From positions 62,001 to 126,000 of the forward strand of contig NZ_VTPY01000004.1 in the NCBI RefSeq assembly GCF_008297955.1: 64,000 nt of DNA, given 5' to 3'. Numbering within the stretch: the stretch's first letter is position 1; every line of letters begins with the position of its first letter. The translations under genes and the position numbers were made by a program. Under the pieces are notes generated by a model. It did not search any database and had not been told where the DNA came from. It was given only the letters and a program-made list of their open reading frames with translations. Positions 1 through 64,000 of this stretch are shown here, one piece after another. The DNA is from Billgrantia pellis. Its GTDB lineage: Bacteria; Pseudomonadota; Gammaproteobacteria; Pseudomonadales; Halomonadaceae.

Positions 1-580
1 GCATGCCGGTGTGCTGGGCGCCGCAGAATTCGGCACACTGGCCGCCGAAGACACCTGGCGCATCGGCCTCGAGGCGAATGGTGCTAAAGCGCCCCGGCAC
101 CATGTCGCGCTTGCCTCCCAGGCGAGGAATCCAGAAGGCGTGAATGACGTCCTCGCTGGTGACGCGGAAATCGACCGGTTCACCCGCCGGCATCACCAGC
201 CGGTTGGCGGTGACCACATCCGGCTCACCCTCTTCCCCCGGGTAGCGCACTTCCCACCACCACTGGTGGCCGATCACCTCGATGCGTTCGGGGTCGGTAG
301 TCGCCAGTGGCAATGGCAGCATGCCGCGGCCGGTGGGCGCGGCGAATATCAGCAGCGCAACGATACTGAGCACCGGCAGCAGGACGCCGCCACCCAGCAC
401 CCAGCGCAGCATGACGCGTTGCTCCTCGCGTGGCGTGCGCTGGGGTTGGTGGCGACGACGAAACGTGTAGAGCCATAGCGCATACACACCGAGCGATACG
501 ACGACGGTGACGATGAGCATGGCCCACCAGACCCAGAACTGGCTTCGCGCGGCCGGCCCGGTCGGGTCGAGAATCGACAT
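1..580 (-). CDS. coxB: Cytochrome c oxidase subunit II, 3' end missing (runs off left edge)
   Basis: Subunit II of an aa3-type haem-copper oxidase, the membrane-anchored CuA protein that takes electrons from cytochrome c. The visible part holds two transmembrane stretches (for example WVWWAMLIVTVVVSLGVYAL), then the cupredoxin domain with HQWWWEVRYPG, FRVTSEDVIHAFWIPRLGG and, at the window edge, the CuA cysteines in GQCAEFCGAQHTGM. The C-terminus lies beyond position 1. The first ATG in frame is at 580 and gives MSILDPTGPAA, the usual start of the mature protein. Upstream of it the frame stays open and encodes a lipobox (LLAGC) typical of this family, but no ATG, GTG or TTG precedes that stretch, so the true start is uncertain. 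It is divergent from the DUF2231 gene. Confidence 0.85.
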   Translation of the reverse strand, partial: MSILDPTGPAARSQFWVWWAMLIVTVVVSLGVYALWLYTFRRRHQPQRTPREEQRVMLRWVLGGGVLLPVLSIVALLIFAAPTGRGMLPLPLATTDPERIEVIGHQWWWEVRYPGEEGEPDVVTANRLVMPAGEPVDFRVTSEDVIHAFWIPRLGGKRDMVPGRFSTIRLEADAPGVFGGQCAEFCGAQHTGM

Positions 581-718
581 CTCGCCAGCACAGCCGGCAA
601 GCAGCCATACGAGCGGGAGCCCGGCAAGCCGCCCGGGCCGGCGTGGGCGGTTGACCGCACGCGCACCAAGGCGTTGAATGCAGGTTAGTCGACCTATCCG
701 ATCGCAAAGGACGCGAAC

Positions 719-1207
719 ATGGCTGACGAACCGAAACGCTCGATCAAGAGCCGCGCCGGCATTGCCGGCCACCCACTGCACCCTACCGTGGTCCACTTCC
801 CCGTTGCCTGCCTGCTGCTGGTCGTGGTCAGCGACGCCGCCTTTCTCTATACAGGCGATCCCTTCTGGGCCCGCTCCAGCCTGTGGCTCGCCGGCATAGG
901 CGCGCTGGGTGGATGGGTGGCCAGCACCTTGGGACTGATCGATCTGGTCTCGCTCAGGCGGGTACGCAACCTTATCCTCGGCTGGTGCCACGCCATCCTC
1001 GCCGTCATGATGCTGTCGCTGGCTTCGCTCAATTGGTTGTGGCGTTACTTGAACCCCGTCGACCTGCTGCCCTGGGCGGTTGGCCTCACACTGCTGACCG
1101 CGGGATTGGTTACCCTGGCCGGCATCCTTGGCGGCATGCTGGTCTACGACCACGCCGTCGGTGTCGATATCGAAGACAAGATTCGAGCCGCGATCGAGGA
1201 TGAATGA
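719..1207 (+). CDS. DUF2231 domain membrane protein
   Basis: A 162-residue inner-membrane protein with four predicted membrane helices (about residues 25-43, 50-75, 85-105 and 115-140). The N-terminal HPLHPTVVHFPVACLL is the hallmark of DUF2231, a family of unknown function in which histidines at the first helix could bind haem or metal. Start ATG at 719 is preceded by AAGGA at about 707. It is divergent from coxB. DUF2231 genes often lie beside cytochrome oxidase clusters, so a role in oxidase assembly or electron transfer is possible, but nothing in the sequence proves it. Confidence 0.8.
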   Translation: MADEPKRSIKSRAGIAGHPLHPTVVHFPVACLLLVVVSDAAFLYTGDPFWARSSLWLAGIGALGGWVASTLGLIDLVSLRRVRNLILGWCHAILAVMMLSLASLNWLWRYLNPVDLLPWAVGLTLLTAGLVTLAGILGGMLVYDHAVGVDIEDKIRAAIEDE

Positions 1208-1254
1208 ACCGGACCAGACGCGGTGGGTTGGATTGCGCATCATGACTCTCCCTG

Positions 1255-1677
1255 TCATGCCTCGAAGGGCGTGCTCAATACCAGCACCAGCACCGCCAAC
1301 ATCAGCGCTGCCGACACGATGGCGATCAGCGCGCTGGCCGGCGCCAGCCCACGCAGCCGCTTCTGCTCCAGCCTGACGATCAGCGCCCCGCACAACACAT
1401 GACACAGCACCATGCCGCTGACGGCGGCGAGTTTCAGCACCAGCCAGCCTCCGGCGATCTGTCCGACGATGAACAGCAGGGTTCCGCTTATGATCGCGAG
1501 CAGGGCGAACGGCGTGGCAATATGAGTGAAAAGAAAACGCAGGATGACCGTTGCGGGCACTTCGAACGAGGAAGCGCTGCGCGATCTGGCGTTGGCGAGC
1601 AGCAGCGCCGGCAGGTAGAGAAGCGCCCCGCACCAGCAAACCAGCGTGGCGATATGCAGGAACTTGATCCACGTCAT
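1255..1677 (-). CDS. CopD-like four-helix membrane protein
   Basis: A 140-residue integral membrane protein with four hydrophobic helices and almost no soluble part. The start MTWIKFLHIATLVCWCGALLY resembles the first helix of CopD/HemJ-like families, with a histidine (H8) in helix 1 and a second (FTHIATPFALLAI) in helix 2, arranged as in membrane b-haem or copper proteins. Its position beside coxB suggests a role in oxidase maturation, copper handling or haem handling; this is inference from context. No signal peptide or catalytic motif beyond the helices is visible. Family assignment is moderate, because short four-helix proteins are easily confused. Confidence 0.7.
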   Translation of the reverse strand: MTWIKFLHIATLVCWCGALLYLPALLLANARSRSASSFEVPATVILRFLFTHIATPFALLAIISGTLLFIVGQIAGGWLVLKLAAVSGMVLCHVLCGALIVRLEQKRLRGLAPASALIAIVSAALMLAVLVLVLSTPFEA

Positions 1678-2008
1678 GACAGCATCCTTGCGGTCCAGTG
1701 TGAAGCTACCCTACCCAATGTAAAGAGTCTGGGCCAGACATACCCGCTGCCGGCACCAACCGGCGTATTGCCCCGGCACAGCGCCTTGCTTACCGAACGA
1801 ATCGTCCCGCAATCTTCGGATACCCAAAGCAACGCTACGATACGTTCGGCAATTGCCCCAGCGGAGGAAAAGGTGTTTCCTCTGCTTAACGTCCAACCGG
1901 CCCCATACACCTCAGCGTGACTGGGCGGCATGCCAGTTTCCCCTACACGCCATGCCACACGGCGAGTGACGATACACATTGAACCGTGCCAGAGCAGGAG
2001 ATCTCTCA
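1678..2008. other. Intergenic region upstream of the HiPIP gene, with an inverted repeat
   Basis: About 330 bases between the divergent CopD-like and HiPIP genes. The clearest element is a perfect inverted repeat, GAGGAAA-AGGTG-TTTCCTC, at 1864-1882, which could be an operator or a short hairpin. A Shine-Dalgarno AGGAG lies at about 1996-2000 for the HiPIP start. No convincing gene is seen here; the open frames that cross it have no family features. Confidence 0.5.
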
Positions 2009-2323
2009 ATGGGCAGACAGAGCCGACGAGCCTTCCTTCGCAACAGCTTGCTGGGCATCGCCGCCCTGCCGCTGGGTGTCGGCACTCTCTCACGCCAGAG
2101 CTACGCTCAGGAACTGCCGCGCCTGGACCCGAATGACGAACAAGCCCAAGCGCTGAATTATGTCGAGGACGCCGAGCAGGCCAGCGACCACCCCTCCTAT
2201 GAAGAGGGGGAAGCTTGCAGGAACTGCATGTTCTTCGAACGCCGCAACCAGAGTTGCCAACTCTTTCCCCAGAACAGCGTCGAGCCCGACGGCTGGTGCC
2301 AATCCTGGATCACGCAAGACTGA
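2009..2323 (+). CDS. High-potential iron-sulfur protein (HiPIP), Tat-exported
   Basis: A 104-residue periplasmic electron carrier with one high-potential [4Fe-4S] cluster. Residues 1-34 form a twin-arginine signal (SRRAFLRNSLLGIAALPLG), as expected for a cofactor protein folded before export. Mature cysteines C70, C73, C83 and C97 follow the HiPIP pattern C-x2-C-x9-C-x13-C, with aromatic residues (FF, W) around the cluster. I chose the ATG at 2009 because AGGAG precedes it and the signal peptide starts there; an upstream in-frame codon would add ten residues of non-signal sequence. HiPIPs can donate electrons to terminal oxidases or to photosynthetic or thiosulfate-linked chains. Neighbouring oxidase genes favour a respiratory role, though its partner is unknown. 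Confidence 0.88.
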   Translation: MGRQSRRAFLRNSLLGIAALPLGVGTLSRQSYAQELPRLDPNDEQAQALNYVEDAEQASDHPSYEEGEACRNCMFFERRNQSCQLFPQNSVEPDGWCQSWITQD

Positions 2324-2388
2324 CGCCAAGTCCGGTTCACCATCGGCAGCGTCTGCCCAACCGGCCGGGCGCTGCCGCTCCATCGCCC

Positions 2389-3945
2389 TTACTCCTGGAC
2401 CTCATCGTCCGGAAGCGGCCATTGGTAACGCCGCACGACACTGCCATCCTCGGCGATCGACTCGAGCCGCACGGGAAATCCCCAAAGCTGGTGAAGATGC
2501 CGGATCACCGGATAGACACTGCGCCCCAGCGGCCGGCGGGTATCCTGTACGTGATGGAGGGTGAGTGAGCGGTTACCCCGGATGTTGGCCTCGTAGACCT
2601 GGATATTGGGCTCCCGTAGCGATAGCGCGTACTGCGCCGCCAGCGCCTCGCGAACCCGGCGATAGCCACGCTCATCGTGGATGGCGGTGACTTCGAGCAT
2701 CTCCTCCTGATCGTCATCGACGATGGCGAACAGTTTCAGGTCGCGAATCACCTTGGGCGAGAGGAACTGCTGAATGAACGACTCGTCTTTGAAGTTGCGC
2801 ATCGCGAAGTGCGCCGCTTCCAGCCAGTCCCCCCCCGCCGTATCCGGGAACCATTCGCGATCCTCGTCGGTAGGATTCTCGCACATGCGCTTGATATCGC
2901 TGAACATGGCGAACCCCAGCGCATAGGGATTGATCCCGCTGTAGTAGGGGCTGTCGAAGCCGGGCTGGCTGACCACGGCGGTATGCGATTGAAGAAACTC
3001 GAGCATCAAGCCCTCATCGACCAACCCCTCGTCGTAGAGACGGTTCATCAGCGTATAGTGCCAGAACGAGGCCCACCCTTCGTTCATCACCTGCGTCTGG
3101 CGCTGGGGATAGAAATACTGCGCCAGCTTGCGCACGATGCGTACGATCTCGCGCTGCCAGGGCGCCAGCAACGGTGCGTTTTTTTCGATGAAATAGAGCA
3201 GGTTCTCCTGGGGCTCGGGGGGATAGCGCCCCCCGGCGCGCAATCCCAGCGGGTCGTCGCTATCCTCCGTGCTGCCGGGCAGGGTATCGATCGGCTGGCG
3301 TCCGGGAATGGTGCGCCACAAGGTATTGACCTGGGCCTGCAGGTACTCCGCTCGCTCGGCCTGGCGCCGCACCTCCTCCTCGGCGGAGATCGGCGAGGGT
3401 CGCTTATAGCGATCCACGCCATAGTTCTGCAGCGCATGGCAGGCGTCGAGCAGCTGTTCCACAGCCGTCACGCCATGACGCTCTTCGCATTCGGCCACGT
3501 ACTTGCGCGCGAACACCAGGTAGTCGACGATCGAGCTGGCGTCGGTCCAGGTACGGAACAGGTAGTTGCCCTTGAAGAAGGAATTGTGCCCATAGCAGGC
3601 GTGTGCCATCACCAGCACCTGCATCATCAGGGTATTTTCCTCCATCAGGTAGGCGATGCAGGGGTCCGAGTTGATGACCAGTTCGTAGGCCAGCCCCATC
3701 TGACCGCGCCGATAGGCCTGCTCCACCGCCAGGAACTGCTTGCCGAACGACCAATGATGGTAGCCCACCGGCATGCCCACGCTGGCGTAGGCATCCATCA
3801 TCTGTTCGGTGGTGATGATCTCTATCTGGTTGGGATAGGTATCCAGCCGGTACTCGTCGGCCAGGCGGGCCAGCTCCCGCTCATAGGCTTCGAGCACCTC
3901 GAAGTTCCAGTCGGATCCGGTGGCAATCGGCTTGCGTCGGGTCAT
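2389..3945 (-). CDS. SpoVR/YcgB family protein
   Basis: A 518-residue cytosolic protein of the SpoVR family, close to full length for proteobacterial YcgB. Family-typical stretches include YHHWSFGKQF near the N-terminus, HACYGHNSFFKGNYLF, and MNEGWASFWHYTLMNRLYDEGL in the middle, with several conserved histidines that may bind metal. Biochemical function is unknown; the Bacillus founder affects spore cortex formation, but this organism gives no sign of sporulation. It is the last gene of a three-gene operon prkA-yeaH-spoVR, 17 bases downstream of yeaH, a cluster conserved across many proteobacteria and linked to stationary-phase and nitrogen-stress responses in enterics. Start ATG at 3945 has a GGAGG-like site just upstream. 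Confidence 0.93.
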   Translation of the reverse strand: MTRRKPIATGSDWNFEVLEAYERELARLADEYRLDTYPNQIEIITTEQMMDAYASVGMPVGYHHWSFGKQFLAVEQAYRRGQMGLAYELVINSDPCIAYLMEENTLMMQVLVMAHACYGHNSFFKGNYLFRTWTDASSIVDYLVFARKYVAECEERHGVTAVEQLLDACHALQNYGVDRYKRPSPISAEEEVRRQAERAEYLQAQVNTLWRTIPGRQPIDTLPGSTEDSDDPLGLRAGGRYPPEPQENLLYFIEKNAPLLAPWQREIVRIVRKLAQYFYPQRQTQVMNEGWASFWHYTLMNRLYDEGLVDEGLMLEFLQSHTAVVSQPGFDSPYYSGINPYALGFAMFSDIKRMCENPTDEDREWFPDTAGGDWLEAAHFAMRNFKDESFIQQFLSPKVIRDLKLFAIVDDDQEEMLEVTAIHDERGYRRVREALAAQYALSLREPNIQVYEANIRGNRSLTLHHVQDTRRPLGRSVYPVIRHLHQLWGFPVRLESIAEDGSVVRRYQWPLPDDEVQE

Positions 3946-3962
3946 GGTGCCTCCTCATCCGC

Positions 3963-5246
3963 TCAATGCGCGGCGCGGCGCTTGAACAGGTCGCGGAAAA
4001 CCGGATAGATGTCGCCCGCCTCGACGATCTGGCGCATGGCGAAGCGGTCGGGATATTCGGCGGCGACCGATTCGTACTCCTCCCATAGCGCCTGATGCGC
4101 ATGTGGCGTGATCTCTACATAGGTGTAGTACTGCAGGCGCGGCATCAGCGACTTCACCAGCCGCTCACGGCAGGTAACGGAATCGTCGTCCCAGTTGTCG
4201 CCATCTGAAGCCTGCGCCACGTAGAGGTTCCACTGCGATGGCGGATAACGCCTGGCAATGATCTCGTCGACCAGCGTCAAGGCGCTCGAGACGATCGTGC
4301 CGCCGGTTTCCCTCGAATAGAAGAACTCTTCCTCGTCGACCTCCTTGGCCGCGGTATGGTGGCGCACGAACACCAGCTCAACCTTCTCGTAATTGCGCTC
4401 GAGGAAAAGATACAGCAACAGGAAGAAGCGCTTGGCAATGTCCTTGTGCGCCTGGGTCATGGAGCCCGAGACATCCATCACGCAGAACATCACCGCCTTG
4501 CTAGACGGCTGCGGCTGATTGATCAGGTTGTTGTAGCGCAGGTCGTACGTGTCGATGAACGGCACCGCCTCAAGGCGCCTCTCGAGCCGTTCGATCTCCG
4601 CCTTGAGTTCGCTGATGCGCGATGGGTTACGCAGCACCGGGTCCTTGCGTTCTTCCTCGGCCAGCGCTTCCTGCGCCTCGCGCAGAGCGCGGCGGATGGG
4701 GGCACGCATGGCGATGCGACGGGCATACGCCTCGCGCATGGAGCGCACGATGTTGATCCGCGACGGAACCCCGTCGCGAGAAACCCCGGCGCGTACCGGC
4801 CGCACCTCGTCGAGGTCCTTGAGCGCCTTGCGCTCCAGGTGCGGCAGTTCCAGCCCATCGAAGACGAAATCGAGGAACTCCTCGCGGGTCAGAGAAAAGG
4901 CGAACTCATCCATGCCTTCCCCCTGGTTGGACGCGCTACCCTCGCCGGAGCCGCCGCCACCGCCGCCGCCACCGGGACGGCGCAGACGGTCGCCCTCGAC
5001 GAATTCCTTGTTACCGGGACTGACGATGGTGCGCTTGCCCCCCGGGCCGTGCTGGAAGACCGGCTCGGAGATGTCACGCGTGGGTATCGAGACCTTCTCG
5101 CCGCGTTCCATGTCGGTAATCGAGCGCCGATTGACCGCTTCCTCCACCGAGCGCTTGATATGCGCTCGGTAGCGATCGAGAAAGCGCTGTCGGTTAACGG
5201 CGCTCTTGTTCTTGGCATTGGCGCGTCGATCGATGAAATAGGTCAT
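3963..5246 (-). CDS. yeaH: YeaH/YhbH family protein (DUF444, von Willebrand A-like)
   Basis: A 427-residue DUF444 protein. The C-terminal half carries a vWA-like fold with a MIDAS-type motif in [12 protein letters not shown], followed by a conserved [12 protein letters not shown] segment. The N-terminal part is charged, and a glycine-rich linker ([16 protein letters not shown]) lies at about residues 90-105. It sits between prkA and spoVR with short gaps, so it is almost surely co-transcribed. In enteric bacteria YeaH works with the kinase YeaG (PrkA family) in stress survival; the molecular role is not established. vWA proteins paired with AAA+ proteins often act as substrate or metal-dependent adaptors, which is a reasonable inference for this pair. 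Confidence 0.93.
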
Positions 5247-5270
5247 GCTGACCTCCTGGCTCGCGCCGGC

Positions 5271-7193
5271 TTACTGCGATTTACGCACCCGCAGGTACCA
5301 CTCGGAGAGCAGCCGCACCTGCTTCTCGGTGTAACCCCGATCCTTCATGCGCTCCACGAAATCCTCATGCTTCTTCTGATCCGCTGCCGACGCCTTGGCG
5401 TTGAACGAGATCACCGGCAAGAGTTCCTCGGTGTTGGCGAACATCTTGTGCTCGATCACTCCGCGCAGCTTCTCGTAGGATTGCCAGCTCGGGTTCATGC
5501 CGTTGTTCTGGGCCCGCGCGCGCAGCACGAAGTTGACCACCTCGTGGCGGAAATCCTTGGGATTGGAGATGCCCGCCGGCTTCTCGATCTTTTCCAGCTC
5601 CTCGTTGAGCGACTGGCGATCGAACAGTTCGCCGGTCTCCGGATCTCGATACTCCTGGTCCTGAATCCAGAAATCGGCGTAAGTGACGTAGCGATCGAAG
5701 ATGTTCTGGCCGTACTCGGAATAGGACTCGAGATAGGCGGTCTGGATCTCCTTGCCGATGAAGTCGACATAGCGCGGCGCCAGAAACTCCTTGATGTAGC
5801 GCAGGTAACGCTCGAACGTTTCCTTGGGCAGGTGCTCCTGCTCCAGGCGTTGCTCCAGCACGTAGAGCAGATGCACCGGGTTGGCGGCGATTTCGTGATT
5901 ATCGAAGTTGAAGACCTTCGACAGGATCTTGAAGGCGAAGCGGGTGGAAAGCCCCTCCATCCCCTCGTCGACCCCTGCGGCATCGCGGTACTCTTGGATC
6001 GACTTGGCCTTGGGGTCGGTGTCCTTGAGATTCTCGCCGTCGTAAACGCGCATCTTAGAATAGATGCTGGAGTTTTCGGGCTCCTTGAGCCGCGAGAGCA
6101 CCGAGAACTGCGCCAGCATGCGCAGGGTATCGGGAGCGCAGGGGGCCTCGGCCAGCGAGGAATGTTCGAGCAGCTTCTTGTAGATGTTGATCTCTTCGGT
6201 GACGCGCAGGCAATAAGGCACCTTGACGATGTAGACGCGGTCGAGGAAGGCCTCGTTGTTACGGTTGTTGCGAAACGCCTGCCACTCGCTCTCGTTGGAG
6301 TGCGCCAACACGATGCCGTCGAAGGGGATCGCCCCCATGCCCTCGGTGGGGTTGTAATTGCCCTCCTGGGTGGCGGTCAGCAGCGGATGCAGCACCTTGA
6401 TTGGCGCCTTGAACATCTCGATGAACTCCATCAGCCCCTGGTTGGCCTTGCACAGCCCGCCGGAGAAGCTGTAAGCGTCCGGATCGTCCTGGGAGTAGAG
6501 TTCGAGCTGACGAATATCGACCTTACCCACCAGCGAGGAGATGTCCTGGTTGTTCTCGTCGCCCGGTTCGGTCTTGGAGATGGCGATCTGGTTGAGCCGC
6601 GAGGGATACAGGCGCACCACCCGAAATTGCGAGATGTCGCCGCCGTACTCCTTGAGCCGCTTGGCGGCCCATGGCGACATGATGCTCTTCACGTAGCGAC
6701 GCGGGATGCCGTACTCCTTTTCCAGCAGCTCGCCATCCTCCTCGGGCGAGAACAGCCCCAGCGGCGACTCGTAGACCGGCGACCCCTTGATGGCATAGAA
6801 CGGGATGCGCTCCATCATCAGCTTGAGCCGCTCGGCCAGCGAGGACTTTCCGCCCCCCACCGGCCCCAGCAGGTAGAGGATCTGTTTGCGTTCCTCGAGC
6901 CCCTGGGCCGCATGGCGGAAGTAGGCCACGATCTGCTCGATCGCTTCCTCCATGCCGTAGAATTCGGAAAAGGCGGGGTAGCGGCGAATCACCTTGTTGG
7001 AGAAGATCCTCGAGAGCCGTGGATCCTTGGCGGTGTCGATTACCTCGGGCTCGCCGATGGCCTTCAGCATACGCTCGGCGGCGCTGGCGTAGGCCATGGG
7101 ATCCTCGCGACACAGCTCCAGGTACTCCTGCAGGGTCATTTCTTCCTGCTGGACACGAGAGAAGCGGTTCTGCACATGATCGAAGATGCTCAT
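5271..7193 (-). CDS. prkA: PrkA family serine protein kinase / AAA+ protein
   Basis: A 640-residue protein of the PrkA (YeaG) family. The N-terminal AAA+ core has a Walker A motif GPVGGGKS at residues 110-117, followed by the PrkA C-terminal domain that has distant similarity to kinases. I chose ATG 7193 (MSIFDHVQNRF) because a perfect AGGAGG lies at 7199-7204 and the family starts here; an upstream in-frame ATG at 7226 is weaker. It is the first gene of the prkA-yeaH-spoVR operon (77 bases before yeaH). In enterics the homologous operon is stress-induced. Family members have reported kinase or protease-like activities, so the exact reaction here is open. Confidence 0.93.
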   Translation of the reverse strand: MSIFDHVQNRFSRVQQEEMTLQEYLELCREDPMAYASAAERMLKAIGEPEVIDTAKDPRLSRIFSNKVIRRYPAFSEFYGMEEAIEQIVAYFRHAAQGLEERKQILYLLGPVGGGKSSLAERLKLMMERIPFYAIKGSPVYESPLGLFSPEEDGELLEKEYGIPRRYVKSIMSPWAAKRLKEYGGDISQFRVVRLYPSRLNQIAISKTEPGDENNQDISSLVGKVDIRQLELYSQDDPDAYSFSGGLCKANQGLMEFIEMFKAPIKVLHPLLTATQEGNYNPTEGMGAIPFDGIVLAHSNESEWQAFRNNRNNEAFLDRVYIVKVPYCLRVTEEINIYKKLLEHSSLAEAPCAPDTLRMLAQFSVLSRLKEPENSSIYSKMRVYDGENLKDTDPKAKSIQEYRDAAGVDEGMEGLSTRFAFKILSKVFNFDNHEIAANPVHLLYVLEQRLEQEHLPKETFERYLRYIKEFLAPRYVDFIGKEIQTAYLESYSEYGQNIFDRYVTYADFWIQDQEYRDPETGELFDRQSLNEELEKIEKPAGISNPKDFRHEVVNFVLRARAQNNGMNPSWQSYEKLRGVIEHKMFANTEELLPVISFNAKASAADQKKHEDFVERMKDRGYTEKQVRLLSEWYLRVRKSQ

Positions 7194-7222
7194 CGAAGCC
7201 TCCTGTTTGGCCACCCATTGAA

Positions 7223-7240
7223 CCATCTGGTATCAGATGG
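7223..7240. promoter_or_regulatory. Perfect inverted repeat just upstream of prkA
   Basis: CCATCTG-GTAT-CAGATGG is a perfect 7-bp inverted repeat with a 4-base spacer. It ends 30 bases before the prkA start codon, outside the ribosome binding site at 7199-7204. It could be a repressor operator or an mRNA hairpin affecting translation. The responsible factor is unknown. Confidence 0.45.
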
Positions 7241-7383
7241 CCGCCTCGGTCACTCAACCTCGGGTTACTCATCAGCCTAGACAGCATCCGGGCCGAATGG
7301 GCGGCAAAATATCAACGCAGTGGATGACTAACCATGAGAACGCAGGGAACGTCGAGGGTTCGCTAATAAAACCGGTTCCATTG

Positions 7384-7411
7384 ATCGACGCTGCAATGAT
7401 GCAGCGTCGAT
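7384..7411. promoter_or_regulatory. 12-bp perfect stem-loop in prkA leader
   Basis: Arms ATCGACGCTGCA and TGCAGCGTCGAT with an ATGA loop. No T-run follows on either strand, so it is not a normal intrinsic terminator. It lies between the putative promoter TATAAT (7493-7498, minus) and prkA, and may be an mRNA structure, an operator or a processing site. Confidence 0.45.
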
Positions 7412-7660
7412 GCGCCCGCCCGCCCCTCGCCAGTGCGGCTACGACAGGCGGTGCGCCTGGGATCAGGCCGCGTGGCATGTGGCCTGCCGACCATTATAGA
7501 AGCGCAGGCAGCCTAGGCGACATCCGTCAACGGCAGGGCCCGGCGCAGTGGCCAGCCCCCTAGCGAACGCCCCCCGCGCCAGGGTTGTGTGTACCAGCAA
7601 GAGATTTCATCAGCGTAGCTGGCCCCGCGAAACGCGCTCTCAACGCTGGGGTCAGCCGGG

Positions 7661-9709
7661 TCATAGCCCGGCCGCCACTCTCGTGCCCTGGTCGATGGCA
7701 CGCTTGGCGTCGAGTTCGGCGGCTTCATCGGCGCCACCGATCAGATGCACCGCGACGCCGGCCTCCTTGAGCGGCTCGAGCAGTTCACGCACCGGATCCT
7801 GCCCGGCGCAGATCACCACACTGTCCACCTCGAGCAGTCGAGGCTCTTCGTGGTGACGAATATGCAACCCTTCATCGTCGATGCCGACATACTCGCAGCC
7901 GGCCAATGCCACGACGCCGCGATGACGAAGCGACAAACGGTGCACCCAGCCGGTGGACTTGCCCAGCCCCCTGCCCGGCTTGGAGGACTTGCGCTGCAGC
8001 AGAAAGACTTGGCGCGGCGTGTCGGGGCGCATGGGTGGGCGAATGCCACCACGCTCGGCAACGCTCAGGTCGACACCCCACTCAGCGCACCATGCGTCCC
8101 GATCCAGTGCCGGATGCCCCGCGTGAGTGAGCAGTTCGGCCACGTCGAAGCCGATGCCACCGGCGCCGATGATCGCCACCCGCCGCCCCACCCGTTCGGG
8201 ATGAAGTATCGCCATGGGGTAGCTCATGACCTTGGGATGATCGATGCCCGGCAATTCGAGGCGGCGCGGACGCACACCGGAAGCGAGGATCACGGCATCG
8301 AAGGCACGCAACGTCTGCACATCCGGTTCGATGCCAAGCTTTACCGCCACACCATGCTTGTCGAGCATGACCCGGAAGTAGCGCAGGGTCTCGTCGAACT
8401 CCTCCTTGCCGGGAATCTTACGTGCCAGATTGAACTGTCCGCCCAGTTCCTTGGTACGTTCGTAGAGCACCACCCGGTGGCCGCGACGGGCGGCCGTGAG
8501 CGCCGCCGCCAACCCCGCCGGTCCGCCACCGACCACGGCGACATCGCGCGACGCCTCGGTCGGTACGATCTCAAGCTCGGTCTCGTGGCAAGCCTGAGGA
8601 TTGACCAGACAGGAGGTCAACTTGCCCTGGAACGTATGATCCAGGCACGCCTGGTTGCAGGCAATGCAGGTGTTGATTTCGTCAGCGCGCCCTTCGGCGG
8701 ACTTGGCCACCCAGGCCGGATCGGCGAGGAAAGGACGCGCCATGGACACCATGTCGGCATGTCCTTCGGCCAGGACTCGCTCGGCCACGTCGGGCATGTT
8801 GATGCGGTTGGTGGTAATCAGCGGAATCGTGAGTTCGGCCTTCATCCGCCGGGTCACTTCGGTGAAGGCCGCCCGTGGCACGCTGGTGACGATGGTAGGG
8901 ATTCGCGCCTCGTGCCAACCGATGCCGGTATTGATCATGCTGGCACCGGCCGCCTCGATGGCCCGACCCAGGGTGACGACCTCTTCCCAGGTGCTGCCCT
9001 CTTCCACCAGATCGATCATCGACAGGCGGAACACGATCAGGAACTCATCGCCTACCGCTTCACGAAGACGTCGGACGATCTCGACCGCCAAGCGCATGCG
9101 ATTTTCGAAGGCGCCGCCCCAGCGGTCGTCGCGCCGGTTGGTGCGCAAACACAGGAACTGGTTGATCAGGTAGCCTTCGGAGCCCATCACCTCGACGCCA
9201 TCATAGCCAGCCTCGCGCGCCAGCGAGGCGCAACGCACGTAGTCGACGATCTGACGCTCGATGTCTTCATCGCTGAGTTCGCGCGGCGTGAAGGGGTTGA
9301 TTGGCGCCTGGATCGGCGACGGCGCCACCAGCTCGGGCGTATAGGCGTAGCGCCCAGCATGCAAGATCTGCATGCAGAGGCGGCCGCCCTCGGCGTGCAC
9401 TGCCTCGACCACGCGGCGGTGATCCGCAACCTGCTCGGCGCGCTCCAGCGTCGCCGCTCCCTGGAAGACCGCCCCCTCCGGATTGGGCGCGATACCACCG
9501 GTAACGATCAAACCGACGCCTTGGCGAGCACGCTCGGCATAGAAGGTCGCCAGGCGCTCGAAGCCGTGGGGCGCCTCTTCGAGGTTGGTATGCATGGAAC
9601 CCATCAGCACGCGGTTGGGCAGGGTCAGGTGGCCCACCTCGAGCGGACGGAAAAGATGAGGATAGTGCACGCCAAACTCCTCCTGAGATTCGGTCACGGT
9701 TGCATTCAA
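7661..9709 (-). CDS. fadH: NADPH-dependent 2,4-dienoyl-CoA reductase
   Basis: A 682-residue flavoprotein of the FadH/old yellow enzyme family, which reduces 2,4-dienoyl-CoA so that unsaturated fatty acids can enter beta-oxidation. Domains in order: FMN-binding TIM barrel (about 15-345, with HAGRYAY and GYLINQFLCLRTNRRDDRWGG), a [4Fe-4S] cysteine cluster in CIACNQACLDHTFQGKLTSC, then FAD- and NADPH-binding Rossmann domains (AVVGGGPAGLAAALTAARRG and AIIGAGGIGFDVAELL). Length and domain order match full-length FadH. It stands alone on the minus strand, downstream of the tRNA operon and upstream of prkA. The related family includes trimethylamine dehydrogenase, but this sequence fits dienoyl-CoA reductase best. 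Confidence 0.94.
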   Translation of the reverse strand: MNATVTESQEEFGVHYPHLFRPLEVGHLTLPNRVLMGSMHTNLEEAPHGFERLATFYAERARQGVGLIVTGGIAPNPEGAVFQGAATLERAEQVADHRRVVEAVHAEGGRLCMQILHAGRYAYTPELVAPSPIQAPINPFTPRELSDEDIERQIVDYVRCASLAREAGYDGVEVMGSEGYLINQFLCLRTNRRDDRWGGAFENRMRLAVEIVRRLREAVGDEFLIVFRLSMIDLVEEGSTWEEVVTLGRAIEAAGASMINTGIGWHEARIPTIVTSVPRAAFTEVTRRMKAELTIPLITTNRINMPDVAERVLAEGHADMVSMARPFLADPAWVAKSAEGRADEINTCIACNQACLDHTFQGKLTSCLVNPQACHETELEIVPTEASRDVAVVGGGPAGLAAALTAARRGHRVVLYERTKELGGQFNLARKIPGKEEFDETLRYFRVMLDKHGVAVKLGIEPDVQTLRAFDAVILASGVRPRRLELPGIDHPKVMSYPMAILHPERVGRRVAIIGAGGIGFDVAELLTHAGHPALDRDAWCAEWGVDLSVAERGGIRPPMRPDTPRQVFLLQRKSSKPGRGLGKSTGWVHRLSLRHRGVVALAGCEYVGIDDEGLHIRHHEEPRLLEVDSVVICAGQDPVRELLEPLKEAGVAVHLIGGADEAAELDAKRAIDQGTRVAAGL

Positions 9710-9839
9710 ACAACTGTATGATAGCCAGGCGGAGAGCGCAAAGAAAAAGACGTCCGCCCAGGACGGACCGGAACCAAGCCACCCACGACGCGAGGCGTCG
9801 GGCCTTCGCGCTGACGCGAACGGAGAGAGTATAGACGAA

Positions 9840-9870
9840 ACGAGAAACCCCGAGCCGCAGGGCTCGGGGT
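9840..9870 (-). terminator. Intrinsic terminator of the tRNA operon
   Basis: A 9-bp GC-rich stem (CCCCGAGCC / GGCTCGGGG, 9848-9869) with a 4-base loop. On the minus strand it is followed by TTTCTCGTTT. It lies 14 bases past the last tRNA-Asp and fits a Rho-independent terminator for the tRNA transcript. Confidence 0.85.
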
Positions 9871-9882
9871 CGGAATTCGCAA

Positions 9883-9959
9883 TGGCGGACCGGACGGGAC
9901 TCGAACCCGCGACCTCCGGCGTGACAGGCCGGCATTCTAACCGACTGAACTACCGGTCC
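9883..9959 (-). tRNA. tRNA-Asp (GTC)
   Basis: A 77-nt cloverleaf with acceptor GGACCGG/CCGGTCC, anticodon loop CTGTCAC (anticodon GTC), T-loop GTTCGAGTC and encoded CCA. It is the last gene of a five-tRNA operon. It differs from the two other Asp copies in the D-loop (TCGGTT instead of TTGGTT). Confidence 0.97.
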
Positions 9960-9962
9960 GCG

Positions 9963-10039
9963 TGGTGGGTGATACCGGACTCGAACCAGTGACCCCCAGC
10001 ATGTGAGGCTGGTGCTCTAACCAACTGAGCTAATCACCC
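9963..10039 (-). tRNA. tRNA-Val (CAC)
   Basis: A 77-nt tRNA with acceptor GGGTGAT/ATCACCC, anticodon loop CTCACAT (anticodon CAC, reading GUG), T-arm GGTTCGAGTCC and encoded CCA. It lies only 3 bases upstream of the last tRNA-Asp. CAC-anticodon valine tRNA is one of two valine isoacceptors in this operon. Confidence 0.95.
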
Positions 10040-10086
10040 ACGGGTATCGCATCGCTGCGATGAGGACTTGCCATACCAGGACATCG

Positions 10087-10163
10087 TGGCGGACCGGACG
10101 GGACTCGAACCCGCGACCTCCGGCGTGACAGGCCGGCATTCTAACCAACTGAACTACCGGTCC
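10087..10163 (-). tRNA. tRNA-Asp (GTC)
   Basis: A 77-nt cloverleaf with anticodon loop CTGTCAC (GTC) and encoded CCA. It appears identical to the copy at 10193-10269 and is the middle gene of the tRNA operon. Confidence 0.97.
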
Positions 10164-10192
10164 ACAACAGATGACGCTAGCGCTGGAAACGA

Positions 10193-10269
10193 TGGCGGAC
10201 CGGACGGGACTCGAACCCGCGACCTCCGGCGTGACAGGCCGGCATTCTAACCAACTGAACTACCGGTCC
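10193..10269 (-). tRNA. tRNA-Asp (GTC)
   Basis: A 77-nt cloverleaf with anticodon GTC and encoded CCA, second in transcription order. It appears identical to the copy at 10087-10163, consistent with tandem duplication. Confidence 0.97.
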
Positions 10270-10324
10270 GCTGCTGTTTCCTACGTGATCACTCCCGTCG
10301 CTATCGCTTGGTGCTCGAAAGCGA

Positions 10325-10400
10325 TGGTGGGTGGTACAGGGTTCGAACCTGTGACCCCCAGCTTGTAAGGCTGGTGCTCTCCCAGCTGAGCTAACCACCC
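10325..10400 (-). tRNA. tRNA-Val (TAC)
   Basis: A 76-nt tRNA with acceptor GGGTGGT/ACCACCC, anticodon loop CTTACAA (anticodon TAC), T-arm AGGTTCGAACC and encoded CCA. It is the first gene of the tRNA operon, 16 bases downstream of a strong -10 element. Confidence 0.97.
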
Positions 10401-10416
10401 GGTCACGTGGCGCTGA

Positions 10417-10444
10417 ATTCTACAGTGATCGGCTTGGTTGTCAA
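10417..10444 (-). promoter_or_regulatory. Sigma-70 promoter of the tRNA operon
   Basis: On the minus strand TTGACA (10439-10444), 16 bases, then TAGAAT (10417-10422), with a GC-rich discriminator (GCGCC) before the first tRNA. This is the classic arrangement for a strong, stringently controlled stable-RNA promoter. Confidence 0.8.
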
Positions 10445-10537
10445 TGCCTTTCGCCGCTTATCGTCGTCGGCGGATGCCAGCCACGTGGCACGAACCGGTC
10501 CCGGCTCGTCTGTAGCCCGCATCAACCGTGGCACGGG

Positions 10538-11266
10538 TTATGTCGCCGCCCGTTTTTCGCGCATGAAAGCGGCGATCGCCGCCGCCCCTTTCTCGATCAG
10601 GCCCTCCTGGGTATGCCCCGAGGCCCGGCGAGGCTTCCAGTCGTGATCGCCATCCTCCAGCCAATGCACTCGTGCCGCCCCCAGCGCGTAGCCATTGACC
10701 TCCTCACGCGTGCCGAAGGGATCGCGACTGCCCTGCACCACCAGGGTAGGACAGTCGATCAGCGGCCAATGCGACAGGCGGAGGCTGTCGGGCGCGCCGG
10801 GCGGATGGAAAGGGTAGCCGCACAGCACCAGGCCGGCGACGCGATCACGTGCCGCCAGCAGGCTGGCCGCACGTCCGCCCATCGATTTGCCACCGAGCCA
10901 CAGAGTACCTCCTTGCGGATGTGTCAGAATGTCGCACCAGTGCGACAATTCTTCTACGAGGCGGTCAATGCGTGGCGGCGGTATTCGCCTCGCTTCCCGC
11001 CGCATGCGTTGCATGTAGGCGAACTCGATTGCCAGGGTCTGCACCCCCTGTTCGCCGAGCGCATCACGCAAATGACTCATGTAGGCCGAGGACTGCCCAG
11101 CCCCCGCACCATGGGCGATCAGCAGGCGTCCGGCACTTCCGTCGCCACGAATATCGAGCGGACCGTAGCCTTCGACCAGCCAGTGGCCGGGTTGCCGATC
11201 GAGCCCCCGCTCGCGCAGCGAGAGGGGGCCAATGGCTAACGGAGTAAAACGTGCAAAGTTCGACAC
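10538..11266 (-). CDS. Alpha/beta hydrolase, KANL3/Tex30 type
   Basis: A 242-residue cytosolic alpha/beta-hydrolase. The nucleophile elbow is GKSMGG with S128; the oxyanion region is LLIAHGAGAGQSS; the acid is likely the D in VVQGSRDPFG and the histidine lies in WLEDGDHDWKPR. This arrangement matches the bacterial KANL3/Tex30 hydrolase group, whose substrates are unknown. It is divergent from the cbb3 operon; its start codon (11264-11266) lies inside the FNR-like box at 11260-11273, so the two units may share control. Confidence 0.85.
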   Translation of the reverse strand: MSNFARFTPLAIGPLSLRERGLDRQPGHWLVEGYGPLDIRGDGSAGRLLIAHGAGAGQSSAYMSHLRDALGEQGVQTLAIEFAYMQRMRREARRIPPPRIDRLVEELSHWCDILTHPQGGTLWLGGKSMGGRAASLLAARDRVAGLVLCGYPFHPPGAPDSLRLSHWPLIDCPTLVVQGSRDPFGTREEVNGYALGAARVHWLEDGDHDWKPRRASGHTQEGLIEKGAAAIAAFMREKRAAT

Positions 11267-11273
11267 GCGTCAA
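11260..11273 (+). promoter_or_regulatory. FNR/Anr-like box upstream of ccoN
   Basis: TCGAC-ACGC-GTCAA matches the FNR/Anr consensus TTGAY-N4-RTCAA with one mismatch. A candidate -10 TAGAAT lies at 11328-11333, placing the box near -73 relative to the likely transcription start, compatible with class I activation. The regulator gene fnr lies at the far end of the same cluster. Confidence 0.55.
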
Positions 11274-11426
11274 ATTCCTATACGAGTTTCGCCTGTATCC
11301 TTGTTTCAGTCTGTCAGGCGGCTGCGCTAGAATCCGCCCTGCTTTCTGACCTGCATCACCCACCGGGGACCCCGTCATGGCCATCGCCATCGCGAGTTCC
11401 CGATACGCGTTCGATGGGAACCTGAC

Positions 11427-12854
<1,428 letters not shown>

Positions 12855-12876
12855 GCAACCGGGGAAACCGACACCA

Positions 12877-13485
12877 ATGAAACACGAGATCGTCGAAAAG
12901 AACGTTGGCCTGCTCGCCGTGCTGATTCTGGTGGTGATCAGCTTCGGCGGCCTGGCCGAGATCGTGCCGCTGTTCTTCCAGAAACAGACCACGGAACCGG
13001 TCGACGGCCTGCGCCCCCTCTCGGCGCTGGAGCTGGAAGGTCGCGACATCTACCGCCGCGAGGGCTGCGTGGGCTGCCACTCGCAGATGATCCGCCCGTT
13101 CCGCGCCGAGACCGAGCGTTATGGCCACTACAGCGTGGCCGGCGAGTCGGTCTACGAGCATAACTTCCTGTGGGGCTCCAAGCGCACCGGCCCGGATCTG
13201 GCCCGCGTCGGCGGTCGCTACAGCGACGACTGGCACCGCGCCCACATGTATAACCCGCGTGACGTGGTACCGGAATCGGTGATGCCCGCCTACCCCTGGC
13301 TATTCGAGCGCACGCTCGACGGCAAGGATACCCCGCGCAAGATGGAAGTCTTGCGTGACCTGGGCGTGCCCTACACCGACGAGGACATCGAAGGCGCCAC
13401 GCGCGAAGTGCGTGGCCAGCAGGAGATCACGGCGCTGGTGGCCTATCTGCAGCAGCTGGGAACCGTGCTCGAGGGCACGCGTTGA
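12877..13485 (+). CDS. ccoO: cbb3-type cytochrome c oxidase subunit II
   Basis: A 202-residue membrane-anchored monohaem cytochrome c. An N-terminal membrane helix (about residues 10-34) is followed by a periplasmic domain with haem-binding C64-V-G-C67-H68 ([13 protein letters not shown]) and a distal methionine region (VMPAYPW). It passes electrons from CcoP to CcoN. Its stop overlaps the start area of ccoQ. Confidence 0.97.
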
Positions 13486-13487
13486 TC

Positions 13488-13727
13488 ATGGATACCGGGA
13501 CCTTCCGAGGCATCATCACCGGCCTTCTGATCATCGCCTTCCTCGGCATCACCTGGTGGGCCTACTCCCGGCGGCGCAAGCCGGACTTCGACGAGGCGGC
13601 CCAACTGCCTTTCGCCGACGATGACGAGCAATCGAACCGAGACAGCAGCGCCTCGCAGCAGCGCTCGCTCCGCGAGCAGGCAAGCGAAGCCGATTCCCGT
13701 AAAGACAGGGGAGACGAAAACGCATGA
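13488..13727 (+). CDS. ccoQ: cbb3-type oxidase small subunit CcoQ
   Basis: A 79-residue single-helix protein (hydrophobic residues about 8-26, then YSRRRKPDFDEAA), typical of CcoQ, which helps stabilise the CcoP-core complex. ATG 13488 is 2 bases after the ccoO stop; a TTG at 13482 that overlaps that stop is an alternative start. The C-terminal tail is unusually long, charged and serine-rich compared with the roughly 55-60 residues of many CcoQ proteins. It overlaps ccoP by 4 bases, suggesting translational coupling. Confidence 0.88.
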   Translation: MDTGTFRGIITGLLIIAFLGITWWAYSRRRKPDFDEAAQLPFADDDEQSNRDSSASQQRSLREQASEADSRKDRGDENA

Positions 13728-14653
13728 GTAATCTTTGGGATGACTCCCTTTCCGGGTTCTGGAGCGCCTGGATCATCTTGATAACGCTGGGCTCCATCGC
13801 CTTCGCTTTCTGGATCCTGTATGCCAATCGCAAGACCGACAAGGTGCCCGATGCCGACGGCAACGTGGAAACCACCGGCCATACCGCCGACGAGATCGAG
13901 GAGTATGACAACCCGCTGCCGCGTTGGTGGTTCCAGCTCTATGTCGGTACCGTGGTGTTCTCGCTGGGCTATCTGCTGCTCTATCCGGGCCTGGGCAACT
14001 TCGCCGGCCTGCTCGGCTGGAGCCAAGAAGGGCAGTGGGAGGAGGAAGTCGCCAGAGCCGAGGAGCACTTCACGCCGATCTTTGCTCAGTATCAGGAGAT
14101 CCCCATCCCCGAACTGGCCCAGGACGCCGAAGCCATGCAGGTGGGTGAGCGCATCTTCCTCAACAATTGTGCGGTGTGTCACGGTTCCAACGCGCGCGGC
14201 GGCTACGGCTTTCCCAACCTGACCGACGATGACTGGCTCTACGGCGGCGAACCCGAGCACATCGTCACCACCCTGGTGCGCGGTCGCAACGGCCTGATGC
14301 CCTCGTGGCAACAGCTCGGCGAGGAGAATATCGAGAACGTCGCCAACCATGTGCTGTCGCTCTCGAACCTGGAGCACGACGCCGAGCGTGCCGAGCAGGG
14401 CGCCGCCGTGTTCTCCTCGGTATGCGCCGCATGTCACGGACCCGACGGCACCGGCAACCAGGCATTGGGTGCCCCCAACCTGACCAACAATACCTGGCTC
14501 TATCTGGCCCCGGGCCAGAGCGTTCTCGATTCAGTGCGCCAGACCCTGCGCAACGGCCGCAACGGCCATATGCCGGCGCAGGAAGCCTATATCGGCGAGG
14601 AGCGTGTCCACCTGGTCGCCGCCTACGTCTACAGCCTGCGCGAGCGCGACTGA
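13724..14653 (+). CDS. ccoP: cbb3-type cytochrome c oxidase subunit III (dihaem)
   Basis: A 309-residue dihaem cytochrome c. Two N-terminal membrane helices (about 12-33 and 70-88), joined by the conserved DEIEEYDNPLPRWW segment, are followed by two periplasmic c-type domains: C149-AV-C152-H153 and C234-AA-C237-H238. It receives electrons from soluble cytochrome c and hands them to CcoO. The four-base overlap with ccoQ and the downstream stem-loop mark it as the last gene of the structural operon. Confidence 0.97.
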   Translation: MSNLWDDSLSGFWSAWIILITLGSIAFAFWILYANRKTDKVPDADGNVETTGHTADEIEEYDNPLPRWWFQLYVGTVVFSLGYLLLYPGLGNFAGLLGWSQEGQWEEEVARAEEHFTPIFAQYQEIPIPELAQDAEAMQVGERIFLNNCAVCHGSNARGGYGFPNLTDDDWLYGGEPEHIVTTLVRGRNGLMPSWQQLGEENIENVANHVLSLSNLEHDAERAEQGAAVFSSVCAACHGPDGTGNQALGAPNLTNNTWLYLAPGQSVLDSVRQTLRNGRNGHMPAQEAYIGEERVHLVAAYVYSLRERD

Positions 14654-14669
14654 AGCCAGCCGCCCAGAC

Positions 14670-14700
14670 GGGGACGTGCGACCCGCGGTCGCACATCCCC
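14670..14700 (+). terminator. Stem-loop after ccoP
   Basis: Arms GTGCGACC / GGTCGCAC (14676-14694) extended by GGGG/CCCC with one mismatch. It forms a stable hairpin directly after ccoNOQP but has no T-run, so it may be an attenuator or mRNA-stabilising structure rather than a full terminator. Confidence 0.5.
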
Positions 14701-14722
14701 GCCTCGCGACGGGCGCCCGATA

Positions 14723-14741
14723 CAATGAAGCCACTTCATTG
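14723..14741. promoter_or_regulatory. Perfect 8-bp inverted repeat upstream of ccoG
   Basis: CAATGAAG-CCA-CTTCATTG, a perfect dyad in the short gap between the ccoP stem-loop and ccoG, about 40 bases before the ccoG start. It does not fit the FNR consensus and could be an operator for the assembly genes. Confidence 0.4.
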
Positions 14742-14779
14742 CCTACCCCTGCGGGCTCCGCGCCCGCCGCGAGTCCGAT

Positions 14780-16219
14780 ATGATGGAAAGAATCCCCACC
14801 CGGGACGTGAGCCACGACAGCGTGGACCCACAACGGTCGCACGATGCGATCCGTCAGGACATGTATGCCAAGCGGCGCCATATTTATGTGCGCGAGATCA
14901 AGGGATTGTTCCAGCGGCTGCGGCGCGGGGCCAACTGGTTCCTGATGCTCGCCTTCTTCGGCCTGCCGTGGCTCACCTGGGGCGACCGTCCGCTAATCTG
15001 GTTCGACTTGCCGGGGCGTGAATTCCACCTCTTCGCCGCCACTTTCTACCCTCAGGAATTCATCCTGTTGTCGTGGCTGCTGATCATCTGCGCCTTCGGC
15101 CTGTTCTTCATCACCGTCTTCGCCGGCCGCGTTTGGTGCGGCTATACCTGCCCGCAGAGCGTCTGGACCTTCCTGTTCATCTGGGTGGAGCATCGCCTGG
15201 AAGGCTCGCGCAACCGCCGCATCAAGCTCGACAAACAACCGCTGACCTTCGACAAGGCCTGGCGCAAGACCGCCAAGCACGCGGTCTGGCTCACCATCGC
15301 CCTGGCCACCGGTGTCACCTTCGTCGGCTATTTCACCCCGATCCGCGAGCTGGTGGCCGACCTGCCCACGCTCCAGGCGCATGGTTGGTCCTACTTCTGG
15401 GTCGGTTTCTTTCTCGTCTTCACCTATCTCAACGCCGGCTGGCTGCGCGAGCAGGTGTGCATTTACATGTGCCCCTACGCCCGCTTCCAGGGTGTGATGT
15501 TCGATCGCAACACATTGATCGTCTCCTACGATGCGCACCGCGGCGACCCCCGCGGTGCGCGCAAGAAAACCCTCACCCACGCACAGGCGCGCGAGGCCGG
15601 CCATGGCGACTGCGTCGATTGCGACCTCTGCGTCCAGGTCTGCCCCACCGGCATCGATATCCGTGACGGGCTGCAATACGAATGCATCACCTGCGCTGCC
15701 TGCATCGACGCCTGCGACAGCGTGATGGACCGGATGGGTTATCCCCGGGGATTGATTCGCTATACCACGGAGAACGCTCTGGAAGGAAAGCGGTCTCATG
15801 TGCTGCGCCCACGCCTGCTCGGTTACCTGGCGGCACTGCTGGTGATGATCGGCCTGTTCGTGTGGGCCCTGGGCGAGCGGATACCGCTCGACTTCGAGGC
15901 CGAGCGCGAACGTGGCCAGCTCTACCAGATGACGCGCGAGGGGCGCATCAGCAACGTCTATACCTTGACCGTACGCAATCGCGACGACCGCGACCACGAC
16001 TACCGTCTCGAGGTCAGCGGCCTGCCCGCACTCGACCTTGATAACGACACGCTGCGCGTCCCGGCCGGCGCCTCGCGCACCTTCGCCATCCAGGTGACCG
16101 TGGCACCCGACGCCATCGAACGGCCCAGTCACCCCATTGTGCTTCATCTGCAATCGCGTCAGGACGAAGACATTGCCCTCGACCGCGAGACGCGCTTCAT
16201 CGGCGAGAATCGGAGATAA
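14780..16219 (+). CDS. ccoG: cbb3 oxidase assembly protein CcoG (RdxA/FixG)
   Basis: A 479-residue membrane iron-sulfur protein, reported in other bacteria to reduce Cu(II) to Cu(I) for oxidase assembly. About five membrane helices occur, with CGYTCPQSVWTF and CIYMCPYARFQGVMFD cysteine pairs, then a 2x[4Fe-4S] ferredoxin domain (CVDCDLCVQVCPTGIDI and CITCAACIDACD) and a C-terminal Ig-like periplasmic domain from about residue 370. The frame opens with two adjacent ATGs (14780 and 14783). It begins the assembly operon ccoGHIS, 126 bases after ccoP. Confidence 0.96.
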   Translation: MMERIPTRDVSHDSVDPQRSHDAIRQDMYAKRRHIYVREIKGLFQRLRRGANWFLMLAFFGLPWLTWGDRPLIWFDLPGREFHLFAATFYPQEFILLSWLLIICAFGLFFITVFAGRVWCGYTCPQSVWTFLFIWVEHRLEGSRNRRIKLDKQPLTFDKAWRKTAKHAVWLTIALATGVTFVGYFTPIRELVADLPTLQAHGWSYFWVGFFLVFTYLNAGWLREQVCIYMCPYARFQGVMFDRNTLIVSYDAHRGDPRGARKKTLTHAQAREAGHGDCVDCDLCVQVCPTGIDIRDGLQYECITCAACIDACDSVMDRMGYPRGLIRYTTENALEGKRSHVLRPRLLGYLAALLVMIGLFVWALGERIPLDFEAERERGQLYQMTREGRISNVYTLTVRNRDDRDHDYRLEVSGLPALDLDNDTLRVPAGASRTFAIQVTVAPDAIERPSHPIVLHLQSRQDEDIALDRETRFIGENRR

Positions 16220-16224
16220 CGAAC

Positions 16225-16734
16225 ATGACGTCCCCTTCCCCCTGGTACAAGCAGTTCTGGCCCTGGTTTCTGATCGGCCTGCTGTTCTCGGCGATCGCCG
16301 TCAGCACCACTTTCGCCGTGCTGTCGGTGCGCTCGTTCGACGGCCTGGTCCAGGAGGATTACTACGAACACGGACGCGCCATCAACATGGAGCTCGCCAA
16401 GCAGCAGCGCGCCCACGAGCTGGGTCTCGCCGCCGAGCTGCGCATCGATCCGCTGACCAGCGACATCGTCATACAGCTGGACGGAGAAGACCGCCCGGAT
16501 CGGCTCTACCTGAAAATGATCTTTCCCACGGAGGACGATCGCGACCAGGAGCTCGTTCTCGAGCACGCTCGTGATGGCCTCTACCTAGGCCAGGCACCCG
16601 ACAATCTCCGCTACCGCTGGTACCTGCAGCTTCATCCCAGCGCCGAACGGCCCGAATGGCGCCTGGTGGGCGAGGTGACGCTTCCCAGCGAGGAGAGCTT
16701 CGCCATGACCCCGGGTGTCCCGGTACGCAGTTGA
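16225..16734 (+). CDS. ccoH: FixH/CcoH family protein
   Basis: A 169-residue protein with one N-terminal membrane helix (about residues 11-33) and a periplasmic beta-rich domain. The segment VQEDYYEHGRAINMELAKQ is characteristic of FixH/CcoH, which contacts CcoN and CcoP during maturation. It starts 5 bases after ccoG and is followed within 12 bases by the ccoI start, so it lies inside the ccoGHIS operon. Confidence 0.92.
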   Translation: MTSPSPWYKQFWPWFLIGLLFSAIAVSTTFAVLSVRSFDGLVQEDYYEHGRAINMELAKQQRAHELGLAAELRIDPLTSDIVIQLDGEDRPDRLYLKMIFPTEDDRDQELVLEHARDGLYLGQAPDNLRYRWYLQLHPSAERPEWRLVGEVTLPSEESFAMTPGVPVRS

Positions 16735-16745
16735 CGCAAGCCACC

Positions 16746-19220
16746 ATGACCCAGACCGCCCGCCACATGGCGCCGACCGACACCGGCTGCTACCACTGCG
16801 GCAGCCAGGTACCGTCGGGGGCCCCGTGGTCGATCGTGCTCGACGACCGGGCGCATCCGCTCTGCTGTCCGGGCTGCGAGGCGGTGGCCCACGCCATCGT
16901 CGACGGCGGGCTCGCCAGCTACTACCGCTATCGTACCGAGCTGCCGGAGCGTCCCGACGAGCGACAGGCGATCAGGGCCGAAACCTGGGCCGTCTTCGAC
17001 GACCCGGGTCTGCAGCGGCAATTCGTCCATGCCGAGGCCGATACCGGCCGCGTCCATGCCACCCTGGCGGTGGACGGCATCACTTGCGCCGCTTGCGCCT
17101 GGCTGATCGAGCATCGTCTCAATGCCCTCGAAGGGGTAGCCTCGAGCGCCGTCAACCTGAGCCACCACCGCGTGCGCGTGGCGTGGGATCCGGCGCGGCT
17201 GAAGCTGTCACGGATCCTGGCCGAGATGGCGGCCATCGGCTATGCCGCCCAGCCCTACGAACCGGACGCGGCCCAACAGCGGCTGCATCACGAGGAGCGC
17301 ATGAACGTGCGCCGGCTGATCGTCGCCGCGGTGGGCATGGCGCAGGTCATGATGTTCTCGATCCCGATTTACGTCGCCGGGCCGGAGGGCATCAGCGCCG
17401 ATTTCCATGCCCTGTTTCACTGGCTGTCGTTCGCCCTGGCCACGCCGGTGGTGTTCTTCTCGGCCCAGCCCTTCTTTCGCAATGCCATACGCGACCTTCG
17501 CGCCCGCGTGCTGGGCATGGACGTGCCGGTGTCGATCGCCATTGCCGGCGCCTACCTGGCAAGCGGCTACGCCGTGCTGACGGACAGCGGCGAGATCTAC
17601 TTCGATTCGGTGACCATGTTCACCTTCTTCCTGCTGTTCGGCCGTTATGTGGAGTCCCGCGCACGCCGGCGCAGCGGCCATACCGGCAACGCTCTCTCCG
17701 GAGCCCTGCCGCTATCGGCGGTACGTCTCACCGACGGCGGCGAGGAGCGCATCCTGCCGGCAAGCGACCTCGCCGCCGGGGATCGCGTGCTGATCCGGCC
17801 CGGGCATGGGGTTCCTGCCGACGGCGTCATCGAGGAGGGCGAATCGAGCCTCGACGAATCGATGCTCACCGGCGAGTACCTGCCGGTTACCCGACGCGTC
17901 GGCGATCACGTCACCGGCGGCAGCCAGAACATCGAAAGCCCTTTGGTAGTGCGCGTCACGCATGCTGGCAAGGAGGCTCGCGTCGCCGGCATCGTCGATC
18001 TCACCGACCGCGCCTTCGCCAGCCGACCGCGCCTGGCACAGCTGGCGGCACGCATGTCGCATCTGTTCGTGCTGCGGCTGCTGGCGGTCACCGCCGTGGT
18101 GGCCGCCGCCTGGTGGTTCATCGATCCTTCGCGGGTGCTGTGGGTGACGCTCTCGGTCCTGGTGGTCACCTGTCCCTGCGCCTTGGCTCTGGCCACCCCC
18201 ACCGCATTGACCGCGGGCCATGGGCAGCTACGCCGGCGTGGCGTGCTGATCACCCGAGCGGACGCCATCGAGTCGCTGTCACAGGTGGATCGGGTGATCT
18301 TCGACAAGACCGGCACCCTGACCTGTGGCGAGATGCAACTGGTCGAGACTCGCACGCTCGAGGGGTTGTCGGCCGATAGGGCACGAGTGATCGCCGCCGC
18401 GCTCGAAGCCCACTCCGAGCATCCCATCGCTCGCGCCTTCCTCCCCTGGCGTCAGGCCACGGTGGAAGCCGGCGAGCGGATAAGTTACACCGGTCAAGGC
18501 GTCGAAGGCAGCCTCGACGGGCAACGCTGGCGCCTGGGGCGGCCGGAGTTCGCCACCGATGGTCCGGCGCCCGAGCCGCCCGGCACCGGGCAGTGGCTGC
18601 TGCTCGCCGAAGCCGGCGAACCGCGCGCCTGGTTCGCCCTGCGCGATCGCGTTCGCGAGGACGCTGCCGACACGGTAGCCGCCCTCAAGGCGAGCGGCAT
18701 ACAAGTGGAGCTTCTCTCGGGGGACAATACCGATGCCGTCCACGCACTGGCCGAACAGCTCGGCATCGGCGAGTGGCGATCCGGCGCCAGCCCCGAGGGC
18801 AAGCTCGAACGCATCCGCGAATGTCAGGCTGCAGGAGAAAAGGTCGCAATGGTCGGCGACGGCATCAATGACGTGCCGGTGCTCGCCGGTGCCGACGTTT
18901 CGATCGCGATGAACGGCGCCACCGACCTGGCCCGGACCAGTGCCGATGCGGTGTTGCTGAGCCCGCGCCTGATGCGTATCGTCGAGTCCATTGCCATCGC
19001 ACGCGCCACCCGGCGCATCATGCGCCAGAACATGATCTGGTCGGTGTGCTACAACTTCGCAGCGCTGCCGCTGGCAGCTGCGGGCATTGTGCCCCCTTGG
19101 GTCGCGGCGCTGGGCATGTCGGGCAGCTCTCTGGTCGTGGTCGGCAATGCCCTGCGTCTCAACCGCTTCCGGCTGGCATCCCCGCATTCCGCCGCATCCG
19201 CTCGCCTGGTGAACGCATGA
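16746..19220 (+). CDS. ccoI: Copper-transporting P1B-type ATPase for cbb3 assembly
   Basis: An 824-residue P1B ATPase that exports copper to the periplasm for oxidase maturation. An N-terminal zinc-ribbon-like segment (CYHCGS and CCPGCEAVAHAIV) precedes an HMA domain with GITCAACAWLIE. The core has the membrane CPC motif (VTCPCALALATP), phosphorylation motif DKTGTLT, the ATP-binding HP dipeptide (SEHPIARAF) and GDGINDVPVLAGADVSIAM. I chose ATG 16746 (MTQTARHMAPTDTGCYHCG); an in-frame upstream start inside ccoH would add 30 unrelated residues. Its end overlaps ccoS by 4 bases. Confidence 0.95.
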   Translation: MTQTARHMAPTDTGCYHCGSQVPSGAPWSIVLDDRAHPLCCPGCEAVAHAIVDGGLASYYRYRTELPERPDERQAIRAETWAVFDDPGLQRQFVHAEADTGRVHATLAVDGITCAACAWLIEHRLNALEGVASSAVNLSHHRVRVAWDPARLKLSRILAEMAAIGYAAQPYEPDAAQQRLHHEERMNVRRLIVAAVGMAQVMMFSIPIYVAGPEGISADFHALFHWLSFALATPVVFFSAQPFFRNAIRDLRARVLGMDVPVSIAIAGAYLASGYAVLTDSGEIYFDSVTMFTFFLLFGRYVESRARRRSGHTGNALSGALPLSAVRLTDGGEERILPASDLAAGDRVLIRPGHGVPADGVIEEGESSLDESMLTGEYLPVTRRVGDHVTGGSQNIESPLVVRVTHAGKEARVAGIVDLTDRAFASRPRLAQLAARMSHLFVLRLLAVTAVVAAAWWFIDPSRVLWVTLSVLVVTCPCALALATPTALTAGHGQLRRRGVLITRADAIESLSQVDRVIFDKTGTLTCGEMQLVETRTLEGLSADRARVIAAALEAHSEHPIARAFLPWRQATVEAGERISYTGQGVEGSLDGQRWRLGRPEFATDGPAPEPPGTGQWLLLAEAGEPRAWFALRDRVREDAADTVAALKASGIQVELLSGDNTDAVHALAEQLGIGEWRSGASPEGKLERIRECQAAGEKVAMVGDGINDVPVLAGADVSIAMNGATDLARTSADAVLLSPRLMRIVESIAIARATRRIMRQNMIWSVCYNFAALPLAAAGIVPPWVAALGMSGSSLVVVGNALRLNRFRLASPHSAASARLVNA

Positions 19221-19462
19221 CCATTCTCTACCTGCTCATCCCCCTGTCGCTGATCCTGCTCGGCCTGGCGGTATGGGCGTTCTTCTGGGCAGTGAAGAAC
19301 GACCAGTTCGAGGATCTCGAAGGGCCCGCGCACCGCATTCTCTTCGACGAGGACGTAAACGACCTCCCTCTCGAGGAGCGGGCACGACGACAGCGGGCCG
19401 CCCGTGAGCGCGAACGCCGCGACGACACTTCCGACGACTCCGACACCGTGTCAGGACGCTGA
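19217..19462 (+). CDS. ccoS: cbb3-type oxidase assembly protein CcoS
   Basis: An 81-residue protein with one N-terminal helix (TILYLLIPLSLILLGLAVWAF) followed by the CcoS signature FFWAVKNDQFEDLEGPAHRIL and a charged tail. CcoS is needed for cofactor insertion into the cbb3 oxidase. ATG 19217 overlaps the ccoI stop (ATGA), and the stop overlaps the next gene by one base, so the three are translationally coupled. Confidence 0.94.
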   Translation: MTILYLLIPLSLILLGLAVWAFFWAVKNDQFEDLEGPAHRILFDEDVNDLPLEERARRQRAARERERRDDTSDDSDTVSGR

Positions 19463-20163
19463 TGGATCCCACCGGACTCGGTCTGCCGCCGCTGCTGGCG
19501 GCCTTCGTCTTCGGCCTGCTGGGCGGCGCCCACTGCATCGGCATGTGCGGCGGCATCATGAGCGCCCTCACCTTTGCCGTCCCTCCCAGCATGCGCAGTC
19601 CCGCTCGCCTGTCGGGGCTGCTGCTGGGCTACAACCTGGGGCGCATCGCGAGCTACATGACCGCCGGCGCCCTGGTGGCCTCGCTCGGCACCGTGATCGC
19701 CCTGTCGCCAGCGGCACGCCTGGGGCTGCAGTTGTTTGCCGCGGTGATGCTGATTCTGATGGCGTTCTACATTGCCAACTGGTGGAAAGGCCTGTTGCGG
19801 GTGGAAGCCGTGGGAAGACGCCTGTGGCGTCATCTGGAACCCATCGGTAAGCGCCTGATGCCGGTAGTCAAGGTGCCGCAGGCTATCGGTCTGGGGGCAG
19901 TCTGGGGCTGGCTGCCGTGCGGGCTGGTCTACTCGATGCTCGCCTGGGGCTTGGCCACCGCCGATCCGCTGCGCGGTGCCCTACTGATGGGCGCCTTCGG
20001 CCTCGGCACGCTACCGGCGCTGCTCGTGACCGGTTTCGCCGCTCGCCAGTTGGGCACGCTGATCCGTCATCGTGCCACCCGCACCCTCGCTGCCGTGTCG
20101 ATCATCGCCTTTGCCCTCTGGCAGCTCGCCGTCCTGCTGCCGCACGGCACATCCGGCCATTGA
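19462..20163 (+). CDS. TauE/SafE-type (CcoS-associated) membrane protein
   Basis: A 233-residue protein with about six membrane helices, glycine-rich and starting with FGLLGGAHCIGMCGGIMSALTF, the typical motif of the short TauE/SafE-like group found after ccoS. The paired cysteine/histidine residues (H-C-x3-M-C and WLPCGLVYSML) suggest copper or thiol chemistry, as in DsbD-like or CcdA-like proteins, rather than sulfite export. It shares one base with the ccoS stop. Its role in cbb3 assembly is inferred from context. Confidence 0.85.
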   Translation: MDPTGLGLPPLLAAFVFGLLGGAHCIGMCGGIMSALTFAVPPSMRSPARLSGLLLGYNLGRIASYMTAGALVASLGTVIALSPAARLGLQLFAAVMLILMAFYIANWWKGLLRVEAVGRRLWRHLEPIGKRLMPVVKVPQAIGLGAVWGWLPCGLVYSMLAWGLATADPLRGALLMGAFGLGTLPALLVTGFAARQLGTLIRHRATRTLAAVSIIAFALWQLAVLLPHGTSGH

Positions 20164-20199
20164 AAGGCAGAGCGTTCCTGTCGGACGTTGTCACTTCGT

Positions 20200-20213
20200 T
20201 TGACGCAGCTCAA
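20200..20213 (+). promoter_or_regulatory. FNR/Anr box at about -41.5 of the hemN promoter
   Basis: TTGAC-GCAG-CTCAA matches TTGAY-N4-RTCAA with one mismatch. A -10 hexamer TAGCAT lies at 20236-20241, so the expected start near 20248 places the box centre (20206.5) at about -41.5, the exact class II position for FNR-type activators. Confidence 0.7.
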
Positions 20214-20271
20214 CCCGCTCGGGAGTCGGTATCGCTAGCATTGAGTCACCTGCCAATGCCGGAGTGCTCGC

Positions 20272-21687
20272 ATGTCCCTCCCCGCGATGCCTTTGCATCG
20301 AGCGATGGCCGACCCCTTCGTCTGGGACGAGGCGCTACTGCGGCGCTATGACACCAGCGGGCCACGCTATACTTCTTACCCGACGGTGTTCTCCTTCCGC
20401 GACGATTTCGGCGAGACCGACTATCAGGCCGCCCTGGCGCGCAGCAATGTCGATGGTCGGCCGCTGTCGCTCTATGTGCACATTCCGTTCTGTCGAAACG
20501 CCTGCTTCTACTGCGCCTGCAACAAGATCGCGACCAAGGCCACCCGCGTGGCGGAACCCTACCTCTCGCGCCTCGACCGCGAAATGGTGCTGATCAAGCC
20601 TCACCTCGACACCCGCCGCGACGTCGCACAGCTCCATTGGGGAGGCGGTACGCCGTCATTCCTCAGCCTCGATCAGATGAGCGACCTGATCGATAGGCTC
20701 GACGCGCGTTTCGGTCTTTCCAACGCACGCGACCGCGATTATGCCATCGAGATCGACCCCCGCGAGGCCGACGTGCTCACCTTGCGCCACCTCCAGGCGC
20801 TGGGCTTCAACCGCTTGAGCCTTGGCGTGCAGGATCTCGATCCACGCGTGCAGCGTGCCGTCAACCGGGTGCAGCCGCGCATTCTGACCGAGGCACTACT
20901 CGACGAAGCCGACCGTCTGGGCTTTCGTTCACTCAACCTGGATCTGATCTACGGCCTGCCGCTGCAGACCCGCGACAGCTTTGCCGCCACCCTGGAGCAG
21001 ATCATCGCCATGGCGCCGGCCAGAATCTCCGTCTATAACTACGCTCACGTGCCGGAGCGCTTCGCCGCGCAGCGGAACATTCCTCGCGAGGATCTGCCCG
21101 GCCCCGAGGAGAAGCTGGCGATATTACGCACCACGATCGCCATGCTCACGACGGCCGGCTATGTGCACATCGGCATGGATCACTTCGCGCGCGCCACCGA
21201 TAGCCTGGCGCTGGCTCAGCGCGAAGGCATCCTGCAGCGCAACTTTCAGGGCTACTCCAGCCATGCCCAGTGCGATCTGATCGGCCTCGGTGTGTCGGCG
21301 ATCTCCTGCATCGACGACGTCTATGCTCAGAACCCCACCCGCCTGGAGGATTACGAGACGGCACTGGACGCCGGCCGGCTTCCTACCGCGAGAGGCATAC
21401 GTCTGACCTTCGACGATCGCTTACGACGCCATGTCATCGAACGGCTGATGTGCGACATGGCACTGGACCTGGCGGCGCTGAGCGAGACCTTCGATATCGA
21501 TGCCCCTCGCTATCTCGCCGATGCACTGGCATGCCTGGAAGCACCGGAGCGTGACGGTTTGCTGACGCGCGAGGGACAGCGCCTGGTCGCCACACCGCTT
21601 GGCCGGTTGCTTGTCCGCCACCTGGCCATGGCGTTCGACAAATACCTGCCCCGACACCCGGACGCCCGTTACTCTCGCATCGTCTAA
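20272..21687 (+). CDS. hemN: Oxygen-independent coproporphyrinogen III oxidase
   Basis: A 471-residue radical SAM enzyme that converts coproporphyrinogen III to protoporphyrinogen IX without oxygen. The cluster motif is YVHIPFCRNACFYCACNK, with CxxxCxxC plus a following cysteine as usual for HemN. Other family blocks are WGGGTPSFL, NRLSLGVQDLDPRVQ, YGLPLQT and GMDHFA. ATG 20272 follows GGAG. An FNR box sits upstream, and the gene supplies haem for the cbb3 oxidase under low oxygen. Confidence 0.96.
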   Translation: MSLPAMPLHRAMADPFVWDEALLRRYDTSGPRYTSYPTVFSFRDDFGETDYQAALARSNVDGRPLSLYVHIPFCRNACFYCACNKIATKATRVAEPYLSRLDREMVLIKPHLDTRRDVAQLHWGGGTPSFLSLDQMSDLIDRLDARFGLSNARDRDYAIEIDPREADVLTLRHLQALGFNRLSLGVQDLDPRVQRAVNRVQPRILTEALLDEADRLGFRSLNLDLIYGLPLQTRDSFAATLEQIIAMAPARISVYNYAHVPERFAAQRNIPREDLPGPEEKLAILRTTIAMLTTAGYVHIGMDHFARATDSLALAQREGILQRNFQGYSSHAQCDLIGLGVSAISCIDDVYAQNPTRLEDYETALDAGRLPTARGIRLTFDDRLRRHVIERLMCDMALDLAALSETFDIDAPRYLADALACLEAPERDGLLTREGQRLVATPLGRLLVRHLAMAFDKYLPRHPDARYSRIV

Positions 21688-21808
21688 TATGCCGAACACA
21701 CCCGGCGCGTCGCGCCCAGCGGCGTGGTAAATGGTCGCAGTGGGCATGTTCCCTCATCGGATATTGCTCCATAATGCTTCCATGCCAAACGATAGAAGGG
21801 GATAGACC

Positions 21809-22555
21809 ATGCCGGTCAACGCAGCCAATGCAGTCGACAAGCGGCGTTCGCTGCTGCACGAAACGCGTTGCCAGAACTGCAGTCTGAGTTCGCTGTGCCT
21901 CCCCCTGGCTCTGGAACTCGAGGACATGGAACAGTTCGACGCCATCATTCGCCGGCGCGCACCGCTGAAGAAGGGCGAAGCCCTGTTTCGCCAAGGCAGT
22001 GCCTTCAACAGCGTCTTCGCGGTACGCTCCGGCAGCCTCAAGCAGATCACCACCGAAGGCTCGGGCGACGACCAGGTCACCAATTTCTACCTGCCCAGCG
22101 AACTCGTCGGCCTCGACGGCATCGACGAGAAGACCTACCCCGGTAGCGTGATCGCCCTGGAAACCACCACGGTCTGCGAGATTCCCTTCGATCGTCTCGA
22201 TGCGCTCTCCGAGCAGTTGCCCGAACTTCGCGGTCAGCTCTATCGCAGCATGAGCAAGGAGCTGCGCGACGACCGCCGCATGATGCGCCTGCTCTCACGC
22301 AAGACCGCGGATCAGCGCCTGGCCAGCTTCTTTACCAGCCTGTCGGATCGCTTCCGGCGGCGCGGCTATTCGCCTTACAGCTTCCGCCTCTCCATGTCAC
22401 GAGCCGATATCGGCAACTATCTGGGCCTGGCGGTGGAAACGGTCAGCCGTATCCTCGGTCGTTTTCAGCAGCAGGAACTGGTGGAGGTCTCGGGCCGCGA
22501 AGTGCATATCCTCAATCTGGAGGCGCTGGCAACCCAGGCCCAGGACGAGCCCTGA
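21809..22555 (+). CDS. fnr: Fnr/Anr family oxygen-sensing transcription regulator
   Basis: A 248-residue Crp/Fnr regulator. Four cysteines that ligate the oxygen-labile [4Fe-4S] cluster are present: C21, C24, C30 and C123. The cNMP-like sensor domain (about 50-150), a long dimerisation helix and a C-terminal HTH follow, with the recognition helix carrying VETVSRILGRF (the E-x2-S-R contact typical of Fnr sites). It likely activates ccoN and hemN through the boxes noted and is co-located with its targets, as in Pseudomonas. Its own -10 candidate is CATAAT at 21770-21775. Confidence 0.95.
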   Translation: MPVNAANAVDKRRSLLHETRCQNCSLSSLCLPLALELEDMEQFDAIIRRRAPLKKGEALFRQGSAFNSVFAVRSGSLKQITTEGSGDDQVTNFYLPSELVGLDGIDEKTYPGSVIALETTTVCEIPFDRLDALSEQLPELRGQLYRSMSKELRDDRRMMRLLSRKTADQRLASFFTSLSDRFRRRGYSPYSFRLSMSRADIGNYLGLAVETVSRILGRFQQQELVEVSGREVHILNLEALATQAQDEP

Positions 22556-22600
22556 CCCCGGCCGCCCTTCACGGCACCAGAGCAGCGGTCCTTACACAGC

Positions 22601-22637
22601 GAAACGCCCCGCGCGGCATGAGCGGACGGGGCGTTTC
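22601..22637. terminator. Bidirectional terminator between fnr and ttcA
   Basis: An 11-bp stem, GAAACGCCCCG / CGGGGCGTTTC, with a GC-rich loop. Convergent genes fnr (+) and ttcA (-) flank it. The AAA/TTT ends of the stem give short T-tracts on both strands. Confidence 0.75.
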
Positions 22638-22649
22638 GTTGCTGATCGC

Positions 22650-23588
22650 CTAGACGTCGGGCGTCAGGTTCAGGGCATCGATACGACTGGCGAGCCGCTT
22701 CTCCCGCTTGGCTTCGAGCCCCTCGAAGTCGAACAGTTCACGGTCGGCAAGCTGAGAGGGCGCCACATTGGTGACCGCCCTGAACATGCTTTCGAGTCTT
22801 CCGGGATGCTTGCGCTCCCATTCGGCAAGCATCTCCTTGACTACTTGACGCTGCAGGTTGGGTTGGGAACCGCAAAGATTGCAAGGAATGATGGGGAATG
22901 CCATCAACCGTGCATATTCGGCGATGTCCGCCTCTCGGCAGTAGGCCAACGGACGGATAACGATGTTCTTGCCATCGTCGGAGAGCAGCTTGGGCGGCAT
23001 GGCTTTCAGGCTACCGCCGTAGAACATGTTGAGAAACAGCGTCTCGAGGATGTCTTCGCGATGATGCCCAAGGGCTATCTTGGTGGCGCCGATCTCCTCG
23101 GCGAAGCCATAAAGTGAGCCGCGCCTCAGCCGCGAGCACAACGCACAGGTCGTCTTGCCCTCCGGTGTCTTCTCCTTCACCACCGAATAAGTGTCGCGCT
23201 CGAGGATGTGGTAATCGACCCCGATGGATTCGAGATAGTCGGGCAACACGTGCTCGGGAAACCCAGGCTGCTTCTGGTCAAGGTTGACCGCCACCAGCGA
23301 GAAACTCACCGGGGCATTGCGCTGTAGATTGCGCAGGATCTCAAGCAGCGTATAGCTGTCCTTGCCTCCCGACAGGCAGACCATGACCCGGTCGTCCTCG
23401 TGGATCATGCCGTAGTCGATGATGGCATGGCCCACCTGACGCCGCAGGCGTTTCTGCAGCTTGTTGAATTCGCGTCTCGCCTTGGCGTCCAGCGCGTCTC
23501 CCGGCACAACGGCCTGCTGTGCCTCGGAGCGAGTATCGGGAACGGAACCGGCGGTCGCCAGCGGGTCGAACATCATGGCGTCTTGCAT
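22650..23588 (-). CDS. ttcA: tRNA 2-thiocytidine(32) synthetase
   Basis: A 312-residue enzyme that thiolates C32 of certain tRNAs using ATP and an iron-sulfur cluster. Motifs are the PP-loop SGGKDSYTL and the two CxxC pairs (CALCSR and CNLCGS) that hold the cluster. The start is placed at the ATG at 23588 (MQDAMMFDP); an upstream in-frame ATG would add 16 residues not typical of the family. It lies downstream of the exonuclease gene and ends at the bidirectional terminator. Confidence 0.95.
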
Positions 23589-23678
23589 GGTAATGGGTTG
23601 CCACGGCTTGGATGGATGACGCGGCCATCCTACCACCGCCTCCGCCGGGTGGCGATGTCGATGCGGCGAATTGCCCGC

Positions 23679-24308
23679 TCAGGCCTTGTGCCGGACCGGC
23701 ACCGCCCCCCGCTCCAGCCGCAGATACATCAGCGCCGTGGTCACTGCGTCGCCCAACGCCGTGTGGCGTCCCATGATCGGCACGTCGAGCGCCTCGGCAA
23801 CGGCATCGAAGCGCAGCGAGCGCGGCTCGGGCTCCATCATGCTGCGGCGCCGTTGGCGGTGATAGAGCTGAGCCACGTCGATCCCGCTGTTGGGCAGGTC
23901 GAAACCGAAGCGTGGACGGATCTGGCGGTTGAGGATGCTCAATCCGAAATCGAGTCGCCAACCCAACAGCGGTCGGTTGCCGACGAAATCGAGCAGCTTC
24001 GCCAAGGCCTCGTCGAGACACTCCCCATCATCGAGGTCGATGCCGCGCAGACCATGCACGCGAATGGAGTCGCCGGTCAGGGTGGCCGGTCGCTTGAGAC
24101 GCAGGCTCAACGATTCGCTGGTCAGTACGCGATCGCCGCGAACCTTGACCGCGCCGATCGATACGGGCTCCGCCGTACGCGCGTCGAGTCTGGTCGTCTC
24201 GCAGTCGATGGACACCAGCTCATCACCGGTATAGGGATGAAAGAGCCAGCCATATTCGCCATTGGCATGGCGACGCCGGTCATGGGCCCGGCGCAGGGCG
24301 CGAAACAT
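23679..24308 (-). CDS. DnaQ-like 3'-5' exonuclease
   Basis: A 209-residue DEDDh exonuclease of the DnaQ superfamily. Exo I is SIDCETT (D35, E37), exo II lies in LLGWRLDFGLSILNR, and exo III is GRHTALGDAVTTALM (H and D). It lies 39 bases after a DUF294 protein, with the same orientation. In Pseudomonas and relatives the same pair sits beside the acetate symporter and acs regulators, so the genes may be co-regulated with that locus. Its substrate is unknown; it is not the replicative epsilon subunit (too short, with a different context). Confidence 0.9.
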   Translation of the reverse strand: MFRALRRAHDRRRHANGEYGWLFHPYTGDELVSIDCETTRLDARTAEPVSIGAVKVRGDRVLTSESLSLRLKRPATLTGDSIRVHGLRGIDLDDGECLDEALAKLLDFVGNRPLLGWRLDFGLSILNRQIRPRFGFDLPNSGIDVAQLYHRQRRRSMMEPEPRSLRFDAVAEALDVPIMGRHTALGDAVTTALMYLRLERGAVPVRHKA

Positions 24309-24347
24309 ACCGTACCTCCTGTCTCGTTCTTGATCCGCCGCACCGCC

Positions 24348-26165
24348 TCAGGAGTATTCGAGGTGATAGCGCTGCGACAGACTCTGCTTGAAATCCTTGA
24401 CGATATGCAGCGCTTCACGCAGCAGGTCGCGCTCGAGCGACGACAGCTGCTGCACCACCACGCGATCGGCCCCCTTGCCGGAAGCCTGCCCGAGACGCTC
24501 GAGTTGCTGTTTCAGGCGCAGCTCGGTGAACAGCGACAGCGCTTCGGCCAGGTCTTCGGCGACGCGCTCCTCCAGGCGCCCGTCGGCGGCCAGCATCTCC
24601 AGCCGCTCCAGGGTCGAGGTCGGCTGGATGCGTCGTTCGAGCGCCATGGTGCGCACGCCATGCACGATGGGGAAGATGCCTCCCTTCTTGATGTCGATGC
24701 CGTGCTGCGGCTTCTTCAGCGAGCCGAACAGCGTCAGCGGCGTGGAAAAACGCAGCGCCGTGCGGGCGAAATAGGAAAGCAGGATCTCGTCACGGGAGCA
24801 TTGCTCGAACAGCGCTTCGCGAACCCGCTCGAGAAGCGCGGGATTGCCTGCCACCGCATGCGAATCGAGCATGATGGCCAGCTTCATCAGGCTGTCCCCG
24901 TCGCGGGCCTGGGCCCAGCGGGCAATGCGCTCGCGCCACTGCGAAACGGTACCCACCCATTCGGGATTGGAAACCATGATATTGCCCGGACAAGGCGGGT
25001 AACCCAGTTCGATCAGCGTCTCGGTCAAGTGCCGCATCTGCTCACCGACATCGGGCCACTCAAGCTCGTCAGCCAGTACCAGACCGTTGTCCTGGTCGGT
25101 CTTGAGGATCTGTTCGCCGCGCCCCTCGCTGCCCATCACCATCAGGCAACTGTCACGTTGGTAGCGCTCGTCGATGAGAAATCCCCAGGCCTTGGACATG
25201 ATGCGCCCGTTGAGCGCCGCCAGAAGCCCCATGGCGAAGCGCAGCTTGACGCCTTGGGCCATCAGCGCCTTCACCAGTTCGGGAGTTCGATGGCTGGCGC
25301 GGAACAGGGCATCGAGGCTATCGGCCTGCTCCACCTGCAGGCTGACGACATAGCTGCGGCTGGAGAAGTAGCTAAGCACATCGGTCAACTCGACCACGCC
25401 AATGGGCGTCTCCTGCTCGAGGACCACGACCCGCTCCACCTTGCAGCGGGTCATCGCAACCAACACCTCGAACAGGTACTGGTCGGGCCGCACGGTCACC
25501 AGCTCGAAGTGGGCAATGCTCCGCAGCGGGCTGTCCCGGTCGTGTCCCTCCAGTACCAGTGCATTGAGCAGATCGGTCTTGGTGACCATGCCGGCGCCCC
25601 GCTCGCCTTCGACCAGCAGGCTGTCGGCGTGACTCTCATGCAGCCTGGCCACGGCTTCGGCGATGGTGGTGTGCGATCCCATGTACAGCGGAGGGCGCAT
25701 GCACTCGCTGACTCTCGCCAACATGAAACCGGCCATGGTCACGCCGCCCTCGGCACGCTGCTCGGTCAGTAGCCGCGCCTTGTGCGCCAGGGTCTGGCGA
25801 AAAAACTCGGCGAAGGCCGGATAGTCGTCACAGAGTTGCAGGAACAGCGCCTTGGGCAGCAGATAGCAGAGGCTCTCCTGCTCGGCGCGAAAGCGGTAGC
25901 GGCTCTTGCCGTTGAGAATACTGATGGCGCCGAACAGATCCCCGGCGGTGTAGTGTCCGATTCGCTCCCGGGCGCCCGGCTGGGTGGTATCCAGCTCGGC
26001 CACTTCGCCCTTGTGGATCAGAAAGACATACTCGCCGGGCTGGCCGGTTTCGAGAATGACCTCATCGCGTTCGAAGTAGGCCAGATCGACGCCATGACGA
26101 ATCCGTTCACGCCCCGCCTCGTCGAGCAGGGAGAAAGGCGGTTGTGAAAGATCGACCTCGACCAT
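24348..26165 (-). CDS. cNMP-binding, CBS and DUF294 nucleotidyltransferase-like protein
   Basis: A 605-residue cytosolic protein with a cyclic-nucleotide-binding fold (about 10-130, with GQPGEYVFLIHKGEVAEL), two CBS domains (about 150-280) and a DUF294 nucleotidyltransferase-like domain (about 300-440, with MGSEGRGEQILKTDQDNG carrying the G-S and D-x-D metal residues). The C-terminal helical DUF294_C part follows. Related to GlnD-like transferases. The function is unknown, but it is often encoded next to an acetate symporter and acs regulators. The promoter lies in the shared region 26166-26927. Confidence 0.92.
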   Translation of the reverse strand: MVEVDLSQPPFSLLDEAGRERIRHGVDLAYFERDEVILETGQPGEYVFLIHKGEVAELDTTQPGARERIGHYTAGDLFGAISILNGKSRYRFRAEQESLCYLLPKALFLQLCDDYPAFAEFFRQTLAHKARLLTEQRAEGGVTMAGFMLARVSECMRPPLYMGSHTTIAEAVARLHESHADSLLVEGERGAGMVTKTDLLNALVLEGHDRDSPLRSIAHFELVTVRPDQYLFEVLVAMTRCKVERVVVLEQETPIGVVELTDVLSYFSSRSYVVSLQVEQADSLDALFRASHRTPELVKALMAQGVKLRFAMGLLAALNGRIMSKAWGFLIDERYQRDSCLMVMGSEGRGEQILKTDQDNGLVLADELEWPDVGEQMRHLTETLIELGYPPCPGNIMVSNPEWVGTVSQWRERIARWAQARDGDSLMKLAIMLDSHAVAGNPALLERVREALFEQCSRDEILLSYFARTALRFSTPLTLFGSLKKPQHGIDIKKGGIFPIVHGVRTMALERRIQPTSTLERLEMLAADGRLEERVAEDLAEALSLFTELRLKQQLERLGQASGKGADRVVVQQLSSLERDLLREALHIVKDFKQSLSQRYHLEYS

Positions 26166-26419
26166 GCTGTTGCCCTCGTTGAACGGCCGTTATGAGCCGC
26201 TTGATCGTCGGTTGGCTTAGGCGTACGGCTTCGATGTAGCGCGCTGCCATCTCCAATCGGGCAAGCTGGCGGGAAGCTCCGATGGCGATGCCTGTGCAAG
26301 AAAAACTCTGCCCACATTACCCATGGCTTCGGCACCCGAACGTCACAAGACACCTACGGCGTGCACTTCCAAGGGCACGGTTCAATGCAGCATAACAGGG
26401 CCGACTTTTCGGACATAAC

Positions 26420-26436
26420 CTAGACCAACGTACTAG
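26420..26436 (+). promoter_or_regulatory. Operator-like repeat 1 (TAGAC-N4-GT type)
   Basis: CTAGAC-CAAC-GTACTAG: a left half identical to the perfect site at 26541 and a right half with one inserted base. It is part of the five-site array upstream of the symporter. Confidence 0.5.
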
Positions 26437-26472
26437 GGTTTATTGGGTCCTATGCGACCCGATACCACCATG

Positions 26473-26488
26473 TTAGACAATGGTCGGT
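26473..26488 (+). promoter_or_regulatory. Operator-like repeat 2
   Basis: TTAGAC-AATG-GTCGGT keeps the GAC-N4-GTC core and five of six left-arm bases of the perfect site at 26541. Confidence 0.5.
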
Positions 26489-26513
26489 GAGCCAACGACA
26501 CGGGGCTATTCAC

Positions 26514-26529
26514 CTAGACAAAAGTCCAA
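26514..26529 (+). promoter_or_regulatory. Operator-like repeat 3
   Basis: CTAGAC-AAAA-GTCCAA has a perfect left arm and four of six right-arm bases. Confidence 0.55.
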
Positions 26530-26540
26530 GAAGCCCTGTG

Positions 26541-26556
26541 CTAGACATTCGTCTAG
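26541..26556 (+). promoter_or_regulatory. Operator-like repeat 4, perfect dyad
   Basis: CTAGAC-ATTC-GTCTAG is a perfect 6-bp inverted repeat with 4-base spacer; the clearest member of the array. Confidence 0.65.
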
Positions 26557-26653
26557 CGGTACGTGTCTCGGTATTGAAACAGGCATGAAACACACGCGTA
26601 AGTTTTTGTTTTTTCAAAGGTATCACCAACATCAGTTTATTATAGTGTGCTCA

Positions 26654-26669
26654 TGATACCAAAGTCTGG
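26654..26669 (+). promoter_or_regulatory. Operator-like repeat 5, shared with acs upstream region
   Basis: TGATAC-CAAA-GTCTGG. The 14-base core TGATACCAA-R-GTCT recurs upstream of acs (47213-47226, minus strand) in the same orientation relative to the downstream gene. Confidence 0.6.
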
Positions 26670-26927
26670 GATTTATTTTTTTCCGTTATTGACCAGTATT
26701 GCCCATGAGTCATACCGGTAATCGTAAGTCGATAAGGCGGCTCGACAATCGGCAGTGTGAAATGGTGGGAAGAGCGGCTCGTTCGCAGGGATCAAGACAA
26801 GAAAAGGGCGCGTACCGTGCCGCCGTCGAGACCACCTGATCCGATTCGCTTCGTGTGACCTCCCTGATGAAACTCGACCTCTCTCGGTGCGACTTCCCAA
26901 CCTTAAAAACAAGTGGAGAGCAACACT

Positions 26928-27188
26928 ATGGCAGATGACAAATCCAATGCGACCGCATACTGGAAGGCGAACCTGCGCCTGATTACCGGCTGTCTGATCG
27001 TCTGGGCACTGGTGTCCTACGGGTGCGCCATTATCCTGCGGCCGCTCCTGTCCGGCATTCCCGTCGGAGGTACCGATCTGGGCTTCTGGTTCGCCCAACA
27101 GGGCTCCATCCTGACGTTCATCGGCTTGATCTTCTTCTATGCCTGGAAGATGAATCGGCTCGACAAGCAGTTTGGCCTCGGGGAGTAG
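26928..27188 (+). CDS. Sodium/substrate symporter small subunit (DUF4212)
   Basis: An 86-residue protein with two membrane helices. The motif LGFWFAQQGSI and the C-terminal MNRLDKQFGL match the DUF4212 small subunit that partners VC_2705-type sodium/solute symporters. ATG 26928 follows GGAGAG; upstream in-frame codons have no ribosome site. The symporter starts 5 bases after its stop, so the two are co-translated. It resembles the DUF485 (YjcH) partner of ActP in position, but the sequence fits DUF4212 better. Confidence 0.88.
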   Translation: MADDKSNATAYWKANLRLITGCLIVWALVSYGCAIILRPLLSGIPVGGTDLGFWFAQQGSILTFIGLIFFYAWKMNRLDKQFGLGE

Positions 27189-27193
27189 CCAGC

Positions 27194-28990
27194 ATGAGTC
27201 AGTTTGCCATTAACCTGTTATTCGTGGGCGCCTCCTTTGCCCTCTATATCGGCATCGCGATATGGGCCAAGGCCGGGTCGACCAAGGATTTCTACGTCGC
27301 CGGCGGCGGGGTTCACCCGGTCACCAACGGCATGGCGACCGCGGCCGACTGGATGTCCGCGGCCTCCTTCATCTCCATGGCGGGCCTGCTCGCCTCGGGC
27401 GGCTATGCCAACTCCACTTACCTGATGGGCTGGACCGGCGGCTTCGTCATCCTGGCCATGCTGCTCGCGCCCTACCTGCGCAAGTTCGGCAAGTTCACGG
27501 TGCCGGACTTCATCGGCGACCGCTTCTACAGCAGCACCGCGCGCACCGTGGCGGTCATTTGTCTGATCGTGGCATCCGTCACCTACGTCATCGGTCAGAT
27601 GACCGGGGCCGGCGTGGCGTTCTCGCGCTTCCTCGAAGTGCCCAGCACCGCCGGTATCTGGATCGCCGCTGCCATCGTGTTCCTGTACGCCGTGTTCGGC
27701 GGCATGAAGGGCATCACCTATACCCAGGTGGCGCAATACGTGGTTCTGATCATCGCTTATACCATTCCGGCGATTTTCATCTCGCTGCAGTTGACCAGCA
27801 ATCCGCTGCCGCTGTTCGGCATGTTCAGCACGCATAACGAATCCGGCCTGCCGCTGTTGACCAAGCTCAACGAAGTGCTCAATGAGCTAGGTTTCCGCGA
27901 CTACACCGCCGATGTCGACAACAAGTTGAACATGGTGCTCTTCACCGCCTCGCTGATGGTAGGTACCGCCGGCCTGCCCCACGTCATCATCCGCTTCTTC
28001 ACCGTACCCAAGGTCAAGGATGCCCGTTGGTCGGTGGGCTGGGCGCTGGTGTTCATCGCCATCCTCTACCTGACCGCTCCGGCCGTCGCTTCCATGGCAC
28101 GCCTCAACCTGCTGACCACCATCTATCCGGAAGCCGCCGGCCAGGTGGAGAGCTACGAAGAAGCGATGGATAACGCACTGGTCTACGAAGAGCGCCCGCA
28201 GTGGATTCGCACCTGGGAAGAGACCGGCCTGATCACCTTCGAGGACAAGAACGGCGACGGCCGCATCCAGTCCTATAACGCCGGCAACGAAGACTTCCAG
28301 GCAACGGCAGAGGAACGGGGCTGGGAAGGCGACGAGCTGACCGTCAACAACGACATTCTGGTGCTCGCCAATCCCGAGATCGCCAACCTGCCCGGCTGGG
28401 TAGTGGGTCTGATCGCGGCCGGCGGTATCGCGGCGGCGCTCTCTACCGCAGCCGGCCTGCTGCTGGCGATCTCCTCAGCCATCAGTCATGACCTGATCAA
28501 GAACACCATCAACCCCGGCATCTCCGAGAAAGGGGAAATGCTGGCGGCGCGGATCTCCATGGCCGGCGCCATTCTGTTGGCTACGTATCTCGGCCTGAAT
28601 CCGCCGGGATTCGCCGCACAGGTGGTGGCACTGGCCTTCGGGCTCGCCGGCTCGTCGATCTTCCCGGCACTGATGATGGGTATCTTCTCCACTCGGGTGA
28701 ACAGCACCGGCGCGGTCTGCGGCATGCTCGCGGGTCTCGGCAGCACACTGCTGTACATCTTCACCTACCTGGGCTGGTTCTTCATCCCCGGCACCAATAT
28801 GCTGCCCAACACGCCGGACAACTGGCTGTTCGGTATTTCCCCGCTCTCCTTCGGCATCGTGGGCGCATTGATCAACTTCGCCGTCGGCTTCGCGGTTTCC
28901 AAGGTCACGGCACCGCCGCCCGTGGAGATCCAGGAGCTGGTCGAGAGCGTCCGCTATCCGAGAGGCGCTGGCGCCGCTATCGACCACTAA
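27194..28990 (+). CDS. Sodium:solute symporter, VC_2705 subfamily (probable organic-acid/acetate uptake)
   Basis: A 598-residue SSS-family transporter with about 13 membrane helices. Diagnostic blocks: TKDFYVAGGGVHPVTNGMA, MATAADWMSAASFISMAG, FTVPDFIGDRFY and GGMKGITYTQVAQY. A periplasmic or cytosolic insertion of roughly 90 residues (about 310-400) with an EF-hand-like loop (DKNGDGRIQSY) separates two helices and is characteristic of this subfamily. By family and context it imports a small carboxylate, most likely acetate, with sodium. It lies upstream of a CrbS-like sensor, and acs lies in the same window. Confidence 0.9.
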   Translation: MSQFAINLLFVGASFALYIGIAIWAKAGSTKDFYVAGGGVHPVTNGMATAADWMSAASFISMAGLLASGGYANSTYLMGWTGGFVILAMLLAPYLRKFGKFTVPDFIGDRFYSSTARTVAVICLIVASVTYVIGQMTGAGVAFSRFLEVPSTAGIWIAAAIVFLYAVFGGMKGITYTQVAQYVVLIIAYTIPAIFISLQLTSNPLPLFGMFSTHNESGLPLLTKLNEVLNELGFRDYTADVDNKLNMVLFTASLMVGTAGLPHVIIRFFTVPKVKDARWSVGWALVFIAILYLTAPAVASMARLNLLTTIYPEAAGQVESYEEAMDNALVYEERPQWIRTWEETGLITFEDKNGDGRIQSYNAGNEDFQATAEERGWEGDELTVNNDILVLANPEIANLPGWVVGLIAAGGIAAALSTAAGLLLAISSAISHDLIKNTINPGISEKGEMLAARISMAGAILLATYLGLNPPGFAAQVVALAFGLAGSSIFPALMMGIFSTRVNSTGAVCGMLAGLGSTLLYIFTYLGWFFIPGTNMLPNTPDNWLFGISPLSFGIVGALINFAVGFAVSKVTAPPPVEIQELVESVRYPRGAGAAIDH

Positions 28991-29039
28991 GCCATAATGG
29001 CCCCCCCGACCCGGCGGCTACGGGCCGGGGGCCCACCAG

Positions 29040-29072
29040 ATCGGGCTTCCCATCGGGAAGCCCGATTGCTTT
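29040..29072 (+). terminator. Hairpin after the symporter gene
   Basis: A perfect 12-bp stem, ATCGGGCTTCCC / GGGAAGCCCGAT, with ATC loop, followed by TGCTTT. It probably terminates or attenuates the symporter transcript before the downstream 171-residue gene. Confidence 0.7.
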
Positions 29073-29086
29073 GAGGACGTACCACC

Positions 29087-29602
29087 ATGATATGGCACTT
29101 GCTAGCAGCGCTCTTCGTCGGGCTGGGCGCCGGCGGTCTCGCCCATCTGCTGCGTCTCGCCAGCGGCAGGCGACTACCTCGCTGGATTGTCCCGGTCTGT
29201 GCCGGCCTGGGCATGTTGGGCTACCAGATACATCACGAATACTCGTGGCTCGATTACAAGCGCAGCCAGCTGCCGGCAACGGCTCAAGTCGTCGATGCCG
29301 AGAAGGGACAAATGTTCTGGCGGCCCTGGACCCACCTTTTCCCCATGACGGTTGCCTTCACCGTGGTCGATCACAGCAGCATGGTGCGACGCCAGGCCGA
29401 CGAGCATCAGCTGGTCGAGTTCGTTCTCTACCGCTTCGAGAAGGAGTACGTGGATCGCCTGGACCATCAACCCCATCTGATGAACTGTACGACTCGGGAG
29501 ATGGTGCCGCTGACCGGGGAGGAGCGCCGCCCGAACTTCCAGGCCATGCGCGGAGTGGACGCTTCCTCGCCGCTGTACGAGTCGGTCTGCTCGCTCTGGT
29601 AA
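29087..29602 (+). CDS. Hypothetical membrane protein between symporter and CrbS-like sensor
   Basis: I do not recognise a family. The 171-residue protein starts with a membrane helix (MIWHLLAALFVGLGAGGLAHLL), may have a second (WIVPVCAGLGMLGYQ), then a mostly soluble C-terminal domain of about 110 residues with two cysteines (MNCTTREM and SVCSLW). Its place between the symporter and the sensor, in the same direction, suggests that it acts with one of them, for example as an accessory or sensing subunit. It starts 15 bases after a strong hairpin, so its expression may be lower than the symporter's. Confidence 0.8.
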   Translation: MIWHLLAALFVGLGAGGLAHLLRLASGRRLPRWIVPVCAGLGMLGYQIHHEYSWLDYKRSQLPATAQVVDAEKGQMFWRPWTHLFPMTVAFTVVDHSSMVRRQADEHQLVEFVLYRFEKEYVDRLDHQPHLMNCTTREMVPLTGEERRPNFQAMRGVDASSPLYESVCSLW

Positions 29603-29679
29603 CGTCGCGCCGTCGGCCGCACGTGCCCTTGCGTCACCATACCCTTTAGAATGGTCGGCAATCTTCTGGGGGGAAGCGC

Positions 29680-32600
29680 ATGTTTGCCGGTTGGCTGTTG
29701 ATCGCCGTTTCGCTGCTCTATATTGCCGTGCTGTTCGTCATCGCCTGGCTCGGCGATCGGCGTGCCCGCAAGCACGGTGCCAGCCGCCGGCGCCCGGTCA
29801 TCTATATCCTGGCGCTAGCCATCTACTGCACCTCGTGGAGCTTCTATGGCGCGGTCGGTCAGGCCGCCACCGCCGGCTGGTCGTTCGCCAGCATCTACGT
29901 GGGACCGATCCTCACTTTCCTGCTGTTCTGGCCGATACTGGCCAAGATGATTCGCGTTGCCAAGCGACAGAACATTACGTCGATTGCCGACTTCATCGCC
30001 TCGCGCTACGGCAAGGCGCAGTCGCTGGCCGCCTTTGCCAGCCTGGTGGCCCTGGTCGGCACGCTGCCCTACATCGCCCTGCAGCTGAAGGCCGTCGCCA
30101 CCTCCTTCGCCGTGCTGACGGACGCCGCCGACATCACCCATGCCCCGCTGTTCGCCGACACCGCCTTCTTCGTCGCGGTCGTCATGGCGGCCTTCGCCAT
30201 CTTGTTCGGCACGCGACATACGGATGCCACCGAGCACCACGAGGGCCTGATCCATGCCGTTGCCTTCGAGTCGATAGTCAAGCTGTTCGCCTTCCTGCTG
30301 CTGGGGATCTATGTCACCTGGGGCATGTTCGACGGCCTCGGCGAGCTAATGGCCCTCGCCGACACCCAGCTCGAACTACAGCGCCAGCTAGCCGACCAGG
30401 ACTTTGGCCGAGGTTTCTGGGCCCAGACCCTGCTCGCCATGCTGGCGGTCTTCTGTCTGCCGCGCCAATTCCACGTGGCGGTGGTGGAGAACACTCACCC
30501 GGACGACGCCGCCAAGGCACGCTGGCTGTTCCCGCTTTACCTGGTGGCCTTTGCCTTCTTCATCCTGCCGATCGCCGCCGCCGGCCTATCGCTGTTTCCA
30601 GGTGGTTCGGTCGAGCCCGACACCTTCGTGCTCGCCCTGCCGATGGCGGCCGGCCAGCAATGGCTGACCCTGCTTACCTATATCGGCGGCTTCTCTGCGG
30701 CTACCGGCATGGTGATCGTAGCCACCGTCGCTGTCTCGATCATGATCTCCAACGAAATCGTGATCCCGCTGCTGTTCCGCTTGCGCTGGCTCGATACCCG
30801 GCCACGCGATTATGGACGCCTGGTGCTCCAGGCGCGGCGTATCACCATCGGCGCGATCCTGGCCCTGGCTTACGGTTTCTACCACCTCATTGGCGAATTC
30901 AATTCGCTGGCGTCGATCGGCATGTTGTCGTTTGCCGCAGCGGCCCAGTTCGCCCCCGCCCTGCTCGGCGGACTTTACTGGAAGCGCGGCAACCGGCTCG
31001 GGGTCATCGTGGGCATGAACGCCGGCTTCGCCATCTGGGTCTACAGCCTGTTGATGCCGACGATGATCCAGGGCGGCGTCCTGCCGAGCCACTGGCTCGC
31101 CGGCGGTCCTTTCGATCATCCCTGGCTGACCCCCACGTCGCTGTTCGGGCTCAACTTCGGCGACTCCTTCACCCATGGCGTGATGCTGTCCCTCGGGGTG
31201 AATCTGTTCTGCTACATCTTCGTTTCCCAGATCACCTCGCAGCGGGTGGTGGAGCGCATTCAGGCCTCGCTGTTCGTCGACAGCGTCGAGACCCGCCAGA
31301 CCTCGGTCAACCGACCCTGGACAGGCGCCACCACCGTCGGCGACCTCAAGGTCCTGTGCGAACGCTTCCTCGGTGCCGGCCAAGTGGCCCGCGCCTTCGA
31401 GGACTACGCCCGACGCACGGGCAAACCGCTGGAGGATGGCAACCGCGCTTCCATCGACGTGATCCAGTTCACCGAACGCTTCCTGGCATCGGTGCTGGGC
31501 GCTTCCTCGGCACGTATCGTGGTCAATTCGGCGTTGCAGGGGCGAGGCATCGGCATTTCCGACGTGATCTCCATCGTCGACGAGGCCTCGCAGGTACTGG
31601 AGTTCAACCGCGCCTTGCTGCAGGCCACCATCGAGAACATCAACCAGGGCATCAGCGTGGTCGACCAGAACATGCGACTGGTGGTGTGGAACCAGCGCTA
31701 CCTGGAGCTGTTCCGCTTTCCCGACCACCTGATCCGGGTCGGTGCGCCGATGGACAAGATCTTCCGCTACAACGCCCATAACGGCGAATACGGCCCCGGC
31801 GATCCGGAAGAGCACGTGCAATTGCTGATCGACAATATTCGTGAGGGCCAGCCTCATCGTTACGTGCGCTACCGTCAGGACGGCAGCGTGTTGGAGGTGC
31901 AGGGCAACCCCATGCCGGGCGGCGGCTTCGTTTACACCTACCAGGACATCACCCAGCAGAAGCGCATCGAGGAAGCGCTGATCCGTTCCGAGAACAACAT
32001 CCGCATCTATACCGACAATGTGCCGGCCCTGATCGCCTACTTCGACAAGGAGTGCCGTTACCTCTTCACCAATCGCGCCTATGAGCAGGCCTTCGGCATC
32101 GACCGCAACGAGGTGATCGGCAAGCACATCGACAGTGTGATCAGCGACGACATGGCGCGTGAGCGCGTGCCATGGATACATCGCGCCCTGGCCGGCGAGC
32201 GGGTTAACTTCGAGGTCTCGATGCGCATTGCCGACGACCTGCGCTACATGTTGGTGACCTATACGCCGCACTTCGGCGACAGTGGCGCGATACTCGGCTT
32301 CTTCGCTCTCTATCAGGACATCACCGAGCGGCGCCTGGCAGAGATCGCGCTGAAGGAAACCAACGAAACCCTGGAAGAGCGGGTACGCGAGCGGACCCAG
32401 GCGCTTTCCGAGGCCAACAGCGCCCTGCGACAGGAGAACCGCGTTCGGGCCGAGGCCGAGCAGGCCCTGCGGCAGGCCAAGCAAGTGGCCGAGGATGCCA
32501 ATGCTTCGAAGACGCGCTTTCTTGCCGCCGCCAGCCACGACCTGCTGCAGCCGCTCAATGCCGCACGCCTGTTCACCTCGGCGCTGTCCCAGGAGATGGA

Positions 32601-33633
32601 CGCCGGCGACATGAAGCGCACCATTGGCCATATCGACAACTCGCTGCAGGCCGCCGAGGAGCTGCTCGGTACCCTGCTCGACATCTCCAAGCTCGACGCC
32701 GGCGCCCTCACCCCGCGGCGCAGCCATTTCCCCCTGGCGGATATCTTCCGCCCGCTGCGCGCTGAATTCGAGGTCATGGCCGAGGATCGCGGCCTCGACC
32801 TGGTGGTCGTGCCCACCCGGCTCTGGGTCGACAGCGACCCCCAGATGCTGCGCCGAATCATTCAGAACTTTCTGTCCAACGCGATTCGCTACACCCAGGA
32901 GGGTCAAGTGCTGCTGGGCTCTCGACGCCGCGGGGAGCGACTCACCATCGAGGTGTGGGATAGCGGCCCCGGCATCCCCGAATCCAAGCAGACCGAGATA
33001 TTCCAGGAATTCCGCCGCCTCGATCAGGTGTCACGACACAAGGAGAGCGAAAAGGGGCTGGGGCTGGGATTATCGATCGCCGACCGCATGAGCCGGGTGC
33101 TCGACCACCCGATCACGGTGCGCTCGCGGGAAGGTCACGGCACCATGTTTTCCGTCAGCGTTCCTGTCGTCACCTCTCGCAGCGAGGCCGAACGCGCCGA
33201 GGAGGATGTGACGCCGCGCCGTGCCGGCAACAAGCTGGCCGGCGCCCGCATCCTGTGCATCGACAACGAGACGCTGATCCTGGAAGGCATGAAGGCAATG
33301 CTCTCCGGCTGGGGCTGCGAGGTCTATACGGCGACCAGCATCGGCGGCGCCAAATCGGTGCTGCGCAACCTGGACGGCGAACCGGACGCGATACTGGCCG
33401 ACTATCATCTCGACAACGAGGTCACCGGTCTAATGGCGCTGGAGGCCTTGGGGGAGCGACTCGAGAGCGCCGTGCCGGGCATCGTGATCACCGCCGACCG
33501 CACCGAGGAGGTCGCGGAAAAGGTACGACGCAGCGGCTATCAGTTGCTGCAGAAGCCGGTCCGCCCCGCCGCCTTGCGCGCTCTGCTGACGCGTACGCTA
33601 CAAGCCAGCCGTGCCACACGGCAGGAAAGCTGA
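29680..33633 (+). CDS. crbS: CrbS-like hybrid sensor kinase with SSS transporter domain
   Basis: A 1317-residue sensor. Domains: an N-terminal SSS (sodium/solute symporter) module with about 13 helices (1-510), a STAC-like linker (about 520-630), two PAS domains (about 640-770 and 775-890), a coiled coil, then a histidine kinase with H-box AASHDLLQPLNA (H953), N-box NFLSNAIRYT, G1 DSGPGIP and G2 GLGLGLSI, and a C-terminal receiver with acceptor D1241 (ILADYHLD). It matches the CrbS type, which controls acs and acetate uptake with CrbR in Pseudomonas and Vibrio. Placing it next to a sodium symporter and an orphan LuxR-type regulator supports the call. The gene name is by similarity only. Confidence 0.88.
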   Translation: MFAGWLLIAVSLLYIAVLFVIAWLGDRRARKHGASRRRPVIYILALAIYCTSWSFYGAVGQAATAGWSFASIYVGPILTFLLFWPILAKMIRVAKRQNITSIADFIASRYGKAQSLAAFASLVALVGTLPYIALQLKAVATSFAVLTDAADITHAPLFADTAFFVAVVMAAFAILFGTRHTDATEHHEGLIHAVAFESIVKLFAFLLLGIYVTWGMFDGLGELMALADTQLELQRQLADQDFGRGFWAQTLLAMLAVFCLPRQFHVAVVENTHPDDAAKARWLFPLYLVAFAFFILPIAAAGLSLFPGGSVEPDTFVLALPMAAGQQWLTLLTYIGGFSAATGMVIVATVAVSIMISNEIVIPLLFRLRWLDTRPRDYGRLVLQARRITIGAILALAYGFYHLIGEFNSLASIGMLSFAAAAQFAPALLGGLYWKRGNRLGVIVGMNAGFAIWVYSLLMPTMIQGGVLPSHWLAGGPFDHPWLTPTSLFGLNFGDSFTHGVMLSLGVNLFCYIFVSQITSQRVVERIQASLFVDSVETRQTSVNRPWTGATTVGDLKVLCERFLGAGQVARAFEDYARRTGKPLEDGNRASIDVIQFTERFLASVLGASSARIVVNSALQGRGIGISDVISIVDEASQVLEFNRALLQATIENINQGISVVDQNMRLVVWNQRYLELFRFPDHLIRVGAPMDKIFRYNAHNGEYGPGDPEEHVQLLIDNIREGQPHRYVRYRQDGSVLEVQGNPMPGGGFVYTYQDITQQKRIEEALIRSENNIRIYTDNVPALIAYFDKECRYLFTNRAYEQAFGIDRNEVIGKHIDSVISDDMARERVPWIHRALAGERVNFEVSMRIADDLRYMLVTYTPHFGDSGAILGFFALYQDITERRLAEIALKETNETLEERVRERTQALSEANSALRQENRVRAEAEQALRQAKQVAEDANASKTRFLAAASHDLLQPLNAARLFTSALSQEMDAGDMKRTIGHIDNSLQAAEELLGTLLDISKLDAGALTPRRSHFPLADIFRPLRAEFEVMAEDRGLDLVVVPTRLWVDSDPQMLRRIIQNFLSNAIRYTQEGQVLLGSRRRGERLTIEVWDSGPGIPESKQTEIFQEFRRLDQVSRHKESEKGLGLGLSIADRMSRVLDHPITVRSREGHGTMFSVSVPVVTSRSEAERAEEDVTPRRAGNKLAGARILCIDNETLILEGMKAMLSGWGCEVYTATSIGGAKSVLRNLDGEPDAILADYHLDNEVTGLMALEALGERLESAVPGIVITADRTEEVAEKVRRSGYQLLQKPVRPAALRALLTRTLQASRATRQES

Positions 33634-33657
33634 GGCACGATGCGACCGCCTAAACGA

Positions 33658-33691
33658 AACCGCCTCCGTGGCCAGGGCCACGGAGGCGGTT
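33658..33691. terminator. Bidirectional terminator between crbS and crbR
   Basis: A 16-bp perfect stem, AACCGCCTCCGTGGCC / GGCCACGGAGGCGGTT, between convergent genes. The outer AA/TT gives short T-tracts on both strands. Confidence 0.8.
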
Positions 33692-33723
33692 GTCTATCTG
33701 TTTCCCCAGGGGTGGAGTCCGGG

Positions 33724-34386
33724 TCAGGATTCCACCTTGGGCGGCTCGACCTCGAGCTTCTGTGCCGCGATGACCGCCTGGGTACGGGAATGCACGCCCA
33801 ACTTGCGCAGAATGGCGGTCACGTGGGCCTTGATGGTGGCCTCGGAGACGTTCAGCTCGTAGGCGATCTGCTTGTTGAGCAGGCCCTCGGTGAGCATGTT
33901 GAGCACACGGAACTGCTGCGGCGTTAGCGAGGCGATGGCCTCGGCAAACCGCGCCTCCTCCTCGCTGCCATCACCCAGCGCGTCGGCCAGTTCCTGCGGT
34001 AGCCATACCTCGCCGTCGAGAATCTCGCCCACCGCTTCGGCGATCAGCGCCAGCGACGAGGATTTGGGAATGAAGCCCGAGGCCCCGTAATCGATCGCGC
34101 GACGCACGACGTGAGGCTCGTCGCTGCCCGATACCACGGCCACCGGGATGTCGGGTGTCTGGCCACGCAATTGAATCAGGCCGGAGAAGCCATGGGCGCC
34201 TGGCATGTGAAGGTCGAGAAGAATCAGGTCGGCATCCGGATGGCGCGTCACCACCTCGCAGGTCGCCTCCATGGTATCGGCTTCCACGATCTCGGCCTGC
34301 GGCGCCAGCTGGCGCAGCGCTTGCGTCAGCGCCGCGCGGAACAGCGGATGGTCATCGGCAACGATGAATTTCTGGGCAAAGGCCAT
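33724..34386 (-). CDS. crbR: CrbR-like LuxR-family response regulator
   Basis: A 220-residue regulator: receiver domain (1-125, phosphoacceptor D58 in LILLDLHMPG, switch lysine in GFIPKSS) and LuxR-type HTH (LTPQQFRVLNMLTEGLLNKQ, with KAHVTAILRKLG). The ATG at 34386 with an upstream GAGGAGA was chosen; a longer frame to 34491 adds 35 residues without domain similarity. It is convergent with crbS, its likely kinase. The inverted-repeat array upstream of the symporter is a candidate binding site. Confidence 0.9.
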   Translation of the reverse strand: MAFAQKFIVADDHPLFRAALTQALRQLAPQAEIVEADTMEATCEVVTRHPDADLILLDLHMPGAHGFSGLIQLRGQTPDIPVAVVSGSDEPHVVRRAIDYGASGFIPKSSSLALIAEAVGEILDGEVWLPQELADALGDGSEEEARFAEAIASLTPQQFRVLNMLTEGLLNKQIAYELNVSEATIKAHVTAILRKLGVHSRTQAVIAAQKLEVEPPKVES

Positions 34387-34736
34387 GGATGATTCTCCTC
34401 CGGTTCCTCGAGCGCAGGGCCAGGGCCGCCACACTGGGCTCATCGATTGATAACCGCATGTTACCCCATGCCGGAACCCTTTCCCAAGCATATGCGCACG
34501 GTTGTCGACAATGAGCCGTCAGTCGGCTCGGCGAGCAAGGCTTGCCCGTTTGGAAAGATTGACACTTTTCTTTGCACAAGGATACAGCAACCTCCTTGAT
34601 GGCTGTTTCACGCACCTTCTATCTTCAAAGACGATGGCATACGCCAGAGATGCCGGATAGCCGGTAAGACCGGTAAAGGGAAGTACGGGTTGCATGTCCA
34701 CAATGGCATGCAGGTGCAACGTTAAGGAGAAACACG
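34387..34736. other. Intergenic region upstream of crbR and the KGG-repeat gene
   Basis: About 350 bases shared by divergent genes. Close to the KGG gene an inverted repeat, GTTGCATG (34689-34696) with CATGCA (34707-34712) and GTGCAAC (34714-34720), may fold in the mRNA leader just before AAGGAGA. I see no gene and no copy of the TAGAC-N4-GTC motif. Confidence 0.5.
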
Positions 34737-35024
34737 ATGGCACAGCGTAACCAGAACCCCGGTAATTTCGCCAACGATCCGAAGAAAGCTTCCGAGGCCG
34801 GTCGCAAGGGTGGCCAGCACAGCGGAGGCAACTTCGCCAACGATCCGCAGAAGGCCTCCGAGGCCGGGCGCAAGGGTGGCCAGCACAGTGGCGGCAACTT
34901 CGCCAACGATCCGCAGAAGGCTTCACAAGCCGGTCAGAAAGGCGGTCAACACAGCGGCGGCAACTTCGCTAATGATCGTCAAAAAGCTTCCGAGGCCGGG
35001 CGCAAGGGTGGCAAGAACAGTTAG
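34737..35024 (+). CDS. KGG-repeat stress protein (GsiB/YciG-like)
   Basis: A 95-residue hydrophilic, probably disordered protein of four tandem 22-residue repeats (unit close to GNFANDPQKASEAGRKGGQH). Such KGG-domain proteins are induced by osmotic, general or stationary-phase stress and resemble the plant LEA group 1 repeat. The DNA repeats with a 66-base period, so unit number may vary between strains. It starts after AAGGAGA and is followed by a hairpin terminator and a YciF-like gene, the same neighbours as YciG-YciF in enterics. Confidence 0.93.
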   Translation: MAQRNQNPGNFANDPKKASEAGRKGGQHSGGNFANDPQKASEAGRKGGQHSGGNFANDPQKASQAGQKGGQHSGGNFANDRQKASEAGRKGGKNS

Positions 35025-35052
35025 CCGCCATTCATCAACTTTATCACCCAGG

Positions 35053-35085
35053 GCTGCCGGAGAATGATCTCCGGCAGCTTCATCT
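35053..35085 (+). terminator. Intrinsic terminator after the KGG-repeat gene
   Basis: An 11-bp stem, GCTGCCGGAGA / TCTCCGGCAGC, with ATGA loop, followed by TTCATCTC. The T-run is weak. Confidence 0.65.
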
Positions 35086-35287
35086 CACCCGCCGGACGGT
35101 TGCTGGACGGCCATTCCCTGGTGTGTGGTGAGGCATATCGCCTGTGACCGTCACCGGCTCAGGCGAGACGATGGAGACAACTCAAAGGCCGGGAGCCCGG
35201 CCAAGCCGCATTAGGCGCTCAGGAAGAGCAGATCAATCCGCCGCCCAAGTGAGCGGATACACCATCGCAATCGCAAGGAGGTAACAC

Positions 35288-35806
35288 ATGGGCACCCAAC
35301 CGCAGACTCCCAAACATCTCGAAGATTGGCTGCGCGATGCTCACGCCATGGAAAAGCAGGCGGAAAAAATGCTGGAAGCCCAAGCCAGTCGGCTCGAGCA
35401 CTATCCTCAGCTCAAGGCGCGCATCGAGCAGCACCTGACCGAAACCCGCGGCCAGGCGGAGAAAATCGAGCAGTGTTTATCATTGCTCGGTACCGACTTG
35501 TCGGCGATGAAGGATCTCGGCGGCAAGCTGGCGGCTTTCGGCCAGGCCATGGGGGGCATGATGGCAGGCGACGAAGTCGTCAAGGGTGGCTTGGCCAGCT
35601 ATGCCTTCGAGCATTTCGAGATCGCCAGCTACAAGGCGCTGATCCAAGCGGCGGAGAAGGCGTCCAAGCCGGAAATCGCCCGTATCTGTGAAGGGATACT
35701 CAGGGAGGAAGAAGCCATGGCGCAGTGGCTGGCCGACCATCTCGACGACACCACGCGGCAATACCTCGAGCGCTCCGAGGACGATCAGCTTACCGCCAAG
35801 AAATGA
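35288..35806 (+). CDS. YciF/DUF892 ferritin-like stress protein
   Basis: A 172-residue helical protein of the YciE/YciF (DUF892) family, a ferritin-like four-helix bundle. It begins LEDWLRDAHAMEKQAEKML and keeps the spaced E/H residues (HLTETRGQAEKIEQCL, YAFEHFEIASYKAL, LREEEAMAQWL) that form the putative di-iron site. A strong AAGGAGGTAACAC precedes ATG 35288. It lies near the KGG-repeat gene and the hemerythrin, suggesting a stress-response set. Confidence 0.93.
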   Translation: MGTQPQTPKHLEDWLRDAHAMEKQAEKMLEAQASRLEHYPQLKARIEQHLTETRGQAEKIEQCLSLLGTDLSAMKDLGGKLAAFGQAMGGMMAGDEVVKGGLASYAFEHFEIASYKALIQAAEKASKPEIARICEGILREEEAMAQWLADHLDDTTRQYLERSEDDQLTAKK

Positions 35807-35855
35807 AGCATTGTCCGCCTCTCCATGAGTGAAAGGCGTCGTAGGCCCCTCCTTG

Positions 35856-35882
35856 CCCCGGCGGAATGCCGGGGTTTTTTTG
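35856..35882 (+). terminator. Intrinsic terminator after the yciF-like gene
   Basis: A 7-bp GC stem, CCCCGGC / GCCGGGG, with a 5-base loop, followed by seven T residues. Confidence 0.88.
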
Positions 35883-35957
35883 GCTCACTCCACCCTCCCA
35901 CTGGGCTTGCATCGGTCACAAGCCGCTTCGCTGTTACCACCACCAAGCAGTCTCAGC

Positions 35958-35985
35958 AAAAAACCGCATCCGATACGGGATGCGG
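35958..35985 (-). terminator. Intrinsic terminator after the ATP-grasp/CocE operon
   Basis: An 8-bp stem, CCGCATCC / GGATGCGG, followed on the minus strand by TTTTTTG. Confidence 0.88.
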
Positions 35986-36009
35986 TCAGCCAGACACTTT
36001 CGTCAGGAT

Positions 36010-38052
36010 TTACATGTGATCGCGTGGAATCACTTTTTCCCAGTTCTTGGAGAAGACCCGATAGTCGTTCTCGTAGGCGTCGAGCTGGGCGTGGATGAAG
36101 AAGTTGCTTTCATCGCAACTCAGGATGCTGCGTGTATAGATTTCGACGTTCCAGTCGTCGCGCTTGAAGGAGCGCTCGGTATAAGTCTCGCCGCGCGCCG
36201 AAGTGAAATCGTCGTGTACGGTGGTGTACCACTCGCGTGTGCTGCGACGGACCTCGGTACCGGTGTCCTCGATGAGGAAATGCCCCTGGTCGTTGATGAC
36301 CTCGAGAGTCGACTCCTTGGTCGCCAGGTCACGGTGCAGCAGCCAGTTGTGCTCGCTGGCCTCGAACGTCGTAATGTCCAGCGGTGGCGCCTCCTCGGGT
36401 TCGTTGAATTCAGGCAAGCGCGCGTCCTCCTCTCCCGGGGAGCGTTCCGGTAGCGTCAAGGTGCAGCTACCGGGATAGATTTCTACCTGGGCCGGCTCCG
36501 GAGGCAACCAGGCCAATGGCCAGTAGGAGGTAGAAACGGACAGGCGCAGCTGATGACCCGCGGGAAAACGCTGAGCGATACCGTTCATGGGTATGCGCAC
36601 CCGGTAACGCCGGTGCGGCACCAGCGGCTCGGGATTGGCGTCGCTGTCTCGATGGGAAAGATTGAGCAGACCGTAAGTGACTCGCGTGGCTTTACCGTCC
36701 GGTGCCACGTCCGACAGGCGAACCGCCAGCATGGCCTGGGGCTTGTCGCTTGAGAGTTCCAGCTCGACGACGGGCATGCCGAAGATATCGAGCGGCTCCG
36801 CCAACTGACGGCTGCTGAAGATCAGTGAGCCGCCGTCCTCTTCGCGCTGGTCCCCCGGCAGATCCGGCGTAGCGGCGTAGGAACACCACTTGCCGGCGAA
36901 CAATCCGACGCTCAGTGGCGACTGCAGCACCAGCGAGCTCTCGTGCTCGTCGCGCTGATGCGGTCCGCCATGCCCCTCTCCCATGACAATGGTGTAAGGG
37001 CCCAGACCGTAGCGACGCATGCGGATATTGTCGGATGGCCACCCCGATTCCCCGATCCAGCGACCGGGACGCTCGGCATAGGAAGTATCAGGCGGTATGC
37101 TGTCCTGCTCCCAGGCACGCAGCATGGGCTCATCCATGATGCCGTTGTCCTTGCCCTTGAGCCAGTAATCCCACCAGCGCAGAGCCTCCTGCAGGAAACC
37201 GATCGCCGGCCCCGGGATTCCCTGATGAGGGTACTTGTGCCCCCAGGGGCCGATCAGCCCCTTGCGCGGCACTTCCAGATGCTGCATCAGGCGCAGCACA
37301 GTGTTGGTGAAGCCGTCCGCCCAGCCGCCGATGGCGTAGACCGGGCATTGGATGGCTGAATAGTGCTCGTTCACCGAACTGGTCGACCAGTAGGCGTTGC
37401 GACGCTGGTTCTCGATCCACTGCTCCAGCCACAGCCCGCTGTTCTCCATGCGATCGAACCACATGTCGCGCCAGCGGTTGCCTACGATCAAAGGGTCCGG
37501 CGGCAGCGTGTTGAAGGCGAACATCACCGTCGCTTCCGATAGATTGTCGCCAAGCAGGCAGCCGCCCATGTAGTGCATGTTGTCGGCGTACAGATCATCA
37601 CTCGAGCAGATGCTGATGATCGCCTTGAGGGCCGGCGGCTGCTTGGCCGCGACCTGAAGGCTGTTGAAACCGCCCCAGGAGATGCCCATCATGCCGACGC
37701 TACCGTCGCACCAAGGCTGCTCGGCGAGCCAGGCGATGGCATCGACGCCATCTTCCTGTTCTTGCTGGGTGTACTCGTCGGTCAGCACGCCGTCCGAATC
37801 ACCGCTGCCGCGCATGTCCACCCGGATGCAGACGTAGCCATGGCCGGCCAGGTAGGCGTGGTTGGTGGCATCCCGCCCGCGCGTGATGTCGCGCTTACGG
37901 TACGGGATATACTCCATGATCGCCGGCATTGGCGTTTGCTCGGCCTCCTCGGGCAGCCATACCCTTGCGGCTAGCTGCGCCCCGTCTCGCATCGGGATGA
38001 AGACGTTCTCGATCTCACGAACCTTGTAGGGAAACGTCTCTACGACACTCAC
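36010..38052 (-). CDS. CocE/NonD family hydrolase (S15-type peptidase/esterase fold)
   Basis: A 680-residue alpha/beta-hydrolase of the X-Pro dipeptidyl-peptidase (S15)/CocE family. The nucleophile elbow is GISWGG with S125, preceded by the conserved MRGSGDSDG stretch; the jelly-roll C-terminal domain starts near residue 420. No signal peptide is visible, so it is probably cytoplasmic. It starts 15 bases after the stop of an ATP-grasp gene, and both share one transcript ending in a clear terminator. The pair suggests build-and-cleave chemistry for a peptide- or amide-like small molecule; the substrate is unknown. Confidence 0.88.
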   Translation of the reverse strand: MSVVETFPYKVREIENVFIPMRDGAQLAARVWLPEEAEQTPMPAIMEYIPYRKRDITRGRDATNHAYLAGHGYVCIRVDMRGSGDSDGVLTDEYTQQEQEDGVDAIAWLAEQPWCDGSVGMMGISWGGFNSLQVAAKQPPALKAIISICSSDDLYADNMHYMGGCLLGDNLSEATVMFAFNTLPPDPLIVGNRWRDMWFDRMENSGLWLEQWIENQRRNAYWSTSSVNEHYSAIQCPVYAIGGWADGFTNTVLRLMQHLEVPRKGLIGPWGHKYPHQGIPGPAIGFLQEALRWWDYWLKGKDNGIMDEPMLRAWEQDSIPPDTSYAERPGRWIGESGWPSDNIRMRRYGLGPYTIVMGEGHGGPHQRDEHESSLVLQSPLSVGLFAGKWCSYAATPDLPGDQREEDGGSLIFSSRQLAEPLDIFGMPVVELELSSDKPQAMLAVRLSDVAPDGKATRVTYGLLNLSHRDSDANPEPLVPHRRYRVRIPMNGIAQRFPAGHQLRLSVSTSYWPLAWLPPEPAQVEIYPGSCTLTLPERSPGEEDARLPEFNEPEEAPPLDITTFEASEHNWLLHRDLATKESTLEVINDQGHFLIEDTGTEVRRSTREWYTTVHDDFTSARGETYTERSFKRDDWNVEIYTRSILSCDESNFFIHAQLDAYENDYRVFSKNWEKVIPRDHM

Positions 38053-38067
38053 GAATCCTCCTTGAGT

Positions 38068-39360
38068 TCAGTCCTGTACGGGTTCGATCTCGAACTTGAG
38101 CTCTTCGAGGCACGCCTTGTAGCGCTCCTCTATCTGATCGTGATCCTCACCCGCAATGTAGAGGGTTCCCAGGCGATAGCTAAAGCTATCCTGATGCAGG
38201 AGATCCCCCAGGCGGTCGCCCGGCGCTACGTCAAGCCGTACCATCGTACCCGGGTAGCGCCGCTTGAGTTCCTCGATCTCCTCTTCGCTCGGCACCCGCC
38301 GCACGATGCCGTCTTCATGCTTGTACGGGATCCAGCACTTGGCGGCGACCGGGAACTCCCCTTGGCGATTGACCAGCGAAGGGCGCTCGCCCAGTGCGAT
38401 ATCGACGGCCACCTCGTGATTGGACATGCCGTCGACCATGATGAAGATCTCGCTATGCGACTGCGAGATGCGCGTATTCACCTCGATCAGCCAGAGCTGG
38501 TCGCTCTCCTCGTCCCACATGAATTCGACGTTGAAACAGCCATTGTCATAGCCGATATGCTCGAGGAACTTCTTGGATACCTCGACCATCTTGTGGTGCA
38601 GCGTTTCTGGCAGATTGCTGGGATATTCCAGACGATCGAACGGGATTTCACTACCCTCTGCCTTGGGCTGAGCGATAATGCCGTGGACATTGAATTCGCC
38701 GCGATAGACGGTACCTTCCGGGGCGCCCTGCACGCCGGAGACGATCTGCTCGGCGATACAGGAGTTACCATCCATCTCCTGGATCTCCGGCGGCAGGTCG
38801 ACATGACCCAGCGCCTCGTTGAATGGATCGCCAAGTTGGCGAATTCCCTCGCGAATTTCCTTGATCGCCTCGCGGAATTGCGCCTCGTTCTCGATCTTGA
38901 AACCGAGGTGGGAAGAAAATGCCTTGACCGGCTTGATCCAGAATGGGTAGTCGAGCGTGACTTGGGAAAGCGGATCCTCCGCGAAGGGGTCGACGCCGCA
39001 AAACTCGGGCACGACCTCGGGAATGACTTTCCGCTGTTCCAGCCGACTCCAGTACTTGTGCTCGCATTTCAGTACGCTTTCGACCGAGGGCGAGGGGATG
39101 CCGTATTCACGGCACAGTATCGGCACCATGACACTGGTGGGGAAATCCCACTGGGCGACGATGGCATCGATGGAGCCAGGAAAGGCCTCGAGTTTGCTGC
39201 GTGCCTCATCCAGCAACGCATTGAATGAAAAGCGCTCCGACTCCACGGCCGTCTTGACCGAGAGCAGGCTGTGCACCTCGAACTCATCGGAATGGCGAAG
39301 GGTCTCGAGCTCCTCACGCTGATGGTCTTCCAGCGCGACGACGAAAATGTTCCGTTTCAT
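38068..39360 (-). CDS. ATP-grasp ligase-like protein
   Basis: A 430-residue ATP-grasp enzyme, likely a carboxylate-amine or peptide ligase. The N-terminal region resembles a pre-ATP-grasp domain (FVVALEDHQREELETL), then comes the ATP-binding part with YPFWIKPVKAFSSHLG (lysine for ATP), and the metal-binding loop WLIEVNTRISQSHSEIF (E, N, R). This matches the ligase superfamily that includes carnosine synthase-like and L-amino-acid ligases, but I cannot name the substrate. It is upstream of the CocE-type hydrolase in a two-gene operon. ATG 39360 was used; no conflicting start is nearby. Confidence 0.85.
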   Translation of the reverse strand: MKRNIFVVALEDHQREELETLRHSDEFEVHSLLSVKTAVESERFSFNALLDEARSKLEAFPGSIDAIVAQWDFPTSVMVPILCREYGIPSPSVESVLKCEHKYWSRLEQRKVIPEVVPEFCGVDPFAEDPLSQVTLDYPFWIKPVKAFSSHLGFKIENEAQFREAIKEIREGIRQLGDPFNEALGHVDLPPEIQEMDGNSCIAEQIVSGVQGAPEGTVYRGEFNVHGIIAQPKAEGSEIPFDRLEYPSNLPETLHHKMVEVSKKFLEHIGYDNGCFNVEFMWDEESDQLWLIEVNTRISQSHSEIFIMVDGMSNHEVAVDIALGERPSLVNRQGEFPVAAKCWIPYKHEDGIVRRVPSEEEIEELKRRYPGTMVRLDVAPGDRLGDLLHQDSFSYRLGTLYIAGEDHDQIEERYKACLEELKFEIEPVQD

Positions 39361-39787
39361 CTCTATCTCTCCTTGATCGTGTTGATGGGAGCACCTGGCA
39401 TCCTGGATCCAGGCTCAGACTTCCTTCCCGCTTTCTATCCTCACTTCCATCACCTCAGAAGATAAGAACGATGCGGGCAAGGTTCCACGGGGAAGACGAT
39501 TCTTTACCCTTAGGAACGTAAGGAAACAAAGATACGACGAAATGCCTCTACTTCTTTCCCAGCGATACATGCCGTCAGGCTTCGGTGAGGTGTCGCTTCG
39601 GATGGCAAGCAACGATGACTATTTTCGCTAACGCTAAAGAAGATAAGACCGATTTGACACTTCGTCAGACCCGCCTAATGTGAAACGAACGATTCGGCTG
39701 ATGCCATTCAGCATTCGATTTGTCACGGCAAGTCAGGCTGATCGTCTTGAAACGCCAAAGGGATTGATGCCTACAGGAGGTAACATC
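39361..39787. other. Intergenic region between the ATP-grasp gene and the hemerythrin gene
   Basis: About 430 bases between divergent genes. A sigma-70-type promoter for the hemerythrin gene lies at 39654-39681, and AGGAGG lies about 12 bases before ATG 39788. The other half is relatively AT-rich and may hold the ATP-grasp promoter; I see no distinct site there. Confidence 0.55.
39654..39681 (+). promoter_or_regulatory. Sigma-70-like promoter of the hemerythrin gene
   Basis: TTGACA (39654-39659), a 16-base spacer and TAATGT (39676-39681). Confidence 0.6.
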
Positions 39788-40240
39788 ATGAATGCCCTCG
39801 ATCTTCTCAAGGAAGACCATGACAAGGTACGCGACCTGCTCGAACAACTGGTCAACACGACCGAGCGAGCCGAGAAGAAGCGCCCTGATCTGCTGGCCAA
39901 GATCGAGAAGGAGATGCAGGTCCATACCCAAATCGAGGAAGAGATCTTCTATCCCGCCTTCAAAAAGGCCAGCGGCAAGCAGAACGACAAGATGTACTAC
40001 GAGGCTCACGAGGAGCACCGTGCCGTAGAAGACCTGGTGCTGCCCGATTTGAAGCAGGCCGACCCCGGCGGAACGCAATTCTCCGGTCGCGCCAAGGTGC
40101 TGAAAGAACTGATCGAGCATCACGCCGAAGAGGAAGAGGAGGAGATGTTCCCACAAGCCAGAAAGACCATGTCGGAGCGTGAACTCGAAGAGTTGGGCGA
40201 GAAGATGCAGGCCCGCAAGAAGGAACTGATGGCAGCCTGA
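39788..40240 (+). CDS. Hemerythrin-domain protein
   Basis: A 150-residue protein with the four-helix hemerythrin fold. Iron-ligand candidates are H in LLKEDHDKVRDLL, the HTQIEEEIFYP motif (H and E), HEEHRAVEDL and IEHHAEEEEEEMFP. It could store or sense oxygen or nitric oxide or protect iron centres. ATG 39788 with AGGAGGTAACATC just upstream was chosen over a frame that starts at 39680 and has no ribosome site. It precedes the end-joining operon by about 160 bases. Confidence 0.92.
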   Translation: MNALDLLKEDHDKVRDLLEQLVNTTERAEKKRPDLLAKIEKEMQVHTQIEEEIFYPAFKKASGKQNDKMYYEAHEEHRAVEDLVLPDLKQADPGGTQFSGRAKVLKELIEHHAEEEEEEMFPQARKTMSERELEELGEKMQARKKELMAA

Positions 40241-40399
40241 TAGCGCAGCGCAATGTCTCACCACAGAGCAGCGCAGGCCTCGGCGTGAAGACGCCGGGGC
40301 CTGTTGCGTTCGGTACGTTGGGTTGGCGCCTGCGCTGGGCACAACTAGGCTGAGAGATGAACCTCGTCAAGGAAACTCGACGGCCAATGGACGGAGCCG

Positions 40400-42964
40400 A
40401 TGGAGAGACTCGAGGAGTATCGTCGCAAGCGCGACTTCACGCGCACCCGGGAGCCCGCCGGCGAGGCAGCCCGCGCCATGGGCTCGGGGGATCTTTACGT
40501 CATGCACAAGCATGCGGCGAGTCACGATCACTTCGACCTGCGCCTGGAGCAGGATGGCGTTCTCAGGAGTTGGGCGCTGCCCAAGGGGCCGAGCCTGGAG
40601 CCCGGCGAGAAACGCTTGGCCGTGGAAGTCGAGGACCACCCGCTCGACTACGGCGACTTCGAGGGGGTGATTCCCGAGAAAGCCTACGGCGGCGGCACCG
40701 TGATGCTGTGGGATCGCGGTCGCTGGCGGCTCAAGGGCCGGTCCAAGCCGGATCGCATCGATATCGAGCTCGACGGCGAGCGACTCAAGGGAAGCTGGAC
40801 CCTGGCCCGCATGAGCGGCAAGCGCCAGGATAAGCATGGGCGCAACTGGTTGATGATCAAGCGCCACGACGACAAGACGCGCATGAATGCCTCGCTCAGT
40901 GTCGACGAGGATAGCAGCATCGCCAGCGGTCGCAGCATGGCGCAGATCGCAGAAGACCGCGACGCCACCTGGTCATCGAACCATGGCGAAGCCCAGGAAA
41001 CTTTCTCCCCCGCCCTGCTCGATCCGTCGACACTCGACGGCGCCCGACGCGCGAAACTACCGCGCGAGATGAAGCCGCAGCTCGCCACCCTGGCCCGCGA
41101 CGTGCCATCCCAAGGCGACTGGATCCATGAGATCAAGCTCGACGGCTATCGTCTGCTGGCCCGTGTCGAGCGGGGCGGTGTGCGTCTGACCACGCGCAAC
41201 GGCAAGGACTGGACCGAGCGCTTTCCCCACCTGGGCAAGCCCCTGAAAGCGCTACCGGTGAAAGCGGCGCTGCTCGACGGTGAGGTAGTGGCCATGGGCA
41301 AGGATGGCATCACCCGCTTCGGCCAGCTGCAGGAAGCGCTCTCCAGCGGACGCACCGCTCATCTCGTCTACCAGGCCTTCGACCTGCTGTACCTCGAAGG
41401 CTATGACCTCACCGGAGTCGCTTTGATCGAGCGCAAGCGCGCCCTCGCGGCACTGCTCGAGACCGTGGAGATGAAAGAGGGCACCCTACGCTATTCCGAC
41501 CATATCGAGACCCAGGGTGCGGCCTTCCATGAGCGCGCCTGCCAGATGGGGCTCGAGGGCATCATCTGCAAGCGCGCCGACAGCCGTTATCGGCAGAAAC
41601 GCAGCCGCGACTGGCTCAAGGTCAAGTGCGTCAGCCATGAGGAGTTCGTGATCGGCGGCTATACCGCCCCCGGCGGCTCTCGCAGCGGCTTCGGCTCGCT
41701 GTTGATGGGCGCCTACGGCAAGCAGGGACTGCTCTACGCCGGGCGCGTGGGCACCGGCTTCAGCAACCGCCTGCTGGAACAGCTGAGCGCTACCCTGCGG
41801 GAACTTGAAATCCCCCGTTCGCCCTTTCATGGCAGTGTGCCGGACAACCGTTCGGTGCATTGGGTACGCCCCGAGCTGGTCATCGAAGTGGAGTTCACCG
41901 AACGCACCCGCGACGGCCGCTTGCGTCATCCGGCCTTTCGCGGCTTGCGCGAGGATCGCAATCCCGAGGAGATCCGCATGACCGCTTCCAAGGAAATGGC
42001 CGCCGATGGCGAAAAAGCCGCCGACGACAAGCCCGCCCCTCGCCGCAAGGCCGGCGGGAGCCGCAAGAGCGAGATATCGCTGCTCGGCGTCCGCCTGACC
42101 CATCCCGACCGGGTGCTATTCCCCGAACAGGGGCTGACCAAGCTCGACCTGGCACGCTTCTATGAACAGATCCAGGACTGGGTACTGCCACGCCTGGCGA
42201 GACGCCCACTGTCGCTGGTGCGCTGCCCCCAGGGCCGCAACGACGAATGTTTTTTTCAGAAGCATCCACGCACCGCCATCCCCGACAGCGTGCCGCGTAT
42301 CGACGTGCCGGAAAAAAAAGGCAGCGCCGAATACGTCTACGTCGAGTCGGCTGCCGATTTGGTCGGGCTGGTTCAGGCCGGCGCGCTGGAAATCCACCCT
42401 TGGGGCAGCCGCATCGACCACCTGGAGCAGCCCGACAGCCTGGTGTTCGATCTCGACCCGGACGAAGGCATCGCCTGGCAGGAGATCCTGCGTGTCGCGG
42501 GAACATTGCGCGAGCGCATCGAGTCGCTGGGGCTCACGCCGTTCCTGCGCACCACGGGAGGCAAGGGACTGCACCTGGTGGTGCCGCTCGAACCCAGTGC
42601 CGACTGGGACCGGGCCAAAGCCTTCGCCCGTGCCATTGCTGAACAGCACGCCAAGGAGGATCCCAAGCGGCTGACCACGAACATGTCCAAGGCCAAGCGC
42701 GAAGGGCGCATCTTCATCGATTACCTGCGTAACGGCCGGGGCGCGACGGCGGTGGCTTCTTACACGGTGCGCGCTCGCGAGAACGCCCCAGTGGCGGTAC
42801 CGATCCGCTGGGATGAACTCAACGCGGCGCTGCGCGCCGACCGCTATAACGTCGAGAACCTGCGCCGCCGGCTCTCGGCCCTGCGCCAGGATCCCTGGGC
42901 CGATTTCGCCAGGGCCGCTCGTCCACTGGACGCCGATCTGCTCGGGTCGGTCGGCGTGGAATGA
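40400..42964 (+). CDS. ligD: DNA ligase D (NHEJ)
   Basis: An 854-residue multidomain end-joining ligase. Order: 3'-phosphoesterase domain (about 10-175, HDHFDLRLEQDG), ATP-dependent ligase (about 215-530, catalytic K246 in EIKLDGYR, GLEGIICKRADS and RDWLKVKC), then an archaeo-eukaryotic primase-like polymerase domain (about 560-850, DLDPDEG and TTGGKGLHLVVPL). This phosphoesterase-ligase-polymerase order is typical of Pseudomonas-type LigD. ATG 40400 (MERLEEYRRKRDF) was used. It heads a cluster with a small zinc-finger protein and two Ku proteins; all joints are tight or overlapping. Confidence 0.96.
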   Translation: MERLEEYRRKRDFTRTREPAGEAARAMGSGDLYVMHKHAASHDHFDLRLEQDGVLRSWALPKGPSLEPGEKRLAVEVEDHPLDYGDFEGVIPEKAYGGGTVMLWDRGRWRLKGRSKPDRIDIELDGERLKGSWTLARMSGKRQDKHGRNWLMIKRHDDKTRMNASLSVDEDSSIASGRSMAQIAEDRDATWSSNHGEAQETFSPALLDPSTLDGARRAKLPREMKPQLATLARDVPSQGDWIHEIKLDGYRLLARVERGGVRLTTRNGKDWTERFPHLGKPLKALPVKAALLDGEVVAMGKDGITRFGQLQEALSSGRTAHLVYQAFDLLYLEGYDLTGVALIERKRALAALLETVEMKEGTLRYSDHIETQGAAFHERACQMGLEGIICKRADSRYRQKRSRDWLKVKCVSHEEFVIGGYTAPGGSRSGFGSLLMGAYGKQGLLYAGRVGTGFSNRLLEQLSATLRELEIPRSPFHGSVPDNRSVHWVRPELVIEVEFTERTRDGRLRHPAFRGLREDRNPEEIRMTASKEMAADGEKAADDKPAPRRKAGGSRKSEISLLGVRLTHPDRVLFPEQGLTKLDLARFYEQIQDWVLPRLARRPLSLVRCPQGRNDECFFQKHPRTAIPDSVPRIDVPEKKGSAEYVYVESAADLVGLVQAGALEIHPWGSRIDHLEQPDSLVFDLDPDEGIAWQEILRVAGTLRERIESLGLTPFLRTTGGKGLHLVVPLEPSADWDRAKAFARAIAEQHAKEDPKRLTTNMSKAKREGRIFIDYLRNGRGATAVASYTVRARENAPVAVPIRWDELNAALRADRYNVENLRRRLSALRQDPWADFARAARPLDADLLGSVGVE

Positions 42965-42981
42965 TCGGATCGGGAGGGGAT

Positions 42982-43167
42982 ATGAACGACACGCCCTGGT
43001 GGCTGGAATCCGGCCCCGAAACCTGCCAGTTCTGCCTGTGCACGTTCCACTACGAGGCGGGCTATCACTGCATCTACTGCGACCGCCCCATCTGTCCCGC
43101 GTGCGTGGCGGAACGCGTCGAGGGTCGCGAGACGGTATGTCCCGAATGCCACGAGGAGGATCGCTGA
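42982..43167 (+). CDS. Small zinc-finger protein inside the end-joining operon
   Basis: A 61-residue protein with four CxxC pairs (CQFC, CIYC, CPAC and CPEC) and a histidine between them, likely binding two zinc ions in a treble-clef or RING-like fold. ATG 42982 follows GGGAGGGG; an earlier ATG at 42961 overlaps the ligD stop and is possible. The stop overlaps the ku1 start by one base, implying translational coupling. I do not recognise a named function. It could be a DNA- or protein-binding accessory of the LigD/Ku repair machinery. Confidence 0.85.
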   Translation: MNDTPWWLESGPETCQFCLCTFHYEAGYHCIYCDRPICPACVAERVEGRETVCPECHEEDR

Positions 43168-43943
43168 TGGGCGCACGGGCAATGTGGAAGGGCGTGATCC
43201 GCTTCGGCGAGGTGTCGGTCCCCGTCAAGCTCTACTCGGCGGTGCAGGATCGCAGCGTGCATTTCCGTCTGCTGCACGCCAAGGATCGCTCCCCGGTCAA
43301 GCAGGCCATGGTCAACCCAGAGACCGACGAGATCGTCCCCTACGCCGATACGCGTCGCGCTTATCGCACCGACGCGGGTAGCCTGGTGATGTTCGACAAA
43401 GAGGAACTCGAGGCGCTTGAGCCCGACTCGGGCCGCGACATTGAGGTCATTCGCTTCATGCCGCCGCAGGCCATCGATCACCGCTGGTATGACCGCCCCT
43501 ACTACCTGGGTCCGGACGGCAGCGAATCGGACTATTTCGCCCTGGCCGAGGCGCTCGCGCATAGCGGCCGTGAGGGCCTGGCACGCTGGGTCATGCGCAA
43601 GAAATCCTATGTCGGCGCCCTGCGTCTGCATCGCGGCGTGCCCATGCTGATGTCGCTGCGCCATGAGGAACAGGTCGTCTCGGTGGACGCCCTCGAACCG
43701 CCCAAGGGCAAGCCGCTCGATGCCAAGGAGCTCGACATGGCGCGTCAGCTCATCGGCATGTTGGAAGCGGAATTCGAGCCCGACGACTACCACGACGAGT
43801 ACCGCGCCCGCGTGCTGGAACTGATCGAGGCCAAGCGCCAGGGCAAGAGCGTCAAGGTGACTCCCATCCGTCGCCGCGAGCCCTCTGACGATCTGTCCAA
43901 GGCGCTCGAGGCCAGCTTGAAGAAGGAGCGCAAGCGTGCCTAG
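43167..43943 (+). CDS. ku: Ku protein 1 (NHEJ end-binding)
   Basis: A 258-residue bacterial Ku, the homodimeric or heterodimeric ring that threads onto DNA ends and recruits LigD. It starts MGARAMWKGVIRFGEVSVPVKLYSAV, the family's first beta-barrel strand. The C-terminal segment is short. Start ATG 43167 overlaps the zinc-finger gene stop, and the end overlaps ku2 by 8 bases. Confidence 0.95.
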   Translation: MGARAMWKGVIRFGEVSVPVKLYSAVQDRSVHFRLLHAKDRSPVKQAMVNPETDEIVPYADTRRAYRTDAGSLVMFDKEELEALEPDSGRDIEVIRFMPPQAIDHRWYDRPYYLGPDGSESDYFALAEALAHSGREGLARWVMRKKSYVGALRLHRGVPMLMSLRHEEQVVSVDALEPPKGKPLDAKELDMARQLIGMLEAEFEPDDYHDEYRARVLELIEAKRQGKSVKVTPIRRREPSDDLSKALEASLKKERKRA

Positions 43944-45090
43944 CCAACGCTCAAGCAAGCGCAAGCCGAAGAACGAGGCGCCGGAGAACGAAGAGAAGAA
44001 GAAGCGCTTTCATGCCAGCGGCCCCCGGCCCATGTGGTCGGGTACCATCACCTTCGGGCTGGTCAGCCTGCCGGTGAACCTCTACCCCGCCAACCGCGCC
44101 AAGCCGGTGTCGATGCGCATGATCGATCGTGACGGTACGCCGCTCGCACGCCGCTATTTTTGCGAGCAGGAGGGACGCACGCTCGACTACGACGAGCTGA
44201 TCCGAGGCTACGAGGTCGAAAAGAACGAATTCATCGTGGTAGAGGATCGCGAGCTCGAGTCGCTGGCTCCCGGGAAATCCCAGGAAATCGATCTCAAACG
44301 CTTCGTCGGCCTCGACGAGATCGACCCGATGTACTTCGAGCGCGCCTACTTCATGACGCCTGACAAGGGCGTCACCAAGGCCTACCGCCTGCTCGCCAGC
44401 AGCATGGAGGCATCGGAGCGCGCCGGTATCGCCACCTTCGTCATGCGCGGCAAGGAGTATCTGGTGGCGATCATCGCCGAGAAGGGCATCCTCCGCGCCG
44501 AGACCCTGCGCTTTGCCGAAGAGATACGCTCACCGGAGGCGATCGACCTGCCCGAGGAACATGCCCCCGACCCGCGGAGCGTAAAAGCCATGGAAAAGGC
44601 TATCGCCGCGCTCAGCCACGAGACGCTCGAACGCGAGGCGCTGCAGGACCTGCAGAGTCAGCGCATCGTCGAGCGCGCCGAGGAGAAGCTGGCCAAGGGG
44701 AAGGACGTGGTGGCGCTCGAGGAGGTGTCGTCCGAGCCCGATGTCGAACCGGAACAGGGCGGCGAGGTGATCGACCTGATGCAGGTACTCAAGCAGAGCC
44801 TCGCCGAGGGGCGCCCGCCCGAACCAGAAAGCCGAAACGTAAAAGCCTCACGAAAGTCTGCCGACAGGCGAGACAGCCCCGGCACCGACAGCAAGGCGAA
44901 AGCCAAGCGCAGCACGGGCAAGAAGGCGAGTGGCGACGGCAAGGCGTCGCCGCGCAGGAAGCGGCGCCCCGCCGAGCTGGAGCGGCTTTCGCGCGACGAA
45001 CTCTACGAACGGGCGCAGAAGCTCGATGTCCCCGGCCGCAGCCGCATGAGCAAGGCCGAACTGGTCGAGGCGATCGCCAACGCGGGTTGA
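43936..45090 (+). CDS. ku: Ku protein 2 with SAP-like C-terminal domain
   Basis: A 384-residue Ku paralogue. The core is residues 30-280 (PMWSGTITFGLVSLPVNLYPA); then comes a long Lys/Arg/Ser-rich tail and a SAP-like helix-extended-loop-helix (ERLSRDELYERAQKLDVPG and MSKAELVEAIANAG) that could bind DNA. Start GTG 43936 lies inside ku1, an 8-base overlap. Two Ku genes in tandem suggest a heterodimer or division of labour, as in some rhizobia. Confidence 0.94.
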   Translation: MPSQRSSKRKPKNEAPENEEKKKRFHASGPRPMWSGTITFGLVSLPVNLYPANRAKPVSMRMIDRDGTPLARRYFCEQEGRTLDYDELIRGYEVEKNEFIVVEDRELESLAPGKSQEIDLKRFVGLDEIDPMYFERAYFMTPDKGVTKAYRLLASSMEASERAGIATFVMRGKEYLVAIIAEKGILRAETLRFAEEIRSPEAIDLPEEHAPDPRSVKAMEKAIAALSHETLEREALQDLQSQRIVERAEEKLAKGKDVVALEEVSSEPDVEPEQGGEVIDLMQVLKQSLAEGRPPEPESRNVKASRKSADRRDSPGTDSKAKAKRSTGKKASGDGKASPRRKRRPAELERLSRDELYERAQKLDVPGRSRMSKAELVEAIANAG

Positions 45091-45097
45091 ACGACAA

Positions 45098-45118
45098 AGC
45101 CGGCCCAGAAGGCCGGCT
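45098..45118. terminator. Bidirectional hairpin between ku2 and acs
   Basis: An 8-bp stem AGCCGGCC / GGCCGGCT with a 5-base loop between convergent genes. Confidence 0.65.
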
Positions 45119-45144
45119 AGAGTTTCGTTAACGTCGCGCTTGGT

Positions 45145-47094
<1,950 letters not shown>

Positions 47095-47210
47095 TGAATA
47101 GCCTCTTCCAGGAGATGCGCCCTCTCGGTGGTTGTCACCGGCTGCTTGTTCTTGATTGCGCCGGTACCAGATCTGCCTTCCAGCATATACCGCCTGGACA
47201 CGCCTTCCTC

Positions 47211-47226
47211 TTAGACCTTGGTATCA
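47211..47226 (-). promoter_or_regulatory. Operator-like site upstream of acs
   Basis: On the minus strand TGATAC-CAAG-GTCTAA. It shares the 14-base core TGATACCAA-R-GTCT with the site at 26654-26667. A -10-like TATATG lies downstream (47184-47189, minus), putting the site centre near -42 from the expected start. Confidence 0.6.
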
Positions 47227-47248
47227 CGATTTTTCTTTTATATATCAG

Positions 47249-47812
47249 CTAGTTGTAACGACTTTCGGGATCAACAAAAGACTGATAGACCAAGGTCTGA
47301 GCGCACGTCAGACAGCGATAGCGGCGCCCCCTGCGGGCGAGCGCATGGCGCCGGGCGGTGAAGTAGTGATCCTGGCAGCCGCAATGATAGCGATAGGGCA
47401 TGGGGCTGGCCCGACGCGTGTCGAACGCGTGCGTAACCCGCGGCGGCAGGCCAAACAGGCGCTCCATCACGGTACGCCATTCGTGGCCATGGGGTCGCGC
47501 CCGGCGCCCGTCGCGCAGATGCCTTACCAGCCAATGAGCCATCTCGTGGGGCACCACCTCGACCAGGTAGGCGTGCCGGTTCTCGCGGTACAGCACCGGA
47601 TTGAAGCGCAGTCCACCGCGGCCATAATGCGCCTGGCCGGCGCACTTGCCGCGCAGGTCGCACCAGACCTTGGGCCTGGGCAGGGCGGGGTGATACTTGC
47701 GGCACAGCTGCCAGGCGGCCTCCACGCGGTCCAGCAGGGTCCGTTTCAGCGCCGCGTCGTCGAGGCTTGCCAGCCACTCGGGGCAAGGTTCGGGAAGTGC
47801 AGGTTGTCTCAT
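47249..47812 (-). CDS. sprT: SprT-family zinc metalloprotease-like protein
   Basis: A 187-residue cytosolic protein of the SprT (DUF45-like) family. It carries the catalytic H89-E-x2-H93 motif in VVPHEMAHWL, a possible third ligand (HGHEW) and a C-terminal zinc-ribbon (HCGCQDHYF and CLTCAQ). In eukaryotes the related SPRTN removes DNA-protein crosslinks; the bacterial function is uncertain. Confidence 0.92.
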   Translation of the reverse strand: MRQPALPEPCPEWLASLDDAALKRTLLDRVEAAWQLCRKYHPALPRPKVWCDLRGKCAGQAHYGRGGLRFNPVLYRENRHAYLVEVVPHEMAHWLVRHLRDGRRARPHGHEWRTVMERLFGLPPRVTHAFDTRRASPMPYRYHCGCQDHYFTARRHALARRGRRYRCLTCAQTLVYQSFVDPESRYN

Positions 47813-47923
47813 GACATTCAGCAGTTCAACGTTAGGTCCGACAGGCTGCTAAAATGACGCCTCGCCAAGGCGGCGTCCAGCCCCATTGACCGCTATCCGT
47901 CCAGACGTCATGCGAGAGACCCG

Positions 47924-48568
47924 ATGTCCGATACGTCCCTGCCCCAGCCCCTGCTCGAGGACGAAGAGCTTGAACGCCTCGACGATTTTCTCGACTCCGA
48001 ACACGTCGACCCCGACGCACTGGACCTGATCTCGGCCCATGGTTTCCTCGTCGCTCTGGCCGTGGCCCCGCGTGAACTCGATGCCGCCACCTGGGTGGCC
48101 GAGCTGTTCCATGGCGAGCCGACGTTTGCCGACGCCGAGGAGCGCAGCGAGATCCTCGGCCTGTTGGAGAAGCTGCGCCGCAACGCCATCGACACACTGG
48201 AACAGGGCGGGTTGCCTGAGCTGCCCTTCGAATTGTCGCTGGACGGCTTGCCGCCGGAGGAAACCCCCATCGGGGATTGGTGCGCCGGCTTCATGGAGAG
48301 CGTATTCCTCGACGAGGCGGCCTGGTTCGAGCAGGACGAGGAAACCGTCGCTACCCTGCTGCTGCCGTTCATGGCGCTCTCGGGGCTGTTCGATGACGAA
48401 CCGGACATGGTCGAAATGATAGCCGACCGCGCACGCCTGGAGTCGCTGGTCGGTCAGCTGCCGGACCTGGTGCTGGACCTCTATCTGCACTACCGCGTGC
48501 CGCCGGAGACGCCCAAGCCCATGCCGCGCAAGAAGAAACCCGCGGGACGCGGCGGCAAGCGCGCATAG
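47924..48568 (+). CDS. YecA/UPF0149 family protein
   Basis: A 214-residue acidic protein of the UPF0149 (YecA/YgfB) family. Typical segments are DALDLISAHGFLVALAVAP, IGDWCAGFMESVFLDE and VLDLYLHYRVPPE. It lacks the C-terminal SEC-C zinc domain seen in some members; the tail is instead lysine-rich. Its function is unknown. It is convergent with the PLD gene, with about 14 bases between the stops. Confidence 0.88.
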   Translation: MSDTSLPQPLLEDEELERLDDFLDSEHVDPDALDLISAHGFLVALAVAPRELDAATWVAELFHGEPTFADAEERSEILGLLEKLRRNAIDTLEQGGLPELPFELSLDGLPPEETPIGDWCAGFMESVFLDEAAWFEQDEETVATLLLPFMALSGLFDDEPDMVEMIADRARLESLVGQLPDLVLDLYLHYRVPPETPKPMPRKKKPAGRGGKRA

Positions 48569-48582
48569 CGCCGCTCCCCAGC

Positions 48583-49704
48583 TCACCTGAGTCGTGTCAG
48601 CCAGGCATCCACGCTGCCGAACAACCACTCCTTGAAACGCTGCCAGCGCGGCCGACGCACCCACTCCTCGTGGGAAATCTCGCGGCTGGCAGTGAAGTTG
48701 CGCTCGAACAGGGCCGCCACCTCAGCGGCGAAGCGGGCATCCTCCACCTCCTGATTGGCTTCGAGGTTCCAGTGCAGGCTCCAGTGGTCGAAGTTGCACG
48801 AACCGATGCTCGACCACTGATCGACCAGCGTGAACTTGGCATGGATGAAGGCGGGCTGAAACTCAAAGATACGCACCCCGGCGCGCAGTAGCCGCTTGTA
48901 GAAGCGCTGGCCGGCGTAGCGGACGCCCGGGTGATCGTGATCACGCCCCGGCAGCAGCAAGCGCACATCGACGCCACGTCGCGCCGCTCGCAACAGGCGA
49001 ATCCGCAGGCTGAGAGTGGGTATGAAGTAAGGGGTACACAGCCAGATCCGGCGCTGCGCCGAAGAAACCCGCGCATGCAGTGAGTGACGGATGGCTTGAT
49101 AGCGATAGCCTTGCCCCCACACCACCCGCCCTCGCATGCCTCGATAGTCCTCGCGTTGGCCCAGCGACAGCGCCAGCTGACGGACTAGCGCGGGATCCCC
49201 TTCGCCACGGGTCATCGGCGAATCCCACAAACGCGAGAACAGCCGCACCCAGTCGGCCACGACTGGCCCCTCGATGCGCACCGCTATTTCGTACCAGGCG
49301 GAGAGAAACTCGTCGAAGACGCCGAAGCCGCCCGTAAAAGCCTCGCGGCCGTCGATCACCACCAGCTTGCGGTGATTGCGGGTGAGATTGCGCGCCAACG
49401 AGCGTAAGCCCAGCGGGTTGAACCAGCGCAGTGCCACCCCCGCCGACTCGAGCCGACGCCGGTCATCGCTCGACAGCCCCATGGCGCCGTAAGCATCCAG
49501 CAACAGGGCCACGCTCACGCCGCGCTGCCGGGCCTGCTCCAAGGCTTCGATCAGTGCCGTGGCCAAACGTCCCGACTCCACCAGATAGAGTTCGATCAGT
49601 ATCGAACGGCGTGCTCCTTCGATCGCCGTGAATATCGCCGGCAGGAAACGCGACGACTCCGCCAGCAGTTCAAAGCGATTGCCTTCTCGCCATACGCCAT
49701 GCAT
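48583..49704 (-). CDS. Phospholipase D-type phosphatidyltransferase (cardiolipin-synthase-like)
   Basis: A 373-residue PLD-superfamily protein with two HKD motifs: NHRKLVVIDGREAFTGG and HAKFTLVDQWSSIGSCNFD. It is shorter than the typical ClsA and lacks its N-terminal membrane helices, which fits the ClsB/YbhO-like group. ATG 49704 (MHGVWREGNRFEL) was chosen; a longer frame to 50172 overlaps the plsB gene on the other strand. Cardiolipin synthesis would suit a halophile's membrane. The neighbour plsB is also a lipid gene. Confidence 0.88.
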   Translation of the reverse strand: MHGVWREGNRFELLAESSRFLPAIFTAIEGARRSILIELYLVESGRLATALIEALEQARQRGVSVALLLDAYGAMGLSSDDRRRLESAGVALRWFNPLGLRSLARNLTRNHRKLVVIDGREAFTGGFGVFDEFLSAWYEIAVRIEGPVVADWVRLFSRLWDSPMTRGEGDPALVRQLALSLGQREDYRGMRGRVVWGQGYRYQAIRHSLHARVSSAQRRIWLCTPYFIPTLSLRIRLLRAARRGVDVRLLLPGRDHDHPGVRYAGQRFYKRLLRAGVRIFEFQPAFIHAKFTLVDQWSSIGSCNFDHWSLHWNLEANQEVEDARFAAEVAALFERNFTASREISHEEWVRRPRWQRFKEWLFGSVDAWLTRLR

Positions 49705-49809
49705 GGCCTGTCCCCTTACTTGCCGTGAAGCCCGCCACACGTGCGAGCCCCCTGACCCGCAGGCAGCGTCACCGTATACTGGCCCCTGGTTCGATATCGA
49801 GGCTATGGG

Positions 49810-52251
49810 ATGCCCCTGACCCAAACGCTGTTCGCTGTGCTGCACGCCCCGTTGAGAGGCCTGATCGAAGCCTGGGTGGAAACTCGGCTGGTCGAACCCG
49901 AGCCCACTGAACTGGCACTCGACCCGACACTCCCCACGCTCTATGTGCTGCCCCACCCCGCGCTCTCCGACGCGCTGCTGCTGGCCAGCCTGAGCCAACG
50001 GCATGGCTTGCCACCGGTTCGAGGACACTACCGTCTCGGCGACCGGGAATTGCCGGCCTGCGTGGCCCTGCCCGCGCAGCAGCGGCGACTTTGGCGACGT
50101 GCCGCCAAGCGCGAGGCCCCCTTTCGCCTCGCCCTGGAGCACTTGGCGGCACATCCTGAAGCCGACGTACAACTGGTGCCCGTCAGCATATTCTGGGGAC
50201 GCGCCCCGGGGAAGCGTTTCGGCTTCTGGCGCATGCTGGCCGCCGACAGCTGGCAGTTGACCGGGCGGCTACGTCGGGCGCTATCGGTCCTGGTCAACGG
50301 CAAGAGCGTCGAGGTGCACTTCGGTGCCCCGCTGCGCCTGCGCGACCTACTCGATGCGCGCGGCCCCGCCGTGGCCAACCGCAAGGGTGCCCGCCTGCTG
50401 CGCGTCCACTTCCGTCGCATGCGCACCCGAGTGCTGGGCCCCGATCTCTCCCATCGCCGCACCCTTATAGAGGGCGTGGCGACAAGCCCCGAAGTGCGAC
50501 GGGTGATTCGCGAGCAGGCCGAACGCGAGAAACGTTCACCCGAACGACTGCAGCGGCGTGCCCTGCGCTATGGACGCGAGATCGCCTCCAACATGACCTA
50601 CCCGGTGCTGCGTTTTCTCGACGGCGTGCTGCGGCGACTGTGGAACCGCCTGTACGACGGTGTCGAGGTGCGCGGCCTGGAGCGGGTCAAGGCACTCGCC
50701 GGCGACCATACGCTGGTTTACGTACCCTGCCATCGCAGCCATATCGATTACCTGCTGCTTTCCTACGTGCTTTACCGCGATGGCCTGATGCCACCTCACA
50801 TCGCCGCGGGGCGCAACCTGAACATGCCGCTGATCGGCCCGCTGTTGCGCCGTGGCGGAGCCTTCTTCCTGCGCCGCAGTTTTCGCGACAAGCCGCTCTA
50901 TGCCGCGGTCTTCAACGAGTATCTGCATCGCCTGCTCGAGCGTGGCCATCCGCTGGAATATTTCATCGAGGGCGGCCGTTCACGAAGCGGTCGCATGCTG
51001 GAGCCACGCCCCGGCATGCTGGCGATGACGCTGCGCTCGTTTCACCGCAGCGCCACCGGCACCAGTCCGTCTCGGCTGGCCTTCATCCCGGTGTATGTCG
51101 GTTACGAGCGTATCATCGAGAATGCCAGCTATCAGCGTGAACTGCGGGGCGGAAAGAAACGCAAGGAATCGCCGTTGGCGCTGCTTCGCGTCCTCGGTCA
51201 ACTGCGTCAGCCCTTCGGCCGGGTAGCGGTCAATATCGGCGAGCCGCTGTCGCTTGGCTCGTGGCTCGACGACACCGAACGCGACTGGCGTGCTTCTTCG
51301 GCCGAATCGAAACCGCCCTGGCTGAATACGGCAGTTTCGCGACTCGGCAACGAACTGGCGCAGAGGATCAACGCGGCAGCGGCGCTGAACCCGGTCAATC
51401 TCGTGGCTCTGGTGCTGCTCACCGCCCCCCACCGCGCCATCGAGGCGAGTCTCATGCGTCGCCAGCTCGCCCTGCTGGTTACCCTGCAGCGGCGCCACTC
51501 GGGAGGGCAACACGCCAGCCTACCGAAAGGGGAGCCGGAGGAATGGATCGAGCACGTCGTGGCGTTGGGCATGGTCCAGCGCCGCCAACATGCGCTGGGC
51601 GACATACTGATGGCCACGCCGGAGCAGGCCAACCTACTGGTCTGGTATCGCAACAACGTGCTGCATCTCTTCGCCCTGGCCGGTCTGACGGCCTTCGCTT
51701 TTCGCCATACGCCACGCCACGATCTCGCCAGCCTGCGTGCCCGTCTCGCGCCGCCCTGGCCGATCCTCTCTCGCGAACTGTTCCTCGAAGCGATGCCGCT
51801 GGAACAAGCCCTCCCCGACATGCTGGCGGCCCTCGAGGCGGAAGGCCTGCTTCACCGTAACGAAGCCGGCTGGCAACGCCCCGAGGCGCTGGGAGATGCG
51901 GAACGGCTCGATCTGCTGGGTCGCTCGATGCAGCCATCGCTCGAACGCGGTTACTTGCTGCTGTCGAGCCTGCTCGGCCAGCCACCCGGTGAGCTGGGCC
52001 GTGAAACCCTCACCGAGCGTAGCCAGCAGTTGACCGAGCGCCTGGCAATGCTGTCGGGGCGGGATGCGCCGGAATTCTTCGACCGCAAGCTGTTCGCCAG
52101 CCTGATCGGCAACCTCGAGGCCGAAGGCTGGCTGTGGGAGCGTGACGATCGGCTATGGTACGACGAGCGGCTGCGCACCGCCGCGCAACAGTCGCGTGAG
52201 CTGTTCGACCCGACACTTCGGCACAGGCTACAGCTCGTCAGCCATGGTTAG
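49810..52251 (+). CDS. plsB: Glycerol-3-phosphate 1-O-acyltransferase
   Basis: An 813-residue membrane-associated acyltransferase that makes lysophosphatidate. Conserved blocks are VPCHRSHIDYLLLSYV (catalytic H-x4-D), GAFFLRRSF, IEGGRSRSGRML and FIPVYVGYERIIE. Length is typical for PlsB. It is divergent from the PLD gene and convergent with rsmJ. Confidence 0.95.
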   Translation: MPLTQTLFAVLHAPLRGLIEAWVETRLVEPEPTELALDPTLPTLYVLPHPALSDALLLASLSQRHGLPPVRGHYRLGDRELPACVALPAQQRRLWRRAAKREAPFRLALEHLAAHPEADVQLVPVSIFWGRAPGKRFGFWRMLAADSWQLTGRLRRALSVLVNGKSVEVHFGAPLRLRDLLDARGPAVANRKGARLLRVHFRRMRTRVLGPDLSHRRTLIEGVATSPEVRRVIREQAEREKRSPERLQRRALRYGREIASNMTYPVLRFLDGVLRRLWNRLYDGVEVRGLERVKALAGDHTLVYVPCHRSHIDYLLLSYVLYRDGLMPPHIAAGRNLNMPLIGPLLRRGGAFFLRRSFRDKPLYAAVFNEYLHRLLERGHPLEYFIEGGRSRSGRMLEPRPGMLAMTLRSFHRSATGTSPSRLAFIPVYVGYERIIENASYQRELRGGKKRKESPLALLRVLGQLRQPFGRVAVNIGEPLSLGSWLDDTERDWRASSAESKPPWLNTAVSRLGNELAQRINAAAALNPVNLVALVLLTAPHRAIEASLMRRQLALLVTLQRRHSGGQHASLPKGEPEEWIEHVVALGMVQRRQHALGDILMATPEQANLLVWYRNNVLHLFALAGLTAFAFRHTPRHDLASLRARLAPPWPILSRELFLEAMPLEQALPDMLAALEAEGLLHRNEAGWQRPEALGDAERLDLLGRSMQPSLERGYLLLSSLLGQPPGELGRETLTERSQQLTERLAMLSGRDAPEFFDRKLFASLIGNLEAEGWLWERDDRLWYDERLRTAAQQSRELFDPTLRHRLQLVSHG

Positions 52252-52378
52252 GAAAACATTGACGCAGTGCCTGCGCGAGCGAATCGCTGCACTATCGCCG
52301 TCATCGCCGGCGGCTACCCGTCGGGTCAGCCGAAATCTGTGCAGGTCATTCCCCCACGAATTCGTGCGCGAATTGGCA

Positions 52379-53101
52379 TCATGCCTTGAGGGAGCGGTGG
52401 ACGTAGAGGTCATAGCGGCTGGTCTTGCCGTCGATGACATGATGGGGCGCCGGCCCTTCGATGGGCGGCGCCTTGCGCGGCCGCTTGACCACCACGCGGT
52501 GGGTGGCGACGTCCAGCGCTGCCTCGAGCAACCGAGGGGCATCGCTGTCATTTCCCGCCAGCTCGCGGAACAGGCGCATCTCTTTTTTCACCAGCGCCGA
52601 CTTTTCGCGATGGGGAAACATGGGGTCGAGATGAACGACTTGAGGGGCCACCGTGCTGGCGGCGACCAACGCGGCGAGTTCATGGGTGGCATCGCCATGG
52701 GCCAGGTGCATGCGGGCGACAATCGCTGCCGTCTCCGGATCCCGGGCGGCGCGCGCCAGGCCATCCGCCAACAGGGCGTGGATCGACGCGACGCGCTCGA
52801 TCAGCAGTACCTCGGCCCCGAGGCTCGCCAGCACGAAAGCGTCTCGCCCCAGGCCGGCGGTGGCATCGATCACGCTGGGGGTGATGCCCGCGGCAAGACC
52901 GCAGGCCCGTGCGACGAGTTGGCCGCGACCGCCACCGAAGCGCCGCCTGTGGGCGGCGCGCCCCTCGACGAAATCGACTCTCAGCGGCTTGCCGTAGCGG
53001 GCGGGGTCGCCGGCCAGCACCAGGCCGCCCGCCTCCCGCCGCAGCGTCAGCTCGCCACGACCGAGCGCACCGTCACGAAGCGAAGCGTCCGCCCCGCTCA
53101 C
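52379..53101 (-). CDS. rsmJ: 16S rRNA (guanine(1516)-N2)-methyltransferase
   Basis: A 240-residue SAM-dependent methyltransferase of the RsmJ (YhiQ) family. The SAM motif is [19 protein letters not shown], and the catalytic region is [21 protein letters not shown] chose GTG at 53101 because it overlaps the tsaB stop (GTGA) and gives the family's usual length; a longer frame would run 70 residues into tsaB. It sits in an operon with tsaB. Confidence 0.9.
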
Positions 53102-53802
53102 CCGCCTTTCTGCCACGCCACCTGGTCGCGCAGATAGATCGGCTGGACCTCGTGGGCCATATGCCCGCCATTCGCCGCGTAGTCGCGTGCCGCCAGTACC
53201 ACCATTTCTTCGGCAGCCGGCTCGGATTCGGCGTCGCGCTGCGTAACGCCTGCCTGTACCTCGGCCGGCATCGCCTCCCATAGCCACCAACCGGAACCGA
53301 TGCCATACCACCCCGCTTGGCTTGCCTTTTCAGGCAACTGCAGGCGCTGCGGCGGCATCACCGCCTCATCGAGCAGCGCCTCGGTGATACCATCACGGCA
53401 GCGCCAGGCGGCGGCGTAGACCTCACCCATGCGCGCATCCATGGCCGTGACGACGTGCTCGACGCCGTGACGGCGATGCGCCGCGAGAGCCAGCGCCTCG
53501 AGTGTGGAGACGCCCAGCAACGGTCGATCCAGACCATACGCCAGCCCTTGGGCCACCCCGGCGGCGATGCGCAGCCCGGTGAAGGAACCCGGGCCGCGAC
53601 CGTAGGCCACGGCGTCCAGATCGGCAGGCGACACGCCTGCCTCGGCCAATACCTCGTCGACCATCGGCAGCAAGCGGCGAGTATGCTCACGGGGCGTCAG
53701 GGCAAAACGGGACACGAGCCGCTCTTCGACACCGTCGCGCTGGAGCAGCAGAGCGGCGGAACAAGCGCTGGAAGAGGCATCGAGGGCCAGCAGTATCGGC
53801 AT
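53098..53802 (-). CDS. tsaB: tRNA threonylcarbamoyladenosine biosynthesis protein TsaB
   Basis: A 234-residue ASKHA-fold protein that partners TsaD in t6A37 synthesis. Motifs are [35 protein letters not shown] and [26 protein letters not shown] 53802 ([11 protein letters not shown]) matches the family start. It overlaps rsmJ. Confidence 0.95.
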
Positions 53803-53882
53803 AGGGAATATCGCGTCTGAGCATGGACGGACCATTATACGCCGCCGCGCGATGCGGGACGATGACCAGCCTACAACGAGCA

Positions 53883-53902
53883 TGGCCCGCCGAAGCGGGC
53901 CA
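53883..53902 (-). terminator. Hairpin after adk
   Basis: An 8-bp stem, TGGCCCGC / GCGGGCCA, with CGAA loop, lying between the adk stop and tsaB. No clear T-run on the minus strand, so termination would be weak. Confidence 0.45.
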
Positions 53903-53928
53903 TTGCCGGGCTTAACGGGACGAGAACC

Positions 53929-54717
<789 letters not shown>

Positions 54718-54781
54718 TCAGTCAATTAAGGCCAGGTTGCACTTTGGTCTCCCACCCTAAAGTGGGGGTCGTAAACACCGA

Positions 54782-54801
54782 CGGCGCCCCGGAGGGCGCC
54801 G
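54782..54801 (-). terminator. Hairpin after aceF
   Basis: An 8-bp GC stem, CGGCGCCC / GGGCGCCG, with 4-base loop, 23 bases after the aceF stop, followed on the minus strand by GTCGGTGTTT. Confidence 0.6.
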
Positions 54802-54823
54802 CCGATGCTGTTTCCGGCAATCG

Positions 54824-56860
54824 TCACATCAGCAAGCGCCGGATGTCACTCAACGCCGCCGCCAGGAAGGCGGTGAAGCGCGCCGCGTCGGCGCCGTTGA
54901 CGGCCCGGTGGTCGTAGGAGAGGGACAGCGGCATCATCAGCCGCGGCTCGAAATCGGCGCCGTTCCACACCGGTTTCATCTGCGCCTTGGAGACCCCCAG
55001 GATGGCAACCTCCGGAGCATTGACGATCGGCGTGAAGGCGGTGCCGCCGATGGAGCCCAAGCTCGAGATGGTGAAACAGCCACCGGTCATCTCCTCGCGC
55101 TTGAGTTTCTTCGACTGCGCCTTGCCCGCCAACTCGACACTCTCCTTGGCCAGTTCGATCAGCGACTTGCGATCGGCGTCGCGGATCACCGGCACCATCA
55201 GCCCGTCCGGCGTATCTACGGCGACACCGATATGGACGTATTTCTTCCATACCAGGGTCTCGCCATCGCTCTTCAGGCTGACGTTGAACTGGGGGAACCT
55301 GCGCAAGGCGAAGGCGCACGCCTTGATCAGGAACGGCAGCGGCGTGAGCTTGGCGCCCTGGGCCTCGGCCTCGGCCTTCATCGACTTGCGGAAGGCTTCC
55401 AGCTCGGTGATGTCAGCCTCGTCGAACTGGGTGACATGAGGCACGTTGAGCCAACTGCGATGCAGGTTGGTCGCGCCCATCTTGAGCAGGCGCCCCATCG
55501 GCTTCTCTTCCACCTCGCCGAACTGGCTGAAGTCCTGGTCCGGCACCGGCGGGATGCCGGCCCCACCGGTCGCCGCCGGCGCGGCGGCTGCCGGCGCTTT
55601 CGCCTGGCCCGCCATGACCTGCTTGACGTAGGCGTGAACGTCTTCCTTCAGCACCCGTTCCTTAGGCCCGCTCGGCTTGACCAGACCCAGGTCGACACCC
55701 AGCTCGCGCGCCAGCATGCGCACGGCGGGGCCGGCGTGGACCAGCTTGCCGTCACGCGGCTTGTGCGCCGCCATCTGTGCCTCTGGACTCGGCGTACCGG
55801 CCGGCGTCGGCTCGGCCTGGGAGGGCGAAGCCGGCTTCTCACTCGGCTCGCTCGGTGCCTTGCTGGCTTTCGGCGTCGCCGCTCGGGGCTTGGCGCCGGC
55901 CACCTCGACATAGCCGATCAGGTCGCCCTCGGAGACGGTGTCACCCTCCTTCACGGTGAGTTCGATCAGCTTGCCCTTGTAGGGGCTCGGCACATCCATG
56001 GAAGCCTTGTCGGACTCCAGCGTGATCAGCGGATCTTCCTCGTCGATCTCGTCGCCGGCGCTGACCGCGATCTCGATGATCGGCACGTCGCTCGAGCCGG
56101 AGAGATCGGGCACGCGGATCTCCCTGCGCTCGGGCTCGCCACTCGTCGCCTCCTCCTCGGCCGGGGCCTCGGCCTGTTCGGCGGGCCCTGCGGTAGTCTC
56201 GACGGCTTCGGGTTCGGTCTCGTCAGGCGCCTCGCCACCTTCTCCGTCAATTTCCATGGAGCCGATCACGTCGCCTTCGGAAACGGTGTCGCCCTCCTTG
56301 ACGTTGAGCTTGACCAGTTTGCCGCTGTAGGGGCTCGGGACATCCATAGAGGCCTTGTCGGACTCCAGGGTAATCAGAGGATCCTCTTCGCTCACCTCGT
56401 CGCCTTCGGAGACGGCGACTTCGATCACCTCGACGTTTTCCGAACCGCCCAGGTCGGGCACCCTGACTTCGACGGTACGCCTGCCGCCGCCGGGGGCCTT
56501 CTTCGCCGCCGGCGTCTCCTCGTCATCCCGGGACGCTTGGCGGGGAGCCTCCTCGCGCTTGGCACCGGGCTTCTCCTCGGCTTTCTCTTCCTCTTCGCTA
56601 CCGGCATCCTCGCTGCCACCGCCCTCCACCTCGAGTTCGACGATGTCGTCGCCTTCGGAAACGGTGTCGCCTTCCTTCACCAGCACGCGGACGACCTTGC
56701 CCCCCTTGGGCGATGGCACGTCCATGCTGGCCTTGTCGGACTCCAGCGTGATCAGGGTGTCTTCGGGCTCGATGACATCCCCTTCGGATACGGCGATTTC
56801 GATGATTTCGACATCTTCGCTGCCGCCGATGTCGGGAACTTTGATGATTTCGCTACTCAA
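54824..56860 (-). CDS. aceF: Dihydrolipoyllysine acetyltransferase (pyruvate dehydrogenase E2)
   Basis: A 678-residue E2 with three N-terminal lipoyl domains, each with the lipoylated lysine in ESDKASMDVPSP, joined by acidic Ala/Pro-rich linkers. Then come a peripheral-subunit-binding domain (about 365-405, AGPAVRMLARELGVDLG) and the catalytic core (about 450-678, ending with SYDHRAVNGADAARF, whose H and D are catalytic). It lies 60 bases downstream of aceE. No lpd (E3) gene follows; the operon ends in a hairpin. Confidence 0.96.
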   Translation of the reverse strand: MSSEIIKVPDIGGSEDVEIIEIAVSEGDVIEPEDTLITLESDKASMDVPSPKGGKVVRVLVKEGDTVSEGDDIVELEVEGGGSEDAGSEEEEKAEEKPGAKREEAPRQASRDDEETPAAKKAPGGGRRTVEVRVPDLGGSENVEVIEVAVSEGDEVSEEDPLITLESDKASMDVPSPYSGKLVKLNVKEGDTVSEGDVIGSMEIDGEGGEAPDETEPEAVETTAGPAEQAEAPAEEEATSGEPERREIRVPDLSGSSDVPIIEIAVSAGDEIDEEDPLITLESDKASMDVPSPYKGKLIELTVKEGDTVSEGDLIGYVEVAGAKPRAATPKASKAPSEPSEKPASPSQAEPTPAGTPSPEAQMAAHKPRDGKLVHAGPAVRMLARELGVDLGLVKPSGPKERVLKEDVHAYVKQVMAGQAKAPAAAAPAATGGAGIPPVPDQDFSQFGEVEEKPMGRLLKMGATNLHRSWLNVPHVTQFDEADITELEAFRKSMKAEAEAQGAKLTPLPFLIKACAFALRRFPQFNVSLKSDGETLVWKKYVHIGVAVDTPDGLMVPVIRDADRKSLIELAKESVELAGKAQSKKLKREEMTGGCFTISSLGSIGGTAFTPIVNAPEVAILGVSKAQMKPVWNGADFEPRLMMPLSLSYDHRAVNGADAARFTAFLAAALSDIRRLLM

Positions 56861-56920
56861 GGTCGCGCTCCTTCCAAATCGTGCCTGGAACAGGCGGGCC
56901 CACGCCCGCCTGGCACCGGA

Positions 56921-59593
56921 TCAGCTCATCAGCGGATTGGGCTTGTTGGGATCAATGTCGTATTTCTTGATCGCCTCGGCGACGACCTTGCGATCCAGCT
57001 CGCCGCGGTCGGCCAGTGCCTTGAGTGCCGCTACGGTGACGAAGTAACGATCGACCTCGAAGAAGTGGCGCAGCTTCTCGCGCGTGTCGGAGCGGCCATA
57101 GCCGTCGGTCCCCAATACATGGTAGTCGGTCGGCACCCAGGCACGAACCTGATCGGCGAACAACCGCATGTAGTCGGTCGAGGCGATCGCCGGCCCCTTG
57201 CGGCCTTCCAGGCAGCGCGTGACGTGTGGCTTGACCGGCTCGTCGGCCGCGTTGAGAAACGCCTCGCGCTCGAGCAACAGCGCCTCGCGGCGCAGCTCGT
57301 TGAAGCTGGTGACGCTCCAAACGTCGGCACCCACGCCCCACTCGTCAGCGAGAAGTTGAGCGGCGGCCTCGACCTCGCGCAGGATGGTGCCGGAGCCAAG
57401 CAGCTGCACATGCCCCTTGTCGCCCTGATGCTCGCGCAGCAGGTACATGCCCTTGATGATGTCTTCGGCCGGCACTTCCTCGAGTTCGGGGTGCTCGTAG
57501 TTCTCGTTCATCACCGTCAGGTAATAGAAGCAGTTCTCCTTGTCGGCGAACATGCGTTTCAGGCCATCCTGCACGATTACCGCCAGCTCGTGGGCGTAGG
57601 TGGGATCGTAGCTGCGGCAGTTGGGAATGGTCGCCGCCTGCAGGTGGCTATGACCGTCCTGGTGCTGTAGCCCCTCGCCGTTCAGCGTGGTGCGTCCCGC
57701 GGTCCCCCCCACCAGGAAACCGCGCGCCTGCAGGTCGCCGGCGGCCCAGGCCAGGTCGCCGACGCGCTGGAAGCCGAACATGGAGTAGTAGATATAGAAC
57801 GGCAGCAGCGTCAGGTTGTGGTTGCTGTAGGAGGTGGCAGCCGCCATCCAGGCCGACATGGCGCCCGCCTCGGTGATGCCCTCCTCGAGGATCTGCCCCT
57901 TCTTGTCCTCGCGGTAGAACATGATCTGGCCTTTGTCGACGGGCTCGTACTTCTGGCCTTCGGAGGTATAGATGCCGAGCTGGCGGAACATTCCCTCCAT
58001 GCCGAAGGTACGCGCCTCGTCGGGCACGATGGGCACCACCTGCTTGCCGATCTTCTTGTCCTTCACCAGGCCGTTGAGAACACGCACGAAGGCCATGGTC
58101 GTGGAGATCTCGCGCCCCTTGGAACCGGCCAGTTGGGTGGCAAAGGTCTTGTCCTCGAGCGAGGGAATCGGCAGCGCCTCGAAATCGCTGCGACGCTGGG
58201 GCAGATAGCCGCCCAGGCGCTCGCGCTGCAGGTGCATGTACTTCAGCTCGGGCGAGTCGTCGTCCGGCTTGTAGTAGGGCACTTCCTTGAGCTGCTCATC
58301 GGTCAGCGGAATGCCGAAGCGATCGCGGAATTTCCGCAGCGCCTCGTACTCCATGGTCTTGACCTGGTGGGCTTCCATGGAGGCTTCGCCCTCGCCGCTG
58401 CCCATGCCATACCCCTTGACGGTATGCGCCAGGATCACGGTGGGACGGCCGTTGGCGTTGTTGACCGCCTCGTGATAGGCCGCGTAGACCTTGAACGGAT
58501 CGTGCCCGCCACGGTTGAGACGCCAGATATCCTCGTCGGACATGTCCTTGACCATCTCGGCGGTTTCCGGGTACTTGCCGAAGAAGTGCTCTCGGGTGTA
58601 GCTGCCATCGATGGCCTTGTAGTTCTGGTATTCGCCGTCGACCGCCTCGTCCATGCGCTTCTGCAGGATGCCTTTCTTGTCCTTCTCGAACAGCGGATCC
58701 CATAGCCGGCCCCAGACCACCTTGAGCACGTTCCAACCGGCACCGCGGAAGACGCCCTCGAGCTCGTCCATGATGCGGCCATTGCCGCGCACCGGCCCGT
58801 CGAGGCGCTGCAGGTTGCAGTTGACGACGAAGATCAGGTTGTCGAGCTTCTCACGACTGGCCAGATGAATGGCACCCAGCGACTCCGGCTCGTCGCACTC
58901 GCCGTCGCCCATGAAGCACCAGATCTTACGATCGTGCATCGCCCTGAGCTCGCGTGAATCGAGGTATTTCATCACATGAGCCTGGTAGATCGCCTGAATC
59001 GGCCCGAGCCCCATGGAAACCGTGGGGAACTGCCAGAAATCCGGCATCAGCCAGGGATGGGGATAGGACGACAGGCCATCGCCGTCGACTTCCTGGCGAT
59101 ACTTGTCCATCTGCGCTTCGGTGAGGCGCCCTTCCAGGTAAGCACGAGCATAGATGCCGGGCGCCACATGCCCCTGGATGTAGACCAGATCGCCTTCGAA
59201 GTCGCCATTGGGCGCCCGGAAGAAATGGTTGAAGCCCACATCGTAGAGCGTGGCGGCGGACATGAAGCTGGCGATATGGCCGCCTAGCCCCGGGTTGGCC
59301 CGATTGTTGCGAATGACCTGGGCGATCGCGTTGTAGCGGATCAGCGAGCGGATGCGCCGCTCCATGAACAAGTCACCCGGCATCGGCGCTTCGCGGTGCA
59401 CCGGGATGGTGTTGCGATGCGGCGTGGAAATCGAGAAGGGTGCCTGCATGCCGTCGCGGCGCAACCGGTCGGCCAGGCGTGTCAGCAGGTACCGAGCGCG
59501 TTCCTCGCCCTCGCGATCCAGGACCGACTCCAGGGAATCCAGCCATTCCGTGGTTTCGATCGGATCGAAATCTTCTCTTGCCTCCAGACTCAT
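56921..59593 (-). CDS. aceE: Pyruvate dehydrogenase E1 component (homodimeric type)
   Basis: An 890-residue thiamine diphosphate enzyme of the AceE type, full length. ThDP-binding region is GDGECDEPESLGAIHLASREKLDNLIFVVNCN. ATG 59593 (MSLEAREDFDPIETTEWL) was chosen since it matches the family start; a 22-residue upstream extension is not conserved. First gene of aceEF. A promoter candidate TTGGCA-N17-TATGTT lies at 59740-59768 on the minus strand. Confidence 0.97.
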   Translation of the reverse strand: MSLEAREDFDPIETTEWLDSLESVLDREGEERARYLLTRLADRLRRDGMQAPFSISTPHRNTIPVHREAPMPGDLFMERRIRSLIRYNAIAQVIRNNRANPGLGGHIASFMSAATLYDVGFNHFFRAPNGDFEGDLVYIQGHVAPGIYARAYLEGRLTEAQMDKYRQEVDGDGLSSYPHPWLMPDFWQFPTVSMGLGPIQAIYQAHVMKYLDSRELRAMHDRKIWCFMGDGECDEPESLGAIHLASREKLDNLIFVVNCNLQRLDGPVRGNGRIMDELEGVFRGAGWNVLKVVWGRLWDPLFEKDKKGILQKRMDEAVDGEYQNYKAIDGSYTREHFFGKYPETAEMVKDMSDEDIWRLNRGGHDPFKVYAAYHEAVNNANGRPTVILAHTVKGYGMGSGEGEASMEAHQVKTMEYEALRKFRDRFGIPLTDEQLKEVPYYKPDDDSPELKYMHLQRERLGGYLPQRRSDFEALPIPSLEDKTFATQLAGSKGREISTTMAFVRVLNGLVKDKKIGKQVVPIVPDEARTFGMEGMFRQLGIYTSEGQKYEPVDKGQIMFYREDKKGQILEEGITEAGAMSAWMAAATSYSNHNLTLLPFYIYYSMFGFQRVGDLAWAAGDLQARGFLVGGTAGRTTLNGEGLQHQDGHSHLQAATIPNCRSYDPTYAHELAVIVQDGLKRMFADKENCFYYLTVMNENYEHPELEEVPAEDIIKGMYLLREHQGDKGHVQLLGSGTILREVEAAAQLLADEWGVGADVWSVTSFNELRREALLLEREAFLNAADEPVKPHVTRCLEGRKGPAIASTDYMRLFADQVRAWVPTDYHVLGTDGYGRSDTREKLRHFFEVDRYFVTVAALKALADRGELDRKVVAEAIKKYDIDPNKPNPLMS

Positions 59594-59930
59594 AGACGTC
59601 TCTCCGAGTGACAATGTGATGTCAGATGGCCCCAGGCGTAGCGATGGGGCGTGTCTCACTACTGACGATCAGGGGAATGCCAGGCCGCGACGCGGCTCTT
59701 GTAGTCATTTTACAGAAGCATATGCAACGAATGGCGTAGAACATACCGTAAAGTGGCTTCCCTGCCAATCGGGAAGGAATGGAATTTTTTTCCATATTTG
59801 CTACATTGCATTGCAACACAAGCTGTTACGTCACCTCGTACCGTTCCTCTACCTCATATGCCTTGTATGTAATAAAACTACTGTATGAATTATCCGAGTG
59901 AGCGATTGAAGCACTCAGCGAAGGGACGAC
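59594..59930. other. Intergenic region upstream of aceE
   Basis: About 340 AT-rich bases between ampD and aceE. Beyond the promoter at 59740-59768 there is a short inverted repeat ATGGAA-TTTTT-TTCCAT at about 59779-59795. I see no gene and no PdhR-type site that I can recognise. Confidence 0.5.
59740..59768 (-). promoter_or_regulatory. Candidate aceE promoter
   Basis: Minus strand TTGGCA (59763-59768), a 17-base spacer, TATGTT (59740-59745). The leader to the aceE ATG would be about 140 bases. Confidence 0.55.
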
Positions 59931-60485
59931 CTAACGCCCCAGCCAGTATCGGAAATAGGCCCAATCGAAGACGGGCCCCGGGTCGGTCTTGCGCAGCGGC
60001 GCCACGCGTGCATGGCTGGTGATACGCGCCGGATCGATGGCCGGATACGTCGCCATCAGCGCCTGCACCGCCGCTGCCAGCGCTCGATACTGTGCGTCAC
60101 GATAGGCACTGATCTCATCGCCTTCCAGTTCGATACCCACGGTGAAATCGTTGAGCGCACGACGCGCCTGCCCCCTGTCGATCCAGCAGGAACGCCCCGC
60201 GTGCCAGGCTCGTCGTTCGAAGGGCACGAACTGCACGCACTCGCCATCGCGGCGAATCAAGAGGTGTGCGGAAACACGCAGTCCGGCAATAGCCGGAAAG
60301 TACGGATGGGCGCCCGGATCGAGCGAGTTGGTGAAAAGTTGCTCGATGTGCGCCCCGCCGAACCGACCGGGCGGCAAGCTGATCGAATGCAGCACGATCG
60401 CCGAGACTTCGCCGGCGGGACGCTTGTCCTGGTTGGGCGACGGCACGCGGCGCGCCGCATCCAGCCAGCCCTTGTCGATTCGCAT
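59931..60485 (-). CDS. ampD: 1,6-anhydro-N-acetylmuramyl-L-alanine amidase AmpD
   Basis: A 184-residue cytosolic zinc amidase that recycles muropeptides and so affects AmpC induction. Zinc ligands are the H in IVLHSISLPPG, and the H and D in ITSHARVAPLRKTDPGP (with catalytic K). It is divergent from nadC, as in Pseudomonas. Confidence 0.95.
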   Translation of the reverse strand: MRIDKGWLDAARRVPSPNQDKRPAGEVSAIVLHSISLPPGRFGGAHIEQLFTNSLDPGAHPYFPAIAGLRVSAHLLIRRDGECVQFVPFERRAWHAGRSCWIDRGQARRALNDFTVGIELEGDEISAYRDAQYRALAAAVQALMATYPAIDPARITSHARVAPLRKTDPGPVFDWAYFRYWLGR

Positions 60486-60545
60486 GGTATTCCCCTGACG
60501 TCCTCACTGATGTTTCCCTATAATGGCGATCTCGATGCTCCATGA

Positions 60546-61418
<873 letters not shown>

Positions 61419-61456
61419 ACGCATCGGCCGGTGCCTGTCGCCGGCACGCAACGGTT

Positions 61457-62002
61457 TCAGGTTTCGATAACCGTCAGGCGTCTCTCGAGGCGTCTCCTCT
61501 CGAGCCGCGCCCCCTGCCGCATCACCCCTTCGACGCCGAGGTCACGCCAGCCGCGGCGCAGCAAGGTTTCGGCCAGTAACAGGCTGGCGTCGACGGTCAC
61601 CCTGTCGACGCCGTGCTCGATCAGCATCCGCTCGGCGTGCACCAGCAGCGTAGAACCGATGCCCCGCCGTACGAGTGAAGGCCACACGTAGAGCGACTCG
61701 ATGTGCCCCTGGGGAAGGTCGAGCTCCAGGAACCCCACGCAACGTCCGTCACAGGTTGCCACCAGCGTCATATAGAACGCCTGGCGCGCCGCCCAGGCGC
61801 TGGCCTCCCGTGGCATTGAGCCGGCCCACGCCTCGCGCTCGGGCATGCTGTAATGGGCCGCGGCGCCCTGCATCACGGCGTGATGGAAGACCTCCGCCTG
61901 ATCGGCACCGTCACGGGCCTGAGCCTGGCGGTAGCGAATCCGCGGCGTCCGAGCCTGCTGTGACGAGACGTCACTTGTCGTCATCGATTCCATCTCGTTC
62001 AT
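61457..62002 (-). CDS. GNAT family N-acetyltransferase
   Basis: A 181-residue acetyltransferase with the acetyl-CoA loop VRRGIGSTLLVHAERML and a preceding beta-strand LDLPQGHIESLYVWPS. N-terminal starts at 62002 or 61993 are both possible. Its substrate is unknown. It is convergent with nadC and divergent from trmO. Confidence 0.85.
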   Translation of the reverse strand: MNEMESMTTSDVSSQQARTPRIRYRQAQARDGADQAEVFHHAVMQGAAAHYSMPEREAWAGSMPREASAWAARQAFYMTLVATCDGRCVGFLELDLPQGHIESLYVWPSLVRRGIGSTLLVHAERMLIEHGVDRVTVDASLLLAETLLRRGWRDLGVEGVMRQGARLERRRLERRLTVIET

Positions 62003-62076
62003 GCCCTGAGTGAACTACCCCGCCTGCAGGGTACACAAGCTCGCCGCCGCGGCCAATGGCGGGCATAATCGTCGCC

Positions 62077-62841
62077 ATGACACCCTCTTCTCTTCTTGCC
62101 GCCCACTATACGATGCAGCCCATCGGTCATATCGCGAGCGACTTTCCCGACAAGTTCGGCGTACCTCGTCAACCCGGCCTGGCACCGGCCGCCCGTGCTT
62201 CGCTGGTCCTCGTCCCGCCGTTCGACGACCCCTTGGCGATACGCGGCCTGGACACCTTCAGTCACCTGTGGCTGACCTTCATCTTCCATCTGAGCCCCGA
62301 GCCGAGCACGGCATGGACGCCGCTGGTGCGTCCGCCGCGCCTCGGCGGCAACACCAAGGTCGGCGTGTTCGCCAGCCGCAGCACCCACCGGCCCAACCGG
62401 CTGGGGCTATCGCTGGTGGAACTTCGCGATATCGACACCCATCGCGGCATACGCCTGGTGCTGGGCGGCTGCGACCTGGTCGACGGCACCCCGGTGCTCG
62501 ACATCAAGCCCTATCTGCCTTGGGCCGAGGCCCGCCCAGAAGCCCGAGCCGGCTATGCGCCCGAGGCGCCCCCACAACTGGCGGTGCGTTTCTCCGACGA
62601 GGCCGACGCGGCACTGGATGAACGGGACGATGGCGACTCACTGCGTGAACTGATTCGTCAAGTGCTGGCTCAAGATCCCCGTCCGGCCTATCACAGGAGA
62701 ACGGCGGAGCGAATCTATGGCGTCCGGCTGCGTGACGTGGATGTACGTTTCCAGGTCATGGAGGCTGCTTTGGGGCAAACCGTTCTGCGAGTCGTCGAAA
62801 TCGCGCCTTCCCCGCCGCGCTGTGATACCCGGCCCGTTTGA
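62077..62841 (+). CDS. trmO: tRNA (t6A37) methyltransferase TrmO (UPF0066)
   Basis: A 254-residue protein of the TsaA/TrmO family, which methylates N6-threonylcarbamoyladenosine at position 37 of tRNA-Thr. Motifs are QPIGHIASDFPDKFGVPRQP, LDTFSHLWLTFIFH and FASRSTHRPNRLGLSLVEL. The start is uncertain: ATG 62077, 62056 or 62113 are possible; a -10-like CATAAT sits at 62064. It acts downstream of the t6A pathway that includes tsaB in this window. Confidence 0.93.
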   Translation: MTPSSLLAAHYTMQPIGHIASDFPDKFGVPRQPGLAPAARASLVLVPPFDDPLAIRGLDTFSHLWLTFIFHLSPEPSTAWTPLVRPPRLGGNTKVGVFASRSTHRPNRLGLSLVELRDIDTHRGIRLVLGGCDLVDGTPVLDIKPYLPWAEARPEARAGYAPEAPPQLAVRFSDEADAALDERDDGDSLRELIRQVLAQDPRPAYHRRTAERIYGVRLRDVDVRFQVMEAALGQTVLRVVEIAPSPPRCDTRPV

Positions 62842-62890
62842 CCTACGCTGAGCTGCATGAACCCGATCACAAACGCGAGGGGAACTGGCC

Positions 62891-63232
62891 ATGCCTTTGA
62901 TACTGGAAGGCTTCGTCGCCCTGAGAGTCAGCGGCGGCGGCAAGGAGAGCATTCGCATCGATGCCGATGATTTCACTTACCGTGAAGGCGGCATGAGAGT
63001 TCTGGGCGATCAATGCACCAAACACGAATTTCTCTATACCTACGACGAAGATCCTCGCTTCGGGTTGACACTCACGGCGACGGCACTGAACGGTGACGTG
63101 GAGGAAAGCAGCCTGCTCATCGATGCGAGGGATGACATCGAAGTCGAAGAGGAGCAGAACACGATCGTCGCCACTTTCGATCATGATCCGGATCAGGACG
63201 ACGAACCGCTGACGCCGGTGTCCAGCAACTGA
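62891..63232 (+). CDS. Hypothetical 113-residue protein
   Basis: I do not recognise this protein. It begins MPLILEGFVALRVSGGGKES, seems mostly beta-strand with no membrane helix, and has one cysteine (GDQCTKHEF) and an acidic C-terminal tail (DHDPDQDDEPLTP). ATG 62891 follows GAGGGGA. It lies between trmO and purC and may be monocistronic. The acidic bias fits a halophilic cytosol. Confidence 0.75.
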   Translation: MPLILEGFVALRVSGGGKESIRIDADDFTYREGGMRVLGDQCTKHEFLYTYDEDPRFGLTLTATALNGDVEESSLLIDARDDIEVEEEQNTIVATFDHDPDQDDEPLTPVSSN

Positions 63233-63290
63233 AACGGCGCACTCCCCGCCTCCGAGTCAGCGACTCGTCAGGCTCCGGAAAGGCGCCGTT
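63233..63290. terminator. Imperfect branched hairpin between the hypothetical gene and purC
   Basis: Outer arms AACGGCGC / GCGCCGTT and an inner stem CGAGTC / GACTCG, between convergent genes. No T-run; low confidence. Confidence 0.3.
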
Positions 63291-63321
63291 GGCTCAGCCT
63301 GGACAGTGACCGCCGCTCCGG

Positions 63322-64000
63322 TCAGTCGAAGCCGATCCCAATGCGTCGGCCCACTTCCTCATAGGCCTCGATCACGCCGCCCAGGCCTTGGCGGAAGCGA
63401 TCCTTGTCCATCTTGTTGCGCGTCTCGGCGTCCCACAGGCGACAGCCGTCCGGCGAGAACTCGTCGCCCAGCACGATCTGGCCCTGGAACAGGCCGAACT
63501 CGAGCTTATAATCCACCAACAGCAGGCCGCCGTCGGCGAAGAGCTGCTTGAGCACCTCGTTGACCTTGAAGGTGAGCGCTTTCATCTCGGCGAGCTGCTC
63601 GGACGTGGCCCAGCCAAAGGTCTCGGCCAACGATTCGTTGATCATAGGATCGTGCAGCGCATCATTCTTGAGGAACAGCTCGAAGGTAGGCGGCACGAGC
63701 TCCTTGCCCTCCTCGACACCAAGGCGTTTGACCAGGCCGCCGGCCGCGAGGTTGCGCACCACGCACTCCACCGGAATCATCTCGAGCCTCTTGACCAGGC
63801 TTTCGGTGTCGGACAGGCGCTTCACGAAATGGGTGGGAATGCCCGCCCCCTGCAGCGTTTCCATGATGAAGGCGTTGAAGCGGTTATTGACCATGCCCTT
63901 GCGCGCCAGGGATTCCATGCGCTCGCCGTCGAAGGCGCTGGTGTCGTCGCGAAAGTGCAGCACGAGCAGGTCGGGGTCGTCGGTGGCATACACCGACTTG
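63322..64000 (-). CDS. purC: Phosphoribosylaminoimidazole-succinocarboxamide synthase, 5' end missing (runs off right edge)
   Basis: The C-terminal 226 residues of the SAICAR synthase, which couples aspartate to CAIR in purine synthesis. Visible motifs are [46 protein letters not shown] and VDYKLEFG, followed by [13 protein letters not shown]. The start, including the ATP-binding KAKSVY region, lies beyond 64000; only K-S-V-Y of that strand is seen. Confidence 0.96.

Follow-up and report, generated by a model that had tools for sequence, protein, structure and literature searches.

Genes and features of the locus

The window, that is, the whole 64-kb stretch of DNA analysed here, contains two divergently oriented transcription units separated by a set of short inverted repeats (Table 1). 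On the plus strand, a DUF4212 small subunit and a VC_2705-family sodium/solute symporter are followed by a CrbS-like hybrid histidine kinase, beyond which a NarL-family response regulator lies in the opposite orientation. The divergent gene encodes a protein with the domain set described for Pflu5625 of Pseudomonas fluorescens (PMC5715377). The acetate--CoA ligase gene acs is located 20 kb away.

The response regulator combines a receiver with a LuxR-type DNA-binding domain and adjoins the CrbS-like kinase, as expected of a CrbR-type protein. Its closest solved structure by sequence is NarL, and its best NCBIfam model is ErdR, at 268 bits and thus under the cut-off of 390, so that we refer to it only as CrbR/ErdR-like. 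The N-terminal part of the kinase matches a solved chain named 'histidine kinase' (10ed_A, 1.5e-73), and Pfam returned no SSF domain for it, the mark of CrbS being an SLC5 symporter domain fused to a hybrid kinase (SLC5-STAC). A scan of 28900-29750, between the symporter and the crbS-like gene, matched no terminator or promoter, making it likely that DUF4212, symporter and crbS form one operon; the crbS-like gene is thus probably part of the symporter operon. A 171-aa frame in this interval (29087-29602, plus strand) matches nothing in Pfam or NCBIfam at E 0.001. On the other side, an exonuclease-type gene (RNase_T, 23679-24308, minus strand) directly 3' of the DUF294 gene probably shares the divergent operon with it. 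A small protein encoded at 34737-35024 (plus strand) consists almost entirely of KGG (stress-induced acidophilic) repeats, four stretches of which are recognised by Pfam.

Table 1. Coordinates of genes and regulatory features in the window.
Feature	Position	Strand	Sequence or basis
Divergent gene: cNMP-binding, CBS, DUF294, DUF294_C protein	24348..26165	-	Pfam
Putative -10 of the DUF294/CBS/cNMP gene	26389..26394	-	TATGCT, extended TGTTATGCT; conserved gap to ACTU-like site
ACTU-like site, promoter-proximal to the divergent gene	26420..26435	+	CTAGACCAACGTACTA; ends GTA, not GTC
Accessory ACTU-like array site	26473..26488	+	TTAGACAATGGTCGGT
Accessory ACTU-like array site	26514..26529	+	CTAGACAAAAGTCCAA
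Distal ACTU-like site of the symporter promoter	26541..26556	+	CTAGACATTCGTCTAG; perfect 16-bp dyad
IHF-like element between the outer ACTU sites	26599..26611	+	TAAGTTTTTGTTT; at -55 from proximal site
ACTU-like site, promoter-proximal to the DUF4212-symporter operon	26654..26669	+	TGATACCAAAGTCTGG; starts GATAC, not TAGAC
Tentative -10 of the symporter operon	26697..26702	+	TATTGC; conserved YATT block 43 columns after proximal-site start
DUF4212 small subunit, sodium/solute symporter	26928..27188	+	PF13937, TIGR03647
VC_2705-family sodium/solute symporter	27194..28990	+	TIGR03648, 820 bits (cut-off 321)
CrbS-like hybrid histidine kinase	29680..33633	+	PAS, HisKA, HATPase, REC (Pfam)
CrbR/ErdR-like NarL-family response regulator	33724..34386	-	Response_reg, GerE (Pfam)
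acs, acetate--CoA ligase	45145..47094	-	TIGR02188, above cut-off
Tentative -10 of acs	47182..47187	-	TATGCT; ATATGCT block, partly conserved in anchored columns, 24 acs loci
ACTU site, promoter-proximal to acs	47211..47226	-	TGATACCAAGGTCTAA
Second ACTU-like acs site, within 3' end of sprT frame	47285..47300	-	TCAGACCTTGGTCTAT

A five-site array between divergent promoters

An earlier note on this DNA had reported five repeats, at 26420, 26473, 26514, 26541 and 26654, and all of them are present at these positions. Their description as TAGAC-N4-GTC-type fits three of the five exactly, the 26420 and 26654 sites being variants, and the site at 26541 is indeed the perfect dyad it was said to be. 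The window contains two copies, and no more, of the core TGATACCAARGTCT that was reported as shared with acs. They are at 26654 (plus strand) and 47213-47226 (minus strand), each oriented towards its own gene. Two further points needed amendment: the array does lie upstream of the symporter operon, but it is placed between two divergent promoters, with its leftmost site promoter-proximal to the DUF294/CBS/cNMP gene, and the matching copy upstream of acs is accompanied by a second site that the earlier note had overlooked.

The exact TAGAC-N4-GTC pattern is found at four distinct places in the 64 kb (26474, 26515, 26542 on both strands, and 47286), and all of them fall inside the array or the acs upstream region, which together make up 1.6% of the window. 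This confinement places the sites beyond chance. Some of the counts would fit random matches: with up to one mismatch, the window-wide number is unremarkable (37 against 29 expected, reached by 11 of 100 shuffles), and genomic copies of the perfect dyad with up to one mismatch are rarer than those of the reversed control (28 against 106 per strand). A chance origin is nevertheless ruled out, since both the sites and their spacing are conserved across the family, as described below, and we regard its probability as negligible.

Conservation and spacing in related genomes

Sequence shows the sites themselves, how they are spaced and conserved, and where they stand with respect to conserved -10-like blocks. 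In a comparison of the same promoters, proposed earlier as a check, the symporter-proximal site and the acs site are each present in 24 of 24 same-genus loci. Of 25 same-genus genomes (own included), 24 have the DUF4212 gene, the remaining genome being 85% complete, and all 24 DUF4212 loci carry TGATAC[CG]AAAGT[CA]. More broadly, the symporter-proximal site occurs in 78 of 80 named loci. The 24 same-genus intergenic regions hold 92 ACTU-like sites, compared with a mean of 0.69 and a maximum of 4 in 200 first-order Markov simulations, a count for which the criteria were fixed post hoc and the relatives are not independent; its patterns, like those of the class-wide, spacing, first IHF-element and -10 counts, were written after part of the data had been seen.

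The outer geometry is more constant than the array positions, which differ from relative to relative; one locus (L012) has a site at the equivalent place to that at 26473. The perfect dyad lies 113 bp above the symporter-proximal site, and an array site 113-116 bp above the proximal site is present in 44 of 64 family loci, a count that omits two genera (g16 and g18, 8 loci), 7 of whose 8 loci have a different, TACTACTAATGTCGGG-like proximal form. The start codon, by contrast with the array site, lies anywhere from 128 to 415 bp from the proximal site in 59 loci, selected with a tighter proximal pattern that misses 13 of 72 proximal sites.

Across 117 distinct loci (those sharing the same 300-base upstream end counted once, and two named loci that lack a proximal site dropped), the interval 60-300 bp above the proximal site holds no site in 5 loci, one in 44, two in 27, three in 26, four in 14 and five in 1. 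Consecutive gaps (n=125) measure 27 bp in 36 cases and 28 bp in 16, 52 together, and 55-57 bp in 24; the gap from the 26514 site to the next is 27 bp, the most frequent in the family. Both the number of array sites and this register suggest cooperative loading. Tandem duplication is not favoured as the origin of the array, as the spacers between 27-bp neighbours look unrelated (25 examined).

Promoter and terminator scans of the island gave no match, so the promoter calls rest on conservation. On the symporter side, TATTGC has a weak consensus. On the divergent side, the distance between the leftmost site and the -10 is kept across relatives: of the 117 distinct Halomonadaceae loci, 85 have an ACTU-like site accompanied by TG[CT]TANN[CT]T, a pattern widened after a narrower version had matched 6 of 53 new loci. 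The gap is 25 nt in 70 loci and 24 nt in 15, the latter mostly Vreelandella. At other gaps, the searched stretch of the 117 loci contained no extended -10, and the control direction gave 1 match. The extended -10 is absent from 32 of the 117 loci, including all 8 distinct Salinicola-type loci.

Upstream of acs, the proximal site starts 124-165 bp before the gene match in the 24 same-genus loci, and 18 of the 24 carry the second site, 74-76 bp above the proximal one.

The repeat belongs to the ACTU class of operators

The earlier note had proposed that the repeat is the operator of the CrbR-like regulator and joins acetate uptake and activation in one regulon. Membership in the CrbR operator class is supported by sequence, and the acs and symporter promoters share the motif throughout the genus, but the motif itself had already been published as ACTU. 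In P. fluorescens, ACTU is an inverted repeat needed for CrbR-dependent acs activation (Sepulveda and Lupas, PMC5715377) and has been reported in CrbS/CrbR regulon promoters, with tabulated sites such as CTAGACTTACGTCCAAT (Pflu5625, a demonstrated CrbS/R regulon member) and TAATACTAAGGTCGTCT (Pflu1813, with actP) (PMC5715377).

A matrix built from six published P. fluorescens sites (four regulon genes and two predictions, none from the window) ranks the acs site, at 47210-47226, highest of all window positions on both strands, as does a matrix of the four regulon sites alone. Among the best 25 positions, six fall in the array or acs regions with the six-site matrix, array sites included (binomial p ~2e-6), and four with the four-site matrix (p ~6e-4). 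The repeat thus matches ACTU and is present at the promoters of acs, of an acetate-type symporter and of a Pflu5625-type gene, all target types of the published regulon.

The KAC-N4-GTC repeat and its targets (acs, an acetate-type symporter operon and a cNMP/CBS/nucleotidyltransferase gene) are the same in both organisms, and the P. fluorescens repeat adjoins the -35 of acs, at -52 to -36 (PMC5715377), a geometry close to that of the divergent promoter here. For ACTU the -10 is expected roughly 23 nt from the repeat; at the divergent promoter it would lie a tightly conserved 24-25 nt after the 16-base site, and the acs and symporter -10 calls are weaker. In contrast, the accessible text of that study describes one motif per promoter, and neither an array, an IHF site, Halomonas nor a divergent island (PMC5715377). 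The symporters also differ, that of P. fluorescens being ActP with a DUF485 partner (PMC5715377) and that of the window being of the VC_2705/DUF4212 type.

The sign of regulation by the CrbR-like protein is not certain. In the published material on Pseudomonas aeruginosa, most tested ErdR-bound genes rose on erdR deletion while the symporter operon gene fell (PMC9927353), and in Pseudomonas putida one acs promoter without the motif was not bound (PMC8402216). Simple activation should therefore not be taken for granted.

Specificity in the genome, the family and the class

The perfect dyad does not mark a regulon genome-wide. The genome-wide search suggested by the earlier note failed to single out acetate genes: the 4.35-Mb genome has five copies, and the four outside the array adjoin unrelated operons, namely SBD_N/NBD_C and DctP genes, a GntR-UTRA and TctC pair, a DHDPS gene, and a dioxygenase and LysR gene. 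Use of the dyad as a regulon marker was accordingly rejected. Perfect TAGAC-N4-GTCTA dyads upstream of the GntR-UTRA gene and near the dioxygenase gene (L002 and L005, both at 1501-1514) are possibly operators of other regulators. Degenerate patterns gave 22 matches in the own genome against 10 for the reversed control, and a second pattern 10 against 0; the surroundings of 16 such loci revealed no convincing further regulon member. A one-mismatch ACTU-like site, TCGACCATGGTTCAA, precedes a citrate synthase gene (L225) by about 270 bp, between it and genes that by eye resemble succinate dehydrogenase, and is a weak candidate regulon member.

That the perfect dyad also precedes a GntR gene, and stands close to three further operons of unrelated function, would agree with a division of labour in which only the promoter-proximal sites are CrbR operators, while the middle TAGAC-N4-GTCTA dyads serve another regulator of the same genes, for example one of the GntR type. 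We consider this improbable: the middle sites are variants of the proximal repeat and resemble the Pflu5625 site, the spacing register ties them to the proximal ones, and the upper acs site is of the same form.

Within the family, the exact pattern TGATACSAAAGTMTG is found in 52 of 121 genomes (control 0), a figure slightly overstated by five matches in genus g20, two of which (L082 and L083) were inspected and lie, by eye, inside a LysR-type coding frame. All 121 family genomes have the regulator and 102 of them the DUF4212 gene, compared with 9 (regulator, over threshold) and 45 (DUF4212) of 185 genomes class-wide. Strict family-type sites were absent upstream of DUF4212 from both strands of 29 class loci (0 against 1.85 expected), which suggests that the array is a trait of the Halomonadaceae. 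Scored with the matrix from P. fluorescens, 4 class loci from genomes with the regulator exceed 20 from genomes without it (one-sided p 0.008), although two of these 4 have low values (5.0 and 4.2); this comparison covers 24 loci, 5 of the 29 having been dropped as truncated, and two more genomes with both genes lie outside the set.

An IHF-like element at a fixed position

Between the outer sites of the 24 same-genus loci, one more conserved block lies at about -55 from the proximal site. It resembles the consensus of IHF, taken here as YAANNNNTTGATW, from which the element in the window differs by one base. Summed over the 24 loci, the best IHF score reaches 191, whereas simulations averaged 166 and did not exceed 174. 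In the 59 loci defined by the tighter proximal pattern, [CT]AAN4[CT]TG[AT][AT] occurs 21 times at -55, five times at -56 and once at -57, against 9 times over the other 92 offsets.

The element goes together with the outer spacing. The strict pattern is found in 30 of the 44 loci with 113-116 spacing and in 0 of the 20 without, and a looser pattern in 38 of 44 and 6 of 20. Among new named loci, the strict element is present in 14 of the 20 that show the spacing and in 3 of the 33 that lack it (16 and 4 for the looser pattern). Here 54 of 80 named loci were new, 53 of them with a proximal site; the distal and IHF criteria were preset, the proximal pattern was widened slightly, and genera are shared with the earlier loci. 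The groups with and without the element largely track genera, and the IHF counts are therefore not independent. Vreelandella has a site ~99-112 bp above the proximal one, without an IHF-like element. As judged from sequence, an IHF-like pattern lies between distal and proximal regulator sites.

The sites could still be CrbR operators while the -55 block is bound by a different protein or is simply an A/T-rich part of the promoter, with the 113-116 spacing kept through shared descent. The intervals are indeed A/T-rich, 6 of the 24 same-genus best IHF scores are matched by over half of the shuffles, and genera that have the element fall largely into other clades than genera that lack it. Against this, the strict pattern concentrates at -55 to -57 (27 of 36 occurrences over 95 offsets), the summed score exceeds the shuffle maximum, and the same loci show free variation in start-codon distance. 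On balance we find this explanation rather unlikely and favour an IHF-type site.

Proposed mechanism and comparison with known systems

We consider it likely that 26389-26702 forms a bidirectional control island for CrbR, which would also act at acs, with accessory loading, an IHF bend and feedback. In this model, for which we infer CrbR binding, IHF binding, cooperativity and feedback, phosphorylated CrbR would bind the ACTU sites adjoining the -35 of both divergent promoters (26420-26435 and 26654-26669), as well as that beside the -35 of acs, 20 kb away, and would activate all three promoters, helped by IHF bending. The accessory sites, many of them spaced in a register of 27-28 bp, would load additional CrbR dimers, and an IHF-type bend at -55 would bring the site ~114 bp above the symporter-proximal site to the promoter. 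Since crbS is probably within the activated operon, activation would feed back positively. Operator copies that keep constant distances to a likely DNA-bending site suggest that a single regulator probably switches the uptake and activation of acetate together with the signalling gene. A stronger version we offer only tentatively: that CrbR governs uptake in Halomonadaceae through an enhancer-like, IHF-folded array lying between the divergent promoters, with dimers in a 27-28 bp register, giving a cooperative, self-reinforcing switch tuned by the number of sites (0-5).

The layout corresponds to that of csrB and partly to that of narG in Escherichia coli, and we propose the same mechanism for CrbR. 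According to the available descriptions, csrB is likewise controlled by a NarL/FixJ-family regulator, UvrY, with an upstream inverted repeat, a second site near -35 and IHF between, but the regulator and repeat are different, the upstream repeat is single and the arrangement is not bidirectional (PMC4682653). The narG promoter shares upstream NarL regions, IHF bending and a proposed oligomerisation of NarL along the DNA, whereas its promoter-proximal activator is FNR and its sites are NarL heptamers rather than ACTU (PMC4549865). The RpuS/RpuR pyruvate system of Sinorhizobium fredii has a related sensor type that controls a monocarboxylate symporter through a promoter repeat, which is an imperfect direct repeat and not an inverted one (PMC9100948).

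The ACTU operator, the CrbS/CrbR regulon and IHF-aided NarL-family promoters are thus known. The combination of array, divergent island and IHF was not found in the open-licence literature on ACTU/CrbR/ErdR, Halomonas acetate systems or CrbR with IHF, and the array layout seems new and previously undescribed. The findings extend the CrbS/CrbR acetate regulon to Halomonadaceae, and a little-understood nucleotidyltransferase signalling gene shares its operator island with an acetate-type symporter. If the mechanism is true, acetate use would be a cooperative, self-reinforcing switch whose sharpness is set by the number of array sites. Halomonas strains are in industrial use. The family also provides a natural promoter series, in which the operator number varies at near-constant outer geometry, thus allowing a direct test of whether the cooperativity of a NarL-family switch is determined by how many operators it has.

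Finally, four loci from two genera carry an extra ACTU-like dyad at about -153 (L136, L145) or -126 (L163, L165) from the DUF4212 match start. Its place is in the presumed leader, ~88 bp further downstream than the proximal site, and it may be a negative-feedback site.
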